The notes under the pieces were generated by a model, which was not told the origin of the DNA, made no database searches, and worked only from the letters and a program-made list of their open reading frames with translations. From Halosimplex halophilum (GTDB lineage: Archaea > Halobacteriota > Halobacteria > Halobacteriales > Haloarculaceae), in the NCBI RefSeq assembly GCF_004698125.1, contig NZ_ML214297.1, positions 1,958,891 to 2,022,890 of the forward strand: DNA of 64,000 nucleotides. Direction: 5' to 3'. Position 1 is the first letter of the stretch. Every line of letters begins with the position of its first letter. Position numbers and translations under genes: made by a program. This document shows positions 1-64,000 of this stretch, one piece after another.

Positions 1-995
1 GCGGCGACCCCGCCCAGCAGGACGACGAACCAGTAGTTCGACAGCCGGTAGAGGAAGACGCCGGCCGTCGCCGCCGGCAGCTCCAGCCCGGCGAGCGCGA
101 CGACGACGGCGGCCAGCGCCACCTCGAACCCGCCGAGCCCGCCGGGGAGCGGCACGACGTTGACCAGGCTCAACACGGGGACGACGAAGACGACGAGCGC
201 GTAGGGCACGGGCTCGCCGATCGCTCGGAAGCTCGTGTACATCGGCGCGAGAAAGAGCGCCCAGCCGGCCAGCGAGAAGACGGCCGCTCGCCCGACCGCC
301 GCCCGGTCGGCGAGCGCCCGGTCGAACGCCGCGTAGTAGGTGCCGAAGGTCCCCCCGACGCGGTCGGCCGCCAGCGCGGAGCGCGCGCGGGCGGAGACTC
401 GTCCCAGGGTCGCCCGGCCGACGCCGGCGGCCCGGAGGACGAGCCGCTCGACGAGCGCCCGGCGGGAGTTGACCACCAGCGCGGCGCCGCCGAGCGCGAC
501 GACGGCGACCGCGAAGCCGACGAGCAGCGCCGCGAACAGCGGCGTGACCGGCCCGTCGCTCCTCAGCAGGACGACCGCGAGGCCGGCGCCGGCGAGCCCC
601 ATCGACGCCGCGACGTTGACAAACTCAACGACCGTCGCCGCGGCCAGCGCCGCCTCGTAGGGCGTGTCGGTCTCGCGGCTGACCGCGTAGGAGACGAAGA
701 CCGGACCGCCGGAGTGGCCCATCGGGACCACCTGTTTCGCGAACTCGCCGCTCATGAACGCCGCGCGGTAGCGGGCGCCGCCCACGTCGTGGCCGACGCC
801 CGCGAGCAGCCGCCCCAGCGCCTCGCTCCAGCAGTAGAAGGCGGCGACAACCGCGAGAAAGCCCGCCGCGTAGGTCGCCGGGTCGGCGCCCGCCAGTTCG
901 GCGAGGACGCGCCGCGGCCCGACGACCCAGAGGAACCCGCCGACCGCGAGGAGCGCGACGGCGAAGCCGACGACGACCCGGAGGATGCGTCGCAT
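1..995 (-). CDS. Flippase-like (lysylphosphatidylglycerol synthase TM family) membrane protein, 3' part cut by window edge
   Basis: The reading frame opens at an ATG complementary to 993-995 and stays open to the window edge, so the C-terminus is missing. The visible 331 residues begin MRRILRVVVGFAVALL and hold repeated hydrophobic segments separated by short loops. A glycine-rich stretch near residues 90-105 (VVPMGHSGGPVFVSYAV) resembles the conserved region of the LPG-synthase transmembrane/UPF0104 family. In haloarchaea such proteins are usually annotated as flippase-like or linked to glycolipid or dolichol-linked sugar handling; the substrate cannot be told here. It is transcribed away from guaAA across a shared 140-base promoter region. 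The family call is by recognition of pattern, not by a search. Confidence 0.7.
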   Translation of the reverse strand, partial: MRRILRVVVGFAVALLAVGGFLWVVGPRRVLAELAGADPATYAAGFLAVVAAFYCWSEALGRLLAGVGHDVGGARYRAAFMSGEFAKQVVPMGHSGGPVFVSYAVSRETDTPYEAALAAATVVEFVNVAASMGLAGAGLAVVLLRSDGPVTPLFAALLVGFAVAVVALGGAALVVNSRRALVERLVLRAAGVGRATLGRVSARARSALAADRVGGTFGTYYAAFDRALADRAAVGRAAVFSLAGWALFLAPMYTSFRAIGEPVPYALVVFVVPVLSLVNVVPLPGGLGGFEVALAAVVVALAGLELPAATAGVFLYRLSNYWFVVLLGGVA

Positions 996-1138
996 CTACC
1001 GACCGGTCCCGGGGACCGGGCATAAGTGCGGTGACACGGTCGCGCGGCCCCAGGAGTGTCCCGTCGCGAGTGTCCCGCCGCTGGCGGGTTCTGCGCGTTC
1101 CGGACGCCTTTTACCGCCCGGTGGGCTACGGGGGCGTA

Positions 1139-1687
1139 ATGACCCGCATCGACGTGATCGACAACCACGGCCAGTTCACCCACCTGGAGCAGCGCGCGCT
1201 CCGGGACATGGGCGTGGACGTTGAACTCGTGGACAACGAGACGCCACCGGCGGAGATCGACGCGGACGGGCTCGTCCTCTCGGGCGGCCCCTCGATCGAC
1301 CGCATCGGCAACTGCCCCGACTACCTCGACCTCGATATCCCGGTCCTCGGTATCTGCCTGGGCCACCAGGTCATCGCCCGCGAACTCGGCGGCGAGGTCG
1401 GCGAGGGCGACTACGGCGGCTACGCCGACGTGACCGTCGACGTGCTCGACGACGCGGACCCCCTGATCGGCTCGCTCGCCCCGAGCACCCGCGTCTGGGC
1501 GAGCCACGCCGACGAGGTCGTCCGCGTCCCCGAGGGCTTCGCGCGCACCGCCGAGAGCGACGTCTGCGGCGTCGAGGCGATGAGCGACACCGACCGCGAC
1601 CTGTACGGCGTCCAGTGGCACCCCGAGGTCGCCCACACCGAGCGCGGCGAGGAGGTCTTCGAGAACTTCCTCGACATCTGCGAGTAG
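1139..1687 (+). CDS. guaAA: GMP synthase, glutamine amidotransferase subunit
   Basis: A 182-residue class I glutamine amidotransferase that would release ammonia from glutamine for the separate GMP synthase ATP-PPase subunit (XMP to GMP). The nucleophile elbow GICLGHQ puts the catalytic Cys at residue 73, and VQWHPEV supplies the catalytic His161 and Glu163. The oxyanion strand motif LVLSGGPS is near residues 46-53. The length fits the archaeal split form, in which the synthetase subunit is a separate gene; that partner is not in this window. The ATG at 1139 is chosen over in-frame upstream starts because the protein begins directly with the family's N-terminal strand and a TTTTA box at about 1109-1113 lies 27 bases upstream, as expected for a leaderless message. 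Confidence 0.95.
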   Translation: MTRIDVIDNHGQFTHLEQRALRDMGVDVELVDNETPPAEIDADGLVLSGGPSIDRIGNCPDYLDLDIPVLGICLGHQVIARELGGEVGEGDYGGYADVTVDVLDDADPLIGSLAPSTRVWASHADEVVRVPEGFARTAESDVCGVEAMSDTDRDLYGVQWHPEVAHTERGEEVFENFLDICE

Positions 1688-1887
1688 TCGACCGCGGACG
1701 ACCGACGCCGACCGCCGTCAGGTGACCGCGGACGGCCGCCCTCCTGCGGCGTGTTATTTCTCCGCACGACTGCGCGATTCCGACCGGAGATCTCGGAGTC
1801 TCGGCGCCCGAACCGACCGCTGACGGGCGTCTGACGGAACTCCCACGTTTGAAGTGATCGTACGGTCATTGGTGGACAAGGTTAGTC

Positions 1888-3762
1888 ATGACGACCACCC
1901 AGGGCAACCTCGCGAGCCTCTCGCGGTTCGTCTTCCGCGCGCCCAGCTGGTACTCCAGCGTCGGCTTCGCCCTGCTCATCGCGGCGGTGGCCGGCGTGGC
2001 GGCCTTCGACTCCCGGTTCGTCTTCGAGGACGCCTGGGAGGGGCTGTTCTACATCGGTATCCCGACCGTCGCGGCGAGCGTGTTCACGCCGTACGTCGAC
2101 CGCAAGCTCGGCGGCCAGCTCTCGCGCAACCAGGCGTCGCTACTGGCGCTTGCCTGCGAGCTCATCACCATCGGCGTGCTGACCGTCGCCGCGGTCGTCG
2201 CGGTGGCGACGCCGCTGGGTCAGGAGTTCGTCGTCGACGCCCTGCTGGTCGCGCTGGCGTCGATCTTCGCCCTGCGCCTCTTCATCATCATGGCCGTCTC
2301 CCGCCAGCGGCTGGTCGTCGCGTCGGCGGCCGCGAGCATCCAGACCGCCTCCGCCGCGCTCCTGCTGTTCGTCTACAGCGGGACGATGCGCTACATGGAG
2401 TTCGGCGGCGGTCCGGTCGCCCGCGCGTTCCTCTTCCGGCCCGACGAGGCGCCCCAGCGGATCGCCGAGATGCAGTACATCGACCCCGGGAAGTTCGGCC
2501 TGCTCGCGCTCATCTGTCTCGTCTATGCCGGCTGCGTCTGGCTCTTTCTCACCGTCATCGACCAGCCCTGGAAACGCAGCCTCGGCGTCTCCGTCCTCGA
2601 TTTCGTCCGCGGGTTCATCGGCCACGTCGCCGAGGGGTCGCGCGAGCTGGAGACGTTCTTCGAGGACATCGGCGAGGACGCCATCGTCCCGGTGACCGTC
2701 CTCTCGGTGCGCCGGCCCGAGGGCGGCGAGAAGGCGCGGTTCGTCCTCCCGATGCTCCACCCCGGGCCGATGGGCGACATCGGCGGCGGCAACCTCCCCC
2801 GGCGGATCGCCGAGCAGGCCGACGGCCTCGCCTTCCCGCCCCACGCCACCGCCGGCCACGACTTCAACCTCGTCACCGAGCGGGAGGTCGACACCGTCAT
2901 CGACACCGCCGAGACGGCCTACCAGCGCATCGAGTACGGCCCGACCGCCACCGAATCGGTCCGCGTCGAGTCCGGCGAGGCCACCCTGACCGGCCAGGCG
3001 TTCGGCGACGGCGCCTTCCTCGCGTCGACGTTCTCCCCCGAGTTCGCCGACGACGTGGAGTACGCCGTCGGCCTCTCGGCGGTCGCCGAGGCCCGCAGCG
3101 AGGACCTTGAGGAGGTGATGCTCGCCGACGCGCACAACTGCAACAACGGGCTGGCGGGCGAGGACCTGGGCCACGTCGTCCCCGGCAGCAAGCGCTCGTT
3201 CGACATGATCGACGGCGCCCGCGACGCCGGCGCCCGGCTCGCCGCCGCGACCCGCAAGCCCTTCCGCTGTGGCGTCGCCTGGGACGAGACCGACTGGGAG
3301 CCCGAGGAGGGCATCGGCCCGCTGGGCATCCGCGTCGCCGTCTTCGAGGTCGACGGCCAGCAGACCGCCTACGTGTTCGTGGACGGCAACAACATGGTCC
3401 CCGGCCTCCGCGAGCGGATCGTCGAGGCCGTCGACGCCGTCGACCGCGTCGAGGTGCTGACGACCGACACCCACGTCGTCAACACGATGGAGGCCGAGAA
3501 CCAGGTCGGCGACGCCCTCCCCGAGTCCGAGATCGTCGCGGCCATCGAGGACCTCGTCGCGGCGGCGAAGGACGACCTCGAACCCGTCGAGGCGGGCATG
3601 GAGACCGAGAACGCCGAGGTGACCGTCTTCGGCAACGACCGCACGGAGATGCTCGCCTCGACGGCCAACGCCGCCGTCTCGATGGGCGCGCCGCTGGCCG
3701 GCGCCATCATCACCGCCGCCCTGTCGGTGTCGGCGCTGATCTTCCTCCTCGCGCGGCTCTGA
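1888..3762 (+). CDS. DUF2070 family membrane protein
   Basis: A 624-residue protein with about six or seven transmembrane segments in the first 235 residues, then a large soluble domain of roughly 370 residues, and a final C-terminal membrane helix (residues about 595-620). The soluble part contains the conserved blocks MLHPGPMGDIGGGNLP (about 288-303) and LADAHNCNNG (about 412-421), which I associate with the archaeal DUF2070/COG3356 family. Histidine- and glycine-rich blocks of this kind could bind metal or phosphate, but no activity is known to me. A SD-like sequence is not obvious before the ATG. It lies downstream of guaAA after a 200-base gap, so it is probably transcribed separately. 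Confidence 0.85.
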   Translation: MTTTQGNLASLSRFVFRAPSWYSSVGFALLIAAVAGVAAFDSRFVFEDAWEGLFYIGIPTVAASVFTPYVDRKLGGQLSRNQASLLALACELITIGVLTVAAVVAVATPLGQEFVVDALLVALASIFALRLFIIMAVSRQRLVVASAAASIQTASAALLLFVYSGTMRYMEFGGGPVARAFLFRPDEAPQRIAEMQYIDPGKFGLLALICLVYAGCVWLFLTVIDQPWKRSLGVSVLDFVRGFIGHVAEGSRELETFFEDIGEDAIVPVTVLSVRRPEGGEKARFVLPMLHPGPMGDIGGGNLPRRIAEQADGLAFPPHATAGHDFNLVTEREVDTVIDTAETAYQRIEYGPTATESVRVESGEATLTGQAFGDGAFLASTFSPEFADDVEYAVGLSAVAEARSEDLEEVMLADAHNCNNGLAGEDLGHVVPGSKRSFDMIDGARDAGARLAAATRKPFRCGVAWDETDWEPEEGIGPLGIRVAVFEVDGQQTAYVFVDGNNMVPGLRERIVEAVDAVDRVEVLTTDTHVVNTMEAENQVGDALPESEIVAAIEDLVAAAKDDLEPVEAGMETENAEVTVFGNDRTEMLASTANAAVSMGAPLAGAIITAALSVSALIFLLARL

Positions 3763-3826
3763 AATCGCAACCTCGTGTTCTCGGGAGACCGAAACGCCGA
3801 ACACGGAGTCCGCCGTAGCGCTCGCC

Positions 3827-4348
3827 GTGAGCCGCTCGCTGACAGACGTCGCTCCCGCCGTCCTCGTCCCGGCGGCGTGGGCGCTGACCCTCGCCGCCCA
3901 CGTCTCGCCGGTCGTCTCCCGCCACGTCCTGCTCGTCGGGCTCTCGGTGATGACCGTCCTGCTCGGCGCGTTCGCCGTCGTCGCCCGCGACGAGATGACC
4001 GGGCCCGTGCTGGCCGTCTGGCAGGGGGTGATCGTCCTCGGCTTCGTCATCACGCTCGTCGGCGCCGTCGACCTGGCGGTCACGCCCGGCGCCGACCCGG
4101 TCCTCCCGGTGACGCTGTACGGCTGGATGGTGATCCCCGCGCTGGCCTACGTGGCGACCGCCGCCGAGATGGCGCCGCCGTTCAACCGGATCTACCTCGC
4201 CGGCGCCATCCTCGCGCTGGCCGGCACCGCCACCTACGGGCTGGCCGGCTCCGGCGTGGACGCCGCGGTGGGCATCGCCGCCGTCGGCCTCGGCCAGACC
4301 GCCGGCATCGTCACCGCGGTCTACCAGAACCCCGGGACCGGCGACTGA
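3827..4348 (+). CDS. Hypothetical membrane protein, five to six TM segments
   Basis: A 173-residue, almost wholly hydrophobic protein starting at a GTG, 64 bases after the DUF2070 gene and on the same strand, so possibly cotranscribed with it. Predicted helices begin near residues 9, 30, 62, 94, 120 and 145. Polar residues are few, mostly in short loops such as ARDEMTG (about 52-58). I do not recognise a family. It could be a small integral-membrane partner of the upstream DUF2070 protein, but only adjacency supports that. Confidence 0.7.
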   Translation: MSRSLTDVAPAVLVPAAWALTLAAHVSPVVSRHVLLVGLSVMTVLLGAFAVVARDEMTGPVLAVWQGVIVLGFVITLVGAVDLAVTPGADPVLPVTLYGWMVIPALAYVATAAEMAPPFNRIYLAGAILALAGTATYGLAGSGVDAAVGIAAVGLGQTAGIVTAVYQNPGTGD

Positions 4349-4427
4349 GCGCAGTGCCCGAGACGCCGGCCCGCTGGCCCAACCAGTTGGTCGGTCCCGT
4401 TTTGCCGGTCCGGGCCTCACCGCCGCC

Positions 4428-4898
4428 ATGACGGTCGGAACGCTGACGGTCGACTGGCTGCCGGTCGGCCTGCTGGCCGGCGCGGCGGTCGGGCTGGTCG
4501 CGACGCTGGGGATGGACCTGCCGATGGGCCGCCTCCCGGAGGGACCCACCGCGCCGCGGGTGGCCGCCGGGACGCTCTCGGACGCGACCCTCGACTCGGC
4601 GCCCGACGGCGTCGCGACGGCCGCCCACTACGGCGCCGGCGTCGCGACCGGCGTCCTCTTCCTGTCGGGCGTGACCGCGGCCCGGTGGTTGCTGGACGGG
4701 ATCGCCCCCGCGGTCGTCGCGGCGGCCGCGGCGCTGTTCGTCCTGATGAACTGGTTCTTCTCGTTCGTCGTCGTCCCCACCTACGGCCGGGTGCCCGACG
4801 AGCGGGTCGGCCCCGTGCGCCGCGACTGGGCGCTGTCGGCCGCCGCCTATCTCCTCGTCGCGAGTGCGCTCGTCGCCGTCGGACTCGCGGTCGCGTGA
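4428..4898 (+). CDS. Hypothetical membrane protein, about four TM segments
   Basis: A 156-residue integral-membrane protein. Helices are apparent near residues 10-28, 62-82, 90-110 and 133-153. The loop GMDLPMGRLPEGPTAPRVAA between helices 1 and 2 is the least hydrophobic stretch and carries the only obviously conserved-looking motif. It begins with an ATG 80 bases after the previous membrane protein and ends before the tRNA-Ser gene, which faces it. I do not recognise a characterised family and give no function. Confidence 0.65.
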   Translation: MTVGTLTVDWLPVGLLAGAAVGLVATLGMDLPMGRLPEGPTAPRVAAGTLSDATLDSAPDGVATAAHYGAGVATGVLFLSGVTAARWLLDGIAPAVVAAAAALFVLMNWFFSFVVVPTYGRVPDERVGPVRRDWALSAAAYLLVASALVAVGLAVA

Positions 4899-4955
4899 CG
4901 GTGACAGTCCGGTTGACCCGCGAGCGGCCGCTACGCGGTCGGTGACGGTGAGAAA

Positions 4956-5040
4956 CGCCGAGGAGGAGATTTGAACTCCTGAGTCCTTGCGGAGACCTGC
5001 TCTCGAAGCAGGCGCCTTGGCCAGGCTAGGCTACCTCGGC
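4956..5040 (-). tRNA. tRNA-Ser(CGA)
   Basis: Reading the minus strand, a 7-bp acceptor stem GCCGAGG/CCTCGGC closes the gene with discriminator G. The anticodon arm CCTGC-TTCGAGA-GCAGG places CGA at positions 34-36, decoding UCG. An extended variable arm (TCTCCGCAAGGACTC) and the T-arm GGAGTTCAAATCTCC complete a class II tRNA of 85 nt without an encoded CCA. The G discriminator and long variable arm are both serine hallmarks. Confidence 0.95.
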
Positions 5041-5165
5041 TCACCTCCCGCTACACGCAGGGCGACTTTATCGGTTACGATCCGTCCCGTCGGCGTCGGG
5101 GGATCGACGGCACTGGCCCGCCGCCAGACCCAACGCCTAACTTGTCGGCGCGCTCACGGGACTCC

Positions 5166-6113
5166 ATGGACGTAAGCGAAGCGAGCGCGGAGTGCGACCG
5201 GGTCCTCGACGAGATCGGTTCGGCGGTCATCGCCGACCGGGAGTTCCTCGAAACGGTGCTCCTGGGGTTCGTCGGCCGCGGCCACGTCCTCATGGAGGAC
5301 GTGCCGGGGACCGGGAAGACGCTCACCGCTCGCAGCATGGCCACCGCCCTGGGGCTCGAGTTCTCGCGCGTGCAGTTCACGCCCGACCTGCTGCCCGCCG
5401 ACATCACCGGTACCCACGTGTTCAACGAGCGCGAGCGCGAGTTCGAGTTCAACGAGGGACCGCTCTTCGCCAACGTCGTGCTGGCCGACGAGATCAACCG
5501 CGCACCCCCCAAAACCCAGTCCGCCCTCCTCGAAGCGATGGAAGAGGAACAGGTCACCGTCGACGGCGACACCTACGAGCTGCCCTCCCCGTTCTTCGTC
5601 CTCGCGACGCAGAACCCCGTCGAGATGGAGGGCACCTTCGAACTCCCCGAGGCGCAGGTCGACCGGTTCCTCGTCAAGAGCTCCATCGGCTACCCCGACG
5701 AGGCCGGCGAGGAGGAGCTGCTCCACCGCCGGCTGGGCCGCAGCGAGCAGAGCCCGTCGGTCTCGCCGGTGCTCGACCAGGACCTCGTGACGGACCTCCG
5801 TGAGGCCCCCGAGTCCGTCCGCGTCGACGACGACCTCGTGACCTACGTCTCGGCCATCGCCCGCGCGACCCGCGAGGACCGCCGCGTCGAGGTCGGCGTC
5901 TCCCCGCGCGGGACACAGCGCCTGCTGGAGGCGACCCGGGCCCGCGCCGCCATGGTCGGCCGCGAGTACGTCACCCCCGACGACGTCAAGCGGGTCGCCC
6001 AGCCGGTGCTCGCCCACCGCGTCGTCCTGACGCCCGACGCCCGCGTCGACGAGGTCCGCAAGTCCTCGGTCGTCGACTCGGTGCTCGACGAAGTGCCCGT
6101 CCCGACGGTCTGA
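5166..6113 (+). CDS. MoxR-family AAA ATPase
   Basis: A 315-residue MoxR ATPase. The Walker A motif EDVPGTGKT is at about residues 44-52. The Walker B region VVLADEINRAPPKTQSALLE follows near 107-126, then the sensor-1 block VLATQNPVEMEGTF, and the C-terminal lid domain ends the protein. MoxR ATPases act as chaperones that mature or insert cofactors into partner complexes, usually alongside a DUF58 and a vWA protein. No such partner is next to it: the neighbours are a tRNA and a DUF5789 gene. The ATG at 5166 is preferred to an in-frame TTG-type start 24 bases upstream because the alignment of the family begins here. Confidence 0.93.
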   Translation: MDVSEASAECDRVLDEIGSAVIADREFLETVLLGFVGRGHVLMEDVPGTGKTLTARSMATALGLEFSRVQFTPDLLPADITGTHVFNEREREFEFNEGPLFANVVLADEINRAPPKTQSALLEAMEEEQVTVDGDTYELPSPFFVLATQNPVEMEGTFELPEAQVDRFLVKSSIGYPDEAGEEELLHRRLGRSEQSPSVSPVLDQDLVTDLREAPESVRVDDDLVTYVSAIARATREDRRVEVGVSPRGTQRLLEATRARAAMVGREYVTPDDVKRVAQPVLAHRVVLTPDARVDEVRKSSVVDSVLDEVPVPTV

Positions 6114-6134
6114 GGCCGGTCGCTCCGGGACCGG

Positions 6135-6488
6135 TCACCCGCCGCGGTCCTCTCTCTGCTGTTCGTTGTCGTCGGCCATCTCCGCCGAGTCGATGTCCTC
6201 CCGGTCGGAGCCGCCCCGGTCGGAGTAGCGCTGTCGGCCGACCGACTCGGCGGGCATCATGTTGAGCATCCCCTGGCGCAGTTCCTCCTCGGACTCGAAC
6301 GACTGGTCGCCGGCGCCCGCGAACAGGTCACGGATCGCGATGGGGTCGGCGCTGGTGCGCTGAACCTCCCGGTCGCCGTACTCCTCGGCGAGGTCCCCCG
6401 CCGTCACCGGGTAGGACACCTCCTCGAAGACCGACTCGATGGACCCGAACTCGACGCCCTGCTCGTGGTCGGTGTCGTTCTCGGCCAT
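6135..6488 (-). CDS. DUF5789-type small acidic protein
   Basis: A 117-residue, strongly acidic protein convergent with the MoxR gene (21-base gap). The core FGSIESVFEEVSYPVTAGDLAE and the later segment RDLFAGAGDQSF resemble the haloarchaeal DUF5789 family; the C-terminal 40 residues are charged and probably disordered. A related, shorter DUF5789-like protein is encoded at 49528-49821. Function is unknown. The family name is a recollection of sequence style rather than a search result. Confidence 0.65.
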   Translation of the reverse strand: MAENDTDHEQGVEFGSIESVFEEVSYPVTAGDLAEEYGDREVQRTSADPIAIRDLFAGAGDQSFESEEELRQGMLNMMPAESVGRQRYSDRGGSDREDIDSAEMADDNEQQREDRGG

Positions 6489-6586
6489 GGGTGTAGTCGG
6501 GCCGTAGCGGACAACTGCGTTGACCTTGCATTCGACGGGTGAGTCCTATTCCCGGTGTGGGCTCGCTCTGAATCGGATCGACCGCA

Positions 6587-6632
6587 GTCGACAGCAGGCG
6601 GTGAAAGCCCTCGGCGCGAGCGCGCCTCGCCC
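6587..6632 (+). repeat. Fragment of the dispersed hairpin-rich repeat (copy C)
   Basis: The stretch containing GACAGCAGGCGGTGAAAGCC followed by CTCGGCGCGAGCGCGCCTCG matches the first conserved block of two larger intergenic elements at 53600-54150 and 59305-59700. Only this block is present here, immediately upstream of the Rdx promoter. It is most simply read as a decayed or partial copy. Confidence 0.55.
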
Positions 6633-6674
6633 ATCTCTCTCGCCTGCACCGAACGCTCCCGGAGGAGTCGCACA

Positions 6675-6682
6675 CCTTTATC
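6675..6682 (+). promoter_or_regulatory. TATA box of the Rdx gene
   Basis: The sequence CCTTTATC lies about 28 bases before the ATG at 6707, the spacing expected for a leaderless haloarchaeal message. Confidence 0.55.
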
Positions 6683-6706
6683 GCCGAGAGCCGCCTACGG
6701 GGATCC

Positions 6707-6937
6707 ATGACCACAGTCACGCTGGAGTACTGCGTCCCCTGCGGGTTCCGCGAGCGGGCGCTCGACACCCAGGAGGCGATCCTCTCGAGCCTCGAAGGCG
6801 AGATCGACCGCTTCGAACTCGTGATGGGCGACCACGGCGTCTTCCGCGTCGAGGTCGGCGACGAGATCGTCTACGACAAGGAGCGGGACACCTTCGACGT
6901 CGACGCCATCGTCCGAGACGTGCGGGCCACTCTCTGA
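6707..6937 (+). CDS. Rdx family (SelW/SelT/SelH-like) thioredoxin-fold protein
   Basis: A 76-residue protein with the N-terminal strand followed by a CVPC motif (residues 9-12) and then helix and strands, typical of the Rdx family. In the selenoprotein members one Cys is selenocysteine; here both are ordinary Cys. Such proteins are presumed thiol-disulfide redox factors. A TATA box 28 bases upstream of the ATG suggests a leaderless single-gene transcript. The following gene has its own TATA-like boxes. Confidence 0.85.
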   Translation: MTTVTLEYCVPCGFRERALDTQEAILSSLEGEIDRFELVMGDHGVFRVEVGDEIVYDKERDTFDVDAIVRDVRATL

Positions 6938-6942
6938 ATTAC

Positions 6943-6994
6943 TATATAAGCCTTGCCCCGGACTACCGGGTCGGAAACTCTCCACCTTTATATA
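6943..6994 (+). promoter_or_regulatory. Two TATA-like boxes before the bactofilin-like gene
   Basis: TATATAAG at 6943-6950 and TTTATATA at 6987-6994 both precede the ATG at 7023. The second would give a leader of only a few bases; the first would give a leader of roughly 50 bases. Dual promoters are possible. Confidence 0.5.
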
Positions 6995-7022
6995 GGGGAT
7001 AGCGGCGGCTACGTGGAACTGC

Positions 7023-8201
7023 ATGAGCCGGACCGACTCCCCCGCCGGCGCGACGCGGTTCGTCGCGCTCGTCTGTGCGCTCGCCCTCGCCGCCGCGCTG
7101 GTCCCCGGCGCGGCGGCCGCAGTACCGTTCGCGAACGGCGCCCCCGCCGCTGAAGCGCCGACCGACGGTCAGTTCGCCGACCAGACCGTCGGCAGCGACG
7201 TGGTCGTCGGGCCCGACGAGACGGTCTCCGACCTGGAGGTGGTGAGCGGCGACGTGGTCGTCCACGGGACCGTCGAGGGCGACGTGGAAGCCGCCGCCGG
7301 CTCCGTGCGGGTCACCGGCGAGGTGACCGACGACGTGCAGGCCGCCGCGGGCTCGGTCACCGTCGAGGGCCGCGTCGGCGGCACGGTCGAGGCGGCCGCC
7401 GGCTCGGTCGAGGTCGGCCCCGACGCCGCGGTCGGCGGCGACGTGGAGGCCGCGGCCGGGACGGTCACCGTCGCCGGGACGGTCGACGGCGACGTGACCG
7501 GCTCCGAGACCGTTCGCCTGGAGGACGGCGCGACCGTCCACGGCGACGTGGCCTACGGCGAGAGCCTCGACCGCGCGGACGGGGCCACCGTCGACGGGAC
7601 GGTGACCCACGACGAGAGCCTGAGCCTCGACGGCCTCCAGTGGGGTATCACCGTCGACGACCTCGAAGCGCTCGACGAACTGGCGTTCCTGCCCTCGCCG
7701 GTCGTCGGCCTCCTCACCGCCGTCGGGGCCCTGGCCGTCGGCGCCCTGTTGCTCGTGGTCTTCCCCGACTTCTCGGGGGAGATGGTCGAGACGGTGACCG
7801 ACCAGCCCGGTCGCTCGGTCGCCGCCGGCCTGGCGACGATGATCGCGGTCCCGGCCGCCCTGCTCGCGATAGCGATGACCGTCATCGGGCTGCCGCTGGC
7901 GTTCGCCGGCGGCGCCGTCTTCGCGCTGGCGGCCTGGGTCGCGCTGGTCTACGGCGAGTACCTCGTCGGGCGGCGCGTGCTCGCCGAGGCCGGCGTCGAC
8001 GACCGCTGGGCCGCGCTCGTCGTCGGCGTCGTCGGTATCGAGCTGCTGGCGCGGATCCCCCTCTTCGGCGACCTGCTGACGTTCGGCGTCGCCCTGCTCG
8101 GCCTCGGCGCCGGCGCGCTCACGATCGCCGCCCGCCGCCGCGACGGCGACGACGGGACCGCCGAGACGCCGCCGCCGGACCCCTCCCCCGGCGCGGCCTG
8201 A
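7023..8201 (+). CDS. Polymer-forming (bactofilin-like) envelope protein with C-terminal membrane segments
   Basis: A 392-residue protein with three parts. First comes a secretion signal at residues about 12-38 (alanine/leucine-rich, ending AAAVPFA). Next, residues about 60-195 form a right-handed beta-helix made of short repeats of the type GDVEAAAGSV and TVEGRVGG, as in bactofilin/polymer-forming domains. The C-terminal half has four or so transmembrane helices (about 225-375). The layout suggests an extracellular beta-helical domain tethered to the membrane, possibly polymerising. It is followed by a pyrimidine-rich tandem repeat region rather than a cotranscribed gene. The repeat call is direct from the sequence; the scaffolding role is inference from bactofilins. 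Confidence 0.8.
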   Translation: MSRTDSPAGATRFVALVCALALAAALVPGAAAAVPFANGAPAAEAPTDGQFADQTVGSDVVVGPDETVSDLEVVSGDVVVHGTVEGDVEAAAGSVRVTGEVTDDVQAAAGSVTVEGRVGGTVEAAAGSVEVGPDAAVGGDVEAAAGTVTVAGTVDGDVTGSETVRLEDGATVHGDVAYGESLDRADGATVDGTVTHDESLSLDGLQWGITVDDLEALDELAFLPSPVVGLLTAVGALAVGALLLVVFPDFSGEMVETVTDQPGRSVAAGLATMIAVPAALLAIAMTVIGLPLAFAGGAVFALAAWVALVYGEYLVGRRVLAEAGVDDRWAALVVGVVGIELLARIPLFGDLLTFGVALLGLGAGALTIAARRRDGDDGTAETPPPDPSPGAA

Positions 8202-8552
8202 CTCCCCGCCCGTTGCGACCCGGATCCCCATGCTGACGGTCCCCCTCCATCCGACTCCCCGCTGACGCTCCCCTCCATCCGACTCCCCGCTGACGCTCCC
8301 CTCCACCGACTCCCCGCTGACGCGCCCCTCCCCTCGCCCCGTCGCCGTCCCTCCCCCGCCGACGCTCGGCCCTCCCGTCCGAGTTCCCCGCTGCCGTTCG
8401 GCCCTCCATCCCGCTCTGCTGCCGTTCGCCTCTCCATTCCCCCGCTGACGCCGTCCTCCCCTCCGAATCCGTTTCTGCCCTCCGTTCGTCCGGGCAGGCC
8501 CGGGCACTCCCGAACCGAACCGCCTTTGCGCCGCGCTGCCGTCGATTCGCCC
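8202..8552 (+). repeat. Pyrimidine-rich intergenic region with about 28-base tandem repeats
   Basis: No gene is evident. Between 8232 and 8340 a unit beginning GCTGACGCTCCCCTCCATCC and ending GACTCCCC repeats three to four times (8232-8260, 8261-8288, 8289-8315, then a decayed copy). Looser copies continue to about 8510. The + strand is strikingly C/T-rich throughout, so the minus strand is purine-rich. The open frames seen here on both strands are repeat artefacts. Confidence 0.8.
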
Positions 8553-9512
8553 ATGACAGCGACGCTCGTCGCCGAGGACGTGCGCCGGTCCTACGGCGAG
8601 ACGGTCGCGCTCGACGGCGTCTCCCTCTCGGTCGACGCGGGCGAGGTGTTCGCGCTCGTCGGCCCCAACGGCGCGGGCAAGACGACGCTCGTCCGCGCGC
8701 TGACGGGGACGACCGACGCCGACGGGTCGGTCGAACTGTTCGGCGCCGACCCGCGCGAGGTGGACCGCGAGCGCGTCGGCCTGCTCCCGCAGGCGTTCGA
8801 CCCGCCCGCGCGGCTCACCGCCCGCGAACTGCTCGACTACTACGCCGGCCTCTACGACGATGCCCGGTCAGTCGAGGCGGTCCTCGACGACGTGGGACTG
8901 TCCGACGACGCCGACACCTGGTACGAGAACCTCTCGGGCGGCCAAAAGCGGCGGACCTGCGTCGGCTCGGCGCTGGTCAACGACCCCGACCTGCTCTTCC
9001 TCGACGAGCCGACGACCGGCATCGACCCCGCCGGCCGACGGGCGCTGTGGGACCTCCTCGAATCGCTGGCCGACGGCGGGACGACCATCGTCCTCACCAC
9101 CCACGACATGACCGAGGCCCACCGGCTGGCCGACCGCGTCGGGCTGCTCGCCGACGGCCGGCTCGTCGCAGCGGACGACCCCGACGCGCTCGTTGCGGAG
9201 TACGGCGGCGAGAGCCGCCTCGTCGTCGAGACCGACGCCGACCCCGCCGCGCTCGACCTGTCGTTCCCGGCCGAGCGGGCGGGTGACTCGCTGGTCGTCT
9301 CGGACGTGCCGCCGGAGGCCATCGGCGACGTGGTCGACGCGCTGGCCGCGGCCGGCGCCAGCTACGACGCGCTCACCTGGTCGGAGCCGGACCTGGAGGA
9401 CGTGTACCTCGAACTCGCCGGCGGTGGCGGGGCCTACGACGGCCGGCGCCGCGAGCGCGCGGCGGTCGCGGGCGGGGCCGGCGGCGACCCCTCCGCGGAG
9501 GGCGAGCGATGA
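8553..9512 (+). CDS. ABC transporter ATP-binding protein
   Basis: A 319-residue ATPase. It has Walker A GPNGAGKT (about residues 38-45), the signature LSGGQKRR (about 129-136), Walker B LLFLDEPTTGIDP (about 148-160) and the H-loop TTHDMTEAH. After the nucleotide-binding domain a C-terminal extension of about 90 residues resembles the DUF4162-type tail of drug/antibiotic exporters. It overlaps the permease gene by four bases (ATGA at 9509), so the two are translationally coupled. The ATG at 8553 is chosen over an upstream in-frame start because it begins the usual first beta strand. Confidence 0.93.
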   Translation: MTATLVAEDVRRSYGETVALDGVSLSVDAGEVFALVGPNGAGKTTLVRALTGTTDADGSVELFGADPREVDRERVGLLPQAFDPPARLTARELLDYYAGLYDDARSVEAVLDDVGLSDDADTWYENLSGGQKRRTCVGSALVNDPDLLFLDEPTTGIDPAGRRALWDLLESLADGGTTIVLTTHDMTEAHRLADRVGLLADGRLVAADDPDALVAEYGGESRLVVETDADPAALDLSFPAERAGDSLVVSDVPPEAIGDVVDALAAAGASYDALTWSEPDLEDVYLELAGGGGAYDGRRRERAAVAGGAGGDPSAEGER

Positions 9513-10291
9513 CCCGGACCGGTCGGGTGACCGCGTCGGTCCGCGCGGGCTGGCGCTCCTTCCTCCGCCGGCGGACGGCCGTGTTCTTCACCTTCCTCTT
9601 CCCGCTGCTCATCGTCGTCATCTTCGGCGCGCTGGTCCAGACCCAGCCGACCGGGGGCGGGCTGTTCACCGAACCGGCGGTCTACTACGTCCCGGGATAC
9701 CTCGCCGTGGTCGTCCTGTTCACGCCGCTGTCGCGGGTCGGCAGCGAGGTCGCGCGCCACCGCGAGGGCAACCGCTTCGAGAAGCTCGCGACGACGCCGC
9801 TGACGCGGGCCGAGTGGCTGCTCGCACAGACCGTCGTCAACGTCGTCGTCATCGGCCTCGCCGCGCTCATGCTCCTGGCGCTGGTCGTCGCGCTGACCGG
9901 CGCAGCGATCCCGCTGTCGCCGGCCGTCGCCCTCCTGCTCGTCGCCTACGTCGTCGTCGGCGTCGCGCTGTTCTGCGGAGTCGGCGCGGTCATCGGCGCG
10001 ACCGCCGACTCCCAGGACGGCGTCATCGCGACGAGCAACACCATCGCGCTCCCCCTGCTCTTCCTCTCGGAGACGTTCGTCCCGCTGGATCTGCTCCCGG
10101 GGTGGTTCGAGCCGGCGACCATGCTCTCGCCGCTGACCTACTTCGCCCGCGGCGTCCGCGCGACGACCGACGGCGGCGCGGTCCCGCCGACGGGCCCGCT
10201 CGCCCCGGAACTCGGCTACCTGCTCGCGCTCGTCGCGCTCGCCGCCGTCGCCGTCGCCGCCGGTGCGGTGGCACTCCCGCGGACCGACTGA
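9509..10291 (+). CDS. ABC-2 type transporter permease
   Basis: A 260-residue permease with six predicted transmembrane helices starting at about residues 28, 62, 105, 140, 172 and 228. The pattern is that of the ABC-2 family used for efflux of drugs, lipids or polymers. A conserved block EVARHREGNRFEKLATTPL (about 84-102) is the coupling-helix region found in this family. With the ATPase upstream it forms a complete exporter; the substrate cannot be inferred. Confidence 0.9.
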   Translation: MTRTGRVTASVRAGWRSFLRRRTAVFFTFLFPLLIVVIFGALVQTQPTGGGLFTEPAVYYVPGYLAVVVLFTPLSRVGSEVARHREGNRFEKLATTPLTRAEWLLAQTVVNVVVIGLAALMLLALVVALTGAAIPLSPAVALLLVAYVVVGVALFCGVGAVIGATADSQDGVIATSNTIALPLLFLSETFVPLDLLPGWFEPATMLSPLTYFARGVRATTDGGAVPPTGPLAPELGYLLALVALAAVAVAAGAVALPRTD

Positions 10292-10306
10292 CGGTCCCCG
10301 CCGCGG

Positions 10307-11542
10307 TCACTCCTCGTCGCCGTCACCGGCCGCCTGACTCCCGTCGGACCCGCCGGCCGGCGAGTCGTCGACCGGCCCGCCCTCGGCCGACTGGCCGGCG
10401 GGCGGTCCCTGGCCGAGACCGCCGCCCGCCGCCCCGTCGCCGGACCCGGTTGACGGCTCTCCGTCCTGCTGCGGGTCGACCGGGCCGCTCTGCTCGCCGT
10501 CGCCCTCGCCGGGCGGTCCCTCGTGGAGTTCGATGGTGACGATCCCCTCGCCGGCGGTGTACTCGTAGAGCGTCCACTTCGGGAGCGTGAGGACGCCGCT
10601 CATCTTGCGGACGCGGATCTGCTTCATCAGCGACCCCTCGACCAGCTCCTCGTCGAGGTTGAGTTCGACGATGCCGTCGACCATGTAGTTCAGGTCGTGG
10701 GGGAACTGCTGGTCCTCGCCGGTGACCGTGGCGCCGGCGTAGATGGGGACGAACCGGCTCTTGCACACCTCCGCGCGCACGTCCTTGAGGAAGTCGTAGG
10801 CCTGGACCGGCTGGACGAGCGACCCGAACTCCGTCAGCGAGTCGACGACGACGATCCCCCGGTCCTCCATGTCGCGGGATTCGAGCACGTCGTCGATGCG
10901 GTTGTGGAGTTCGCCCAGTTCGGTGGGGTCGCGGACCTGCGTGGTCGCGTCGGCGGCCGTCTCCGAGAGGAAGGTGTTCCAGTCGTTGAGCCGGTCGTAC
11001 ATCCGCTCGCGGTTCTCGAGGCGGTAGGTGAAACAGTCGAGGATCTGCAGCTGGCCGGACTCCAGGTAGGGGAGGACGTTCCAGTCCAGCGTGACGAACT
11101 CCTGGACGACCGACATCGGCGGTTCGAGGAAGGAGACGAAGACGGCGGGTTCGCCCCGCTGGAGCGCGCGCCAGACGAGTTCGGCCTGGATCGACTCCGT
11201 CCGGGTGCCCGCAAGATCCGTCAGGAGGACGAACGAGTTGCGGGGGATCCCCTGCGGGAGGCTCTCGTCCAGCGGGTCGACGCCCGTGGGAACTCGCCGG
11301 AAGCCGTGGTACTGGGTGAAGACCTTGTCGCCCTCGCTTGCGGCCTCCCGACAGGCGACACAGCAGTACGTGTACCGGTGGCCGTCGCGCTCGGCGACGA
11401 CGGGGTCGCCCGGGACCGGGAGCCGACAGTAGTCACAGCGCCCGCTCCCGTCCGGGCGGTGACCCGAGCCGCCGTGGCGAGTGCGTCCGTCGGGTCCGTC
11501 GTCCCCTGGTCGTCGGCCGCCGTCAGTGCTGGCCCGTTCCAT
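10307..11542 (-). CDS. RecA/KaiC-like ATPase with N-terminal cysteine motif
   Basis: A 411-residue protein. Residues about 36-65 carry four or five cysteines (CDYC then CCVAC), a zinc-ribbon or TRASH-like knuckle. Residues about 85-320 follow the RecA/KaiC fold: VLLTDLAGTRTESIQAELVW occupies the P-loop region but lacks the usual GKT, and RGIVVVDSLTEFG is the Walker B strand. The last 80 residues are a Gly/Gln/Asp-rich disordered tail. Haloarchaeal paralogues of this kind (RAD55/HTR-like) lie near sensory and regulatory genes. Here it is divergent from a DUF7344 regulator. Loss of a canonical Walker A lysine suggests it may not hydrolyse ATP, or binds it differently. Confidence 0.75.
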   Translation of the reverse strand: MERASTDGGRRPGDDGPDGRTRHGGSGHRPDGSGRCDYCRLPVPGDPVVAERDGHRYTYCCVACREAASEGDKVFTQYHGFRRVPTGVDPLDESLPQGIPRNSFVLLTDLAGTRTESIQAELVWRALQRGEPAVFVSFLEPPMSVVQEFVTLDWNVLPYLESGQLQILDCFTYRLENRERMYDRLNDWNTFLSETAADATTQVRDPTELGELHNRIDDVLESRDMEDRGIVVVDSLTEFGSLVQPVQAYDFLKDVRAEVCKSRFVPIYAGATVTGEDQQFPHDLNYMVDGIVELNLDEELVEGSLMKQIRVRKMSGVLTLPKWTLYEYTAGEGIVTIELHEGPPGEGDGEQSGPVDPQQDGEPSTGSGDGAAGGGLGQGPPAGQSAEGGPVDDSPAGGSDGSQAAGDGDEE

Positions 11543-11623
11543 GTGTCAACGTACCGCACCCGTGGACAAAACCGTGCGGGCCGGGGCCCCGGACGGGAAA
11601 CAATCAGAATAGTAACCGATCAT

Positions 11624-11637
11624 ACTACGCATGTAGT
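11624..11637. promoter_or_regulatory. Inverted repeat in the divergent promoter
   Basis: ACTAC and GTAGT arms separated by GCAT sit in the only AT-rich patch between the divergent RecA-like and DUF7344 genes (11543-11773). The position suggests an operator serving one or both promoters. This rests on symmetry alone. Confidence 0.35.
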
Positions 11638-11773
11638 CACTAGCGATTAGTCGGTAGGCGGCAAACGAACAGGCGACGTTCCGGTGGGTTCTACGGGTGT
11701 GGATAGCCGGCCGGAACGGTCAGGGAACACCGCCAGCGCCACGGCCAGTGGCAACTGGCAGGGACCGCTACAC

Positions 11774-12361
11774 ATGTCACGACCGATCACGCCACAGGCG
11801 TCGTCTCCGGGGCTCGGGCCGCCGGGTGGGGACGATAGGTGCGACGAACTGGACCGCACGACGGTCCACGAACTACTGAGCAACGAGCGGCGGATGCGAG
11901 TGCTGGAACTGCTGGGGAGAGAACGGACGTGGGACCTCTCGGATCTCGCCGAGGAGATCGCGGCCGCCGAGACCGGCGAGCGGCCGCCCCCGCGGAACAA
12001 GCGCCAGAGCGTCTACGTGACGCTCCACCAGACCCACCTGCCGAAACTGGCCCACCACGACGTCGTCGACTACGATTCAGAGCGCAAGACCGTCACGGTG
12101 GAGCCGCGCGGCCTCGCCATCGTCGGCTCGGAACGCGACGGGGTAGACGCGGGGGAGACGACGGGTTCGAACGGGGCGGAGTCGGCGGATCCGGTCCGCC
12201 TGGAGTGGAGCATCGCCGTCGCCGCGGTCGGGCTCGTGCTCGCCGTGGCCGACCCGTCGTCGTGGACGCCGACGCCCGCGGTGCTGAACGGCGTCTACGC
12301 GGAGCTGTCGCTGCTTGCGGTGTTGCTCGTACTGGTCTATCAGAAGGGACGACACGGCTGA
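11774..12361 (+). CDS. DUF7344-type winged-helix regulator with two C-terminal TM helices
   Basis: A 195-residue protein. Residues about 30-110 form a winged-helix domain with the segments LLSNERRMRVLELLG and RQSVYVTLHQTHLPKLAHHD, characteristic of the haloarchaeal DUF7344 group. Two hydrophobic helices near the C-terminus (about 145-163 and 172-190) would tie it to the membrane. It is the first of two such regulators, here convergent with the second, and it precedes the SipW-protein cluster. The ATG at 11774 is preferred to an in-frame start 90 bases upstream because the domain begins shortly after it. A role in controlling the cluster is inference from position. Confidence 0.78.
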   Translation: MSRPITPQASSPGLGPPGGDDRCDELDRTTVHELLSNERRMRVLELLGRERTWDLSDLAEEIAAAETGERPPPRNKRQSVYVTLHQTHLPKLAHHDVVDYDSERKTVTVEPRGLAIVGSERDGVDAGETTGSNGAESADPVRLEWSIAVAAVGLVLAVADPSSWTPTPAVLNGVYAELSLLAVLLVLVYQKGRHG

Positions 12362-12428
12362 CCGCGCGAGCGGGCCGGGGACCGCCGGAGGGGTGGTCGG
12401 GCGACTCGCCGGGTCGCGGTGGCCGTGG

Positions 12429-12962
12429 TCAGTCGGTGAGTGCCCACAGGACGAACCAGCGTCGGTTCCAGAGCTGATAGCTCGTCGAGACGGCGACGGC
12501 GAGCAGCATGACCGTGATCAGGAGTATCGGGTCGAGCCGCGCGAACACCGGAAACTCCAGTTCGACGCTCAGCAGGACGATCAGCCCGATCGTCGCCAGC
12601 GCGCGGTAGAACGACGCCCACGTGATCCCGTACGGCGAGACGACCTCCATGTAGATGTCGACCTCGCGAGCGAACTCGTCGAGGGTGACCGTCTTCCGGT
12701 CCCTGTCGTAGACGACGATGCCCTCCCGGTCCAGTTTCGGCAGGTGCGTCTGGTGGAGGGAGTTGTACACGCTCTCGCGGAGGTCCGTCGGCGGCGGCGA
12801 CTCGCCCGACTCCCGCTCCGCGATGGAGACCGACAGCTCGCGCAGCGAGACCGACCCGATGGTCCGCTGGAGGTGCGTGAGTACCGCCCGTCGCCGCTCG
12901 TTCCTGAGAACGTCGTGGATCTGTTCCTCGGCTAACGACCGCGTGTTTCGTAACGTACCCAT
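12429..12962 (-). CDS. Second DUF7344-type winged-helix membrane regulator
   Basis: A 177-residue paralogue of the preceding protein, with the same signature segments (DVLRNERRRAVLTHLQ and RESVYNSLHQTHLPKLDREG) and two C-terminal transmembrane helices. The start at 12962 is chosen because an AT-rich box (ATAATTAAGC on the minus strand, about 12995-13004) lies about 35 bases upstream; a longer open frame to 13241 has low-complexity content and no sign of being coding. It reads toward the first regulator with 67 bases between the stops. It is divergent from the SipW-protein genes, a common arrangement for a regulator and its target. Confidence 0.8.
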   Translation of the reverse strand: MGTLRNTRSLAEEQIHDVLRNERRRAVLTHLQRTIGSVSLRELSVSIAERESGESPPPTDLRESVYNSLHQTHLPKLDREGIVVYDRDRKTVTLDEFAREVDIYMEVVSPYGITWASFYRALATIGLIVLLSVELEFPVFARLDPILLITVMLLAVAVSTSYQLWNRRWFVLWALTD

Positions 12963-13430
12963 ACCCTTCCCGGAGGTGGCCACGCCCCCCACCCGCTTAA
13001 TTATCGACCCGCTTTGCCGAATTTCTGCCCGACAGGCTCCGAAAGGCCCGATCGTTCGACTCGGCTTATCGGGCGGTTTACGACCGAACCGGTCGTTTCG
13101 GACGGCCGAACGGTCGGTTAAACCCCGTCGACGACCGCCGGACCGATCCCGAAACCGTCCGCAGACAGTCGAGCTCCGGGGACGCCGCCGCCCGACCCCG
13201 CCGTTCACGGGACCGACCTGCCCGTTCGACCCCGCCCGCACCGATTGAACCCGTGGTTAAGCCGCCAAACGACTCCATTGGTGGGACAATCGCCGGTTGT
13301 TCCCGACAAACGACGGGTTCGAGCCCGTCGAACGGGACGATTGATAAAAAATCCGGCAATTACCTATGGGGCGTCCCGCTGTGGGTCGTAGCAAGCCCGT
13401 GCCGTCCCGCGGAACGGGTGGAGACAAATC
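12963..13430. promoter_or_regulatory. 468-base intergenic region upstream of the SipW-protein cluster
   Basis: No gene is supported. It holds the minus-strand promoter of the DUF7344 gene (about 12995-13004). A hairpin with arms GACGGG and CCCGTC around TTCGAG lies at 13312-13329, directly followed by an A-rich TATA-like box GATAAAAA at 13343-13350. A leader of roughly 55 bases then ends with a GGTGGAG ribosome-binding site at about 13418-13424 before the ATG at 13431. A leadered, SD-bearing message is unusual in this window. Confidence 0.55.
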
Positions 13431-14327
13431 ATGTCAGACAAGGAATTCGGACTGTCCCGCCGGCAGATGCTCGCCGGGCTCGGCACCATCGGTGTCGCGT
13501 CCGCGGGCGCCGGGCTCGGGACGACGGCGCTGTTCAGCGACGAGGAATCGTTCACCGGGAACTCGATCACCGCCGGGACGCTCGACCTGAGCGTGACCGC
13601 GTCGGTGGAGGCCGCAAACGAGTACTGGGCCGAGCAGGTCGACCTGGCCGAGCTGGAGGCGACCGCCGACGGCGAGGCGGTCACCGGCATCCAGGTCTCG
13701 GACGTCAAGCCCGGCGACTGGGGCGTCGTCTGCTTCGAGTTCGAGGTCGGCGACAACCCCGGCTACGTCCGCACGCGGGCAGAGGGTCTCACGACGAACG
13801 AGAACGGGTACACCGAGCCCGAACCCACCGACAGCGAGGCCGAAAACGACCCCGGCGATGAGGAGGGGGCCGGCGAGTTGCAGGACTTCATGCTCGCCGA
13901 GGTCTACCAGAGCTCTGTCGACGCCGACAGCGACGACCCTCGTGACCACGTGGAAAACCTCGATCCCGTCACCTCCGAGGGATCGACGCTGCAGGAGACC
14001 TACGACACGTTCTCCGACGGCGTGATCATGCGCGACGGCGACGGCGAGCCGCTCGTGGTCGGCGCTGACCCCGAGGAGACGCCCGACGGCACTCCGGAGG
14101 GGGCCGGCTCGGCGGAGTGGTGTCTCCTGCTGTACGTCCCCGAGGACGTGGGCAACATCATCCAGAGCGACACGCTGTCGTTCGACCTCGTGTTCGAGGC
14201 CGAGCAGGTCCGGAACAACGACGTGCCGTTCGACGGCGACAGCGCGGTCAGCGAGACCGCGACGCCCGAGCCCACGGCGACGCCGGACCCGACCTCGACC
14301 CCCGAAGGGACCGCCGCGCCCGAGTGA
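13431..14327 (+). CDS. SipW-type signal peptide protein (TasA/camelysin-like) 1
   Basis: A 298-residue exported protein. The N-terminus has a twin-arginine-like LSRRQMLAGLG, a hydrophobic core and the junction GLGTTALFSDEESF, which is the SipW-dependent signal style of TasA/camelysin proteins. The mature part has the strand blocks SDVKPGDWGVVCFEFEVGD (about 100-118) and NPGYVRTRAEG, and closes with VQSDTLSFDL-type and EAEQVRNND strands. The C-terminus is a Thr/Pro-rich tail of PTATPDPTSTPE type, probably surface-exposed and possibly glycosylated. In bacteria such proteins form biofilm matrix fibres after cleavage by SipW; a dedicated signal peptidase lies downstream in this cluster at 19573. 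It is the first gene of the cluster, with a good SD. Confidence 0.85.
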   Translation: MSDKEFGLSRRQMLAGLGTIGVASAGAGLGTTALFSDEESFTGNSITAGTLDLSVTASVEAANEYWAEQVDLAELEATADGEAVTGIQVSDVKPGDWGVVCFEFEVGDNPGYVRTRAEGLTTNENGYTEPEPTDSEAENDPGDEEGAGELQDFMLAEVYQSSVDADSDDPRDHVENLDPVTSEGSTLQETYDTFSDGVIMRDGDGEPLVVGADPEETPDGTPEGAGSAEWCLLLYVPEDVGNIIQSDTLSFDLVFEAEQVRNNDVPFDGDSAVSETATPEPTATPDPTSTPEGTAAPE

Positions 14328-14451
14328 GCCTCGGGTAACCGTTCCCCCGACCCCACACACCCCCTGCGACTTCGGTCGCGCCCGCGGACGGCGCGACCGC
14401 TCCGGCGGCACGGCCGCCGGGACCCGCGCCGGGACTCGTCACCGCGACGAC

Positions 14452-14482
14452 GGCGGTTCGACTCCGCCGGCGGGCCTCGCCC
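14452..14482 (+). repeat. T-arm-like hairpin element, copy 1
   Basis: GGCGGTTCGACTCCGCC (14452-14468) folds into a 5-bp stem with a 7-base loop, the geometry of a tRNA T-arm. It is followed by GGCGGGCCTCGCCC, a second short hairpin. The element begins 51 bases before the ATG of SipW protein 2. Confidence 0.7.
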
Positions 14483-14502
14483 GATACACGGGTGTAGTAA
14501 CC

Positions 14503-15336
14503 ATGACCGGAGACAACGACTCGACGGACGGCGTCCGCTTCACGCGGCGCTCGCTGCTCGCCGGACTCGGCACCATCGGTGTCGCCGGCGCCGGCGCGGG
14601 CCTCGGGACGACGGCGCTGTTCAGCGACGAGGAATCGTTCGCGGACTCCCAGCTGAGCGCGGGCGCGCTGAACCTGCGCGTCACGGTGGACAACATCGCC
14701 CACAGCACCCCCGCCGTCCGGGACAACACCGAGGTCACGCCGAAGGACACGGCCGACGGCGAGGCGGTCACGATCGCGGTGTCCGACCTGAAGCCGGGCG
14801 ACTGGCTCCTCCTGGAGTGGAACCCGGAGGTGATCGCCAACCCGGGGTACGTGCGGGTCACCTCTGTCGACGAGGACTACTCGAACACCGAGGGCCTGAC
14901 CCCCGACTCCGAGACGGACACCGACGCGCCGGGCGACCTCGGCGACGCGCTCCTGTCGACGGTCTGGGCGTCGTACGAGGACCTCAGCGGCGGGCTCAGC
15001 CGGGATGACCTCGCCGGACTCGATACGACGACCGACAACGAGGACACCGGCCTCTCGGCCTGGGAGCTGCCGGACCGCGACGGCGTGACCGCCAGCGGCG
15101 CCCACTACACGACGATGAACGAGGCCCACGAGGTCTATCGGTCGGGCGTGGTGCTCCGGGACGGGAGCGGCGAGCCGCTGACGGTCGGGAGCAACGCCGA
15201 CGCCGCCTGGTTCTACCAGCTGCTCGAACTGCCGCTGCGCGTCGGCAACGACGTGCAGGGCGACGAGGTGACGTTCACCCTTCGGTTCGACGCCGAACAG
15301 ACCCGCAACAACGCGACGCCGTTCGACGGGGCGTGA
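14503..15336 (+). CDS. SipW-type signal peptide protein (TasA/camelysin-like) 2
   Basis: A 277-residue paralogue of protein 1. The signal region FTRRSLLAGLGTIG and the junction LFSDEESF are almost the same as in protein 1, followed by the typical post-cleavage strand LSAGALNLRVTVD. The core has SDLKPGDWLLLEW and NPGYVRVTSV, and the last strand pair (EVTFTLRFDAEQTRNN) ends the protein. There is no Thr/Pro tail, unlike protein 1. It is separated from its neighbours by 175 and 93 bases, and each gap carries a T-arm-like hairpin. It is likely a structural paralogue in the same surface assembly. Confidence 0.85.
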   Translation: MTGDNDSTDGVRFTRRSLLAGLGTIGVAGAGAGLGTTALFSDEESFADSQLSAGALNLRVTVDNIAHSTPAVRDNTEVTPKDTADGEAVTIAVSDLKPGDWLLLEWNPEVIANPGYVRVTSVDEDYSNTEGLTPDSETDTDAPGDLGDALLSTVWASYEDLSGGLSRDDLAGLDTTTDNEDTGLSAWELPDRDGVTASGAHYTTMNEAHEVYRSGVVLRDGSGEPLTVGSNADAAWFYQLLELPLRVGNDVQGDEVTFTLRFDAEQTRNNATPFDGA

Positions 15337-15383
15337 CCGCGGGATGACCGACGACGCCCACGCTGGCGCCCGCGAGACGCGGC

Positions 15384-15414
15384 GGCGGTTCGACTCCGCC
15401 GGTGGGCCTGCCCC
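15384..15414 (+). repeat. T-arm-like hairpin element, copy 2
   Basis: GGCGGTTCGACTCCGCC (15384-15400) followed by GGTGGGCCTGCCCC matches copy 1 across the stem-loop exactly. It begins 46 bases before the ATG of SipW protein 3. Confidence 0.7.
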
Positions 15415-15429
15415 TGACGGGGTGGTACG

Positions 15430-17484
15430 ATGACCGACGAACCGATGGAACTCTCACGGCGGAAACTGCTGGGCGGGCTCGGCGCGGTCGGGCTCGCGAG
15501 CGCCGGCGCCGGACTGGGTACGTCCGCGCTGTTCAGCGACGAGGAATCGTTCGAGAGCACTACGTTCGCGGCGGGCGAACTCGACCTCAAGGTCGACTGG
15601 GAGGAACACTACTCCTACCCGCAACGCTACGGGTTCGACGACCCCGCGGCCGACCTGGACGTGACCCGGGTCGAACCGGACGGCGACGGCTACGTCGGCC
15701 TCCCCGATCCCGAGAACCCCGCGGTCTGGGTCGCCGAGGGGGACCTCCCGGCGTACATGGCCAACACGTCGATCGAGTCGTTCCCCGACCCGAACGACGA
15801 CGGGGTCCAGGAGATGCAGGACGGCGAGTTCGCCTACTCCCCCTGCCGGGACGGCGCCGACCTCGACGAGCACTTTGACCCGGTCGGCGGGCTGCGGACG
15901 AACAACGCGGACACGCTGGTCGACGGCGAGGTCGAACCGCTGGTCAGCCTCGACGACATCAAACCGGGGGACTTCGGCGAACTCACGCTGAGTTTCCACC
16001 TCTGTGACAACCCCGGCTACGTCTGGCTGCGGGCCCGCGGCGTCTCCGAGTCCGAGAACGGCCTGACCGGACCGGAGGCGACCGTCGACGACAGCCCCGC
16101 CGACCCGGAACTGGCAGAGCAGATCCGGACCATCTGGTGGTACGACACCGACGGCAACAACGTCGTCGACGACTCGGTCGGGGCGGTCGACGTGATGATC
16201 GCGGTGGACACGTCGGGGTCACTCAATGGCGACGACGTGGGCGCGCTCGAGACCGCGGCAAACGACCTCGCAGCCGGTCTTGACGCGAACGCCGACGCCC
16301 GCGTGGGCGGCGTGTCCTTCGGTGACGACGTGAGCAACTTCACCGCGCTCACCGACGGACCGGTTTCCTTCTCCGGGCTCTCAGCCAACGGGAGCACCGC
16401 GATGCCCGCCGCGCTTGAGATCGCTGCGGCCGAACTGGACGCGAACGCGCGCTCGGGCGCCGAGACGTTCGTCGTGCTGTTCACCGACGGCGGCCCGAAC
16501 TACGGCAACGGGCCCTACGAGGTCGGCGGCTATCAAGTCGGGCCGTACAGCGGTGGCGACAGCGACAACGCCGTCGTCGAGGACGCGGAGCTCGACGAGA
16601 CGGCGGACATCGCCGACACCGTCCGGAACGATCACCGGATCCTCGCCGTCGGGATCAACGACGGCCGGGCGCCGTCGGGTCGCGACGGCGAGTCCGGCGT
16701 CCCGCTGCTCTCGACGTACCTCCGCGACGAGATCGCGGGGGGGCAGGGCGACTACTTCAGCAGCGACGACCCCGGCGCGGTGTCGGGCGTCCTGAGCGCG
16801 ATCACCGACGCGATCGCCATGGACGAGGAGGTGTTCCACCGCGGGACCCTCGCCGACGACCTGGCGGCGCTGTCCTCGGGTGCCGGGATCCCGCTGGACG
16901 CGGGACTCGAAACCGGCTTCGACGAGCTGTCGGACCCCGACGACAGCGCCGACCGCGAGTGCTTCCAGCCCGGCGTCAACCACTTTATCGGGTTCGGCTG
17001 GTGGCTCCCGGTCGACGCCGGCAACGAGGTCCAGAGCGACGCCGTGAGCTTCGACTTCGGCTTCTACACCGAGCAGTGCCGCGGCAACGACGGCGGCGGC
17101 ACGAGCACCGTCGACGACGGCGGCGACGGCGAGGAGGAAGAAGAGGAGGAGGCCGCGACCGTGACGGTGCAGGGCTTTCCCAGCGACGACGACCTCGGGG
17201 CGACCATCGAGACGGTCGACGTCGAGTTCCCCTTCGCCCTCTCGGGGGCGTCGGTCGACGACACCTCCTGGAGCGTCGGTCCCTCGGGTTCGGAGGTCGT
17301 CGCGGTCGACGGGACCACCGTCGAGCTCGACTACCCCGACAACTCGAACACGTACACGTCGGACACCTTCCTGGAGCTGACGGTGAGCGGTATCGCGGCG
17401 CCGTCGGGGACCTACGACGTGGACTTCGTCTTCGAGGACGACGACGACAGCGCGGTCGACTCGACGGACCAGGTGACGATATAG
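15430..17484 (+). CDS. SipW-type signal peptide protein 3 with inserted von Willebrand A domain
   Basis: A 684-residue exported protein. Residues 1-50 are the LSRRKLLGG / LFSDEESF signal region. Residues about 50-245 give the first part of the TasA-like fold (IKPGDFGELTLSFHLCDNPG, then IRTIWWYDTDGNN). A complete vWA domain is inserted at about 254-462, with an intact MIDAS: D260-T-S262-G-S264, T323 and D353. After it the TasA-like fold resumes (FHRGTLADDLAALSSG, then SDAVSFDFGFYTEQCRGND, about 465-555). An acidic linker of Asp/Gly/Glu and a beta-rich C-terminal domain of about 120 residues follow. vWA domains bind protein ligands through a metal, so this subunit may be an adhesin or tip protein of the assembly. 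A SD (GGGGTGG) precedes the ATG. Confidence 0.85.
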   Translation: MTDEPMELSRRKLLGGLGAVGLASAGAGLGTSALFSDEESFESTTFAAGELDLKVDWEEHYSYPQRYGFDDPAADLDVTRVEPDGDGYVGLPDPENPAVWVAEGDLPAYMANTSIESFPDPNDDGVQEMQDGEFAYSPCRDGADLDEHFDPVGGLRTNNADTLVDGEVEPLVSLDDIKPGDFGELTLSFHLCDNPGYVWLRARGVSESENGLTGPEATVDDSPADPELAEQIRTIWWYDTDGNNVVDDSVGAVDVMIAVDTSGSLNGDDVGALETAANDLAAGLDANADARVGGVSFGDDVSNFTALTDGPVSFSGLSANGSTAMPAALEIAAAELDANARSGAETFVVLFTDGGPNYGNGPYEVGGYQVGPYSGGDSDNAVVEDAELDETADIADTVRNDHRILAVGINDGRAPSGRDGESGVPLLSTYLRDEIAGGQGDYFSSDDPGAVSGVLSAITDAIAMDEEVFHRGTLADDLAALSSGAGIPLDAGLETGFDELSDPDDSADRECFQPGVNHFIGFGWWLPVDAGNEVQSDAVSFDFGFYTEQCRGNDGGGTSTVDDGGDGEEEEEEEAATVTVQGFPSDDDLGATIETVDVEFPFALSGASVDDTSWSVGPSGSEVVAVDGTTVELDYPDNSNTYTSDTFLELTVSGIAAPSGTYDVDFVFEDDDDSAVDSTDQVTI

Positions 17485-17518
17485 CGGCGCGACGCGGCGA
17501 CTCGCCCACTCGGAGCAC

Positions 17519-17549
17519 GGCGGTTCGACTCCGCCGGTGGGCCTGCACC
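17519..17549 (+). repeat. T-arm-like hairpin element, copy 3
   Basis: GGCGGTTCGACTCCGCC (17519-17535) followed by GGTGGGCCTGCACC. The stem-loop is identical to the other two copies and the second half nearly so. An ATG occurs 52 bases after its start, at 17571, matching the spacing seen at copies 1 and 2. Confidence 0.7.
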
Positions 17550-17570
17550 GGGAGACCGGTACGCACAAGC

Positions 17571-17690
17571 ATGATCCGGGATCACTCGCACCGTTCGGGA
17601 GACGGAGAGCCGTCGGCCGCGTTCGGCCGTCGAGACCGCCGCGCGCGGCCGTTGGACCCCCCACGCCGGGCGAGCGGCGGGCGGAGGTGA
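17571..17690 (+). CDS. Possible small Arg-rich ORF, coupled to the next gene
   Basis: A 39-codon frame starting with ATG at the same distance from the T-arm-like hairpin as the starts of SipW proteins 2 and 3. Its stop (TGA 17688-17690) overlaps the GTG at 17687 as GTGA. The product would be MIRDHSHRSGDGEPS followed by an Arg/Pro-rich tail, with no hydrophobic signal. It may be a leader peptide, a remnant of a decayed SipW gene, or chance. The support is position and coupling only. Confidence 0.3.
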   Translation: MIRDHSHRSGDGEPSAAFGRRDRRARPLDPPRRASGGRR

Positions 17691-18478
17691 CGACCGTGGC
17701 GTGCGTCCAGTCCGGGACGGGGTACGTGTTCGTCGTCCCGCGGGTCGTCTGTCCCCGCGGGCCGGGACCGTCGGTGCTGCCGCTGGCCGCGCTGGTCGCC
17801 GAGGAGACGGCGATCGGCCGGCTCGCCGACGACTGGCGGGGAAGCGCCCTGCTGCCGCGGACCGCGGTCGGGCCCGATGCCTCGCCGCCCGCGGAGCCGT
17901 CGGTGTCGCTCGGCCCCGACGCCGGGGCCCCGGACGCACCGGGGGCCCCGAACGCGCCGGACGCGCTGGACGCCCCGGACGCAGCCGACGCCCCGGAGGC
18001 GACGGACGCCACGGACGCGCCGGAGACAGGCGGGGACCGGGGGCTGGCCGACCAGCCTCCCGGGATGGCGGCCGATGCCGGCGAGCGCGACTCGTTCGTC
18101 CTCGGCGTCCACGCCGCGTCGGTCGGCGACGGGGACCCGACTTCGCCTGCGTCGCTCGTCGGCGTCCGCGTCCTGGCGCCCGGGGAGTACCGGGCGGTGC
18201 CGGTCCCCGTCTGGGAGGCGAACCCCTTCCCGATCGCCGCGCCGAGCGCGGTCGGCGAGCGCCCGCGGACGGACTGGACGGACACCGGGCTCGCGCCCGA
18301 GCCGGGGGCCGGTCGACGCGTCGAGGTCACCGCGACGCTGTGGGCGGACCTGGGCGGCGACGCCGAGCGGTCCCGACCGCTGTACGACGGGCTCGGATGG
18401 GCCGTGACCGACTCGCGAACCGTGACGTTCGGCGGCGCCGGCGACGCCGACTCGGACGGCTTCGAGGTCGCGAGGTGA
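17687..18478 (+). CDS. Hypothetical protein of the SipW cluster
   Basis: A 263-residue protein I do not recognise. It starts VTTVACVQSGTGYVFVVPRV and has a central low-complexity stretch of Ala/Asp/Pro triplets (DAPDA type, about residues 81-115). The C-terminal half is beta-rich and ends TDSRTVTFGGAGDADSDGFEV. There is no clear signal peptide, so it may be cytoplasmic or cell-surface associated by another route. The GTG at 17687 overlaps the upstream stop as GTGA, but a GTG at 17696 has a better SD (GGAGGTGA at 17683-17690) and could be the true start. The 3' end overlaps the next small frame as GTGA (18475-18478). Confidence 0.55.
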   Translation: MTTVACVQSGTGYVFVVPRVVCPRGPGPSVLPLAALVAEETAIGRLADDWRGSALLPRTAVGPDASPPAEPSVSLGPDAGAPDAPGAPNAPDALDAPDAADAPEATDATDAPETGGDRGLADQPPGMAADAGERDSFVLGVHAASVGDGDPTSPASLVGVRVLAPGEYRAVPVPVWEANPFPIAAPSAVGERPRTDWTDTGLAPEPGAGRRVEVTATLWADLGGDAERSRPLYDGLGWAVTDSRTVTFGGAGDADSDGFEVAR

Positions 18479-18630
18479 CCGCCGTGTCTCGCCAGGCCAC
18501 GACTCCCGGATCGCGCGCGGTCGACGCCGGTGTCGCGGGGACCGGCCGGTCCGACCCCGTAGTCGCGGTCACCGGCCGGTCCAGGCGACGCCGACCGGGC
18601 GGCGCCGAGCGGCGGGGTGGTCGACCGTGA
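18475..18630 (+). CDS. Possible small ORF bridging two genes of the SipW cluster
   Basis: A 51-codon frame from a GTG overlapping the previous stop (GTGA) to a TGA overlapping the next start (GTGA at 18627). The product (VTAVSRQATTPGSRAVDAG and an Arg-rich end) matches nothing I know. The exact tiling at both ends is what draws attention; third-position GC is high, but so is the background, so coding is unproven. Confidence 0.3.
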   Translation: MTAVSRQATTPGSRAVDAGVAGTGRSDPVVAVTGRSRRRRPGGAERRGGRP

Positions 18631-19580
18631 GCGACGACGACGGGTCGCTGTCCCGGCGGGCCGTCCTCGCGGGGCTCACCTCGGCCGGCGCGGTCGCGGC
18701 GACCGGCGCCGGCGTCGGGACGAGGGCGGTGTTCCGCGACGACGAGCGGGTCGAGGGGTCGGCCGACAGCGGCGTCGTCGACCTCCGCGCGTCGTGGGCG
18801 AGCGGCGGGGTCGACGCCTCCTTCGGGACGGTCGGCGCGGTCGGCGACGGCGGGAGCGACGCGGTCGCCCTGTCGCTGGCGCCCGCGAGCAACCCGGCGT
18901 ACGTCTGGGTCCGGACGCGGTGTCGACGGTGTTCCGAGATCGAGCGCAAACTCCGGGTCGCGCTCTCGCTGGTCGCCGACGGGACCGAGACGCGGCTGTT
19001 CAGCGGTCGGCTCGGCGACGCCCGGGCGAGCCTGGGCGACGGCGTTCGGCTCGACGGCTCGATCGCGCCGGGGGACGACTGGCGGCTGACCGTCGAGTGG
19101 GAGCTCCGCGAGCCGCTGACGGCCGACGCCGCGGTCTCGATCGACCTGGAGTTCTACGCGGTCCAGACGCGCAACGTCGCGGACCCCGGGACCTTCGGCC
19201 CGGGGTGGGCCTGTCCGGCCGGGTGCGGCGACCGCCCGCCGGGGACGGCCGACATCAGCTGGGTCGGGTTCTGCGCGGCCTCGGGCGAGCGGCTCCGCCC
19301 GGCGGACCTGCGCTTCGCGGTCGACGGGTCGGTCCTCGAACTGACCGACGCGCCGGCCGCCCTCCGGACGGTCCTGCTCAAGTACGGGACGAGTCTGGAC
19401 GTCTTCGAGCGGGCCTCGCCGGGGCGGTTCGTCGCGGGGACCGGCGAGACGTACGACCAGCGCGGCCCCGGCTTCCCCGGGTCCGGCCGCTCGAATCCGA
19501 CGCCGTGTCCCGGCCGCTGCGGACTGAAGTACGACGTCGACGGCGGCGAGTTCGAATCAAACGGGTGTGCCAATGACTGA
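18627..19580 (+). CDS. SipW-type signal peptide protein 4, cysteine-rich
   Basis: A 317-residue protein with a divergent SipW-style start: LSRRAVLAGLTSAG, then VGTRAVFRDDERV and SGVVDLRASW. The first 185 residues follow the TasA-like strand order, with NPAYVWVRTRC and ISIDLEFYAVQTRN-type blocks. The C-terminal 130 residues are a distinct domain with clustered cysteines (CPAGCGD, GFCAAS, CPGRCGLKYD, NGCAND), plus CRRC in the first domain. That many cysteines is unusual for haloarchaea and suggests disulfides or metal sites outside the cell. It starts with GTG in a GTGA overlap. Its end overlaps the signal peptidase start by eight bases, so the two are coupled. Confidence 0.75.
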   Translation: MSDDDGSLSRRAVLAGLTSAGAVAATGAGVGTRAVFRDDERVEGSADSGVVDLRASWASGGVDASFGTVGAVGDGGSDAVALSLAPASNPAYVWVRTRCRRCSEIERKLRVALSLVADGTETRLFSGRLGDARASLGDGVRLDGSIAPGDDWRLTVEWELREPLTADAAVSIDLEFYAVQTRNVADPGTFGPGWACPAGCGDRPPGTADISWVGFCAASGERLRPADLRFAVDGSVLELTDAPAALRTVLLKYGTSLDVFERASPGRFVAGTGETYDQRGPGFPGSGRSNPTPCPGRCGLKYDVDGGEFESNGCAND

Positions 19581-20916
19581 CAATTTCCGAACCAGAGTGC
19601 AGGCGCGGGTCGCATCGTACGACAGGTGGAGCTTCCTCAGGGCGGCGCTGGTGGCGCTGCTCGTCGCGGCGGTCGTCCCGTTCGTGGTCTTCGCGGTCCC
19701 GCAGGTCGTGGGCGCCGAGGCCAGCTACGTCGTCCTGAGCGGGAGCATGGAGCCGGCGATCAGCCCCGGCGACGTGGTGATCGTCGACGACGTATCGCCG
19801 GCAGCGATCTCCGCTGGCGACGTGATCACGTTCGGCGGCGGCTCGACCGAGCCGCCGACGACCCACAGGGTGATCGGGGTCGAACGGGAGGCCGGCGAGC
19901 TCGTCTTCGAGACGAAAGGCGACAACAACCAGGCGCCCGACCCCGAGCGGGTGTCGGCCGGCGAGCTCACCGGGCGGGTGATGGAGCCGTCGCTGCCGGG
20001 GCTCGGCCCGACGCTGTTCGCGGTCCCCTACCTCGGGTTCGTCGTCCGCTTCGCCAACACGACCCACGGCTTCGCCGCGCTGGTGGTCGCGCCGCTGTCG
20101 CTGCTCGTCCTCTCGGAGGCGTGGAACGCGTTCGTCCGCCGGCGCGACGCCGCGGACGACGCCGGCGGCGACGGTCCCGAGAACGGGGCGGACGCGACGC
20201 CTGCCGGCGTGTCGACGGACGGGTCCACCGGTGGGGAGTCCGGCCCGGTCGTGACCCTCTCGCCGCGGGCCGGTGGACTGCTCGCCGTCGTGCTGGCGGC
20301 GCTGGCGGTCGTCGCCGGGCGCTACGCTCTCCAGGCGCGCCGCCCGCTCGCGGCGGTGGTCGCCGTCGGGTCCGGCGTCGGCGCGCTCCTGCTGGTGGCG
20401 TTTCTCGCCGGTGCCACGCCCGAGGAGGCGGCCGACGAAGGATCCGGACCCGGCGGCGGCCCGGACCGGAACACGGTCCCCGACGGCGGTTCGGACGCGG
20501 CGTCGGACGGCGGCGAGCGTGTCGTCGCCGGGACCGTCGTCTCGGACCGCTCGCGCGCCAGGCGGGTCGAAGTCCGCGAGATCGCCGCGTTCCGGGAGCT
20601 CGCGGCGGACTCGGACGCGTGGGTCGTCCACGACGAGGTCGCCGGGGAGTACGCGCTGCTCGAAGACGGCGTGACGTTCGTCGCGACCGATCCGGCGGAC
20701 CCGGCGACCGCGGCGACCGGGCCGGCGGACCGAGACGAGGGGCCGCCGAGCGCCGAAGCGGGCGACCCGCTCGCCGGGTCGGACGATGTGACCGCGGGCG
20801 GCGCTGGCGGGGACGACGCGGTCGCGGGGCGGGCCGACGGCGGGGTCGGCACCGGCGACGCCGCCGACGGGCCGCGAAGCCGCGACGGTCGGGAGTGCGA
20901 CGATGGGCCGGAGTGA
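19573..20916 (+). CDS. Signal peptidase I, S26B (SipW/ER-type), with long C-terminal extension
   Basis: A 447-residue membrane peptidase. After a transmembrane helix (about 22-46) comes the catalytic domain. YVVLSGSMEP carries the nucleophile Ser58, and TTHRVIGV carries His98 in place of the Lys of bacterial P-type enzymes. KGDNN has the conserved Asp117. The Ser-His arrangement is the S26B type shared by archaea, the ER signal peptidase and Bacillus SipW. A second helix follows near 155-180, then two more (about 235-257 and 260-280), then an acidic low-complexity tail. Being coupled to a SipW-type substrate gene, it is probably dedicated to this cluster. An alternative GTG start lies six bases upstream. 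Confidence 0.9.
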   Translation: MTDNFRTRVQARVASYDRWSFLRAALVALLVAAVVPFVVFAVPQVVGAEASYVVLSGSMEPAISPGDVVIVDDVSPAAISAGDVITFGGGSTEPPTTHRVIGVEREAGELVFETKGDNNQAPDPERVSAGELTGRVMEPSLPGLGPTLFAVPYLGFVVRFANTTHGFAALVVAPLSLLVLSEAWNAFVRRRDAADDAGGDGPENGADATPAGVSTDGSTGGESGPVVTLSPRAGGLLAVVLAALAVVAGRYALQARRPLAAVVAVGSGVGALLLVAFLAGATPEEAADEGSGPGGGPDRNTVPDGGSDAASDGGERVVAGTVVSDRSRARRVEVREIAAFRELAADSDAWVVHDEVAGEYALLEDGVTFVATDPADPATAATGPADRDEGPPSAEAGDPLAGSDDVTAGGAGGDDAVAGRADGGVGTGDAADGPRSRDGRECDDGPE

Positions 20917-21292
20917 CCGCCCCACGGAGGCGAAACTCGCGGCGCTCGCGCTGGCGGCGGCGCTGCTGTTCGCCGCGGCGACCGGCGGGCTCACTCACGG
21001 CGTCCTGATCGACCGGGAGTCGGTGAGCGCGACGCTGGCCGGCAACGCCGGCGCCGGGAACGCCCCAGTCCCCGGACCGCTGGGAGCGGGGAACACCCCC
21101 GATGGCGTCGAGAACGGGCCGAGCGGCCCCGGAGACGGACCGGACGGTGCCGGGAACGCTCCGGGGAGCGGGGGTCCCCCGCTCCTCGTGGGCGGGTCCC
21201 CGGTCGAAGCCCCGGTAGTGCGCCCGAACCCCGTCGAGCGACGGGGTCGCGCTCGCGGCGGGCCGAGCGGTGCCAGGGGTGGCCCGAAGTGA
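20903..21292 (+). CDS. Small secreted Gly/Pro/Asn-rich protein with SipW-like signal
   Basis: A 129-residue protein whose first 30 residues form a hydrophobic signal (LAALALAAALLFAAATG), followed by VLIDRESVSATLAGN. That resembles the LFSDEESF junction and following strand of the SipW proteins. The remainder is low-complexity (GNAPVPGPLGAGNTP and similar) with no fold I can name, and ends in an Arg/Gly-rich tail. It overlaps the signal peptidase gene by 14 bases and the next gene by four. It could be a linker, anchor or minor component of the assembly. Confidence 0.6.
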   Translation: MGRSDRPTEAKLAALALAAALLFAAATGGLTHGVLIDRESVSATLAGNAGAGNAPVPGPLGAGNTPDGVENGPSGPGDGPDGAGNAPGSGGPPLLVGGSPVEAPVVRPNPVERRGRARGGPSGARGGPK

Positions 21293-21477
21293 CGGAGCGA
21301 CGGCCTCGGCGGTCGGTCGCGACGGTCGTGCCGGGTGTCCGGACGAACACGCCGAAACGGAACATCATCGTCCTCCTGACGTACCTGCTGCTGCTGGGCA
21401 TCGCGCTGTCGGGGCTGACGGTCGCGGCCGATCTGCTGCTGGCGGGGACCTTCGCCGCGACGCGAACGGTAATATGA
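21289..21477 (+). CDS. Small single-span membrane protein ending the SipW cluster
   Basis: A 62-residue protein: an Arg-rich N-terminal 24 residues, then a hydrophobic span (IIVLLTYLLLLGIALSGL, about 26-43) and a second short hydrophobic part. The GTG start overlaps the previous stop as GTGA. The positive N-terminus predicts a cytoplasmic N-terminus. It may help the signal peptidase or anchor the assembly; nothing in the sequence settles this. Confidence 0.55.
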   Translation: MTERRPRRSVATVVPGVRTNTPKRNIIVLLTYLLLLGIALSGLTVAADLLLAGTFAATRTVI

Positions 21478-21678
21478 GTCGGGAACCTGTACGTAAGCCA
21501 ACGGTTCAACCAGTGTTCGACCGACCCGGCCGCGAACCGGCCGCCGCGACGCCGGAACCGGTCACAGACGGCAGGTTCGAGGGGCTTCCTGAGGGGTACC
21601 GTCGGCCGGCCGCGGGCCCGACACCGCCCGTCACGGGTCGTCCTCGGGGACCGCTCCCGTCTCCCGGGGGAGGTGTCG

Positions 21679-23349
21679 ATGACCGGTGAGACCCCCGACG
21701 GCACCGATACCGACGGGGCCGACGCCGGCGACGGCCTCTCCTCACGGGCGACGGTGCTGGTCGTCGACGACGACGAACTGTGGGGCCGGACCGCGGCCCG
21801 CCTCCTCGAACGCCAGCGCGAACGGCTCTCCGTCACGACGGCGACGACGCTCTCGGAGGCGGAGGCGGCCTTCGAACGCCTCGATCCCGACTGCGTCGTC
21901 TGCGACTACCGGCTCGACGACGCGACCGGCTTCGACCTCCTCTCGACCGTGCGCCGGGCCGACTCGGACCGGCCGTTCGTCCTCGTGACCGGCGAGGGAG
22001 ACGAGGGGGTCGCCAGCGAGGCCATCAGGCGGGGTGCGACGGATTACGTCCGCAAGGGCCGCCACAGCGACGACCCGGGGCTGCTGGCCGAGCGAGTGAC
22101 CTCCGCGGTCGAGGCGTACCGGACCCGACGGGCGCTGACCCGCGAGCGCCGGAGCAAGGAGGCGATGCTCGACATCGTGACCACGACCGCCTCGCGAGAG
22201 ACGCTCTGCCAGGCCTTCTGCGACCTCCTCGTCGACGAACACGGCTACGCCGGCGCGTGGATCGGGATCGAGGAGGGGGTCGACGGGCTCGACCCCTGGG
22301 CGGCGGTCGACTGCGGCGGCTACCTCGACCGCGTCGGCTCCACCCAGCGGGCCGGTGACGGTGAGTCCCCGGCCCTGATCGCGCGGAACCGGGGCGAGGC
22401 CTGCGTCGTCGACCGGATCGAATCGGACGACTCCGACGCGACCGCTCCGGCGGAGGGCGACCGCGCCGCCGGGACCGACGACCCCGACTGGCGGTCGGCG
22501 GCGCTGGCGGCCGGCTTCCGGAGCGCCGCGGCCGTCCCCCTGGGCGAGGACGGCGGGCGCGTCGGCGTCCTGACGGTCTTCGCGGCCCAGCCGGGGGCGT
22601 TCGACGACCGGGAGTGTCGGTTGCTGTCGGACTACGCGGCGACTATCGCCTACGCGCTGCGGACGGCGAGCTGGAAGCGGTCGCTGGTGTCTTCGGTGCC
22701 GGTGTCCGTCGAGTTCCGGTTCGCCGGCGACGAGGTGCCGCTGGTCGCGTTCGGCCGCCGACTCCCCGACGGGGCGTCGGTGTCGCTGGCCTCGACGGCG
22801 GTCAAGAGCGACCGGTCGCTGCTGTATCTCCTCCGGGTGTCGGGCGTTCCCGGGTCGGCGATCCCGGACGCTGCGTCGGTACCGGGCGTCGAGTCGGTGC
22901 GCGTCGACGACGACGTGACGCCCGTCCGGGTCGAACTCGTCGCCGACGGCCTGACGCCGGAACGCCTGCTGGCGAACCGCGGAGCGAAGGTCACGGGGAC
23001 CGCCGTCGAGAACGACGCGGTGACGGTCTCGGTGTCGTACCCCAGAGAGGGGGACATCCAGGCGCTCTCCCGGGCGCTCCGCGACGAGTTCTCCCGGGTG
23101 GACGTCGGGCGCATCAGGACCGACGAGTCCGGCGTGGAGCCGGTCGTCGACGAGGGACTCGCGGCGGACCTCACCGACAAGCAGCGGCAGGCGCTGGAGA
23201 TCGCGTACCACAAGGGGTACTTCGAACGGCCCCGCGACCACAACGCGACCGAGGTCGCCGACGCGCTCGGGATCAACCGGGTCACGTTCACCCAGCACCT
23301 CCGGACCGCCGAACGGAAGGTCTTCGCGCGACTGTTCGACTCCGACTGA
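21679..23349 (+). CDS. Response regulator with GAF and bacterio-opsin-activator HTH domains
   Basis: A 556-residue protein. Residues about 18-135 are a receiver domain (VLVVDDDELW, phosphoacceptor D76 in VVCDYRLDD, VTGEGDEGV, YVRKGRH). A GAF domain (about 165-330) and a bacterio-opsin-activator-type linker follow. The C-terminal HTH contains LTDKQRQALEIAYHKGYFER and RVTFTQHLRTAERKVF. It would couple phosphorylation to transcription. The ATG at 21679 is preferred to an in-frame GTG at 21673 because GGAGGTG at 21668-21674 fits as its SD. It sits between the SipW cluster and a histidine kinase, its likely partner. Confidence 0.9.
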   Translation: MTGETPDGTDTDGADAGDGLSSRATVLVVDDDELWGRTAARLLERQRERLSVTTATTLSEAEAAFERLDPDCVVCDYRLDDATGFDLLSTVRRADSDRPFVLVTGEGDEGVASEAIRRGATDYVRKGRHSDDPGLLAERVTSAVEAYRTRRALTRERRSKEAMLDIVTTTASRETLCQAFCDLLVDEHGYAGAWIGIEEGVDGLDPWAAVDCGGYLDRVGSTQRAGDGESPALIARNRGEACVVDRIESDDSDATAPAEGDRAAGTDDPDWRSAALAAGFRSAAAVPLGEDGGRVGVLTVFAAQPGAFDDRECRLLSDYAATIAYALRTASWKRSLVSSVPVSVEFRFAGDEVPLVAFGRRLPDGASVSLASTAVKSDRSLLYLLRVSGVPGSAIPDAASVPGVESVRVDDDVTPVRVELVADGLTPERLLANRGAKVTGTAVENDAVTVSVSYPREGDIQALSRALRDEFSRVDVGRIRTDESGVEPVVDEGLAADLTDKQRQALEIAYHKGYFERPRDHNATEVADALGINRVTFTQHLRTAERKVFARLFDSD

Positions 23350-23450
23350 CGACCCCGCCCGCGCCGTCCGTCCGGGTTCGCGTCGTCGACGCCTGTCTCC
23401 GGTGCTCTCCGCCCGTTTCGGACCCCGTCGCCGGCGAAGTGGTAGCCAGT

Positions 23451-23460
23451 TTTATAATTA
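23451..23460 (+). promoter_or_regulatory. TATA box of the histidine kinase gene
   Basis: TTTATAATTA lies about 31 bases before the ATG at 23487, indicating that the kinase has its own promoter and a very short or absent leader. Confidence 0.6.
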
Positions 23461-23486
23461 TCTGCGTCCGAGGGATACACTGTCAG

Positions 23487-25472
23487 ATGGTCGAGTTCGT
23501 GGACGTCGTCGCGGGGCTAGCCGTCGCGAGCGCCGTCGTTTCGGCGGCGCTGGTCAGGGTCGCGCTGTCCCATCGGTCGGAGGTCGGTGCCCGCGGGCTC
23601 GCGCTCTCGATGGGCGGGATGACGGTGTGGCTCGCGGCCTACGGGGCCGCGCTGGGCTTCGAGACGGTCGTCTCGCCGGTCGTCGCCTACAACTTCGTCA
23701 TCCTCGCGGCCGGCGTCGGCACGGTCGGCTGGTTCCTCATGGCGCTGGAGTACACCAGCCAGCGGTTCCCGTCGCGCCGGGGGCTGGCCGCTCTGTTCGC
23801 GGTCCCGACCGCGACGCAGGTTTTCGCGTGGACGAACTCGGTCCACGAGCAGTTCTGGGCGCCGGGGACGACGCCCCTGCCGGGCGGCGGGCTCGACAGG
23901 GTCTACGGCCCGCTGTTCTACCCGCACGCGGCGTACAGCTACGTGCTGGTCGCCGCGGCGACCGCGCTGTTGCTCCGCCACGCGCTGCGCCGGCGGGGGG
24001 TCTTCCGGAAGCAGGCGGGCGCGATGGCGCTCGCCGGCGTCGGGCCGCTGCTCGCCGACGTCGGCCACGTCACCCTGTCGGTCCTCGGCCCGCGGGTGGA
24101 CCTGACGCCGCTGAGCTTCGTCTTCGGCGGACTGGTCGCGGCGTGGGCGCTGTTCCGCTACCGCTTCCTGGAACTGGTGCCGGTCGCGCGCCGGACGGCC
24201 GTCGACCGGATGCGCGACCCGTTCGTCGCCCTCGACGACGAGGCGCGGATCATCGACGCCAACGGTCGGGCGGACGCGCTGCTCGGGGCCGAACCGGTCC
24301 TCGGGGACCCCGTCGCCGACTACTGGCCGGCCGTCGAGCGGGCGCTCCCCGAGGACCCGGACGCGGCCCGGACCGTCGAACTCGTCGCCCGCGAGGAGGG
24401 CGGGGGTGAGAGCGCCGAGACCCGCAACTACAGCCTGAACGTCTCCCCGCTGCCGCTGGGCCCCGCCCGGACGGGATGGGTCGTCGTCGCCCGCGACGTG
24501 ACCGAACACAGGCGCAGGGAGTGCGAGCTCGCGACGAAGAACCGGGAGCTCGAACGGACGACCGCGCAGCTCCGCCGGAAGAACGACCAGCTCGAACGGC
24601 TGGCCGACATCGTCGCCCACGACCTCCGGACGCCGCTCGCGACGGCCGGGTCGCTGGTCGAGCTGATCCGGGCGGACCTCGGGGACGCCGACCCGTCGGT
24701 CCGGCGGTCGCTGTCGGACCTGGAGACCGTCCACGCGCGGCTCCGCGAGTTCGCCGACCGGATCCCCGACCTCGCACGCGAGAGCCTGGCCGTCGAGACC
24801 GAGACGCCGTTCGACCTGGAGGCGGTAGCCAGGGACGCCTGGACCGTCGTCGACACCGGGTCGCTTTCGCTCGTCGTCGAGGGGACCACGACGCTCCGCG
24901 GCAGGCCCTCGCGCGTCCAGCAGGCGCTGGAGAACCTCTTCGAGAACGCGGCCGTCCACGCCGTCGAACCGTTCGGCGCGGCGGGCCCGCCGGCGAACCG
25001 GTCCGAGCCCGCCGACCACTCCGATCCGTCCGGCCCCTCGGGCCCCGACGCTGCGAGCGACGCCTCGGAGTCGCGGACCGACGGACCGACTCGGTCCGAG
25101 CCGCTGTTCCGCGGCGGGTCCGGCGATCCGGACTTCGACCGCGACCCCGACCTCGGTCCCGGGTCGGTAACCGATTCCGACAGCGATCCGGACTCGGGGA
25201 CCGACCCGAAGACCGACCGGGGAGCCGACGAGTCGGCGACGACGGTCCGCGTCGGGACTCTCGGGGACGACGCGGGGTTCTACGTGGAGGACGACGGCCC
25301 GGGGATCCCGTCGGAGCGCCGGGAGCGCGCGCTCGCGTACGGCGCTGACGACGGGAAGGGAGGGTACGGGCTGGCGATCGTCCGGACGACGGTCGAGGCC
25401 CACGGCTGGCGGCTCTCGGTCACCGAAAGCGACGAGGGCGGCGCGCGCTTCGAGGTGCGGACCGGGGAGTGA
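23487..25472 (+). CDS. Sensor histidine kinase (7TM sensor, PAS, HisKA, HATPase)
   Basis: A 661-residue kinase. Seven hydrophobic helices fill residues about 5-225 (histKA_7TM type). A PAS-like domain follows (VDRMRDPFVALDDEARIIDA, about 235-340) and then a coiled coil. The H-box IVAHDLRTPLAT has the phosphorylated His378, and the ATPase domain has N-box N483 in ENLFENAAVH. Between the N-box and the G1 box (DDGPGIPSE) lies an acidic, Ser/Pro/Asp-rich insertion of about 80 residues (about 500-582), unusual inside this fold. It likely phosphorylates the upstream response regulator. The signal it reads is unknown; the 7TM type suggests a membrane or envelope cue. Confidence 0.9.
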   Translation: MVEFVDVVAGLAVASAVVSAALVRVALSHRSEVGARGLALSMGGMTVWLAAYGAALGFETVVSPVVAYNFVILAAGVGTVGWFLMALEYTSQRFPSRRGLAALFAVPTATQVFAWTNSVHEQFWAPGTTPLPGGGLDRVYGPLFYPHAAYSYVLVAAATALLLRHALRRRGVFRKQAGAMALAGVGPLLADVGHVTLSVLGPRVDLTPLSFVFGGLVAAWALFRYRFLELVPVARRTAVDRMRDPFVALDDEARIIDANGRADALLGAEPVLGDPVADYWPAVERALPEDPDAARTVELVAREEGGGESAETRNYSLNVSPLPLGPARTGWVVVARDVTEHRRRECELATKNRELERTTAQLRRKNDQLERLADIVAHDLRTPLATAGSLVELIRADLGDADPSVRRSLSDLETVHARLREFADRIPDLARESLAVETETPFDLEAVARDAWTVVDTGSLSLVVEGTTTLRGRPSRVQQALENLFENAAVHAVEPFGAAGPPANRSEPADHSDPSGPSGPDAASDASESRTDGPTRSEPLFRGGSGDPDFDRDPDLGPGSVTDSDSDPDSGTDPKTDRGADESATTVRVGTLGDDAGFYVEDDGPGIPSERRERALAYGADDGKGGYGLAIVRTTVEAHGWRLSVTESDEGGARFEVRTGE

Positions 25473-25487
25473 GCGACAGCGACCGGG

Positions 25488-26153
25488 TCAGTCGCGCCGC
25501 GTCTCGTCCGGCCGGACGCGGCGGGCGACCCGCCGCCACGCCGGCCCGACTGCGAGCAACAGGGCCGCGCTGTGGCCGCGCGGCTCCCACATGTAGACGT
25601 GGTTGAGCATGACGTAGGTGACGATGCCGAGGAAGAGGCTGAGCGACCACGCCGCGACGGCGATCCGGCCGACCCTGGCGTGGGAGGTGTCGCGCAACTC
25701 GCCGGGGCTGTGGGTCAGCCCGAGGACGACGGCGTGGAGGACGACCGGCACCGCCACCGCCGACAGGACGATGTGGACCGCGAGCATCGCCAGGTAGGCG
25801 TAGTAGACGGCGCCCTCGGCGAGGATGGCCTTCTCGAAGCCGCCGCCGACCTTCAGCAGGTACATCACGAGGAAGACCATGATCAGCGAGAACGCCGTCA
25901 GCATCGCCCGGCGGTGTTTCGCGACCTCGCCCCGCCTGATGTAGCGGACGCCGAGGAGGATCGAGACCAGCGCCAGCGAGTTGACGACGGCGATGGCGTC
26001 CCCCAGGAGGATGACGAGGTCGTCGCTGATCGTCGGGAACGGCGCGTAGGGCGTGAACGCGCCGACGACGAGCACGTACCCGATCGCCGAGAGGACGGCG
26101 GTGACCCGACGCGGGTTCGCTCGCGCCCGCGACCTGATGTCGGCGACTGCCAT
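25488..26153 (-). CDS. DUF420 family membrane protein
   Basis: A 221-residue protein with five or six transmembrane helices and conserved membrane histidines (KHRRAMLTAFS, MLAVHIVLSAVAVPVVLHAV, VMLNHVYMWEP). These are features of DUF420/CtaM-like proteins tied to cytochrome c oxidase assembly or heme handling in some bacteria. No oxidase genes are adjacent here; its neighbours are a kinase (convergent) and the B12-binding mutase subunit (divergent). The function is therefore inferred only from family. Confidence 0.82.
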   Translation of the reverse strand: MAVADIRSRARANPRRVTAVLSAIGYVLVVGAFTPYAPFPTISDDLVILLGDAIAVVNSLALVSILLGVRYIRRGEVAKHRRAMLTAFSLIMVFLVMYLLKVGGGFEKAILAEGAVYYAYLAMLAVHIVLSAVAVPVVLHAVVLGLTHSPGELRDTSHARVGRIAVAAWSLSLFLGIVTYVMLNHVYMWEPRGHSAALLLAVGPAWRRVARRVRPDETRRD

Positions 26154-26291
26154 ACCGGATCTGTGGACGCCGCCGGTATACCCGCTTCGGAATCACGGGG
26201 GCCGGCTTCGCGCGCTGTCTCAAGCGCGTCGCTCCCGCCCCTCGCAAAAATCACCGCAAACGTGAAACCTCAAACGGGCCAACTAGGGGGC

Positions 26292-26711
26292 ATGAGCGCA
26301 GAGCAGGGCCAACGGCAGATCCGCTGTCTCGTCGCCAAGGTCGGGCTCGACGGTCACGACCGGGGCGCGCACGTCATCGCGCGGGCGCTGCGGGACGCGG
26401 GGTTCGAGGTCATCTACTCCGGCCTGCACCGCTCGCCCGACGAGGTCGTCCAGGCGGCGGTCCAGGAGGACGTGGACGTGCTCGGCATCTCCATCCTCTC
26501 GGGGGCGCACAACACGCTCGTCCCGAAGATCATGGACGGCCTCGAGGAGTACGGCGCCCGCGAGGACACGCTGGTACTGGTCGGCGGGATCATCCCCGAC
26601 GACGACAAGGAGCGTCTGCGCGAGGAGGGCGTCGCCGAGATCTTCGGCCCCGGCGCGTCGATGGACGAGATGATCGACTACATCCGCGAGCACGCGCCCG
26701 AGCGACGATGA
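26292..26711 (+). CDS. Methylmalonyl-CoA mutase, cobalamin-binding subunit
   Basis: A 139-residue stand-alone B12-binding domain. LVAKVGLDGHDRGAHV contains the DxHxxG motif whose His replaces the lower axial cobalt ligand. SILSGAHNT and VGGIIPDDD complete the Rossmann-like fold. It would pair with a separate large subunit, not in the window, to interconvert (R)-methylmalonyl-CoA and succinyl-CoA. It overlaps meaB by four bases (ATGA at 26708), a functional pairing known in many genomes. GGGGG just before the ATG may serve as SD. Confidence 0.92.
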   Translation: MSAEQGQRQIRCLVAKVGLDGHDRGAHVIARALRDAGFEVIYSGLHRSPDEVVQAAVQEDVDVLGISILSGAHNTLVPKIMDGLEEYGAREDTLVLVGGIIPDDDKERLREEGVAEIFGPGASMDEMIDYIREHAPERR

Positions 26712-27862
26712 CGAGCGGGGAGGAGGGAGCCGACGCGGACAGTGACCCCGCGGACTCGGACCCGGACCCGGACCCGGATCTGGACCCCCTCATCGCGGAC
26801 CTGCTCGACGGGAAACACCGGGCGCTCGCCCGGACGATCACCAAGATCGAGAACCGCTCGCCGGGCTACCGCGAACTGGTCTCCCAGCTCCACGCCCACA
26901 CCGGCGACGCCGACGTGATCGGGATCACCGGCAGCCCCGGCGCCGGCAAGTCGACGCTGGTCGACAAGCTCGCGGCGACCTACCGCGAGGCGGGGCTGAC
27001 CGTCGGCGTCATCGCCATCGACCCCGCCTCGCCCTTTACTGGGGGTGCCGTCCTCGGCGACCGGATCCGCATGGCATCGAACGTCGGCGACATGGACGTG
27101 TTCTTCCGGTCGATGTCGGCCCGCGGGACGCTGGGCGGGCTCTCGACGGCGACGACGGACGCGGTGAAGGCGCTGGACGCGTTCGGCAAGGACAAGGTCA
27201 TCGTCGAGACCGTCGGCGCCGGCCAGAACGAGGTCGACATCGTCCGGACGGCCGACACGGTCGTGGTGCTGGTACCCCCAGGCAGCGGCGACGACGTGCA
27301 GATGCTCAAGGCCGGGATCCTGGAGATCGCCGACCTGTTCGTCGTCAACAAGGCCGACCTGGAGGGCGCCGACCGCACCGTCCAGGAACTGCGGGAGATG
27401 CTCCAGCTGCGCGACGGCCAGGTCGAGGTCGGCGGCCACCACGGCTTCGCGGAGACGACCGTCGACGTGGGTGACGGCGCGGACTCTGAATCGCCCGGGT
27501 CCGAGGACGCCGATGCCGACGCCCCCTCGCAGGACCCCTGGGACCCGCCGATCGTCGAGACGGTCGCCGACCGCGGCGAGGGGATCGACGACCTCGTGGC
27601 GGCGATGGACGACCACCGGACGCACCTCGTGGAGTCGGGCCAGCTGGAGTCGAAGGCCCGGACGCGCTACGCCGAGGAGATCCGGACCCTGCTGCGCGAG
27701 GACGCCCGCGAACTGCTCGCCGAGGAGATCGAGGCCCGCGGCGGCCTCGACGAGCGCGTCGACGCGGTCCTGCGCCGCGAGACCGACCCCTACACCGTGG
27801 CCGAGGAGCTCCTCGAACCGCTCGCCGACTGCGTGACCGAGCGGCGCGAGGGCCGGGAGTAG
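26708..27862 (+). CDS. meaB: MeaB-type GTPase chaperone of methylmalonyl-CoA mutase
   Basis: A 384-residue G protein with P-loop GITGSPGAGKSTLV (about residues 72-85), switch region DPASPFTGGAVLGDRIRM, the glycine-rich ETVGAGQNEVD and the base-recognition motif VVNKADL. MeaB proteins protect and reload the mutase with cobalamin using GTP. An acidic insert of about 25 residues (around 255-280) lies between the G domain and the C-terminal dimerisation helices, and the N-terminus begins with a Asp/Pro-rich run. Both look like halophilic low-complexity additions. Confidence 0.93.
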   Translation: MTSGEEGADADSDPADSDPDPDPDLDPLIADLLDGKHRALARTITKIENRSPGYRELVSQLHAHTGDADVIGITGSPGAGKSTLVDKLAATYREAGLTVGVIAIDPASPFTGGAVLGDRIRMASNVGDMDVFFRSMSARGTLGGLSTATTDAVKALDAFGKDKVIVETVGAGQNEVDIVRTADTVVVLVPPGSGDDVQMLKAGILEIADLFVVNKADLEGADRTVQELREMLQLRDGQVEVGGHHGFAETTVDVGDGADSESPGSEDADADAPSQDPWDPPIVETVADRGEGIDDLVAAMDDHRTHLVESGQLESKARTRYAEEIRTLLREDARELLAEEIEARGGLDERVDAVLRRETDPYTVAEELLEPLADCVTERREGRE

Positions 27863-27940
27863 CCCGACGCCGACCGAGCCCGCTCGGCAGAAGCCGCGGA
27901 CGGAGCCCGGCTCGCCCCTCGGACTGTTCGTCTAGCATCA

Positions 27941-27948
27941 CTTATAAG
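27941..27948 (+). promoter_or_regulatory. TATA box of the alpha/beta hydrolase gene
   Basis: CTTATAAG is centred 28 bases before the ATG at 27973, as expected for a leaderless transcript. Confidence 0.6.
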
Positions 27949-27972
27949 CGGTCGAGGCCCCAACCTGCTGGT

Positions 27973-28905
27973 ATGAAACTGCGGACAGTCGTCGGAGCGA
28001 CGCTCGGCGCAGTCGGCGCGGCAGCCGCGACCAACCGGGTGCTCGGTCGGCGGGCCGGCGAGCTCGGTCCTCCACTGGCGGGCGAGTCCGGCACCTACCG
28101 CTGGCGCGGGTTCGACGTGGCCTACACGGAGGCCGGTGACCCCGACGACCGGGACCTGGTGCTCCTCCACGGCATCAACGCCGCGGCGACCAGCAACGAG
28201 TGGCGCGCGGTCTTCGAGGGGCTGGCCGAGGACTACCACGTGATCGCGCCCGACCTGCCGGGGTTCGGCCGGTCGGACCGCCCGCCGTTGACCTACTCGG
28301 CGTCGCTGTACACCACGTTCGTCCGCGACTTCCTGACGGACACGAGCGACGACGCCGTCGTCGTCGCGTCGTCGCTGACCGGCGCCTACGCCGCCGACGC
28401 CGCTCGCGACGCCGACGTGTCGCGGCTCGTCCTGGTCTGCCCGACCGCCGACACGGTCCCGGGCCGGCGCGTCTGGCTCCGGTCGCTGATCCGCGCGCCC
28501 GTCGTCGGCCAGGCGATCCACAACGGGATCGTGAGCAAACGGTCGATCCGCTACTTCCACGACGACCACGGCTACCACGATATGTCGAACCTCAACGACG
28601 AGACGGTCCGCTACGAGTGGGAGAGCGCCCACCAGCCCGGCGCGCGGTTCGCGCCCGCCTCCTTCGTGAGCGGCCACCTCGACCCCGACATCGACCTGGC
28701 CGAGGTGCTTGGCGACCTGGGCGTCCCCGTGACGCTGGTCTGGGGCACGGAGACGGACATGCCGCCGCTGTCGACCGGCCGCGAACTCGCCGAGGCCGCC
28801 GACGTGGAGCTGGTCTCGATCGGCGACTCCGCGCTGCTCCCCCACGTCGAACACCCCGCCGAGTTCCTCGACGTGGTCCGCGGCGAGCCCGTCGAGTCCG
28901 TCTGA
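27973..28905 (+). CDS. Alpha/beta hydrolase fold protein
   Basis: A 310-residue protein with an N-terminal hydrophobic or signal-like segment (residues 3-20). The strand and oxyanion block LVLLHGINAAATSNEW comes next, then APDLPGFGRSDRP. The nucleophile elbow region VVVASSLTGAYA departs from the textbook G-x-S-x-G. A late Asp/Glu region (VWGTETDMPPL) and a His in LLPHVEHPAEF complete a plausible triad. Members act on esters, epoxides or haloalkanes; no substrate can be told. A small membrane protein follows 33 bases later, possibly in the same operon. Confidence 0.85.
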   Translation: MKLRTVVGATLGAVGAAAATNRVLGRRAGELGPPLAGESGTYRWRGFDVAYTEAGDPDDRDLVLLHGINAAATSNEWRAVFEGLAEDYHVIAPDLPGFGRSDRPPLTYSASLYTTFVRDFLTDTSDDAVVVASSLTGAYAADAARDADVSRLVLVCPTADTVPGRRVWLRSLIRAPVVGQAIHNGIVSKRSIRYFHDDHGYHDMSNLNDETVRYEWESAHQPGARFAPASFVSGHLDPDIDLAEVLGDLGVPVTLVWGTETDMPPLSTGRELAEAADVELVSIGDSALLPHVEHPAEFLDVVRGEPVESV

Positions 28906-28938
28906 CCCGCCGAGAGGTACGCGGGGTCTTCCGTTCAC

Positions 28939-29154
28939 ATGAACGCGACGCTAGTCGCCTCCGGGCTGGTGCTGGCGGCGATAGGAGCGGCCGCGATCGC
29001 CAACCCGCTCCGGATCCGGAGTTTCGTCTCCGGTCGGACGTGGAAACGCGACCCGGAGCGAGCGGAGCTGTACCAGCGTATCTGGGCCTACGCCGTCGGC
29101 GCCGCGGTCGTCCTGACGGGACTGGCGGTCGTCGCCTGGGGGCTGGTCGCCTGA
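28939..29154 (+). CDS. Small two-span membrane protein
   Basis: A 71-residue protein with two hydrophobic helices (about residues 5-25 and 50-70) joined by a basic loop, SGRTWKRDPERAELYQRIW. It follows the hydrolase by 33 bases on the same strand. The family is not recognised with certainty; comparable small membrane proteins are common in haloarchaea. Confidence 0.6.
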   Translation: MNATLVASGLVLAAIGAAAIANPLRIRSFVSGRTWKRDPERAELYQRIWAYAVGAAVVLTGLAVVAWGLVA

Positions 29155-29246
29155 CCGAACTGTCGCGGCCGAGACGCCGCTCGAACGCTTTCGGGAGAAC
29201 GCGTGTGTGACCACGACCGGTACGGCCGGTCTGCCCCGCGCGTGTG

Positions 29247-29582
29247 TCAGTCCGCGGGGTAGGCGTCGTCGAACGTCCGGGCCGCCGCGAGCAGGTCGCT
29301 GTCGCCGGCGACGCGGTACTGCGGTTCGGTCTCCCCGTCGTCCGGGTCGTCGGCGCGGACGAGCACGCCGAGGTCGACGAACTCGTCGAGCAGGCCGTTC
29401 AGGTACAGCGTCTTGAGCGGGACGCCCGACCGCTCGGCCAGGTCCGAGCGGGTGTAGGCCCGTTCGTCGTTGCAGTCGACGAGCACTCCCAGCAGATCCG
29501 CGGCGCCGTCGCTGTCGGCGACGAACGCCCAGCCGCCGTCCGGCGAGCCGTCCGACCCGTCCGACGGGTCCGTGTCGAGCAT
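29247..29582 (-). CDS. Small winged-helix-like protein
   Basis: A 111-residue acidic protein. The middle segment RAYTRSDLAERSGVPLKTLY with LNGLLDEFVDLGVLVRADDP reads as a helix-turn-helix plus wing, suggesting a DNA-binding or regulatory role. The ATG at 29582 is chosen because a TTTTAT box on the minus strand (29608-29613) lies about 28 bases upstream. An in-frame ATG at 29609 overlaps that box and is less likely. No neighbour clearly shares its function. Confidence 0.6.
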   Translation of the reverse strand: MLDTDPSDGSDGSPDGGWAFVADSDGAADLLGVLVDCNDERAYTRSDLAERSGVPLKTLYLNGLLDEFVDLGVLVRADDPDDGETEPQYRVAGDSDLLAAARTFDDAYPAD

Positions 29583-29826
29583 GGCCCCGTCTATGGGAGA
29601 AGACCGCATAAAACCGCACGTCTCGGCGGCCGCGGCGCCGCGCGACTCCCGTAGCCGCGACGCCGGCAGTCCCGAGTGGACGCGGCGTCGGCAGTCCCGG
29701 GTGGACGCGAGGCTGGCAGTCCCGGGTGGACGCGGCGCCGGCGAGCCCGGGCGGGTCGCCAGCCGGTGTGCGACGGGCTGGCGTGATGGAGAAACCCTTT
29801 TGGTCGCAGTGGGCCGGAGAGTAGGT

Positions 29827-30315
29827 ATGAGCGACCGCGAGGAGATCCTGGCGCTGCTGCGCGAGAACGCGCGGTACTCGACGGAGGACCTGGCCCGACA
29901 GACCGACCTCGCCCCCGAGGAGGTCGAGGCCGTCATCGAGGAGCTGGAGACCGACGGGGTGATCAAGGGGTACCAGGCCGTCGTCGACTGGGAGAAGGTC
30001 GAGCCCGAGCGGGTGCGCGCGGCCGTCGAGCTGAACGTCACGCTCGACCGCGAGACGGGCTACGACGACATCGCCGAGCGCCTCGCGAAGTTCCCCGAGG
30101 TGCAGGGGCTGCGGCTGGTGAGCGGCGACTTCGACTTCGCCATGGAGGTCGAGGGCGACTCGATGAGCGAGGTGTCGCGGTTCATCAGCGAGCAGGTCGC
30201 GCCCGTCCCGGAGATCACCCAGACGGTGACCCACTACATCATGGAGAGCTACAAGGAGCGGGGCGTCGAGTTCGGCGACGGCCACGACGACGACCGCCTG
30301 TCGATCTCGCCATGA
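29827..30315 (+). CDS. Lrp/AsnC-family transcriptional regulator
   Basis: A 162-residue regulator. The N-terminal HTH (REEILALLRENARYSTEDLA, then PEEVEAVIEELETDGVIKGY) is followed by an RAM/effector domain (about 75-150) with VQGLRLVSGDFDFAMEVEG. Lrp proteins sense amino acids and form dimers or octamers. The gene overlaps the downstream aminotransferase by four bases (ATGA), a pairing often seen in haloarchaea, which suggests feedback on amino acid levels. The ATG at 29827 is the natural domain start within a longer open frame. Confidence 0.93.
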   Translation: MSDREEILALLRENARYSTEDLARQTDLAPEEVEAVIEELETDGVIKGYQAVVDWEKVEPERVRAAVELNVTLDRETGYDDIAERLAKFPEVQGLRLVSGDFDFAMEVEGDSMSEVSRFISEQVAPVPEITQTVTHYIMESYKERGVEFGDGHDDDRLSISP

Positions 30316-31457
30316 CGTTCGAGCCGAGCGAGCGGGTCGCGGGCGTGCCACCGTCGGGGATCCGCCGCTTCTTCGAGATCGCCGAGGAGTACGACGACAT
30401 CATCTCGCTCGGGGTCGGCGAGCCCGACTTCGCGCCGCCGTGGGCCGCCCGCGACGCCGCCATCGCCTCGCTGGAGCGGGGCCAGACTTCCTACACGGCC
30501 AACCGCGGGATGCGGGAGCTGCGCGAGCGGATCGCCGTCGACGCCGACGAGAAGTACGGCCTGAGCTACGACCCGGACGAGGAGGTCATCGTCACGTCCG
30601 GCGCCAGCGAGGCGGTCGACCTGGCCTTCAGAGCCTTCCTCGACCCCGGCGACAGCGTGGCGGTCGCCCAGCCGTGTTACATCTCCTACATGCCCGGCGT
30701 GCAGTTCGCCGGTGCGGACGTGGTCGACGTGCCCACGCGCGCGGCCGACGAGTTCAAACTCACCCGCGAGGCCCTCGAAGCCTCGGGCGCGGCCGAGGCC
30801 GACGCGCTGGTCATGTGCTACCCGAACAACCCGACCGGCGCGACGATGACCCGCGCGGAGCTGGAGCCGGTCGCCGCGTTCGCCCGGGAGCACGACCTGC
30901 TCGTCTTCTCCGACGAGATATACTCGGAGCTGTCCTACGAGCACGACCACGCCTCGATCGCGACGCTGCCGGGCATGCGCGAGCGGACGGTGGTGTTCAA
31001 CGGCTTCTCGAAGGCCTACGCGATGACGGGGCTGCGGCTGGGGTACGCGCTGGCGCCCGCCGACGCCGTCGACGCGATGAACCGCATCCACCAGTACACG
31101 ATGCTGTCGGCGCCGACGACCGCCCAGCACGCGGCCGTCGAGGCGCTCGACTCCTGCGGCGACGAGGTCCGCGAGATGCGCGCCCAGTACGACCGCCGGC
31201 GGAACTTCGTCCTCTCGCGGTTCGAGGAGATGGGCATCGACTGCTTCCCGGCCGCCGGCGCGTTCTACGCGTTCCCCGAGTGCCCCTGGGCGGACAGCGA
31301 CGAGTTCGCCGAGGCGCTCATCGAGGAGGAACGGGTCGCCGTGGTCCCGGGGAACGTCTTCGGCGCCGGCGGCGAGGGCCACCTCCGGGTCTCCTACGCG
31401 ACGAGCCTCGGCGACCTCAAGGAGGCGATGGCCCGGATAGAATCATTTATCACATAG
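30312..31457 (+). CDS. Pyridoxal-phosphate aminotransferase, class I/II (aspartate-type)
   Basis: A 381-residue fold-type I enzyme. It begins PSGIRRFFEIAEEYDDIISL, has the substrate-site motif VGEPDFAPP, the CYPNNPTGATM block binding the cofactor, SDEIYSEL with the Asp to the pyridine ring, and NGFSKAYAMTGLRLGYA with the Schiff-base Lys. The Arg of the alpha-carboxylate site lies near GHLRVSYATS. It transfers amino groups between amino and keto acids, probably aspartate- or aromatic-type. It is coupled to the Lrp regulator in front. Confidence 0.93.
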   Translation: MTFEPSERVAGVPPSGIRRFFEIAEEYDDIISLGVGEPDFAPPWAARDAAIASLERGQTSYTANRGMRELRERIAVDADEKYGLSYDPDEEVIVTSGASEAVDLAFRAFLDPGDSVAVAQPCYISYMPGVQFAGADVVDVPTRAADEFKLTREALEASGAAEADALVMCYPNNPTGATMTRAELEPVAAFAREHDLLVFSDEIYSELSYEHDHASIATLPGMRERTVVFNGFSKAYAMTGLRLGYALAPADAVDAMNRIHQYTMLSAPTTAQHAAVEALDSCGDEVREMRAQYDRRRNFVLSRFEEMGIDCFPAAGAFYAFPECPWADSDEFAEALIEEERVAVVPGNVFGAGGEGHLRVSYATSLGDLKEAMARIESFIT

Positions 31458-31591
31458 CATTACTCGATTACACGTTCGGCGGAACACACGTCACAGCCCC
31501 GGTACCGCCTGCGATCGGCGGTCGGCGCCGATTATCGGTTCCCTTCGTTTGGGCGTAAAGCTTTTTCCGTCTTACTAGCAGTTAGCCTGTA

Positions 31592-34111
31592 ATGGCTATC
31601 GATGGCACGGGGGGCAACGACTCTGACCAGGTCGCGTCGGGGGGCGAACAGCTCTCGGGGGGCGGTGCGACCGTCGGCGAATACACGTGGAACGACCTCC
31701 GCAGGGACGTACATACGGGTGGACGCTTCGACCGCAGCCAGTACCTCGGGTTCGACCCGCTCGACGTCGAGGACCGGCTGGAATCGGGGGCGAGCGCGGC
31801 GAAGACGCTCGAACAGGTGTGGGACGACCGCATCGAGGCCGAGCGGTCGTTCGTCGTCAAGGACCGCTACACCTGGGAGCACTTCAAACAGGAGTACTAC
31901 TACGACGAGGACGGCGAGATCCCGCGGGACAGCGACGGGGAGAAGGTCCCGTTCGAGCCCGAGGAGTACCTCGGGTTCGACCCCGACGAGACGGAGGACC
32001 GACTGAGCGAGGCCGGGGGGGCGGCCGAACGGCTCGCCGACGTCGTCGACGAGCGCACGGTCGACGTCAACCCCGAGCTCGACGAGGACGACTTCTTCTC
32101 GACCGCCGACGGGCACACGACGGTCGTCAACCGCTACGACCTCGAGAAGGCGGTCCCCCAGGAGAAGAAGGCCCACTTCGTCGAGGTCGAGCGCTACTGG
32201 GTGAACGAACCGTACGCCTGCGTGGTCATCTTCCACTCGCGCAAGGAAAACGAGAAGAAGTACTACGCGATCGAGCCCTACGAGAACGACATCGAGTCCC
32301 GGCTGATCGACTTCCTCTCCGGGAAGCTCAAGTCGGCGATCAAGTACTCGGAGGACGAGGTCGTCGTCGAGGGGAGCGACGCCGACCGCGCGGGGGTCAT
32401 CCAGCGCGAGACCGAGCGGCTGCTCGAACGCTACGACCTCTACACGCCCGGCCAGCAGGGCGACCTGGGGGTGGTCGACCAGCTCAAAGGGGCGCTGGGC
32501 ATGGAGATCGAGGTCGAGACCCAGGGGGCCGCGCTCGACGGCATCGAGGCCCGGCCGGAGCCGGCGGTCGTCGGCGACGACCCGAAGACGCTCAACGAGT
32601 ACCAGGTCGAGAAGCTCCTCTACCGCCTGAAACGCGACTTCATCGGCTACGCGCGGATCGACCCGGTCAAACACGACATCAACGTCGAGGACATCTCCTG
32701 CGACGGGTACAACTCCCGGGTGTTCGTCTACCACACCGAGTACGAGAACATCATCACGAACGTCGAGCACGGCAAGGAGTCGCTGGACGACTTCGTCGTC
32801 AAGCTCGCCCAGCGCTCCGGGAAGGGCATCTCCAAGCGCCAGCCGCAGGTCGACGCCACCCTCCCCGACGGGTCGCGCGCCCAGCTGACCCTCGGCGAGG
32901 AAGTGTCGGACCACGGGACCAACTACACCATCCGCCAGTTCAAGGACGTGCCGTTCACCCCCGTCGACCTCATCAACTGGAACACCTTCTCGCTCGACGA
33001 GATGGCCTTCCTCTGGCTCTGTATCGAGAACAACAAGTCGATGATCTTCGCCGGAGGTACGGCCTCGGGGAAGACCACCTCGCTGAACGCCATCTCCCTC
33101 TTTATCCCCAGCAACGCGAAGATCGTCTCCATCGAGGACACCCGCGAGGTCGAACTGCCCCAGCGCAACTGGGTCGCGAGCGTCACCCGCCCCTCCTTCG
33201 GCGAGGACGACAAGGGCGACGTCGACGAGTTCGACCTGCTGGAGGCCGCGCTCCGCCAGCGCCCCGACTACATCGTCATGGGCGAGGTCCGCGGCGAGGA
33301 GGGGCGGGACCTCTTCCAGGTCATGTCCACGGGGCACACCGCCTACTCCACCTTCCACGCCGACACCGTCGGCGAGGTCATCAAGCGGTTCACGACCGAG
33401 CCGATCAACGTCTCGAAGACCCTCTTTACGGCGCTGGACCTCGTCTCCATCCAGACCCAGACCCGCGTCGACGGCAAGAAGGTCCGCCGGAACAAGAACC
33501 TCACCGAGATCAACGAGTACTCGGCGGAACACGACGAGATCAACGTCCGGGACGTCTACGAGTGGCAGGCCGAGACCGACGAGTTCCTCCAGATGGGCAA
33601 CTCCAACACGCTGGAGGAGCTGAAGTTCGACCGCGGCTGGAAACAGGAGCGCCTCGACGAGGAGCTGTTCATGCGGAAGGTGGTGCTCGCCTACCTCATC
33701 GAGCAGGGACTGAACACCTACACGGAGGTCGCGGCGGCCGTGCAGGCGTTCATCAACGACCCGGACACGATCATGGCGCTGATCGCCGAGGACAAGCTTG
33801 AGCGGTCGCTGGAGGACCTGCGGGAGATGGAGTCGGTCAAGATCAACATCGACCCCGAGAAGGAGGAGATGGTCCCGCGGCCGGACCCGCCGGCGGAGAT
33901 GCTCGACGAGGCCGGCGACATCCTCGAGAACGCCGGGCCGCTGTTCGAGCGCTTCCGCGAGAAGGAGACCTCCGACATCGTCAGCGCCCTGACCGGGTCG
34001 GGGTTCGACGAGGAGGAGACGGACATCACGCCCGTCGAGGACGAGGACGACGAGGACATCGACTTCAGCGAGTTCGTCCCCGCGGCCGGTGCGGAGGCTG
34101 ACGAGGCATGA
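31592..34111 (+). CDS. pilB: Type IV pilus / type II secretion ATPase (PilB/FlaI-like)
   Basis: An 839-residue secretion ATPase. The P-loop GGTASGKTTS is at about residues 488-497, followed by the Asp box SIEDTREVELP, Walker B region DYIVMGEVRGEEGRDLFQ and the His box HTAYSTFHAD. The N-terminal part has two related modules (about 31-80 and 93-155), each containing YTW and YLGFDP followed by DRL. It would power assembly or retraction of pili made by the downstream pilin-like proteins. It overlaps pilC by four bases (ATGA at 34108). The gene resembles the PilB3 group of adhesion pili by its size and partner, though the subgroup is inferred. Confidence 0.92.
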   Translation: MAIDGTGGNDSDQVASGGEQLSGGGATVGEYTWNDLRRDVHTGGRFDRSQYLGFDPLDVEDRLESGASAAKTLEQVWDDRIEAERSFVVKDRYTWEHFKQEYYYDEDGEIPRDSDGEKVPFEPEEYLGFDPDETEDRLSEAGGAAERLADVVDERTVDVNPELDEDDFFSTADGHTTVVNRYDLEKAVPQEKKAHFVEVERYWVNEPYACVVIFHSRKENEKKYYAIEPYENDIESRLIDFLSGKLKSAIKYSEDEVVVEGSDADRAGVIQRETERLLERYDLYTPGQQGDLGVVDQLKGALGMEIEVETQGAALDGIEARPEPAVVGDDPKTLNEYQVEKLLYRLKRDFIGYARIDPVKHDINVEDISCDGYNSRVFVYHTEYENIITNVEHGKESLDDFVVKLAQRSGKGISKRQPQVDATLPDGSRAQLTLGEEVSDHGTNYTIRQFKDVPFTPVDLINWNTFSLDEMAFLWLCIENNKSMIFAGGTASGKTTSLNAISLFIPSNAKIVSIEDTREVELPQRNWVASVTRPSFGEDDKGDVDEFDLLEAALRQRPDYIVMGEVRGEEGRDLFQVMSTGHTAYSTFHADTVGEVIKRFTTEPINVSKTLFTALDLVSIQTQTRVDGKKVRRNKNLTEINEYSAEHDEINVRDVYEWQAETDEFLQMGNSNTLEELKFDRGWKQERLDEELFMRKVVLAYLIEQGLNTYTEVAAAVQAFINDPDTIMALIAEDKLERSLEDLREMESVKINIDPEKEEMVPRPDPPAEMLDEAGDILENAGPLFERFREKETSDIVSALTGSGFDEEETDITPVEDEDDEDIDFSEFVPAAGAEADEA

Positions 34112-36204
34112 GCCTCGGGCGGTCCTCGCAGCAGCTCGGCGGCTCCAACACCGTCGGGGACACGTTCTACCCCCTCTACCAGGTGCTGTTCGACGAGGAG
34201 GGCGACTTCGTCTCCGGCATCGAGGACAAGCTCGCCGAGGCCCGGATGGGCGACAACGTCGAGATGTACATCTCGCGGGCGCTCGCGGTCGGCACCGTCG
34301 CCGGGCTGACCCTCTGGCTGCTCGGGATGCTCCTGGGGTTCCTGCTCGTCCAGATGCTCGGCCTCGCCGAGGGGCCGCTGCTCGGGCTGCGCATCCCCGA
34401 CGCGATCGAGCCGGTCGTGCTGGCGCTGAAGGTCCCGGCGCTCGTCTTCGTCTCCGGGATCGTCTTCGGCGCCGTCGGCTTCGGCGTCGGCTTCGGGTCG
34501 CTGCTCTCGATCCCCTACTTCCGGTCGAACGCGCGCAAACGCGAGATCAACGTCCTCCTCTCCGATTCGGTCGCGTTCATGTACGCCCTCTCGGTGGGCG
34601 GGCTGAACCAGCTGGAGATCCTCCAGGCGATGGCCCAGGCCGACGACACCTACGGCGAGGTGGCCAAGGAGTTCCAGTCGATCGTCCTCGAGACGGAGTA
34701 CTTCGACACCGACTACCGGACGGCGATCCGCAACCAGTCCATCGAGACGCCCAGCGAGGAGCTGAGCCAGTTCCTCACGGACATGCTGTCGATCGTCGAC
34801 TCCGGGGGTGACATGACCTCGTTCCTCGAGGACCAGAAGGACAAGCACATGCGGACGGCCAAGCAGGAACAGCAGAAGATGCTGGACACGCTGGAGCTGT
34901 TCGGCGAGATGTACATGACCCTCTCGCTGTTCCCGCTGCTTCTCATCATCATCCTCGTCATCATGTCGATGATGTCCTCCGGGTCGAAGATGGACATGAT
35001 GGTCGGCACCGTCTACGGGCTCATCCCGCTGACCGGGGTCGGGTTCCTCGTGCTCACCTCGACGGTGACCCAGGACTCCATCGGCGACGGCTACCTCCGC
35101 CCGGACCGGGGCGACGAGCGGACCTACTCGGAGGCCGACGCCGGCTTCCTCAACCTCGGCCTCGTCGAGAGCTACACCGGCACCTACGGCGTCTTCGACC
35201 GCATCAAGAGCCGCGAGGGGACCTACCGCGCGACCCAGATCCTCCGGCGACCCCACATCTTCTTCCGCGACAACCCGCTGTACGTCCTCGGCGTGACGAT
35301 CCCGGTCACGATCGCCTTCTTCGCCGTCGTGGTCATCTTCCACATGGCGCCGATGACCATCTCCGAGCTGGTGGTCCCCCAGGGCGGGGACGTGCCCGAG
35401 GGGCTCTCGGACCCGGCGAAGCGGTGGACCTACCCCGTCATCACGGGGACGTTCATGTGGGTGTACGTCCCGATCTACCTGAACCTGCTGCCGCTGGCGG
35501 TCTTCTACGAGTGGAACCTGCGGACCCGGCGCAGCGTCATCGGCAACCTCTCGGAGAACCTCCGCAAGCTCGCCTCCGCCAACGACACCGGGATGACGCT
35601 GCTTGAGTCGATCCGGGTCGTCGCCGACACCTCCTCCGGACGGATGGCCGACGAGCTGGAGACGATGCACGCCAAGGTCAACTACGGGACCAGCCTCAAG
35701 AGCGCCCTCCGGGAGTTCAACAACAGCTACCACATCCCGCGGCTCGCCCGGACGGTCAAGCTCATCAGCGAGGCCCAGGAGGCCTCCAGCCAGATCCAGG
35801 ACGTGCTCTCGACGGCCGCCCAGGCCTCCGAGAACCAGGACGACATCGACCTCGAACGGAAGTCCCGCACCCGGATGCAGATGGTCATCATCATCATGAC
35901 CTACCTCACGCTGCTGGGCGTGATGGCGCTGCTGAAGGTCCGGTTCCTGACGGTCATGGCGGACCTCGCGACCCAGACGGGTTCCAGCGGTTCCAACAGC
36001 GCCGTGGGCGGCGGCAGCTTCAGCGGCGTCAACACGCAGATGCTCTCGGTGCTGTTCTTCCACGCCGTCGTCCTGCAGGCGCTCCTGTCGTCGTTCATCG
36101 CCGGCTACATCCGGGACGTGAACCTGCTCTCGGGCGTCAAGTTCGCGGTCATCCTCCCGACGATCGCGCTGATCGTCTGGTACGTCGTCACGCTGATGTC
36201 CTGA
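34108..36204 (+). CDS. pilC: Type IV pilus / secretion membrane platform protein (PilC/TadC-like)
   Basis: A 698-residue membrane protein with two T2SSF-type halves, residues about 155-315 and 470-625. Conserved blocks include FMYALSVGGLNQLEILQAMA and SANDTGMTLLESIRVVADTS. About eight or nine transmembrane helices are spread as pairs around these domains. It is the inner-membrane platform that couples the ATPase to the growing pilus. The pair with pilB and the pilin-like cluster after tRNA-Ala makes a coherent pilus locus. Confidence 0.92.
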   Translation: MSLGRSSQQLGGSNTVGDTFYPLYQVLFDEEGDFVSGIEDKLAEARMGDNVEMYISRALAVGTVAGLTLWLLGMLLGFLLVQMLGLAEGPLLGLRIPDAIEPVVLALKVPALVFVSGIVFGAVGFGVGFGSLLSIPYFRSNARKREINVLLSDSVAFMYALSVGGLNQLEILQAMAQADDTYGEVAKEFQSIVLETEYFDTDYRTAIRNQSIETPSEELSQFLTDMLSIVDSGGDMTSFLEDQKDKHMRTAKQEQQKMLDTLELFGEMYMTLSLFPLLLIIILVIMSMMSSGSKMDMMVGTVYGLIPLTGVGFLVLTSTVTQDSIGDGYLRPDRGDERTYSEADAGFLNLGLVESYTGTYGVFDRIKSREGTYRATQILRRPHIFFRDNPLYVLGVTIPVTIAFFAVVVIFHMAPMTISELVVPQGGDVPEGLSDPAKRWTYPVITGTFMWVYVPIYLNLLPLAVFYEWNLRTRRSVIGNLSENLRKLASANDTGMTLLESIRVVADTSSGRMADELETMHAKVNYGTSLKSALREFNNSYHIPRLARTVKLISEAQEASSQIQDVLSTAAQASENQDDIDLERKSRTRMQMVIIIMTYLTLLGVMALLKVRFLTVMADLATQTGSSGSNSAVGGGSFSGVNTQMLSVLFFHAVVLQALLSSFIAGYIRDVNLLSGVKFAVILPTIALIVWYVVTLMS

Positions 36205-36313
36205 CGGCCGCCCGCCGATATCCAGACGGCCGCTCCCGTCGTCCCTTCTCGGTTCCGCCCGCGCCTGCAGCGGCCGGGCCAACGCTCAGGTGCGCGAGCG
36301 GGCAACCGCCTCC

Positions 36314-36556
36314 ATGGAGGCACCCAGCGAACTCCGGTCGGCGGCGGCAGACGACGACGACATCGCCATCACTCGCCGCGAGCGCGACGGCGAGGCCGTC
36401 GTCGTGGTCGACTTCGGCGAGGGCGTCGACGCACAGCTCGACGTCCTCGGCGACACCGCCATCGTCGTCGCCGGCGACCGCCAGTTCGAGTTCGAGATCG
36501 CCGACGAAGTGACCGACCTGTCGGTCAACGACGGGATGCTCACGATCCGGTCGTGA
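36314..36556 (+). CDS. Small Hsp20-like (DUF7127) protein
   Basis: An 80-residue protein, almost all beta: AITRRERDGEAVVVVDFGEG, then AQLDVLGDTAIVVAGD and FEFEIADEVTDLSVNDGML. The pattern resembles an alpha-crystallin/Hsp20-like sandwich in the haloarchaeal DUF7127 family. The ATG at 36314 is used rather than one 24 bases upstream because the conserved part starts here. Convergent with the lipoprotein gene. A chaperone role is only suggested by the fold. Confidence 0.65.
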   Translation: MEAPSELRSAAADDDDIAITRRERDGEAVVVVDFGEGVDAQLDVLGDTAIVVAGDRQFEFEIADEVTDLSVNDGMLTIRS

Positions 36557-36605
36557 GGTCCGCCGGCGCCGACTCGCCCGACCGCCCGCCGGTCCGCTCC
36601 GCCGT

Positions 36606-37583
36606 TCAGCCGCTCGCGGGAGTCCCGGCGGGCGACCCGTCGAGTTCGTCCGTCGGCGTCGGCGCGGCGGTGCCGTTCGACGACGGCGTCGCGGTACCGT
36701 CCGGCGCCGCCGCACCGGTCCCGTTCGGAGTTGCAGTTCCGTCGGGCGTCGCCGTTCCCGCCGGTGTCGCGCCGGGGTCGACGCGCGTGGGGGTCGACCG
36801 CCGCGGGACCTCGCCGAGCCAGTCGGGCGGGGTCGGGCTCGACTCGCCCAGGCGGCTGTAGTCGTAGCGCATGGTGACCCGCGCGCGCTCGCCGTCGACG
36901 ACCCGGTCGTACTCGGCGGCCATCGACCGCACGAACCCCTCGGGCGTGACGTAGGCGGTCGCGCTGAACTCGGAGATCGTCGCCTCCGCGGGCCCGACGG
37001 CCGGCGGCGGGCCGCCGGCCGCGTACAGCCGGTAGTACGTGCGGTTCCGTCGCTCGACGGTCGACACGGCGACGGTCCGGTCGGTGAACATCTGCCGGAC
37101 CGGCACGGTCGCGAAGTCGTAGTCCTCCGCCCGGCCCGGCAGCGGGAGCAGGTCGTACCTGGTGTCCCCGGCCTCGACCGCCCGCAGGTACCCGCCCGTC
37201 GCGTTGACGTACAGCGAGACGTTGCGCCCGGTCGCGCCCCGGGTCTGCGAGACGGTGAACGTCTCCCGGCCGACGACGAGTCGCCGGACGAGCCGGTCCC
37301 CGTCGGCCCCGTCCGTGTCGTAGCTGACGGACCAGGTGTAGGTCCTGTTCGTCAGGTAGGCGGCGTGTGCGCGGGTGAGCGCGCCGGCGTCGACGGTCCC
37401 GTTGGCCAGCACGCCCGGCGGGAGGTCGTCGGGGAGCGTCCGGGTCGGCGTCGGCCCGTCGGTGACCGGGACGGGCGTCACGGTCTCTGTCGGCCCGCGC
37501 CGGGGGTCGTCGCTCCCGAACGGGACGGCGCTACACCCGGCCACCAACACGAGCGTCACGACGACTGCGGCCCCCCGTCGCAT
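36606..37583 (-). CDS. Secreted lipoprotein, DUF7537-like
   Basis: A 325-residue lipoprotein with the lipobox LVLVAGCSAVP (Cys at about residue 17). A Thr/Pro linker comes after it, then a mixed alpha/beta domain of about 210 residues with repeated NRTYTW, YLRAVEAGDTRYD and TYYRLYAAGG motifs. The last 70 residues are a Thr/Pro/Gly tail (TPAGTATPDGTATP). Such proteins sit on the outer face of haloarchaeal membranes; ligands are unknown. The ATG at 37583 is chosen because it gives the proper signal. Confidence 0.75.
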   Translation of the reverse strand: MRRGAAVVVTLVLVAGCSAVPFGSDDPRRGPTETVTPVPVTDGPTPTRTLPDDLPPGVLANGTVDAGALTRAHAAYLTNRTYTWSVSYDTDGADGDRLVRRLVVGRETFTVSQTRGATGRNVSLYVNATGGYLRAVEAGDTRYDLLPLPGRAEDYDFATVPVRQMFTDRTVAVSTVERRNRTYYRLYAAGGPPPAVGPAEATISEFSATAYVTPEGFVRSMAAEYDRVVDGERARVTMRYDYSRLGESSPTPPDWLGEVPRRSTPTRVDPGATPAGTATPDGTATPNGTGAAAPDGTATPSSNGTAAPTPTDELDGSPAGTPASG

Positions 37584-37671
37584 CACTCCCGCTTGGGCCC
37601 TGGTGCACAATACGCCTTCGACGCCGAGATGCGAGCCCTCATGCCGGTCCGGCCCCTGGGACCGCCGAGCC

Positions 37672-37920
37672 ATGGCCGACGACCTCGACCTGCGGGCGTA
37701 CAGGCGCGGACCGAAGCGCTACGTGCTGTGGTCGACGCGTGTCTCGGACGCGCTGCTCGACGACGTGTCGCGCGAAGAACTCGTCGAGTGGGTCCTGCAC
37801 AGGCGGCCCGACGCCACGCGCGCCGAGATCGAGGCGCTCGTCGACGCCGCCGACGACCGCGCCGCGACCGACGCCAGCGACACCTACGAGGAGTCGCCGG
37901 ACTGGCTGGCCGGGAACTGA
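37672..37920 (+). CDS. Small hypothetical protein
   Basis: An 82-residue charged protein (LDLRAYRRGPKRYVLWSTRV, then SREELVEWVLHRRPDATRAE and an acidic end). It looks predominantly helical and has no signal or membrane segment. It sits between the divergent lipoprotein gene and tRNA-Ala. I do not recognise the family; the even charge patterning suggests a genuine gene. Confidence 0.6.
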   Translation: MADDLDLRAYRRGPKRYVLWSTRVSDALLDDVSREELVEWVLHRRPDATRAEIEALVDAADDRAATDASDTYEESPDWLAGN

Positions 37921-37981
37921 CTCGCCGCACCCGACAGCGAGCCACCGGCTCGCGAAGAACGCTCCGCCGGAGAAGGTGGCA

Positions 37982-38053
37982 TGGACTCGCCGGGATTTGA
38001 ACCCGGGGCCTTCCCCGTGCCAGGGGGATGATCTACCACTGATCTACGAGCCC
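37982..38053 (-). tRNA. tRNA-Ala(GGC)
   Basis: On the minus strand GGGCTCG pairs with CGAGTCC, giving a G3:U70 wobble pair, the alanine identity element. The anticodon arm TCCCC-CTGGCAC-GGGGA has GGC at 34-36. The T-arm CCGGGTTCAAATCCCGG is standard and the discriminator is A. Length is 72 nt with no intron and no encoded CCA. Confidence 0.96.
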
Positions 38054-38285
38054 GCACGCAAATCACGGTAGCCGGGTCTGTTTCATAAACCCATCGAAGC
38101 GCCGGAGCTTCGCCAGCGACTACCACGCGCGTAGTGTCAGCCGCACGAACTCTGCAGTATCAAATACTGTAACGAGGGGCCAACGGATATAACCGGGAAT
38201 CGCGTTGCTCGGGACAGACACGGTTCGGTCCGGGCGTCGCTCGGGGGACGACGGCGGCGCCCGCGGCGACCGTCGGAAACACACG

Positions 38286-38897
38286 ATGTCAGCATTCGGG
38301 GACAGCACCGGGTCCGCGACGCGGGCCGGGGACGCACGGCGGATCGGGAGCGACGAGCGACGCGACCGGCGTGGACAGACGACGCTGGACTTCGCCATCG
38401 GGACGAGTCTCTTCCTGTTGACGCTCGTCTTCGTGGTGGCGTTCGTCCCGGGGATGCTGGAGCCGTTCGCGGGCGGGGCCCAGTCGGAGACGCCGGCGGT
38501 CAACCGGGTCGCCGACGGGCTGACCCAGGGGACGCTGGGCAACGCGAGCGCGCCGTACGTCCTCGACGAGACGTGTACCGTCGAGCTGTTCACGGCCGGG
38601 GTCCCGGCCCAGTGTCGCTACGACGGGGCGACGCTGTCCGACAGGGTCGGGGTCCTCCAGCGGACGCCGGTGAACGTGACGATCCGGGGGGACCTGGACG
38701 GCTCGGGCACCGACAGCATCCTCTGCTGGGACACGAGCGTCCCCGGCGGGCAACTGGCCGAGCGGGGGGAGTCCGGGTGTGGCCCGCTGTTAACCGGCGG
38801 ATCCAACCCCGCCGGGAGCGGCGGGAAGACCGTCAGCGCGCGGCGGGTCGCGCTGCTCGACGGGGAGGACGTGACCGTGGAGGTGGTGATGTGGTGA
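38286..38897 (+). CDS. Pilin-like protein, DUF7287-like
   Basis: A 203-residue protein. After 30 polar, basic residues comes GQTTLDFAIGTSLFLLTLVF, the pattern of a type III (prepilin-like) signal in which the peptidase cuts before a hydrophobic assembly helix. The extracytoplasmic part has four cysteines and a Gly/Ser-rich end. It is the first of five pilin-like genes on this strand, and its stop overlaps the next GTG start (GTGA at 38894). Such proteins may be minor pilins or pseudopilins for the pilB/pilC machine upstream. Confidence 0.72.
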   Translation: MSAFGDSTGSATRAGDARRIGSDERRDRRGQTTLDFAIGTSLFLLTLVFVVAFVPGMLEPFAGGAQSETPAVNRVADGLTQGTLGNASAPYVLDETCTVELFTAGVPAQCRYDGATLSDRVGVLQRTPVNVTIRGDLDGSGTDSILCWDTSVPGGQLAERGESGCGPLLTGGSNPAGSGGKTVSARRVALLDGEDVTVEVVMW

Positions 38898-39544
38898 CGC
38901 CGCAGCGTCCGCCGCGTCGCGGGGCCGGGGAGGCCCCCGGCCGGCGCGGGGCGCGCGGGGACCGCGGGCAGGCCCACACGCTGGAGGGCGTCGTGGCGAG
39001 TCTGATACTGCTGTCGGCGGTGGTGTTCGCGCTGGAGATGACGGCCGTGACGCCGCTGTCGGCGAGCACGTCCAGCCAGCACATCGAGAACCAGCAGGAG
39101 GCGACGGCGCGGGGCGTGCTCGCGTCGGCGGCCGAGACGGGCGCGCTGGAGCGGGCCGTGCTGTCGTGGGACGAGACGAGCGAGCAGTTCCACGAGACGA
39201 GCGACCTGGGATATTTCACGTCGGACGCGCCGCCGAACGACTTCGGCGACATGCTCGACCGGTCGTTCAACCGCCGGGGGGTCGCCTACAACATCTACCT
39301 GCAGTACCGGGACGACGACGGGACCCCCGACAGCCGGCGGTACGCCTATCAGGGCCGGCCGAGCGACAACGCCGTCCAGGCCACGTGGACGCTGACGCTG
39401 TTCGAGAACGACCGGATACGTGACGCGGACGGGGACCCGACGGGGACGGCGGTCAGCGAGGAGTCGACGTTCTTCGCGCCGCCGGCGTCCGACGGCGCGG
39501 TGTACAACGTCGTCCGCGTGGAGGTGGTCGTGTGGCGGATCTGA
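38894..39544 (+). CDS. Pilin-like protein, DUF7288-like
   Basis: A 216-residue protein with GQAHTLEGVVASLILLSAVV after an Arg/Gly-rich leader, a QxxxLE-type class III signal. The extracytoplasmic region includes NRRGVAYNIYLQYRDDDG and a closing strand (NVVRVEVVVW). Starts available are GTG at 38891 and 38894; the second gives a GTGA overlap with the preceding gene. It overlaps the next gene by 13 bases. Confidence 0.7.
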   Translation: MTPQRPPRRGAGEAPGRRGARGDRGQAHTLEGVVASLILLSAVVFALEMTAVTPLSASTSSQHIENQQEATARGVLASAAETGALERAVLSWDETSEQFHETSDLGYFTSDAPPNDFGDMLDRSFNRRGVAYNIYLQYRDDDGTPDSRRYAYQGRPSDNAVQATWTLTLFENDRIRDADGDPTGTAVSEESTFFAPPASDGAVYNVVRVEVVVWRI

Positions 39545-40488
39545 GCCCCGCCGGGCGGGCCGGAGGCGCTCGCTCCGCGGGAGCGGGCGCGGGCGGTCGG
39601 TCCGGTCGCGACCGCGCGCAGCTCATCCTCGTCGGGGCGTTCGCGCTGGCGGTCATCTTCGTCGCGCTGGCGCTGGTGATGAACGCGGCCATCTACACGG
39701 AGAACCTGGCGACCCGCAGCGAGTCGGCGGGGACGGCCGACGCCCACGCGTTCGAGCGCGCGACGACGACGGCCGCCGAGCGGGCGTTCCGCTACGCACA
39801 CGAGGTCAACGCCAGCGACTCCAGCGGCCACGCGGCGCTCGAACGGAACGTCACGCAGGCGATGCACGCCTACCACAACGTGACCCGGACCCAGCAGGCC
39901 GCGGGGGGACAGCTCGTCGACGTGACGGTCGCGTCGACGCCAGCGGGCGCGAACATCACGGAGACGGACACGGTGTTCGAGAGTCCCGACGGCGGCAACC
40001 CCGACTGGACGGTCGCGAGCGACGTGACCGGAACCCGGTCGTTCCGGCTCGACGTGGAAGACTGGAACGGCGGGCCGGACGACGAGCTGTGGGTCGTCGC
40101 CGGCGACGCGAACGACTGGTACCTGAACGTCTCCAACGACGGCGGTCAGTGGGAGGTCGGCGTCAACGAGTCGGCGACCTACACGGCCTGCACGACGACG
40201 GGGGCCAGCGACGTGGAGATCGACTTCTCGGAGGGGACGGTCAACGGCGACGAGTGCGCGGCGCTGACCCTCGGCGACGTGGGCGGGCCCTACGACCTGA
40301 AGATACGGAACGGGTCGGTCGCCGACGGGGACTACACGGTCGTCGTCGACGGCAACCCCGGGTCGGCGCTGACGACGACCGAGTACGACGAGGTGCTCTA
40401 CGCGATGACCGTCGACCTGACCTACCGGACGCCGGAGCTGCAGTACCGGACGACGATCCGGGTCGCCCCGGGTGAGACCGATGGGTGA
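39532..40488 (+). CDS. Pilin-like protein, DUF7261-like
   Basis: A 318-residue protein. DRAQLILVGAFALAVIFVAL is the hydrophobic assembly helix after a short Arg/Gly-rich leader. A long predicted coiled region (about 60-130) and a beta-rich domain with potential N-glycosylation sequons follow (NVT, NAS, NIT, NVS, NES, NGS). GTG start, overlapping both neighbours. It is likely a surface-exposed pilus component. Confidence 0.7.
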   Translation: MADLSPAGRAGGARSAGAGAGGRSGRDRAQLILVGAFALAVIFVALALVMNAAIYTENLATRSESAGTADAHAFERATTTAAERAFRYAHEVNASDSSGHAALERNVTQAMHAYHNVTRTQQAAGGQLVDVTVASTPAGANITETDTVFESPDGGNPDWTVASDVTGTRSFRLDVEDWNGGPDDELWVVAGDANDWYLNVSNDGGQWEVGVNESATYTACTTTGASDVEIDFSEGTVNGDECAALTLGDVGGPYDLKIRNGSVADGDYTVVVDGNPGSALTTTEYDEVLYAMTVDLTYRTPELQYRTTIRVAPGETDG

Positions 40489-41011
40489 CCCGCCGCCGCG
40501 GCGTCGCGGCCGCGCCCGCGGTCACAGGGCAGCGACCGCGAGCGGCGGTCGCGAGCGCACGGTCGGGATCCCGGGGCTGCGCGGCCAGTCGACCGCGCTG
40601 GAGTACACGCTCTCGCTGGCGGTGGCGTCGCTGGTCATCACCGGTCTGTTCCTCGCGGCGGGCGAGTTCGTCACCGACCAGCGCGACGGGGTCGTCCGGA
40701 CCGAACTGGGCGTCGTCGGCGAGCAGCTGGCCGGCGAGGTCGCCGCGGCCGACCGGCTGGTCCGGGCCAGCGACACCGACTCGCTGTCGCTCGAGGCGTC
40801 GCTCCCGGAGACGGTCGCGGGCGCGAGCTACACGATCGCGGTCGACGACAGGGCCACCGGGCAGTGGCTCAACCTCACCTCTCAGGATCCGGATATCACG
40901 GTGACGGTCCGGCTGGAGACCGAAACCGACCTCCGCCCGGACACCGTGCCGGGCGGGCGGGTCACCCTGGTCTACGACGCGGGTGCCGACCGCCTGGAGG
41001 TGCGCGGATGA
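40481..41011 (+). CDS. Pilin-like protein, DUF7266-like
   Basis: A 176-residue protein with the class III type signal GQSTALEYTLSLAVASLVIT following a basic leader. A helix and a beta-rich C-terminal domain (VTVRLETETDLRPD) come after it. The ATG at 40481 overlaps the previous stop by eight bases and the stop overlaps the next ATG by four. The glutamate in LEY at position +5 of the helix resembles the Glu5 of type IV pilins. Confidence 0.7.
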   Translation: MGDPPPRRRGRARGHRAATASGGRERTVGIPGLRGQSTALEYTLSLAVASLVITGLFLAAGEFVTDQRDGVVRTELGVVGEQLAGEVAAADRLVRASDTDSLSLEASLPETVAGASYTIAVDDRATGQWLNLTSQDPDITVTVRLETETDLRPDTVPGGRVTLVYDAGADRLEVRG

Positions 41012-41844
41012 CGCCGCGTCGACCGCCCGGAGCGGCCGAACGGCGGAGCGACAGCGGCTGGGGCCGGGTCGGACCGGGCGAACGGGGATCGGAGGAGCGG
41101 GGCGTCAGCGACCTGGTCGGTTTCGTGCTGGTGTTCTCGCTGATCGCGGCGGTCGTCTCGATCGTGTCGCTGGCGGGGCTGGCCTCGCTCGAGGACGCGC
41201 GCGACGCCCAGCAGACGGACAACGCGGAGCTGGCGATGGAGGTCCTCTCGGACAACGTCGCCGACATCACCGAGCGGGGCGCGCCCAGTCGCGCGACCGA
41301 GATCAGCCTGTCGGACGCGTCGCTCACGCTCGCCGACCCGATCCAGATCGAGGTCCGCGACCCGACCGGACCGCCCGACGAGTCGTTCCTGACGACCCGG
41401 ACGTTCAACGTCCGGCCGATCGTCTACGACGACGGCGACACGCAGCTGGTGTACGTGATGGGCGCGATCTTCCGGGACGAGCGGCAGGGCGGAACGGTCG
41501 TCCAGCCGTGGTCGCCGGTCGTCGACGCGGACCGGATGATGGTCCAGGTCGTCAACACGGGCTCGGCGACCGACGGCCTGCAGCTGATCGAGAGTTCGAC
41601 GGTGCTGGTGCGGGCCAACGCCAACCAGCGCGTCGTCGTCGCCGCGGACGAGACGGGCGCCTACGAGGACATCCGGATCAACGTCACGTCGCCGCGGCGC
41701 GACCTCTGGAACCGGATGCTCGACGACCACCCCGCGATGGACTGTTCGACGGCCGGCCCGGAGACGGTCGAGTGCGAGGTCACCGTCGACCCGCAGGACC
41801 TGTACGTCGTCGAACACCGGATCGCGGTCGACTTCGAGAAGTGA
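41008..41844 (+). CDS. Pilin-like protein, DUF7289-like (short form)
   Basis: A 278-residue protein. GVSDLVGFVLVFSLIAAVVS is its N-terminal assembly helix, preceded by a basic/Glu-rich leader. The rest is a beta-rich extracytoplasmic domain with one N-glycosylation sequon (NVT) and two cysteines close to the C-terminus (MDCSTAGPETVECEV). It ends the run of five coupled genes. Confidence 0.7.
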   Translation: MTPRRPPGAAERRSDSGWGRVGPGERGSEERGVSDLVGFVLVFSLIAAVVSIVSLAGLASLEDARDAQQTDNAELAMEVLSDNVADITERGAPSRATEISLSDASLTLADPIQIEVRDPTGPPDESFLTTRTFNVRPIVYDDGDTQLVYVMGAIFRDERQGGTVVQPWSPVVDADRMMVQVVNTGSATDGLQLIESSTVLVRANANQRVVVAADETGAYEDIRINVTSPRRDLWNRMLDDHPAMDCSTAGPETVECEVTVDPQDLYVVEHRIAVDFEK

Positions 41845-41954
41845 GCGCCGGTTCGCCCTGCGGGAGGTGTAGCCCGGATACGGAGCTGAGGCCGGGAGAC
41901 AGGACTGGGACTCGGATACAGGACTGAGGTCCGAATACTGGGCCCGAGCGTCGG

Positions 41955-43346
41955 CTACGGGCTCGTGACGTTGACGGGGTTGACCGTCACGTGGAGGTAC
42001 GTGAGCTTGGTCACGTCGCCGGTCAGGTCGAGGTCCACGTCTTCGATCGACTCGTCGTAGTGGAAGTCGTTGGGCTTGCCGCTGATGTGGATGCTCTTGC
42101 AGTTCGCGCCGCCCTCAAAGTACCCCTTCCCGCTGAGGTGACAGTGCGAGCCCGGCGCGTAGATGAACCCCGTGAACGCCCGGTTCCCGGTGACGTGCAT
42201 GTCGCCGTCGGAGTGGACGACGACGCGGAACGCGCTCGGGTCGCCGCCGTCGTTCAGGTCGGAGCCGATGGTGAAGTCGTCCCTGACGAGGACGGTGGTC
42301 GCGTTGTCGCCGGTGACGGAGACGGAACTCGGTTCGAACGCCCCGTCGACGACGACGGTCACGTCGCCGTCGGAGGTGTCCACGTCCAGGGTCTCGTCGA
42401 ACGGGCCGTTGGAGTAGTAGGTCCCCGAGCTGGAGATGCTGTCGAACGGGGTCGAGGTGTCACAGCCCCCGGCCTCGCACTCCTCGATCCGGTCTTCGAT
42501 CTTCGAGTCCGCCAGCGGGTACTGGACGCCGGTCTCGTAGGGTTCGGGTGCGCTCCGTCCGCTGCCGGTGATCCCGGCGGGGTCGGTCGTCGCGAGGATG
42601 TCGTTGAACTCCTCGTTGAACGGGACCACCAGTTCGGTCCGGGCGGTCTCGTTGGCGTGGTCGTAGTAGACGGTCCCGTCGGTGCGCTGTTCGAAGTACC
42701 GCCCCCACGCCTGGTAGAACTCGCTGTGGACGGTGACGTTGACCCGCCCCCGGTCCAGCGGGTTGACGAAGTCGTTGGTCCCGGTCGTGTTCGGGTACCT
42801 GATCGAGGTGGGGCCGTCCCTGGTCACCCTGGCGCCGGACCCGAGCGTCGGGGAGCCGTCGACGCGGATGATCGGGAGCGTCAGCGTCTGCTGGCGGAAG
42901 TGAAACTCCGGCGGCGACAGCATCGAGACGCCGCCCTCCGTCCGCTTCCAGACGCCGCCGCCCTGGTAGGCGATCGCCGTCCGGTCGTTCTCGTAGGCGA
43001 CCGCGCCCATGGTGACGTTGACGACCGTCTCGGTCGTCCCCGTCGACTGGTTCCTGATGGAGACGTTCATCCAGCCCCGGTCGCCGTCGACGTAGTACCC
43101 CGAATCCTCGCCGGTGGCCAGCCCGACCCCCTGGGAACTCGTGCTGCCCAGCGCGACCATCGCGCTCCGGGAGTCGAACTGCGTCAGCGCCTTCTCCGCG
43201 CGACTCGTGTCCAGCTGCCCGCGCGTGTCGTCCAGCGCCGTCGCCCCGACCGTGACGACGACCGCCGTTCCCCCGACGACGATCGCGAACAGCAGCGCGA
43301 TCCCCAGCACGCTGCTCACGCCCCGCCTGTCGTGACTCGTCGGCAT
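41955..43346 (-). CDS. Large pilin-like protein, DUF7289-like
   Basis: A 463-residue protein. RRGVSSVLGIALLFAIVVGG provides the assembly helix. A long extracytoplasmic region rich in beta strands and N-glycosylation sequons follows (NVS, NQS, NVT, NTT, NVT, NET, NAT, NVT). Near the C-terminus, successive short strands such as DVTVVVDGAF, DDFTIGS and GDMHVTGNRAF suggest a beta-helix or polymer-forming repeat. It faces the other pilin-like genes (convergent with them). The ATG at 43346 is chosen from several because it leaves a short basic leader. Confidence 0.72.
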   Translation of the reverse strand: MPTSHDRRGVSSVLGIALLFAIVVGGTAVVVTVGATALDDTRGQLDTSRAEKALTQFDSRSAMVALGSTSSQGVGLATGEDSGYYVDGDRGWMNVSIRNQSTGTTETVVNVTMGAVAYENDRTAIAYQGGGVWKRTEGGVSMLSPPEFHFRQQTLTLPIIRVDGSPTLGSGARVTRDGPTSIRYPNTTGTNDFVNPLDRGRVNVTVHSEFYQAWGRYFEQRTDGTVYYDHANETARTELVVPFNEEFNDILATTDPAGITGSGRSAPEPYETGVQYPLADSKIEDRIEECEAGGCDTSTPFDSISSSGTYYSNGPFDETLDVDTSDGDVTVVVDGAFEPSSVSVTGDNATTVLVRDDFTIGSDLNDGGDPSAFRVVVHSDGDMHVTGNRAFTGFIYAPGSHCHLSGKGYFEGGANCKSIHISGKPNDFHYDESIEDVDLDLTGDVTKLTYLHVTVNPVNVTSP

Positions 43347-43769
43347 CTGTCCCCCGTTCCGCCCCGGGGTCAATAAGCACGCGGACCTGGATATCAGATT
43401 TGAAAATTCTATTATTCGATAGTTGATACGATGTCGCCGTCCCCGTCCCGAAGCGTCCGGTCGGGCGGGGGCGGGGGCGGGGGCGCGGACACTCGGGTCC
43501 CGGTGAGGCGGTGGACGGTCGCGGGCTCGCCCGGGGGCGATGGAAACTGTTTAGTGTCGCAGGCGGGACTCTCCGGTGGGAACGCACGACCGCAAATCTG
43601 ACTCGCTGTGTCCTTGCACAGCTCGGGATTGCGGCCGTGTTCGCGCCGATCCGTCCGTTTCGCTCCCGCGAAACGCGCGGCGCACACACGCATCGCGCGG
43701 TCGAGGCCGCGGCACCCGCCGCGGACCCGCGACCGGCGACCAGCGGTCAGTCGCGTTCCAACCACAACT
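43347..43769. promoter_or_regulatory. 423-base divergent intergenic region
   Basis: No gene is supported. The stretch about 43401-43430 is the only AT-rich part (ATTCTATTATTCGATAG) and probably carries the promoter of the minus-strand pilin-like gene. No clear TATA box was found for rps15. Confidence 0.45.
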
Positions 43770-44234
43770 ATGGCACGAATGCACACCCGCCGTCGCGGCT
43801 CGTCCAGCTCGGACAAGCCGGCGGCAGACGAACCCCCGGAGTGGAGTGACGTGGACGAAGAAGCGATCGAGGAGCGCGTCGTCGAGCTCGCCGAGCAGGG
43901 CCACGACCCGAGCCAGATCGGCCTGAAGCTGCGCGACGAGGGCGTCAACGGGACGCCCGTCCCCGACGTCTCCCTCGCGACCGGCAAGAAGATCACCGAG
44001 ATCCTGGAGGAGAACGACGCCGAGCCCGACCTGCCGGAGGACCTGCGCAACCTGTTCGAGCGGGCCGTCCGCCTGCACGAGCACATGGACGAGAACCCCG
44101 GCGACCACCAGAACAAGCGCGCGCTCCAGAACACCGAGTCGAAGATCCGCCGGCTGGTCGACTACTACCGCGGCGACGAGCTCGACGAGGAGTTCACCTA
44201 CAGCTACGACGAGGTCGCCGAACTCCTCGAATAG
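43770..44234 (+). CDS. rps15: 30S ribosomal protein S15 (archaeal S13e-type)
   Basis: A 154-residue ribosomal protein. MARMHTRRRGSSSSDKP starts the archaeal/eukaryotic N-terminal extension. RDEGVNGTPVPDVSLATG and the core LFERAVRLHEHMDENPGDHQ, with NTESKIRRLVDYYR, identify the S15 fold that binds 16S rRNA helices 20-22. It leads an information-processing operon with the RecJ-like gene, pcc1 and rps3ae, and its stop is immediately followed by the RecJ-like ATG. Confidence 0.97.
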   Translation: MARMHTRRRGSSSSDKPAADEPPEWSDVDEEAIEERVVELAEQGHDPSQIGLKLRDEGVNGTPVPDVSLATGKKITEILEENDAEPDLPEDLRNLFERAVRLHEHMDENPGDHQNKRALQNTESKIRRLVDYYRGDELDEEFTYSYDEVAELLE

Positions 44235-45374
44235 ATGTCGACCACCGCCCGCTCCGAGGACGCTCCCGCCGCCGGCGACGTAGCCGGACGGCTCCGCGAG
44301 GCCGGCTTCGTCCGCCTCGTCGGCGCCGCCGCCGGCGACGCGCTGGCCGCCAGCGGCGTCCTCGCGCGGGCGCTGGCCGACCGCGACCAGCCGTTCCAGG
44401 TCTCGGTCGCCGACCTGCCCGCCGACGCCGAGCGAGCGACCGACGCCGACCTGACCGTCGCCGTCGGTCGCGCCGACCCGGTCGCCGACTGTTCGATCAC
44501 GGGCGCCGCGGAACCGGCCAGCGAGACCGCCTTCGCGGTCGCGCGCGAACTCGACGCCGACCCGGACGTGGCACTCGCGCTCGCCGGCTGCGTCGCCGAC
44601 GGACGCGCCGTCGGCGGGTCGGTCGCCGAGGCCGCCAAGGCCGCGGGGATCGAACGCCGGCCGGGCGTGGCCGTCCCGACGACCGACCTGGTCGACGGGC
44701 TCGCCCACTCGACGCTCGTCCGCGCGCCGTTCTCGGGCGAGCCCGAGGCGGTCGCCGACGCGCTGGCGGACCTCGGACTCGACGGTGCCGACGCCGCGGA
44801 CCTCGACGAGGGGGGCCGGCGACGGCTCGCCTCGCTGGTCGCGCTGCGGACCGTCGGCGACGACGCGGTCCCGCCGCGGGGCGGGCACGCGGTCGAGCGG
44901 GCGCTGCGCCCCTTCGACGGGGGGCCGTTCGCGACGGTCGGCGGCTACGCCGACGTGCTCGACGCCGTCGCCCGGGAACGGCCCGGCACCGGCGTCGCGC
45001 TCGCGCTCGGCCACGACGTGGGCGAGGCCGCGCTCAACGCGTGGCGGACCCACGCCCGCCGGGCCCACGCCGCCGTCGCCGACGCGACGACCGGCCGCTA
45101 CGACGGGCTGTTCGTCGCGCGCGCGGAGACGGCCGGCGCGCCCGTCGGCACGCTCGCCCGGCTCGTCCACGACTACCGCTCGCCCGAACCGGTGACGCTC
45201 GCCGTCACCGACGGCGCGGCGGCGCTCGTCGCCGACGACCGGGACCTCGAATCGCCCCTGGCGACGGCCGCCGAGGGCGTCGACGGGACTGCGGCGGCGA
45301 CCGGGACGACCGGCCGCGCCCGCTTCGACGTGGAGACCGGCGCCGTTATCACCGCGGTCAGGGAGGCGCTATGA
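44235..45374 (+). CDS. Cdc45/RecJ-like DHH-superfamily protein with degenerate motifs
   Basis: A 379-residue protein. The region VRLVGAAAGDALAASGVLARAL corresponds to the usual metal-binding strand (DADG-type) of DHH phosphoesterases, but the acidic residues and the DHH triad are not visible. The C-terminal half (about 250-350) resembles the DHHA1 domain without a GGGH motif. Archaeal RecJ/GAN homologues of Cdc45 are often found beside S15 genes and bind the MCM-GINS replication complex. This one may be a non-catalytic Cdc45-like partner. It begins directly after rps15 and overlaps pcc1 by four bases. Confidence 0.72.
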   Translation: MSTTARSEDAPAAGDVAGRLREAGFVRLVGAAAGDALAASGVLARALADRDQPFQVSVADLPADAERATDADLTVAVGRADPVADCSITGAAEPASETAFAVARELDADPDVALALAGCVADGRAVGGSVAEAAKAAGIERRPGVAVPTTDLVDGLAHSTLVRAPFSGEPEAVADALADLGLDGADAADLDEGGRRRLASLVALRTVGDDAVPPRGGHAVERALRPFDGGPFATVGGYADVLDAVARERPGTGVALALGHDVGEAALNAWRTHARRAHAAVADATTGRYDGLFVARAETAGAPVGTLARLVHDYRSPEPVTLAVTDGAAALVADDRDLESPLATAAEGVDGTAAATGTTGRARFDVETGAVITAVREAL

Positions 45375-45658
45375 GACGGGCGACGATCACGACGACCCAC
45401 GGCGACGACGAGGCCGCCGAGCGGGTCGCCGCCGCCGTCGCCCCCGACAACACCGCCGAGATGGCGACGCGGGTCGAGGGCGAGGCGGTCGTGACGACGG
45501 TCGCCCGCGAGGGGACGCGCGGCCTGCGGTCGACGGTCGACGACTACGTCGTCAACTGCCGGGTCGCCGACCGGCTGGGCGGGGACGACGGACCACTCGC
45601 GGGGAGCGCGGACAGTACAGCGCGGACAGACGACACCGACACAGACACCAACACATGA
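45371..45658 (+). CDS. pcc1: KEOPS complex subunit Pcc1
   Basis: A 95-residue protein of the small two-strand/one-helix Pcc1 fold: RRATITTTHGDDEAAERVAAAV, then TVAREGTRGLRSTVDDYVVN. Pcc1 is the dimerising subunit of KEOPS, which makes t6A in tRNA with Kae1/Bud32/Cgi121. Overlaps both neighbours by four bases. The last 15 residues are an acidic Asp/Thr tail. Confidence 0.9.
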   Translation: MRRATITTTHGDDEAAERVAAAVAPDNTAEMATRVEGEAVVTTVAREGTRGLRSTVDDYVVNCRVADRLGGDDGPLAGSADSTARTDDTDTDTNT

Positions 45659-46305
45659 GCGAACGATCAGTTTCACGACGCAAGCAGGAGAAGCGATGGT
45701 ACACCCTGATCGCCCCCGAGCAGTTCGACCGGGAGGAGCTGGGTGAGACCGTCGCGGACGAACCGGACAAGGTGCTCGGACGCACCATCGAGACAACGCT
45801 GGGCGAGCTGCGCAACGAGGCCAGCGAGAACAACACCAAGCTGACCTTCAAGGTCGACGAGGTCGCCTCGGACTCGGCGTACACCGAGTTCATCAAACAC
45901 GAGCTGACGCGGGACTACCTGCGCTCGCTCGTGCGCCGCGGGTCCTCGAAGATCGAGGCGTACATCACCGTCCTCACCGAGGACGACTACCGCGTCCAGA
46001 TCCAGCCCGTCGCGCTCACCACCAAGAGCGCCGACGAGAGCCAGGAGAAGGCCATCCGCCGTCAGATGATCGACCTCGTCGAGGAGAGCGCGCGCGAGCG
46101 CACCTACGCCGAGCTCGTCGACAGCGTCGTCGAGGGCCGGCTCTCCTCGGCCATCTACAACGAGGCGAAGACGATCTACCCGCTGCGCCGCGTGGAGATC
46201 CAGAAGCTGACCCTCGAGGCCCGCCCCGAGGAAGTCGCCGCCGAGGAGGAGACCTCCGTCGACGTCGAGGAAGACGAGGTCGCCGTCGACGAATCCGCCG
46301 ACTGA
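45655..46305 (+). CDS. rps3ae: 30S ribosomal protein S3Ae (eS1)
   Basis: A 216-residue protein starting SERSVSRRKQEKRWYTLIAP, with LTRDYLRSLVRRGSSKIEAY and QPVALTTKSADESQEKAIRR, all typical of archaeal S3Ae/eS1. It ends with an acidic tail (DVEEDEVAVDESAD). It closes the rps15 operon, overlapping pcc1 by four bases. eS1 sits near the mRNA exit on the small subunit platform. Confidence 0.97.
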   Translation: MSERSVSRRKQEKRWYTLIAPEQFDREELGETVADEPDKVLGRTIETTLGELRNEASENNTKLTFKVDEVASDSAYTEFIKHELTRDYLRSLVRRGSSKIEAYITVLTEDDYRVQIQPVALTTKSADESQEKAIRRQMIDLVEESARERTYAELVDSVVEGRLSSAIYNEAKTIYPLRRVEIQKLTLEARPEEVAAEEETSVDVEEDEVAVDESAD

Positions 46306-46348
46306 GGCCACTCGTTTCCGATTTCTTTCGCCGACCGGTCGCCGCGAG

Positions 46349-46807
46349 CTACGCGTCCGTCGGCGTGTCCGCCCCGCCGGCGGTCGCGTCCTCGCTGACG
46401 ACGACGGCGCCGACCATCCCGCTGGCCTCGTGGGGGATGCAGAAGTAGCTGTGCGTCCCGACGGTCTCGAACGTGTGCTCGTAGGTCTCGCCCTCGTAGA
46501 TCGCGCCCTCGTTGCCGCCGAGCCACCCCTCCTCGGCGGCGGCCTGGGAGTCGAACTCGCCGGTCGCCCAGAACGCGGCGCCGTCGGGGATACTGTCCTC
46601 GTAGGCGGTGACGGTGTGGGCGTGGGTGCTGGTGTTCCGCCAGCGGACGGTGGTGCCCGGCGGGACCTCGACCTGCGCCGGGGTGAACTTCCGGGTGGTC
46701 ATCCCCACGTCGTAGTCCCCCGAGTCGGCGCTTCCCTGCCCGCAGCCGGCCAGCCCGACCGCGACGGCGACGCTTCCCAGGCTCCCGAGGAAGGCCCGTC
46801 TGTCCAT
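46349..46807 (-). CDS. Halocyanin-like blue copper lipoprotein
   Basis: A 152-residue exported protein. It begins MDRRAFLGSLGSVAVAV with twin arginines and a lipobox (GLAGCGQGS), so it is likely Tat-exported and lipid-anchored. The cupredoxin domain has type 1 copper ligands: a His in STHAHTVTAY, then Cys, His and Met in SYFCIPHEASGM. It would carry electrons at the membrane surface, as halocyanins do. An in-frame ATG at 46834 would add nine residues before the Arg pair. Confidence 0.9.
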   Translation of the reverse strand: MDRRAFLGSLGSVAVAVGLAGCGQGSADSGDYDVGMTTRKFTPAQVEVPPGTTVRWRNTSTHAHTVTAYEDSIPDGAAFWATGEFDSQAAAEEGWLGGNEGAIYEGETYEHTFETVGTHSYFCIPHEASGMVGAVVVSEDATAGGADTPTDA

Positions 46808-46946
46808 GTCTCGGGCTCGGGCCTCCGACGGCATAGAGGACTCGGTATCGGTCGGTGACCGGGACCGGTCGGCGTTCGGGACGGGACCGGCCGGTGTCAC
46901 CCGCCGTTCGGGACCGGGCCGCCGTCAGTCGGCGCTGGCCGAGGTG

Positions 46947-47435
46947 TCACCGGATCCGGACCACGGGGCGGCCGTCGACGGCGACGAGTTCGAGGACGAG
47001 CCGCGTCTCCCCGTCGACCCGGAGCCGCTCGGCCGGCGCGGTCCGGACGCGGACGCCGTCGGCGACCACCGCGTGTTCGGTCCCGCCGGCGACCCGCCAG
47101 GTGAACCTGGTGGCGGCCGGGTCGGCGCGCTCGGCCGTCCGAACTGCGGCGTCCGGGCCCGCCGTCCGCGGCGGCCGGGCGACGCCGAACCGCTCGATCC
47201 CGGCGCTCGCGAATCCTCCGGTCGGGAACGCCACCGAGACAGTCCGTCGCGCGGGGCGGGCGTCGGGCGGGAGCGCGTCGTTGCCGGCCGCGAGCGCCCG
47301 CGCCTCGGCGACGATCCGGTCGACCGCGTCCCGGACGGCGGTGTCGCTCCGCTGGATGCCCGCGTACTCGACGGCCGGCACTGCGACCCCGGCCACGGCG
47401 ACCAGCAGCGCGACGGTGAACGCGACTCTGACCAC
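46947..47435 (-). CDS. DUF7311-like pilin-like protein
   Basis: A 162-residue protein with an N-terminal hydrophobic helix (VRVAFTVALLVAVAGVAVPA) beginning almost at residue 2, then a long amphipathic helix and a beta-rich part. The shape is that of a pilin or pseudopilin without an obvious leader. It follows the DUF7310 coiled-coil gene after two bases. It may be part of a pilus or surface system, but no ATPase is adjacent. Confidence 0.6.
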   Translation of the reverse strand: MVRVAFTVALLVAVAGVAVPAVEYAGIQRSDTAVRDAVDRIVAEARALAAGNDALPPDARPARRTVSVAFPTGGFASAGIERFGVARPPRTAGPDAAVRTAERADPAATRFTWRVAGGTEHAVVADGVRVRTAPAERLRVDGETRLVLELVAVDGRPVVRIR

Positions 47436-47437
47436 GG

Positions 47438-48277
47438 CTACAGCGCGTCGCGGACCCGCTCGATGAACTGCTCGGTCCCGCTGGCCGACGACGACTTCCC
47501 GCTCGTCTCACCCGACCCGCCACTCCGGGACCGGTCGTCGCGGGCAACGGGGTCGCTCCCCCGGCGACCGTCGCCGGCGCCGCGCGCGTCGGGTGCGCTG
47601 GCCGCGTCGGGTTCGCCGGGCGCGTCACGCTCGCCGGGCGCGTCGGGTCGGCCGCGGTGGGGGCCTCGCCCGGTATCGGGGTGATCGGCCCCGTCCTTCC
47701 GGTGGTGGTCGCGGTCCGCGCTCGCCGTCCCGGCGGGTTCCGCGGCCGACCGTCCGGGCGGCCGCCCCGGGGACGAACCGTTCGGCGAGCCGTCGCGGTC
47801 GGTGCGGTCGGCCGGACTGGCGCCGGTGCGGTCGGTGCCGTCGGCGCGTTCCGTGGGACCGGCGGGGTCGGTTCGCCCGGGGTTCGTCGGGGCCCGGTCG
47901 GCGTTCACCCGGTCGGTTCGGTCGGATCCGTCCGCGCGTTCGCGGGAGCGCTCGCGTGGTTGGTCCGGCGGCCGGCCCGCCGCCGGGTCGTCGCCGTCGA
48001 CGGCGGCTTCGACGGTTTCGGCCTTCGCGAGCGCGGCGCTGGCGCGGCGTTCGACCTCGCGGTTGACGGCGCGGACGTTGCCCGCGTAGCCGCGGACGGC
48101 CTGCAGACCGGCTTCGAGCTCGTCCAGCCGCGACTCGACGGCGTCGAGGCGGTCTTCGAGGGACTGGAGGTCGTCGACGACGCCGCTGCGGTCGCGGAGG
48201 TCGCTCAGGTCGGTGTCGCCGTCGGTCAGCGCGCGTTCGACGGCGTCGACTCGCGCGTCGAGGTCTCGCTCGGACAT
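47438..48277 (-). CDS. DUF7310-like coiled-coil protein
   Basis: A 279-residue protein. Residues 1-95 form a regular heptad-rich coiled coil (LDARVDAVERALTDGDTDL, then SLEDRLDAVESRLDELEAGL). Residues about 96-255 are a charged, Arg/Asp/Pro/Gly-rich disordered stretch with repeats of GERDAPGEPDA type, and the end GTEQFIERVRDAL is an amphipathic helix. It is divergent from cetZ by only 80 bases and cotranscribed with the DUF7311-like gene. A structural or bridging role seems likely. Confidence 0.65.
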   Translation of the reverse strand: MSERDLDARVDAVERALTDGDTDLSDLRDRSGVVDDLQSLEDRLDAVESRLDELEAGLQAVRGYAGNVRAVNREVERRASAALAKAETVEAAVDGDDPAAGRPPDQPRERSRERADGSDRTDRVNADRAPTNPGRTDPAGPTERADGTDRTGASPADRTDRDGSPNGSSPGRPPGRSAAEPAGTASADRDHHRKDGADHPDTGRGPHRGRPDAPGERDAPGEPDAASAPDARGAGDGRRGSDPVARDDRSRSGGSGETSGKSSSASGTEQFIERVRDAL

Positions 48278-48357
48278 GGACGGGGGTGGTCCCGTCACCG
48301 CACTTGAACCCTCGGCCGTACCCAACGTTGAATAACCACTACTCCGAGGGTACGGGT

Positions 48358-49443
48358 ATGAAAGTCGTCCTGATTGGTGTCGGTCAGGCCGGGGGGAAGG
48401 TGACCCAACGGCTGGCCGAGTACGACTACGATATGGGGTTCGGCGCCGTCCAGGGCGCCATGGCGGTCAACACCGCCGAAGCGGACCTGCGGAATCTCGA
48501 CATCGACACGATGCTCATCGGCCGCGACCGCGTCAAGGGCCACGGGGTCGGCGGCGACAACGAGCTCGGCGCGGAGATCATGCAGGACGAGGCGACGGAG
48601 GTGATGGACGGCCTCGACGCGAAGCTCTCGACCGACGCCGAGGCCGTCGTCATCGTCGCCGGCCTCGGCGGCGGCACCGGCTCCGGCGGCGCGCCCGCCC
48701 TCGCCCGCGAGCTCAAGCGCATCCACAACATCCCCGTCTACGTCGTCGGCATCCTCCCCGGGCGCGACGAGGGGGCCATCTACCAGGCCAACGCCGGCCG
48801 CTCGCTCAAGACCGTCGCACGGGAGGCCGACTCGCTGTTGCTCATCGACAACGACGCCTGGCGCAGCGCCGGCGAGAGCCTCGAAGAGGGCTTCGCGGAG
48901 ATCAACGACAACATCGCCCAGCGGCTGGGGCTGCTGTTCGCCTCCGGCGAGATCGAGGCCGTCGACGAGGTCGCCGAGAGCGTCGTCGACTCCTCGGAGA
49001 TCATCAACACGCTCCGGCCGGGCGGCATGGCGGTGCTCGGCTACGCCAGCGCCGCCGCCAGCGAGGACGCCGGCGAGAACGTCAACGCGATCACCTCGAC
49101 GACGCGCAACGCCCTCCTGACCGGGACCAGCGTCCCCAACGTCGTCGAGGCCGAGACGGGCCTGCTCGTCGTCGCCGGCCAGCCCGAGCGCATCTCCCGG
49201 AAGGGCGTCGAGCGCGCCCGCTCGTGGATCGAGGAGGAGACCGGCAGCATGCAGGTACGGGGCGGCGACTTCCCGCTCGACTCCGAGCGCATCGCCGCCC
49301 TGGTCCTGCTGGGCGGCGTCGAGCGCTCCAGCCGCATCGACGAGTTCATGGAACGGGCCAAGGAGGCCCACGAGGCGAACGACGACGACCGCGGCGAGGC
49401 CAAGGAAGCGTTCGTCAACGAGGAGCTCGACGACCTGTTCTGA
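48358..49443 (+). CDS. cetZ: CetZ family tubulin-like GTPase
   Basis: A 361-residue FtsZ/tubulin-family protein. It begins MKVVLIGVGQAGGKVTQRLA, and the tubulin signature GLGGGTGSGGA is at about residues 102-112. The T7-loop region VVDSSEIINTL keeps the glutamate that stimulates GTP hydrolysis in neighbouring subunits. The C-terminus is acidic (EAFVNEELDDLF). CetZ proteins control cell shape and motility in haloarchaea rather than division. It is divergent from the DUF7310 coiled-coil gene. The ATG at 48358 fits the family start. Confidence 0.95.
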   Translation: MKVVLIGVGQAGGKVTQRLAEYDYDMGFGAVQGAMAVNTAEADLRNLDIDTMLIGRDRVKGHGVGGDNELGAEIMQDEATEVMDGLDAKLSTDAEAVVIVAGLGGGTGSGGAPALARELKRIHNIPVYVVGILPGRDEGAIYQANAGRSLKTVAREADSLLLIDNDAWRSAGESLEEGFAEINDNIAQRLGLLFASGEIEAVDEVAESVVDSSEIINTLRPGGMAVLGYASAAASEDAGENVNAITSTTRNALLTGTSVPNVVEAETGLLVVAGQPERISRKGVERARSWIEEETGSMQVRGGDFPLDSERIAALVLLGGVERSSRIDEFMERAKEAHEANDDDRGEAKEAFVNEELDDLF

Positions 49444-49527
49444 GCCGCCGTCGCTCGTCGGTCGCGTTCGGCGCTCCCCCTGCCCGGAAGCGAAAGCTCT
49501 AATCGCCGGGCCGGGGAACTGCAGGGT

Positions 49528-49821
49528 ATGGCTGACGACGACTCCGAGGAGGAGGAGACGCTCGCGGTCGAACTCGGCGAGGGCGAACCGGTCGAGGGCG
49601 CGCCGCTGGCGCGCGTCGCCTCGCGGCTGAACTGGGGCGCCGCCCACAGCGACATCGTCGAGCGCGAGGGCGACGCCACCATCCGCACCCCCGACGGGCC
49701 CCGGCAGCTGGCCGACGTGATGGACGAGGTCGACACCCCCTACTTCGAGACCCGCCGGGAGTTCACCGAGGCCGTCCGCGAGGTTATCGGGACCGGACCG
49801 ATCCCCACTGCCGACGAGTGA
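49528..49821 (+). CDS. DUF5789-like small acidic protein
   Basis: A 97-residue acidic protein. APLARVASRLNWGAAHSDIV and TIRTPDGPRQLADVMDEVDT suggest a compact domain shared with haloarchaeal DUF5789 proteins. Another relative is at 6135-6488. The function is unknown. It follows cetZ after 84 bases on the same strand. Confidence 0.6.
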   Translation: MADDDSEEEETLAVELGEGEPVEGAPLARVASRLNWGAAHSDIVEREGDATIRTPDGPRQLADVMDEVDTPYFETRREFTEAVREVIGTGPIPTADE

Positions 49822-49941
49822 GCCGCTGACTCTCCGGACGCTCGGCCGGTCGCCGAGTACCGGGCTGGCTACCGGGTTCGCGGAGGCGCCACAGCGGGCC
49901 GACGTGTGGTTATTTTGCCGTGACACGTCTATGGCCGATCG

Positions 49942-51105
49942 ATGGTCCAGACCGTGCTCCTCGTGGGGGTGATCGCGTCGGTGTTCGTCGGGTTCAACAT
50001 CGGCGGCTCGTCGACGGGGATCGCCTGGGGGCCAGCAGTCGGCGCCGGGATCCTCCGGAAGGTCACGGCCGCCGCGCTGATGACGGTCTTCGTGTTCCTC
50101 GGCGGCTGGACCGTCGGTCGGAACGTCATGGACACGCTCAGCGGCGACATCGTCACGACGGAGATATCGCTCGGGGCGGGCGTGGCCGTCCTCTTTTTCA
50201 TCGGGTTCGGAATCCTGATCGCCAACGTGTTCGGGGTTCCCGTGCCGACCTCGATGACGACGGTCGGCGCGATCGCGGGACTCGGTCTCGCGACCGGGAC
50301 GGCGAACTTCGAGACGATCGGGTGGATCGTCTCCTGGTGGATCGTGACGCCGGTCGTCGGGTTCTGGGTCGGGGTGACCGTCGGCCGGTACGTCTACCCG
50401 GAGCTCAACCGGCGCGTCCGGGTCGAGGTCTCGGAGGGCCCCACGCTCGCGCTCGACCGGAGCGGCACCGTCCCGCGGCCAGCGCTCGGGCCGAACACGA
50501 CGCCGGGCGAGCTCGCCGGGACCGTCGTCGTGCTCGTCATCGGCTGTTACATGGCCTTCTCGGCGGGCGCGAGCAACGTCCCCAACGCCGTCGCACCGCT
50601 GGTCAGCGGCCGCGCGCTCGACCCCGACCTGGCGATCGGGATCGCGACCGTCGCCATCGGACTTGGCGGGTTCACGATCGCCCGGCGGACGATGGAGTCG
50701 GTCGGGTCGGAACTCTCGGACATCCCGCTGCTCGCGGCGCTCGTCGTCATGATCACGGCGTCGACGGTCACGACGGCCCTGTCCTACATCGGCATCCCGA
50801 TCAGCCTCGTCATGGCGTCGGTGATGACGATCGTCGGCCTCGGCTGGGGGCGGGCGACGCGTCCTATCGCCGCTCGGGACGCGCTCCGCGGGGAACTCGA
50901 CGCCGAGATCGAACCGGCGGCGTTGACCGCCGGGCCGGACGCTCCGGTGACGGGGATCGGCGAGGCCGAACCCGCCGAGGTGCTCGACGCGGGCGACCTG
51001 TTCGACCCTCGCGCGGTCGTCAAGTACGTCTCGATGTGGATAATCGGCCCGACGATGTCGACGCTGCTCGCCTACGTCTTCTTCACGCTGGTTCCGATCG
51101 CCTGA
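49942..51105 (+). CDS. Inorganic phosphate transporter, PiT family
   Basis: A 387-residue membrane protein with about ten helices in two similar halves. VGFNIGGSSTGIAWGPAVGA in the first half and AFSAGASNVPNAVAPLVSG in the second match the repeated GANDVANA-type motif of PiT/SLC20 carriers. These use H+ or Na+ to import phosphate. A loop of about 65 residues near the end (about 310-360) is soluble. It is followed by a UspA gene, an arrangement common in haloarchaea. Confidence 0.9.
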   Translation: MVQTVLLVGVIASVFVGFNIGGSSTGIAWGPAVGAGILRKVTAAALMTVFVFLGGWTVGRNVMDTLSGDIVTTEISLGAGVAVLFFIGFGILIANVFGVPVPTSMTTVGAIAGLGLATGTANFETIGWIVSWWIVTPVVGFWVGVTVGRYVYPELNRRVRVEVSEGPTLALDRSGTVPRPALGPNTTPGELAGTVVVLVIGCYMAFSAGASNVPNAVAPLVSGRALDPDLAIGIATVAIGLGGFTIARRTMESVGSELSDIPLLAALVVMITASTVTTALSYIGIPISLVMASVMTIVGLGWGRATRPIAARDALRGELDAEIEPAALTAGPDAPVTGIGEAEPAEVLDAGDLFDPRAVVKYVSMWIIGPTMSTLLAYVFFTLVPIA

Positions 51106-51165
51106 GCGGACCACGCGCGTCCCCCCCGACCGCCTGTTTTTACGGGCCCTGCTCGTAGGGTGGCT

Positions 51166-51591
51166 ATGATCGCGCGCGTCCTCGTGCCGATGGACGGTTC
51201 GGAAATGAGTGAACGAGCGCTCGAATACGCCGCTGAAGCCTATCCGAACGCGGAGTTCACGGTCCTGAACGTGGTCGGCGAGCCGTCGCCGCTGTGGGGG
51301 GAGGCCGCCGGGATCGCGGTCGCCGACGACATCGACGCGGCCGCTCGCGAACTCGCCGAACCGATATTCGAGCGCGCCCGGGCGATCGTCGACGACGCCG
51401 ACGGCGACACTGCCCTCGACACCGAGGTCGCGCTCGGCCACCCCGTGCGCGCGATCATCAACCGGGCCGACGAGTACGACACGGTCGTCATCGGCAGCCA
51501 CGGCGGCACCGTCGCCGAGCGGCTGTTCGTCGGCAACGTCGCCGAGAAGGTGTTCCGCCGGTCGCCCGTCCCCGTGGTCGTCGTCCGGTGA
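51166..51591 (+). CDS. Universal stress protein, UspA family
   Basis: A 141-residue single Usp domain: VLVPMDGSEMSERALEYAAE, then NRADEYDTVVIGSHGGTVAE and GNVAEKVFRRSPVPVVVVR. The G-(2x)-G-(9x)-G(S/T) ATP motif is recognisable in GSHGGTVAERLFVGNVAEK. A TTTTTAC box about 27 bases before the ATG suggests its own leaderless promoter. It may regulate the transporter before it. Confidence 0.93.
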   Translation: MIARVLVPMDGSEMSERALEYAAEAYPNAEFTVLNVVGEPSPLWGEAAGIAVADDIDAAARELAEPIFERARAIVDDADGDTALDTEVALGHPVRAIINRADEYDTVVIGSHGGTVAERLFVGNVAEKVFRRSPVPVVVVR

Positions 51592-51663
51592 GCGGACGGC
51601 GGGCTGTCGAGTCCCCGAGCGACGCCGCAGTCCCGCGGCCGCTCGGCGTGCTAACCGCCCGTA

Positions 51664-52107
51664 TCAGGCGCGGCCGTCGTCGGTTGTCTCGTCGGACGCC
51701 GGTGTGTCGCCGGTCTCGTTCGGCCGGGGACCGCGACCGATCCGTTCGTCGAGCGACTCGACCCGCGCCTGGACCTGGTCGAGCTGTTGGCCCATCGTCT
51801 CCTCGACGGTCTCCTCCATCGTCTCCTCGACGGAGTCCCCGACCATCTCCTCGACGGTCTCCTCCATCGTCTCCTCGACGGAGTCCCCGACCGTCTCCTC
51901 GACGGTCTCCCTGACTGTTCGGGTCATCCAGTCGGGGTCGAACCGGGCCATCTTCCAGACGACGTGGATGACGTACGCCGCGAAGACGCCGACGCCGAAC
52001 GCGACCCCGACGTTCGTGTTCACCGTCGCGATCAGCACGATGGAGAGACCGATCAGCCCGCCGTACGCGAGGTCGACCAGTGCGTCGGCGCGAACGGGGT
52101 TCACCAC
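51664..52107 (-). CDS. Membrane-anchored coiled-coil protein with in-frame repeats
   Basis: A 147-residue protein: two transmembrane helices (about residues 13-50), then a repetitive acidic coil (GDSVEETMEETVEEMV repeated) and a Gln/Arg-rich helix. The coil is encoded by two 48-base direct repeats. The end is disordered and acidic. Function is not recognised; the coil may mediate oligomerisation. Confidence 0.7.
   Translation of the reverse strand: MVNPVRADALVDLAYGGLIGLSIVLIATVNTNVGVAFGVGVFAAYVIHVVWKMARFDPDWMTRTVRETVEETVGDSVEETMEETVEEMVGDSVEETMEETVEETMGQQLDQVQARVESLDERIGRGPRPNETGDTPASDETTDDGRA
51796..51891 (-). repeat. Two 48-base direct repeats inside the coiled-coil gene
   Basis: Units at 51796-51843 and 51844-51891 differ at one or two bases, and a third partial unit reaches 51915. 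Each encodes 16 residues, so changes in copy number preserve the frame. Confidence 0.8.
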
Positions 52108-52323
52108 GGCCGGCGACCTCCTCCACAGTCGGCCCAGCCGGGCAGGGTCGGTTGTCGGCTCCCTCTCGGGTGGGAATTCCCGTCGAAGTTCATGGCGGTT
52201 CGATCGCTCGTACGTGATGCGGACGGATTAGTCCGTGCCAGGGTCGGCCCCGGGGCCCGATCGGTCGACGGCGGTCCCCCGTTCCGCCCCGACCGACCGC
52301 GGTGAACCCGCTCCCGGACCCGT

Positions 52324-53487
52324 TCACTCCAGCAGCTGGTCGGCGATCGTGTTCCGCAGCACCTCGCTGGTGCCCTCGTAGATCTCCGATAGCTTCGCGT
52401 CGCGGTAGTACCGCTCGACGGCGAAGTCCCGCGTGTAGCCGTAGCCGCCGTGGATCTGGATGGCCTCGTTGCACACCTCGCGGGCCATCTCGGAGGCGTA
52501 CAGCTTCGCCTGGGCGGCCTCCTTGACGTAGCGCTCGCCGCGCATCTTCCTGTCGGCGGCGGCGTGCATGAGATAGCGAGCCGCCCGGATCTTCGTGTCC
52601 ATGTCCGCGAGCTTGTGCTGGATCGCCTGGAACTCCGAGATGGGCTGGTCGAACTGCTCGCGGTCCTGTGCGTATTCGAGCGCGTCGTCGAGCGCGGCCT
52701 GCGCGAGCCCGATGGAGCGTGCGGCGATGGTGATCCGTCCGCCGTTGAGCGTCTTGAGCGCCTGGACGAACCCCTCGCCTTCCTCCCCGAGTCGGCGGTC
52801 GGCGGGGAGCTCCATCTCGTCGAAGCGCAGCTCCGCCGTCGGGCAGCCCTTGTCGCCGAGCTTGTGCTCGGTCCCTTCGACGTGGAACCCCTCGTCCTCG
52901 TCGGGGCGGACGACAAAGGAGGAGATTCCCTTGCCGCCGGCCTCGGGGTCGGTCTTGGCGAAGACGACCACCGTGTCGGCCACGGAGCCGTTGGAGATCC
53001 ACAGCTTCCCGCCGTCGATGACGTAGCTATCGGGTTCGCCACCCGCGGTGTCGCCGACGGGTTCGGCCGTGGTCTCCATCGCCGGTACGTCGCTCCCCGC
53101 ACCGGGTTCGGAAAGCGCGAACGCGCCGATCTCCTCGCCTTCGGCCATCGGGACCAGATACTGCTCGCGCTGTGACTCGTCGCCGAACTCGTAGACCATG
53201 TTGCAGGCCAGCGAGACGTGCGCCGCGACGACGGTCCCGAGGCCGCCGGAGCCACGGGATATCTCGACGAGCGCCTCGGGGTAGGCGTGGTAGTCGAGGC
53301 CGGCGCCGCCGTACTCCTCGGGGATCGGCATCCCCATCAGGCCCAGGTCGGCCATCCGGTCGACCAGGTCGGCGGGGAACTCGTCGGTCTCGTCGATCTC
53401 GGCGGCCCGCGGGACGACCTCCTCGTCGACGAACTCCGCGACCGTGTCGCGGATCTGGCGCTGCTCCTGCGTGAGGGCGAACTCCAT
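52324..53487 (-). CDS. Acyl-CoA dehydrogenase
   Basis: A 387-residue FAD enzyme of the acyl-CoA dehydrogenase fold. [20 protein letters not shown] begins the N-terminal helices, [17 protein letters not shown] marks the middle beta domain, and [20 protein letters not shown] leads into [20 protein letters not shown]. The Glu in YEGTSEV is the usual catalytic base position. It would catalyse alpha,beta-dehydrogenation of an acyl-CoA; chain length is not evident. The ATG at 53487 is the family start; a longer open frame upstream runs into the repeat element. Confidence 0.95.
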
Positions 53488-54379
53488 GTGGTTCGATAGC
53501 GCGGCTCGCCCCTTGATTGTTCGCCAGTCCGCGGAAGACGAAGTGTCGAGTTCGTGTTTGAGTTGAGCGGGTGTTTCTGGTTGTTTTGATGTGAAACGAA
53601 GCCTCGCGAGAGCGACCGCACTCGACAGCGAGCGATGAAAGCTCCCGGCGCGCTCGCTACCTGGAGTCAACACCGCAGATGACAGCAAGCGATGAACGCC
53701 CTCGCCGCGCTCGCGGTCGCTGTCTCCGAAAATCTTCGATTTTCGGGATCTCGCAGGAGCGGAGCTCCTGCGGACCTCGCGAATCTCCGATTCGCTCAGT
53801 GACGAGAGCGCTCCGCTCTCTCGAACCAAGCGGGATATCCGCGCTCTCCGCACCGCCCGCTCACGGCACAGCCGTTCGCTTCGAGGCGCCCAGCGCCTCG
53901 CACCGCGCGGATAGTGGCCCGTTCAGGCGACTAAACTGGACGCGAGCACGCCTCGCCCGTTCAGTCCACCAGGCACCGCACAGCACGGCGACCGCAAGCC
54001 CGCACAGCACCGCAGACGGCCACGAACCTCCCCAGCCGATTGCGTTACTCGTCGCTTCGCTCCTGCGTTACTCATCCCTCGCGCGGCGTCGGCGCGCGCA
54101 TGAACGCGCGCTCCAGCGCGCGCCGACCGCACCGCAGCCGCTTACCGCAACTGCAACGGCTACAGCCTGAACTGAGTGTTTCGGGTTACCGCACCGATAA
54201 TCGAGGGAGTGAACAGTCCAGGAGAGGCTCTTGTGACAGCGGTCGTCGGGAGCGTCGAGAACGTTGTAGAGCCAGTAGAGAGTCGGTGTGTGGCTCCACG
54301 TGAGACCGACACCTCCGGGAGTCGAGAGTTCGACGTGGCGGTCTGTGCGTGTAAGCGGCGGGGGTCGCGAGGTGCGCCG
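53488..54379. repeat. Dispersed hairpin-rich repeat element, copy A
   Basis: An 890-base region without a convincing gene, made largely of a modular element at about 53600-54150. Blocks shared with copy B (59305-59700) are: 53691-53732 (GACAGCAAGCGATG...), 53909-53933 (GGATAGTGGCCCGTTCAGGC), 54002-54044 (GCACAGCACCGCAGAC...) and 54071-54085 (CTCATCCCTCGCGCG). Between them are short perfect hairpins, for example GCAGGAGC/GCTCCTGC (about 53752-53770), GAGAGCG/CGCTCTC (about 53804-53820) and CGAGGCGC/GCGCCTCG (about 53882-53900). The rest (54150-54379) shows nothing recognisable. Confidence 0.7.
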
Positions 54380-54697
54380 TCAGGACTCGCGCCACTTGTG
54401 GCCGCACTCGACGCAGGTGAACAGCCGGACCTCGTAGGAGCCGCCCGGCTTCGGCATCATCTCGTAGTAGGCCCGGTCGCTGTCGCAGTCCTCCGCCGGA
54501 CAGGGCTCCTGCATCGTCTCGGAGGAGTCCTGGGTCGCGTCGGCCACGGCGGGCGCCTCGTCGTCCCGCTGTCCGTCCTGGGTCGTCATCGCCGCTTCCG
54601 CTTGCGAGTCCCGCGCCACCTCGTTCTCACAGGAGCGACACACCCAGGCGCCGCCCTCCGTGTGCATCATCGAACCGCACTCGTCACAGAATTGCAT
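54380..54697 (-). CDS. Transcription factor S (TFS) paralogue lacking the acidic cleavage tip
   Basis: A 105-residue protein with two zinc ribbons. The N-terminal one has CDECGS and CRSCENE (Cys 4, 7, 20, 23), as in RPB9/TFS. The C-terminal one has CPAEDC and CVECGHKW (Cys 66, 71, 95, 98). In normal TFS and TFIIS the loop between the C-terminal cysteine pairs carries RSADE, whose Asp-Glu stimulates RNA cleavage in the polymerase. Here the same position (about residues 82-88) reads PKPGGSY, with Lys and Gly instead of acids. Such a paralogue may bind RNA polymerase without cleaving. The inter-domain linker is acidic and about 40 residues long. Confidence 0.85.
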   Translation of the reverse strand: MQFCDECGSMMHTEGGAWVCRSCENEVARDSQAEAAMTTQDGQRDDEAPAVADATQDSSETMQEPCPAEDCDSDRAYYEMMPKPGGSYEVRLFTCVECGHKWRES

Positions 54698-54989
54698 ATA
54701 AAACAGGGATACACGTTGTCGAATATATGTGTTAACTTCCGATCCGTCGTGGATGCGGGGCAACCGCTCGCGCTGACCGTCCCGAGTCATCAACTGGCCA
54801 CGGGAGCAGATCGAGGGAGCGAGGACGGGTGTGAAAACCGCTGTTGACACCCTCGTCCCCCGTATTCGTCACCTCGTCGAGCGAGCGTTCGAGGGCTTCC
54901 GTCGCTCGCGGTCCGCAGCAGCACCCACACCACCGGGCCCCCGCCGCTGTCGACCCCAACGGCTTACGTCCGGGGTGCGATGTCGGGGT

Positions 54990-55937
54990 ATGCGACGCGT
55001 CATCGTCGACACGGACACGGCCGGCGACGACACCCAGGCGCTGGCGCTTTCGGTCCTGACCGACCGGCTGTCCGTCGAGGCCGTCACCGTCGTCGCCGGC
55101 AACGTCGAGTTCGACCGCCAGGTCGAGAACGCCAAGTACACGCTCTCGCTGGTCGACGCGACCGATGTCCCCGTCTACGAGGGCGCCCGCTCGCCGCTGG
55201 TGAAGTCCCACGAACACGCCACCGAGATCCACGGCGAAGGCGGGCTCGGCGGCGACCTCTTTCCCGACACCGACATCGACTCCGCGGAGGGGTTCGCGCC
55301 CGACGAGATCGTCGCCCGCTGTCGCGAGGCACCGGGCGAGATCACCCTGCTCTGTATCGGCCCGCTCACGAATCTCGCGCTCGCGCACGCCCGCGCGGAA
55401 GACCTCCCGGAGCTCGTCGACGAGGTGTGGGTGATGGGCGGCGCCGTCGAGTGCCGGGGCAACGTCACCCCCGCCGCCGAGTTCAACCTCTGGGCCGACC
55501 CCGACGCCGCGAAACGCGTCCTCGACGGCTTCGACGTGACGCTCGTCGACTGGGGACTCTGCCTGCGGACCGCGCTCGGCCCCGACACCCTCGAGGAGAT
55601 CGACGCGATGGACACCGACCTGGCCGAGTTCTTCCGCGAGGTGACCAGGGTCGTCCGCGAGCGGGGCGAAGCCGGCGGCCTCGACGGCATCACCCAGCCG
55701 GACGGGCTGGCCGCCGCGCTGCTGGCCTATCCCGAACTCCGCGAGCGCGTCGAGTCGTACCCCGTGGCGGTGGACGAACGCGAGGGTCTCACCCGGGGGT
55801 ACACCAGCGTCGACTTCGAGGGCGTGACCGGGGAGCCTGCGGACACCCGGATCGTCGAAGCCGCCGATTCCGAGCGGTTCGCCGCGGTCGCTCTGGCGAT
55901 GCTCCGCGACCGCGACCCCGACGCCGCCTTGGAGTAA
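54990..55937 (+). CDS. Inosine/uridine-preferring nucleoside hydrolase
   Basis: A 315-residue hydrolase with the calcium site DTDTAGDDTQAL (about residues 7-18), a variant of the DTDPGxDD motif. It also has TLLCIGPLTNLALAHARAED and the substrate block MGGAVECRGNVTPAAEFNLW, with the later Asp-rich end. It would hydrolyse the N-glycosidic bond of nucleosides for salvage. The ATG at 54990 is preferred to an upstream in-frame start because the first strand starts here. Confidence 0.92.
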   Translation: MRRVIVDTDTAGDDTQALALSVLTDRLSVEAVTVVAGNVEFDRQVENAKYTLSLVDATDVPVYEGARSPLVKSHEHATEIHGEGGLGGDLFPDTDIDSAEGFAPDEIVARCREAPGEITLLCIGPLTNLALAHARAEDLPELVDEVWVMGGAVECRGNVTPAAEFNLWADPDAAKRVLDGFDVTLVDWGLCLRTALGPDTLEEIDAMDTDLAEFFREVTRVVRERGEAGGLDGITQPDGLAAALLAYPELRERVESYPVAVDEREGLTRGYTSVDFEGVTGEPADTRIVEAADSERFAAVALAMLRDRDPDAALE

Positions 55938-55958
55938 CTCCTCGTCCGACGGCCACAT

Positions 55959-56007
55959 CGCTCACGGAGTAGCGCCGTCAGAAGTGGGTTGGGGCGGATT
56001 TGAACCG
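55959..56007 (+). repeat. Duplicated tRNA-Val 3' end, truncated copy
   Basis: These 49 bases repeat at 56100-56148 with one mismatch. They contain the 3' end of tRNA-Val (minus strand) plus 26 bases of its downstream flank. After this copy the sequence diverges from the tRNA. At 56046-56059 the T-arm sequence GGTTCAAATCCGCC appears inverted, complementary to bases 55993-56006 in this copy. Confidence 0.8.
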
Positions 56008-56099
56008 AAGGCAGACGTGCTCGCTCGGCTGCGCGCGACTGCCAGGGTTCAAATCCGCCGAACCAGTCCAACCGAGGCTGTGGCGAGCGACATAGAACT

Positions 56100-56148
56100 C
56101 GCTCACAGAGTAGCGCCGTCAGAAGTGGGTTGGGGCGGATTTGAACCG
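56100..56148 (+). repeat. Intact partner of the tRNA-Val 3'-end duplication
   Basis: The 49-base direct repeat covers the last 23 bases of the tRNA-Val gene and 26 bases downstream of it. The copies are 141 bases apart. It looks like an attachment-site-type or slippage duplication. Confidence 0.8.
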
Positions 56149-56200
56149 CCGGCCTCCTCCATGTCAAGGAGGTGTCATAACCAACCTAGACCACCAACCC
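56126..56200 (-). tRNA. tRNA-Val(GAC)
   Basis: On the minus strand GGGTTGG pairs with CCAACCC, discriminator A. The anticodon arm CCTCC-TTGACAT-GGAGG gives GAC at 34-36, reading GUC/GUU. T-arm GGCGGTTCAAATCCGCC. 75 nt, no intron, no encoded CCA. Confidence 0.95.
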
Positions 56201-56363
56201 TCGCGTGCTTGCCTGCTGCATCTACGCGTTGACGGCAGGGATAATTGAAGGTTTCGAAGACGGGCCGCCGATCGGGGGTCGATCCGCGGGACGGCACCCG
56301 CATCCAGTTCGATCGCTTTCAGGACGCGGCCGGGCAGGACCGGCCTGGCGCGGTCGACGCCGC

Positions 56364-56609
56364 TCAGAACGAGAAGTCGTCGTCCTCCTCGCGCATTCCG
56401 GGGTCCTCGGCGGTGTCCCACATGTCGTCGGCGAACTCGTCGGCCATGTCGGTCTCGGCGACCTCCTCGCCGGTGTCGCGGGTGTAGGCGTCCAGTCCCA
56501 TCGAGAGCAGCTCCTCGACCGCGGCCTCGCGGCTGACGAACTCCTCCTCGGTCATGCGTTCGAGCTTCGTGAATACGTCCTCCGGGAGTGATACTTCGAC
56601 TGTGGGCAT
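56364..56609 (-). CDS. Small ribbon-helix-helix-like protein (DUF7120-like)
   Basis: An 81-residue protein. VEVSLPEDVFTKLERMTEEE followed by FVSREAAVEELLSMGLDAYT is the strand-helix-helix pattern of CopG/RHH DNA-binding proteins, here extended by an acidic tail. It may act as a regulator or as an antitoxin-like protein, but no toxin is next to it. Confidence 0.7.
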   Translation of the reverse strand: MPTVEVSLPEDVFTKLERMTEEEFVSREAAVEELLSMGLDAYTRDTGEEVAETDMADEFADDMWDTAEDPGMREEDDDFSF

Positions 56610-56699
56610 GGGTTGTCGGTTTACACTCGGGAGTCAAGTGTTTTGAGTATTTGGGCTGTGAGCGACCTCACCGCTCACCCGAGCGACCGATGGGACCGG

Positions 56700-57377
56700 T
56701 TACTGACCGGCGGTGATCGACAGCTCGACGGTCGCCGTCGCGCCGCTCGAACCGCCTGAGGAGTCGGTCGATTCCGACCCCCCGTCCATCGACTCGGTCT
56801 CCGTCGATGCCGTCGCCGTCGAGTTCCCGCTCGCCGAATCGGTCGGCTCCGGCGTCGCGGTCGGCGTCGGCTCGGGCGTCGGCGGCTGAGCCCGCCCCAT
56901 CTCGGAGTTGTCGAAGGTCAGGAAGTACGTCCCCTCGCTGATGTCCGCGGAGGACGACCCCTCCATGTTCTCCTGAACCGTGTGCGCGGAGTTGTAGTTG
57001 ACCTGATACCCCTGCTCGAAGTAGTCGAACTCGCCCTCGCGGATCATCAGCACGTCGATCGCCGGCCCGCTCGTGACGGTGAACTCGTATTTGAGTGCGC
57101 CGCCGTCCGGGAAGGAGAGTTCGTACGCCTTGTGCTCCCCCGCGGGGATCTCGATCGTCTCGTCGATCTCCTCGAAGACCTCGTTCACGTCGGTGTGCTC
57201 GGGGAACGGCCCCGAGTTACCACCGCCACCGCCGCCTCCCCCACCGCCGCCGCCACCGCCACCGCCACCGCCGCCACCACCGCCACCGCCGCCTGCGGAG
57301 CCACCGTTTCCACACCCCGCAAGCGCCGAGAGACTTGCTGCACCCATCGCCAGGACTGCACGACGTGTTCGAGCCAT
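56700..57377 (-). CDS. Poly-glycine lipoprotein with C-terminal Ser/Thr tail
   Basis: A 225-residue exported lipoprotein. ARTRRAVLAMGAASLSALAG has twin arginines and ends in the lipobox Cys (about residue 22). A run of more than 20 glycines follows at about 31-53, encoded by tandem CCACCG-type trinucleotides (57218-57292). The folded domain (about 58-150) contains DVNEVFEEIDETIEIPAGEH and ISEGTYFLTFDNSEMG. The Pro/Ser/Thr-rich remainder probably spans the cell surface. A minus-strand TATA box (57401-57408) is about 27 bases upstream. Confidence 0.8.
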   Translation of the reverse strand: MARTRRAVLAMGAASLSALAGCGNGGSAGGGGGGGGGGGGGGGGGGGGGGGGGNSGPFPEHTDVNEVFEEIDETIEIPAGEHKAYELSFPDGGALKYEFTVTSGPAIDVLMIREGEFDYFEQGYQVNYNSAHTVQENMEGSSSADISEGTYFLTFDNSEMGRAQPPTPEPTPTATPEPTDSASGNSTATASTETESMDGGSESTDSSGGSSGATATVELSITAGQ

Positions 57378-57785
57378 GGGGCCAGTTACCGCCTTCCATT
57401 ACAAATATGTGTCGACCACTAACACACGCGTCAGCGGACGGGAACGGTGTGCCTTCCGCCCGGGTACGGTCACGCTACCGACGACCGGGTCCCTTCCCGC
57501 CCGTTCGCGGCACCCGTCCGGCGATCCCCGCGTTCCCCACGGGATTCGAACCGACCGACTGCGTGTCGACCACGGCCGGTGTCGGCCGGCAGAGGGGTCC
57601 CGAACCGCCGGCCCGCGCGTGTCGGTGGGTTTCCGCGGCGTTCTCGAACTCCGTAACTACCCTTCAGCGCCGGCCTGAACTGCGAAACCTCCGGTTGAAC
57701 CGGCGGTCCGGGGAAACGCAACCCCGGGTTTATGTGGGTAACCGAGAAGCGTGTGGGTACCACCGCGCAACCCGCGGGGACATCC
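57378..57785. promoter_or_regulatory. 408-base divergent intergenic region
   Basis: No gene is supported. It contains the minus-strand TATA-like ACAAATAT (57401-57408) for the lipoprotein. A perfect palindrome CCGGTTGAACCGG lies at 57691-57703, then TTTATG (57729-57734) as the likely TATA box of the pilin, leaving a leader of roughly 28 bases. The palindrome 26 bases before the TATA box could be an activator or repressor site. Confidence 0.5.
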
Positions 57786-58331
57786 ATGGACATCAACGGG
57801 CTACGTTCGGACGACGACGCGGTGTCGCCGGTCATCGGCGTCGTACTGATGGTCGCGATCACGGTCGTCCTCGCGGCCGTCATCGCGTCGCTCGTCCTCG
57901 GGTACGGGAACCAGACGGGACCGCAGACGCCGACCACGAGTTTCGAGGACGAGTACACGCCGGCCCCCGACCACGCGGGGTCGGGCTACGCGACGATCGC
58001 ACACGCCGGCGGCGACTCGGTCGCGTTCGACACGCTGTACGTCCGCGGGTCGGGGTTCAACACCTCGGACACCGCCCACGGGAACGTGCAGTCCTCGGAC
58101 TCGCTGGACGTGCAGGACGAGTTCTACGAGGACGGGACGGAGGTCCGGCTCCACGTCAACGAGACCGGGTTCTGGCCCGCCGACCGCACCTCCGGCGAGG
58201 ACAGCCGGATCGTCTCCGAGGACTCGATCAACGTCCCCGTCGACCGCGACTACGAACTGACGCTGGTGTACCGCTCTCCCCAGGACGGGACCTCGTCTAT
58301 CGTCTACACCGCCGAAGGCCCCGGCGCCTGA
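57786..58331 (+). CDS. Type IV pilin
   Basis: A 181-residue pilin. The short leader ends RSDDDAVSPVIGVVLMVAIT, the classic haloarchaeal pilin N-terminal domain, where cleavage after Asp/Ala leaves a hydrophobic assembly helix. The rest is beta-rich with two N-glycosylation sequons (NTS and NET). It is likely a pilus or adhesion subunit. It stands alone, away from pilB/pilC, as many haloarchaeal pilin genes do. Confidence 0.9.
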   Translation: MDINGLRSDDDAVSPVIGVVLMVAITVVLAAVIASLVLGYGNQTGPQTPTTSFEDEYTPAPDHAGSGYATIAHAGGDSVAFDTLYVRGSGFNTSDTAHGNVQSSDSLDVQDEFYEDGTEVRLHVNETGFWPADRTSGEDSRIVSEDSINVPVDRDYELTLVYRSPQDGTSSIVYTAEGPGA

Positions 58332-58422
58332 CCGGGACGGTTCTCTCTCCGGGCGGGTCGTCCGTCGAGTGCTCCGCTCGAAGCCGCTGCGCTCCTCGGC
58401 TAACGACCGTCCAGAAACTGAG

Positions 58423-58496
58423 TGGGCCAACGCGGATTTGAACCGCGGACCTCCCGGTTATCAGCCGAGCGCTCAACCTAACTGAGCTATTGGCCC
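58423..58496 (-). tRNA. tRNA-Ile(GAT)
   Basis: Minus strand GGGCCAA pairs with TTGGCCC, with discriminator A. The anticodon arm CTCGG-CTGATAA-CCGGG (with a G-T pair) places GAT at 34-36. The T-arm GCGGTTCAAATCCGC is standard. 74 nt, no intron. Confidence 0.95.
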
Positions 58497-58649
58497 GTGC
58501 TCGGCGCATCCATACCTTCCCGATGGGGGACTTTAACAGTTACCCTTCGGCCTCGATAGCCGCGCCGTGTGGCGGTTCTGTGGTACGGTCCCACAGGGTC
58601 GCCGTGCGCCGTGGTGGTGTCGCTCCGTCGAAGCCGCGCCGGTCGTCGG

Positions 58650-59216
58650 TCAGTCGAAGCCGCGCCGGTCGCCGGAATCGTCGTCCTCGAAGTCGATGTC
58701 GTAGGCCTCCTCGTCGAGGTCGTAGGCGTCGCCGTCGGGAGGGCCGGCGGGGCCGGGGCCCTGACCGCCGACGTTGGGGCCGCCGTCGCCGCCGAAGGGG
58801 AAGCCGCCGATGTAGACGTTGCCGGTGGCGAACCCGCCGCTCTTCTTGTCCATGTAGGGGACGAGGATCTTCTCCCTGACCACCCAGCGGATGGGTGCGC
58901 GGGTCACCGGAACGACCAGCAGGATGCCGATGGCGTCGGTCACGAGGCCGGGCGTGAGCGTCAGCGCGCCGGCCACGAGCAGGAAGGCTCCGTCGATCAG
59001 CTCGTCGGTCGGGAGTTCGCCGGCGGCGAGTTTCTGCTGTATCTTCCTGACGGTGTGGCGCCCCTCGGCGCGGACGAGCAACATCCCGAGGAGACCGGTC
59101 AACACGACGACGAGCACCATCAGCGGGGCGCTGATCTGGGTCTGGGTCACCAGGAAGAGCAGGAGCAGCGAGTCCAAAAGCGGCACCAGCAACAGCAACC
59201 CCAGATACCGGAGCAT
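58650..59216 (-). CDS. FxsA family membrane protein
   Basis: A 188-residue protein of the FxsA/SuzA type. It starts MLRYLGLLLLVPLLDSLLLL, has a second helix (PLMVLVVVLTGLLGMLLV), and LVAGALTLTPGLVTDAIGIL holds the conserved proline-glycine turn. A Gly/Asp-rich hydrophilic C-terminus of about 60 residues follows (GGFPFGGDGGPNVGGQGPGP). The role is unknown; FxsA was named from phage exclusion in E. coli. The ATG at 59216 gives the family start. Confidence 0.9.
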   Translation of the reverse strand: MLRYLGLLLLVPLLDSLLLLFLVTQTQISAPLMVLVVVLTGLLGMLLVRAEGRHTVRKIQQKLAAGELPTDELIDGAFLLVAGALTLTPGLVTDAIGILLVVPVTRAPIRWVVREKILVPYMDKKSGGFATGNVYIGGFPFGGDGGPNVGGQGPGPAGPPDGDAYDLDEEAYDIDFEDDDSGDRRGFD

Positions 59217-59763
59217 ACCCCGACTTGTCACCGACGCCCCAAACACTTTTCGAGGCGCTCGATCCGGCCTTCGAGGTCCGGTCACCCTGTGATATCCTCT
59301 CTTAGTCGTGAAAGCCCTTGACCCGCTAGCAGGAGACGCTACCGCATTCGACAGCAAGCGATGAAAGCCCTCGGCGCGCTCGCGGTCGCTGAGCGGGATA
59401 TCCTCGCGGCCTTCGGCCGCTTCGGATAGTGGCCCGCTCAGGCGACTACACGAGCGCGAGCGCGCCTCGCCCTTTCAGTCCGCCGGGAGAGCAAGCTCTC
59501 CCGAGCCCGCGCTCACACGTTCGCGCGGACGCCAGGGACCGCGACCGCACGACGCCGTGACCGCTCCGCACAGCACCGCAGACAGCCACGAGCCTCCCCA
59601 GCCGATTGCGCTCCGCGCGCCTGCGGCGTGCGGTGCTCATCCCTCGCGCGATTCCGTCGCGGCACGGAGGCCGCGACAGCGCGCGCCACGGCAGAGAGAT
59701 GGACCCCGGCGTGTTCCCCGCGGGGGTGTCCCATCCCGTTTCGACGGGACACTCGGTCCCGGG
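59217..59763. repeat. Dispersed hairpin-rich repeat element, copy B
   Basis: No convincing gene in 547 bases. The element spans about 59305-59700. Blocks shared with copy A are 59350-59391, 59424-59448 (GGATAGTGGCCCGCTCAGGC), 59568-59610 (43 bases with two mismatches to 54002-54044) and 59636-59650. Intervening hairpins differ from copy A, for example GGGAGAG/CTCTCCC (about 59485-59501). Small frames here on the minus strand (ending with GGLKGRGALA-type peptides) are also seen in copy A and are probably not genes. Confidence 0.7.
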
Positions 59764-61206
59764 CTACCGCTCGCGGAGAGTCACTTCGAGCGGTTCCTCG
59801 GGCTGGAGGGTGATCTGCATCGAGAGGTCCAGCGGCGGTTCGGTGACCGCGTCGAACGCGAACCGGGCAGTGAGCGTCGCGAGCACGAGCTTGGCCTCCA
59901 TGAGGGCGAAGCGCATCCCGATGCAGTGGCGCGGGCCGCCGCCGAAGGGGTAGTAGGCGTACTCCGGCAGAGACTCGCGGAAGTCGTCGGTCCACCGCTC
60001 CGGGCGGAAGGCGTCCGGGTCGTCGTACCATCGCTCGTCGCGGTGGACGACCCACTGGGGCATCGAGATGGTCGACCCCTCGGGGATCCGGTAGCCGCCG
60101 AGTTCCACGTCGCGCGTGGGCTCGCGGAAGACGGTGTAGGCCGGCGGATACAGCCGCAGCGCCTCGTCGACGACCCGGTCGAGGTAGTCCAGCTCGAACA
60201 GGTCCGCCGCACCCGGCCGCTCGGCGTCGGCGGCGCTGCCATCGCTCCCGTCGCCCAGCACCGAATCGAGTTCCTCGTGCAGGCGGGCCTGCCGCTCGGG
60301 GTCGTTCGCGAGCAGGGTGATGGCGTACGAGAGCGTGAGCGCGGTGGTCTCGTGGCCGGCGAACAGGAAGGTAAAGAGGTGGTCGCGGATCTGTTGCTCG
60401 GAGAGGCCCTCCCCTTCGGTCCCGTCGTCGGGGTCGATGGACAGCAGGATGGAGAGGAGGTCCTCGAACTCGTCGTCGCTGGCGCGGCGCTCGGCGACGA
60501 TGTCGGCGATGGCGTCGTCGAACTCGGAGACGGCGCGGCGACACCGGCGGTTGGCGGGCGTGGGGACCCACAGCGGGAGCAGCGCGGAAAGCGAGCCGGC
60601 GTCGAAGCGGTCGGAGATGGCCGCGGCGGCGTCGCGGATGGCCGACTCCCGGCCGCGGATGTCCACGTCGAGCAGCGTCTTCGCGAGGATTTCGAGGGTG
60701 AGCGTCCGCATTTCCTCGCTGACGGCCAGCGGGCCGGCCTCGGCGTCGCGGTCGGCCCACTCGGCGGCGCGCTCGTCGGCGAAGCGGGCCATCATGTCGG
60801 CGTAGGACTCGACGCGGTCGCGGTAGAAGGAGGGCTGGAGGGCGCCGCGGTGGGCCTGCCAGGCTTCCCCCTCCATCAGGAAGAGGCCGCCGTCGGCGAT
60901 CTGGCCGAGCGAGTCGCGGATGATCGACGCGCGGCGGTAGTCGGCGTCGTCGGTGACGAGCACCCGCTCGATGTCGGCGGGGTGTTTGAGCATGTAGCCG
61001 TCGCTGGTGGCGACGCGGTAGGCGACCACGTCGTCCTCGTAGGCGGCGCAGCGCGCGTAGAACGCCAGCGGGTCCCGGAGGAACTGGAGGGTGTTGCCGA
61101 CCACCGGAATCCCGTCGGGGCCGGGCGGCCGGTCGCCGGCCGTGGACTGCCGGAGCGCTTCGGCGTCCGTCCCCCCGGCCCCGTCGGCGGCGTCGTGGGT
61201 TGCCAT
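59764..61206 (-). CDS. Cytochrome P450
   Basis: A 480-residue P450. The I-helix FTFLFAGHETTALTLSYAI carries the oxygen-activation motif AGxET, the K-helix ExxR is in VDEALRLYPPAY, and YYPFGGGPRHCIGMRFALME holds the heme-ligating Cys428. The N-terminus RPPGPDGIPVVGNTLQFL lacks a membrane anchor, so it should be soluble. Electron partners are not adjacent. Substrate unknown; haloarchaeal P450s of this class may act on carotenoids or fatty acids, an inference only. The start follows a TTTAAATA box (61262-61269) by about 55 bases. Confidence 0.95.
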   Translation of the reverse strand: MATHDAADGAGGTDAEALRQSTAGDRPPGPDGIPVVGNTLQFLRDPLAFYARCAAYEDDVVAYRVATSDGYMLKHPADIERVLVTDDADYRRASIIRDSLGQIADGGLFLMEGEAWQAHRGALQPSFYRDRVESYADMMARFADERAAEWADRDAEAGPLAVSEEMRTLTLEILAKTLLDVDIRGRESAIRDAAAAISDRFDAGSLSALLPLWVPTPANRRCRRAVSEFDDAIADIVAERRASDDEFEDLLSILLSIDPDDGTEGEGLSEQQIRDHLFTFLFAGHETTALTLSYAITLLANDPERQARLHEELDSVLGDGSDGSAADAERPGAADLFELDYLDRVVDEALRLYPPAYTVFREPTRDVELGGYRIPEGSTISMPQWVVHRDERWYDDPDAFRPERWTDDFRESLPEYAYYPFGGGPRHCIGMRFALMEAKLVLATLTARFAFDAVTEPPLDLSMQITLQPEEPLEVTLRER

Positions 61207-61261
61207 CGGGTGGACGTAGGCGCGCCAGCGGTATCGTCCTTCGGCCGAGTACGCTCGACCG

Positions 61262-61269
61262 TTTAAATA
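61262..61269. promoter_or_regulatory. TTTAAATA box in the P450 / UPF0200 divergent region
   Basis: The symmetrical TTTAAATA could serve the P450 gene on the minus strand with a leader of roughly 30 bases. The UPF0200 gene on the plus strand more likely uses CCTTATG (about 61317-61323), 28 bases before its ATG at 61348. Confidence 0.5.
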
Positions 61270-61347
61270 CCGGGAGGGCGGTGGCGAGGCGGTGAGCGCG
61301 GGACCGACAACGCAGTCCTTATGCGGGCCGTTCCAGTACATCCGGCG

Positions 61348-61953
61348 ATGACAGTCATCGGGATCGTCGGGCTGCCCGGCAGCGGGAAGAGCGAGGCCGC
61401 GGCGGTCGCGCGGGAGGCGGGCGTCCCCGTCGTCACGATGGGCGACGTGATCCGCCAGGCCTGCCGCGACCGCGGGCTCGACCCCGCCACCCACCACGGG
61501 GAGATGGCCCGCACCCTCCGCGAGGAGAACGGCCCCGACGCCATCGCCAGGGAGTCGCTCCCGCTCATCGAGGACCACCTCGAGGACGCGGACACCGTCG
61601 TCGTCGACGGCATCCGCTCGGACGTGGAGGTCGAGCGGTTCGTCGAAGCGTTCGGCGACGAGTTCACCCTCGTGGAGGTCCACGCGCCCGCCGAGCTGCG
61701 CGCGGAGCGCCTCGACCTGCGCGGCCGCGACGCCTCCGCCGAGGAGGGCGGCGAGTCCCTCGAAGAGCGCGACGAGCGCGAACTCGGCTTCGGCATGGGC
61801 GAGGCCATGGCGATGGCTGACCTGACGGTCGAGAACGACGGCAGTCTCGCGGAGTTCCAGGCCGCCATCGAGCGCCTGCTCGCCGACGGTCCCGGGGCGG
61901 TCGCGGACGGCACGAACGAGGGCGACACGGACGAGACCGACACCGACGAATGA
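61348..61953 (+). CDS. UPF0200 family P-loop kinase-like protein
   Basis: A 201-residue protein. TVIGIVGLPGSGKSEAAAVA contains Walker A (about residues 8-15), with MGDVIRQACRDRGLD and VVVDGIRSDVEVERF following, as in adenylate-kinase/dephospho-CoA-kinase relatives. The long variable LID-type region GRDASAEEGGESLEERDERE and the acidic tail are added. It precedes the UPF0201 gene by 19 bases, a conserved archaeal pairing. Confidence 0.88.
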   Translation: MTVIGIVGLPGSGKSEAAAVAREAGVPVVTMGDVIRQACRDRGLDPATHHGEMARTLREENGPDAIARESLPLIEDHLEDADTVVVDGIRSDVEVERFVEAFGDEFTLVEVHAPAELRAERLDLRGRDASAEEGGESLEERDERELGFGMGEAMAMADLTVENDGSLAEFQAAIERLLADGPGAVADGTNEGDTDETDTDE

Positions 61954-61972
61954 CCACACGGGAGACACAGCC

Positions 61973-62392
61973 ATGAGCACCGTCTACTCAGTCGACGTAC
62001 AGATCACCGCGCCGGTCAACGATACCGAGGTGACCGACAGGGTCGCCGACGCGGTCACGAACCTCTTCCCCGGCGCCGAGGTCGACCACGAGCACGGCGA
62101 GATCGTCGCCACCGCCCACGAGATGGAGACGCTCTCGGAGTCGCTGCACCGCCAGGAGATCCTCGACACCGCCCGCGGCGCCTTCTTCGAGGACCTGCGC
62201 GGCGACACCTTCTCGTTCGACCTGAAGAAGCAGGCCGCCTTCCAGGGCGTCGTCAACTTCGCCGTCGGCGACCCGAGCGAACTCGGCGACATCCACGTCC
62301 GCGTGCGCGTGAACGAACCCGACGCCGAGTCGTACATCGACCACGTCGCCCCGCCGACGAAAGAGGGCAAACCGATCGACCCCGACGGGTAG
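61973..62392 (+). CDS. UPF0201 family (RNA-binding-like) protein
   Basis: A 139-residue archaeal protein: VYSVDVQITAPVNDTEVTDR, then HRQEILDTARGAFFEDLRGD and FDLKKQAAFQGVVNFAV. The family (UPF0201) has a fold related to ribosomal L5-like RNA-binding proteins. Following UPF0200 immediately, the two are probably expressed together, though the process is unknown. Confidence 0.85.
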   Translation: MSTVYSVDVQITAPVNDTEVTDRVADAVTNLFPGAEVDHEHGEIVATAHEMETLSESLHRQEILDTARGAFFEDLRGDTFSFDLKKQAAFQGVVNFAVGDPSELGDIHVRVRVNEPDAESYIDHVAPPTKEGKPIDPDG

Positions 62393-62464
62393 GGCGTTCC
62401 CCGACCCCGGTCCTGTCCCCGACGCGTAGCGCCTGCCCTGTCACCGACCGACACGGCTCGGTCA

Positions 62465-62472
62465 GCTTTATC
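62465..62472 (+). promoter_or_regulatory. TATA box of the HAD hydrolase gene
   Basis: GCTTTATC is centred about 28 bases before the ATG at 62496, consistent with a leaderless message. Confidence 0.55.
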
Positions 62473-62495
62473 ACCGGCACCGCGGACGAACGGAT

Positions 62496-63128
62496 ATGGC
62501 AGCGGTCTTCTTCGACGTGGACGGAACGCTGGTGCGCTGGTCGGGCGACTACGCGGAGATACTGCGCGACGCTTTCGAGCGAGCGGGTATCGCTGACCCG
62601 GACGACGCGTGGCTGGAGTCGTACGACGAGCACTTCTTCGAGCACTTCGGTGCGTTCGCTGGCGACCCGTATCACCGGGCGTTCGCGGAGGTCTGCGAGG
62701 ACCACGCCGTCGACGCCCGCCCCGGAGACCTCGCTGAGGCGCTCGTCGCCGCGGAGTTCGACGCCGTCGAGCCGGTCCCCGGCGTCGCCGAGACCGTCGA
62801 GAACCTGGCCGACACCCACACGCTGGGCATCCTGACGAACGGGATCCCCGACGTGCAGTTCGGGAAGGTCGACGAGATCGGACTGCTCGACCGCTTCGAC
62901 GTTCGCGTCGCCTCCCACGACCCCGAAATCGAGGCGACCAAACCAGACCGGGACATCTACGCGGCGGCGAAGGCCCGGGTCGACGCCGAGCGGTACGTGA
63001 TGGTCGGCGACGACCGCGAACCCGACATCGACGGCGCTCGCGAGCACGGTTTCGAGACGATCCACGTCGACGCGACCGCCACGGACCTGTCGGCGCCCGA
63101 CTTCCGGACGCTGGCCACGCTGCTCTGA
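62496..63128 (+). CDS. HAD family hydrolase
   Basis: A 210-residue HAD phosphatase. Motif I is FFDVDGTLVRW (nucleophile Asp8 and Asp10), motif II LGILTNGIP, motif III Lys in EATKPDRDIYAAAKA and motif IV VMVGDDREPDIDGA. A helical cap (about 18-85) lies between motifs I and II, so it is a subfamily I enzyme. It would dephosphorylate a small metabolite such as phosphoglycolate or a sugar phosphate; substrate not determinable. Confidence 0.93.
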   Translation: MAAVFFDVDGTLVRWSGDYAEILRDAFERAGIADPDDAWLESYDEHFFEHFGAFAGDPYHRAFAEVCEDHAVDARPGDLAEALVAAEFDAVEPVPGVAETVENLADTHTLGILTNGIPDVQFGKVDEIGLLDRFDVRVASHDPEIEATKPDRDIYAAAKARVDAERYVMVGDDREPDIDGAREHGFETIHVDATATDLSAPDFRTLATLL

Positions 63129-63160
63129 CTCGTCCGTTCTCTCGCCCGCGCCGACGGCGA

Positions 63161-64000
63161 TCAGCCGTCGTACCAGCTGACGAAGACGGCGATCCACTCG
63201 CCGAGTTCGCGCCGGCGGGTCACTTTGACCGACTCGACCCACTTGACCCACTGGAAGCCGCGGCGCCCGGGCGCGACCAGCCGCAGCGGCGCGCCGTGAC
63301 CGTGGCTGAGCCGCTCGCCGTCGACGTGGGTCGCCAGCAGCGCGTCGCCGGCCTCCGAGAGCGGGAGGCTCCACCGGTAGCCCGTCACCGACCGGAACTG
63401 CACCCAGGCCGCCCCCTCCTCGGGGTCGGCCGCGTCGAGGAGGTCGCCGACGCGGACGCCCCGCCAGTCGTGCTCGGAGTACCAGCCGCTCGTGCAATCG
63501 AGGAGGGCCCGCCGCTCGGCTGGCGCTATCGGGGAATCCAGATCCTCTCCGCCCGTCACGTCGTCGTCGGACAGTTCCAGCGGCTCGCGCACCCGGCCCT
63601 CGACGGTCAGCGACCACGCCTCGCGGTCGACGGGGTCGGGGTCGTCGGCGACCCACGAGGTGACGGGGAAACCGTTGCCGGCGTCGCTACCGCGCTCGCG
63701 CGATCCGGTGAACCGCCGCTCGGCCCCCGCCGTGTCGAAGACGCGGTTGGCGACCTCCTGCGCCTGCCACGCGACGGCGCCCGACCCGACCAGCGCGGCG
63801 TACCGCAGCGCGTTGCGCCGGTCGGAAACGGACTCCCGCGTCGGCAGCGCGAACCGCTGGCGGAGGTGGAGGAGCAACAGGAGGGGGACGAGCAGTCCCA
63901 GTCCGATGTGGAGGTTCAACAGCCCCCAGGGACCCAGGTCGAGTCGCCCGCCGAACACCCACCAGACGCCGGTCGCCAGCGCCGCCGCCGCGACGACGCC
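63161..64000 (-). CDS. Sulfite-oxidase-like molybdopterin oxidoreductase, 5' part cut by window edge
   Basis: The frame is open through the window edge, so the N-terminus is missing. The visible 279 residues start with membrane helices (GLLNLHIGLGLLVPLLLLLH). They continue through a linker with GSRERGSDAGNGFPVTSWVA to a sulfite-oxidase/YedY-like domain: WSLTVEGRVREPLELSDDDV, LLDCTSGWYSEHDWRGVRVG (with the Cys ligand for Mo) and THVDGERLSHGHGAPLRLVA. The C-terminus ends GEWIAVFVSWYDG. It probably faces the outside of the membrane; electron donor unknown. Convergent with the HAD gene. Confidence 0.88.
   Translation of the reverse strand, partial: GVVAAAALATGVWWVFGGRLDLGPWGLLNLHIGLGLLVPLLLLLHLRQRFALPTRESVSDRRNALRYAALVGSGAVAWQAQEVANRVFDTAGAERRFTGSRERGSDAGNGFPVTSWVADDPDPVDREAWSLTVEGRVREPLELSDDDVTGGEDLDSPIAPAERRALLDCTSGWYSEHDWRGVRVGDLLDAADPEEGAAWVQFRSVTGYRWSLPLSEAGDALLATHVDGERLSHGHGAPLRLVAPGRRGFQWVKWVESVKVTRRRELGEWIAVFVSWYDG

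Follow-up and report, generated by a model that had tools for sequence, protein, structure and literature searches.

The locus lies in Halosimplex halophilum (GCF_004698125.1, contig NZ_ML214297.1) and was analysed within a window of 64,000 nucleotides (positions 1,958,891 to 2,022,890, forward strand), to which all coordinates refer (Table 1). A first-pass annotation of this DNA had described a cluster of SipW-signal proteins with an S26B signal peptidase of its own, a description that profile scores and co-occurrence across genomes confirm; the small secreted protein and the small membrane protein that it listed are present as well. An acidic ORF that did not appear in that annotation (17687-18478) matched no family, and among the examined loci its only in-frame homologue was found in Halosimplex pelagicum. 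In the divergent DUF7344 gene, the conserved part begins at about MGTLRNTRS (about 12971), while the open frame extends to 13241.

Table 1. Genes and RNA elements of the locus, in window coordinates.
Feature	Position	Strand	Evidence or remark
DUF7344 winged-helix membrane protein, divergent from operon	12429-12971	-	PF24035 E 3.2e-28
TasA-like subunit 1	13431-14327	+	PF12389, TIGR04088; Tat RR motif and SipW junction TALFSDEESF
tRNA-like element 1	14421-14477	+	covariance model R1 39.7 bits, E 1.4e-5
Hairpin 3' of element 1, 5' of ATG 14503	14476-14496	+	
TasA-like subunit 2	14503-15336	+	PF12389 23.2 bits
tRNA-like element 2	15355-15409	+	R1 44.5 bits, E 1e-6
Hairpin CTGCCCC-TGAC-GGGGTGG, 3' of element 2, 5' of ATG 15430	15408-15425	+	
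TasA-like protein with inserted vWA domain and extra C-terminal beta domain	15430-17484	+	PF13519 E 1.7e-8
tRNA-like element 3	17503-17544	+	R1 52.3 bits, E 1.6e-8
ORF of unknown function, acidic, 263 aa	17687-18478	+	open frame
SipW-type protein directly 5' of peptidase	18627-19580	+	RR...VFRDDE junction by eye
S26B signal peptidase, SipW-type	19573-20916 (ATG 19573, or GTG 19567)	+	TIGR02228 100 bits
Small secreted protein	20903-21292	+	one hydrophobic N-terminal segment
Small membrane protein, one TM segment	21289-21477	+	GTG start overlaps stop of 20903-21292
Receiver-GAF-BAT-HTH_10 response regulator	21673-23349		

Four proteins had been credited with SipW-style signal regions, and all four carry them, three by profile score and the protein at 18627 by visual inspection of its junction, which is of the same kind. 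The motif LFSDEESF is indeed exact in three proteins. Subunit 1 (22.6 bits) and subunit 2, which are 42% identical to each other, both exceeded the cut-off of 22.5 bits for the camelysin M73 family (PF12389), and the vWA protein scored 19.9 bits, below it. The SipW signal model (TIGR04088, cut-off 19) was passed by subunit 1 (26.9 bits) and the vWA protein (25.7 bits), with subunit 2 at 15.1 bits. The protein at 18627 matched no family; homologues of it occupy the equivalent position in many clusters, and an anchor or TapA-like role is possible.

Structure prediction agreed with a TasA-like fold. The AlphaFold2 model of subunit 1, the one paralogue compared, is all-beta (pLDDT 67), and the PDB structure that ranked first against it was the TasA fibre (8aur; probability 1.00, E 1.6e-3, TM 0.44). 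Its N-terminal 46 residues are unplaced in the monomer, as would be compatible with donor-strand exchange. The vWA domain that had been proposed for one of the subunits is present in the 684-residue protein, whose best fold matches were SpaC, PitA, RrgA and Mfa5. These tip adhesins likewise hold a vWA domain within a beta-rich subunit, whereas the haloarchaeal domain is embedded in a TasA-type protein with a SipW signal. The fold matches make the protein a putative, and likely, pilus tip or adhesin subunit.

The peptidase retains the Ser and His that had been assigned to it (GSMEP, TTHR), and these two residues of the GSM and THR motifs are invariant in alignment A4. It surpassed the cut-off of the archaeal model TIGR02228 (51.9 bits) but, at 88.5 bits, stayed below that of the Bacillus SipW equivalog (NF046067, 190 bits); its nearest solved relatives are SEC11A/C. 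Substrates and peptidase are conserved together, as the first-pass annotation had anticipated: the 42 genomes with SipW-type signals, out of 146 in the family, were exactly those with a strong SipW homologue (Fisher p about 1e-37), and 127 of the 131 SipW-type signals in these 146 genomes lay no more than 13 kb from a SipW homologue.

The locus thus invites comparison with known fibre systems. In Bacillus subtilis, tapA-sipW-tasA encodes a donor-strand fibre (PMC9674648) and also combines a SipW-type peptidase with TasA-fold substrates, whereas the haloarchaeal locus has more paralogues, a vWA subunit, Tat twin-arginine signals and RNA elements between its genes. AbpA bundling pili of Pyrobaculum calidifontis are, according to published work, an archaeal TasA-related fibre (PMC9674648, PMC9905601); their host is a hyperthermophile outside the haloarchaea, and the likeness is drawn from the literature description. 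Taf fimbriae (TafA/C/E/F, NF052520-NF052523) resemble our locus in that their clusters L245-L247 contain RR-type secreted subunits, a signal peptidase of their own and the same RNA element that we describe below. The window proteins nonetheless fell far short of the Taf cut-offs (best score 15.1 bits for TafA, versus 190), and a literature search on TafA returned nothing relevant. We infer that these genes form an operon whose product would be a TasA-like surface fibre, exported by Tat and processed by SipW, the fibre itself being presumed. The findings favour the idea that TasA-like fibre systems equipped with a dedicated signal peptidase exist in haloarchaea.

The suggestion that the cluster forms a coordinated surface fibre system stands with respect to the TasA fold and the co-conserved peptidase, but not with respect to a two-component pair. 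Tests of the neighbouring ORFs revealed no kinase, which leaves the response regulator without a partner there, and among 80 loci a close homologue of this regulator was detected in Halosimplex pelagicum only. As it is not conserved, we rejected it as a part of the fibre system. Both winged-helix regulators that had been described as membrane-bound are DUF7344 proteins with transmembrane segments. The conserved one among the regulators is the divergent DUF7344 gene, with homologues upstream of SipW on the opposite strand in 50 loci.

We consider structured RNA elements the more unusual feature of the locus. All three are intergenic, combine an acceptor-like stem with a T-arm hairpin that stacks on it, and had gone unnoticed in the first-pass annotation. 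Element 1, with the T-arm hairpin GGCGG-TTCGACT-CCGCC, has a core identical to that of elements 2 and 3, and its outer stem is poor, the weakest among the three. Element 3 is a minihelix of a 7-bp stem (GCCCACT/GGTGGGC) and a 5-bp T arm, located 142 nt 5' of the ORF at 17687. A search of the entire genome with R1 returned these three elements as the only matches at E<=0.01. Rfam contained nothing at or near its gathering score for them, and ARAGORN found no full tRNA gene within the cluster. The hairpin GACGGGTTCGAGCCCGTC at 13313, before the first gene, has a different register and was excluded as an element.

The element is widespread. Because a MAFFT alignment of all copies misplaced the outer stem, the seed was limited to 17 copies with short bulges. 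In 75 sequences (the window and SipW loci) R1 found 102 matches, every one on the SipW strand, with the T-loop TTCGANY in all 102 and GG in the 5' bulge of 91. According to a regular-expression search, 78 elements lie directly 5' of ORFs with an RR/SipW junction. The distance to Tat/SipW-type genes is mostly about 22 nt (median to the start codon 22 nt), and a hairpin directly follows the element in 56 of 56 cases. Later genes of a cluster are preceded by an element far more often than first genes (90/119 versus 11/53, p 1.4e-11), which leaves 29 of the 119 later genes without a detected one; the 11 first genes are an upper bound, since the expression also flagged the uncounted hairpin at 13313.

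Base pairing is conserved through sequence change. In alignment A3, 7 of 13 pairs showed double changes (score 0.202 versus 0.066+-0.015 after shuffling), and in A5, 11 of 13 pairs covaried, with 109 double-change cells versus 32.5+-4.7 and a score of 0.280 versus 0.127+-0.007 (slid controls at most 0.085); both alignments are biased towards structure, as outer stems were chosen by best pairing and A5 was fitted to R1. Conservation and covariation span many genera and several families. Compensatory changes also separate copies within one genome (L054, ACCCAC/GTGGGT and GACTCAC/GTGAGTC). The outer-stem core contained 40 G-U pairs versus 1 A-C, and the element therefore acts as sense-strand RNA. 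Haloferax SipW loci yielded no convincing match; thus, the fibre system does not depend on the element everywhere.

A parallel exists in the leader of 5S rRNA. Published work on haloarchaea describes tRNA-like elements that signal processing, both of 5S rRNA and in engineered constructs, and the 5S t-element of Haloferax volcanii is a tRNase Z substrate (PMC4326828, PMC7714728, PMC3296008). It shares with the fibre-operon elements the acceptor-like stem, a short 5' bulge with GG, a TTCGANT T-arm loop and a position directly before its product, and it is recovered by the same covariance model. R1, although built without 5S loci, picked up the element of the 5S leader in 14 of the 93 matched loci that were sampled, and the 5S leaders of H. 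halophilum itself scored 19.6 and 17.4 bits, the last base of the element being the base before 5S. In contrast to the t-element, which matures one rRNA, the fibre element sits between protein-coding cistrons, often several times per operon, with a hairpin and then a start codon downstream of it.

By analogy, this resemblance suggests that fibre messages may be separated by tRNA-processing enzymes. The explanation that we find best, and rather probable as a whole, is that the mRNA of a TasA-like fibre operon is cut at tRNA mimics between the subunit cistrons. Every element of the polycistronic transcript would fold with its T arm stacked on the acceptor-like stem and be cut by tRNase Z, as at the similar 5S rRNA element, and RNase P might cut on its 5' side. 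Each downstream subunit would gain an mRNA of its own, headed by a short hairpin some 20 nt upstream of the start codon, and the message upstream would be left with a tRNA-like structure at its end. The subunit mRNAs would decay and be translated separately, and we propose that the subunit ratios would thereby be set. Cleavage, enzyme, effect on expression and fibre formation are what we infer here.

Alternatively, the element could stay uncut as a structured 5' region that steers translation or stability of the downstream cistron, with a protein or the ribosome bound to its tRNA-like fold. The fixed distance of about 22 nt between element and start codon, a stretch that also holds a second hairpin, would suit such a device, and some predicted Haloferax tRNA-like elements were reportedly not cleaved in vitro in a 2012 study. 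Before 5S rRNA, however, this same architecture serves as a processing site, and first genes mostly lack the element, which would be unexpected for a translational device; we regard this reading as unlikely. A tertiary fold, as the conserved loop and the common bulge GG suggest, might also point to a riboswitch that senses a ligand or tRNA and switches the expression of each subunit. Yet what stays invariant corresponds to a tRNA T arm, and several copies occur per operon, mostly away from the promoter-proximal gene, which renders a riboswitch very improbable.

Still less probable is a site at the DNA level, at which subunit genes would recombine or be exchanged as cassettes and which would have been copied whenever a gene was duplicated. 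The element does recur between paralogues like a cassette boundary, but the G-U excess shows selection on sense-strand RNA, the L054 copies carry compensatory changes, and no recombinase was present among the window genes examined. Paralogous subunit genes could, finally, have copied their flanks along, so that an ordinary TasA-like operon merely inherited functionless repeats and its protein part alone matters. This we consider the least probable reading, given conservation and covariation over many genera and several families and the presence of the element in Taf-type clusters.

Whether the preferred reading, processing at tRNA mimics, extends to haloarchaea in general seems to us evenly balanced: tRNA-mimic minihelices would be a general mRNA-processing signal in SipW/TasA-type and Taf-type fibre operons, where tRNase Z would yield separate, hairpin-capped subunit mRNAs and tie fibre stoichiometry to the tRNA-processing machinery. 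If true, the covarying element before many fibre-subunit genes would be a natural mRNA counterpart of the 5S and engineered tRNA-like signals, and would offer a testable answer to how unequal subunit amounts arise from one archaeal operon. The element would also provide a sequence marker for locating surface-fibre operons; its model matched 194 of 391 sampled haloarchaeal genomes, matches in 5S leaders included.

All proteins that the first-pass annotation had listed for the SipW cluster were recovered by translation of 13431-21477. Two of them scored above the Pfam camelysin/M73 cut-off and two above the NCBIfam SipW-signal cut-off, and the cluster signals combine a twin-arginine motif with a SipW-type junction (SRRQMLAGLG...GTTALFSDEESF). 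By TIGR02228 the peptidase belongs to the archaeal signal peptidases; it gives 88 bits with the Bacillus SipW model, and SipW of H. pelagicum R2, the closest named relative, is 93% identical to it. One further ORF, absent from the earlier list, encodes an acidic protein; it had no family match, and among the loci a homologue was found only in H. pelagicum. The AlphaFold2 model of the first paralogue (25 homologues, pLDDT 67) is all-beta, with the N-terminal 46 residues unplaced, and its top PDB match was the TasA fibre (probability 1.00). Since the E-value was 1.6e-3 and the TM score 0.44, this predicted fold supports a relationship to TasA, short of proving it alone. The model of the 684-aa vWA protein (pLDDT 76) matched the vWA pilus tip adhesins SpaC, PitA, RrgA and Mfa5. 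TasA fibres assemble by donor-strand exchange, and SipW removes the signal peptide (PMC9674648); by analogy both steps would take place here. The protein cluster is a TasA-like fibre operon, a type already known.

Co-conservation of signals and peptidase held across the 146 family genomes: a peptidase was encoded no more than 13 kb from 127 of 131 SipW-type signals, and a signal lay near 57 of 58 peptidases. TIGR04088 matches occurred in 42 of these genomes, the same 42 that encode strong peptidase homologues (E < 1e-19). Homologues of the protein encoded just 5' of the peptidase occupy the equivalent place in many clusters. In 50 loci a gene for a DUF7344 membrane winged-helix protein sits upstream of the peptidase in opposite orientation, which makes this protein the likely local regulator. 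A close homologue of the response regulator was found in H. pelagicum only, and a search for a kinase beside it found none.

The gaps 5' of genes 14503 and 15430 and of the acidic-protein ORF share GGCGGTTCGACTCCGCC, which reads as a tRNA T arm (5-bp stem, loop TTCGACT). Its 3' strand continues directly into GGTGGGC; in element 3 this segment and GCCCACT further 5' form an acceptor-like stem, which stacks on the T arm and leaves a short bulge on the 5' side. An Rfam search with the element gave no match. Relatives carry it between fibre genes with stems altered yet still paired.

Coordinates of the features, counted in the window unless a locus (L, from other haloarchaea or elsewhere in the window's own genome) is named, and altered stems in relatives
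Feature	Coordinates	Strand	Sequence
Hairpin 5' of first gene	13313-13331		GACGGGTTCGAGCCCGTC
tRNA-like element 1	14421-14477	+	
tRNA-like element 2	15355-15409	+	
vWA protein	15430-17484	+	
tRNA-like element 3	17503-17544	+	
Short ORF	17571-17690		MIRDHSHRSGDGEPSAAFGRRDRRARPLD...
Acidic-protein ORF	17687-18478		
Imperfect 23-nt inverted repeat	18528-18593		CGGTGTCGCGGGGACCGGCCGGT / ACCGGCCGGTCCAGGCGACGCCG
Protein 5' of peptidase	18627-19580	+	
Peptidase	19573-20916	+	
5S-leader element, L240	277-321		
5S-leader element, L241	261-306		
Altered paired stem, L046			CCCTG/CAGGG
Altered paired stem, L054			GACTCAC/GTGAGTC
Altered paired stem, L053			CGGGGG/CCCCCG

In the seed alignment A3 (17 copies), double-sided changes occurred at 7 of 13 pairs, and the covariation score was 0.202 versus 0.066±0.015 after shuffling (none of 500 shuffles as high; slid pairings at most 0.042). 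The covariance model R1, built from A3, was run at E ≤ 0.01 on the window together with 74 named SipW loci, some from the seed genomes and most, such as Halorubrum and Halobellus, from others. It gave 102 matches, one site being counted twice through the overlapping loci L186 and L200, all on the peptidase strand. The loop TTCGANY was present in 102 of 102 copies and GG in the bulge of 91, such as a D loop would contribute, although a contact of this kind is speculative. In A5, the alignment of these matches, 11 of 13 pairs had double changes (109 cells versus 32.5±4.7). Seed outer stems had been picked by best pairing and A5 was fitted to R1, and the pairing percentage is therefore biased towards structure; slid controls and inner-stem changes, where A-U replaces G-C at one pair in 24 copies, depend less on these choices. 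The outer-stem core contained 40 G-U versus 1 A-C, which shows that selection acts to keep RNA of the sense strand rather than DNA or the opposite strand.

Among the 102 matches, a strict pattern placed 78 directly 5' of an ORF that has a twin-arginine motif and a SipW junction, and inspection by eye added others. The element preceded 90 of 119 later cluster genes versus at most 11 of 53 first genes (p 1.4e-11); this preference is why a role between cistrons fits better than a promoter-proximal switch. The stretch from element to start codon (median spacing 22 nt) folded as a hairpin in all 56 tested cases (mean z -2.7), usually beginning only a few bases from the element.

R1, whose seed included no 5S locus, also matched a short element directly 5' of 5S rRNA in other haloarchaea (14 of 93 sampled match loci). 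Both 5S genes of the window's genome are preceded by the element, with an extra hairpin in the bulge as in the fibre-operon copies L047, L049 and L050; the L240 match ends at base 321 and 5S begins at base 322. This leader is the counterpart of the t-element described in H. volcanii, where a tRNase Z cut makes the 5S 5' end and which has been used with RNase P and tRNase Z in engineered transcripts (PMC4326828, PMC4946936, PMC3296008, PMC7714728). The intergenic elements are a variant of this t-element type, here placed in mRNA. A cut at the corresponding position in the fibre operons would land exactly at the hairpin start. Processing by tRNase Z is the best-supported of the mechanisms proposed there, and we consider it more likely than not. 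Earlier descriptions may exist outside the open-access literature that was searched, perhaps in the 2012 list of tRNA-like elements from H. volcanii.

Counting 5S-leader matches, R1 matched in 47 of 146 family genomes (E ≤ 0.01) and 194 of 391 class genomes (E ≤ 0.001); the 26 genomes that were positive in a sample across the phylum all belong to the window's order. In Haloferax SipW loci no convincing copy was found. We read 93 match loci, a non-random set of top scores and chosen lower ones: 58 had the element 5' of SipW/TasA-type genes (assigned by an automatic pattern, with some Taf-type genes perhaps among them), 11 had it 5' of other Tat or Taf-type subunits, and 10 fell outside these and the 5S classes, several being secreted proteins by eye. 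The Taf-type clusters L245, L246 and L247 (TafA/E/F homologues, own separate signal peptidase; DUF5305 in L246) carry the element, in the examples read 5' of later subunit genes, not the first. Exceptions to the fibre/5S association are L148 and L155, where matches precede genes without a secreted look.

Within the window's genome, R1 matches at E ≤ 0.01 were elements 1, 2 and 3 only. The short ORF begins about 27 nt 3' of element 3, and its start ATGATCCGGGATCACTC recurs in two further genomes of Halosimplex (L041, L042), again 3' of the matching element. The inverted repeat that lies in the gap 5' of gene 18627 may represent a decayed copy of the element or a separate hairpin. The hairpin 5' of the first gene, just 5' of an A+T-rich stretch (GATTGATAAAAAATCC), is T-loop-like in a register that differs from the element.
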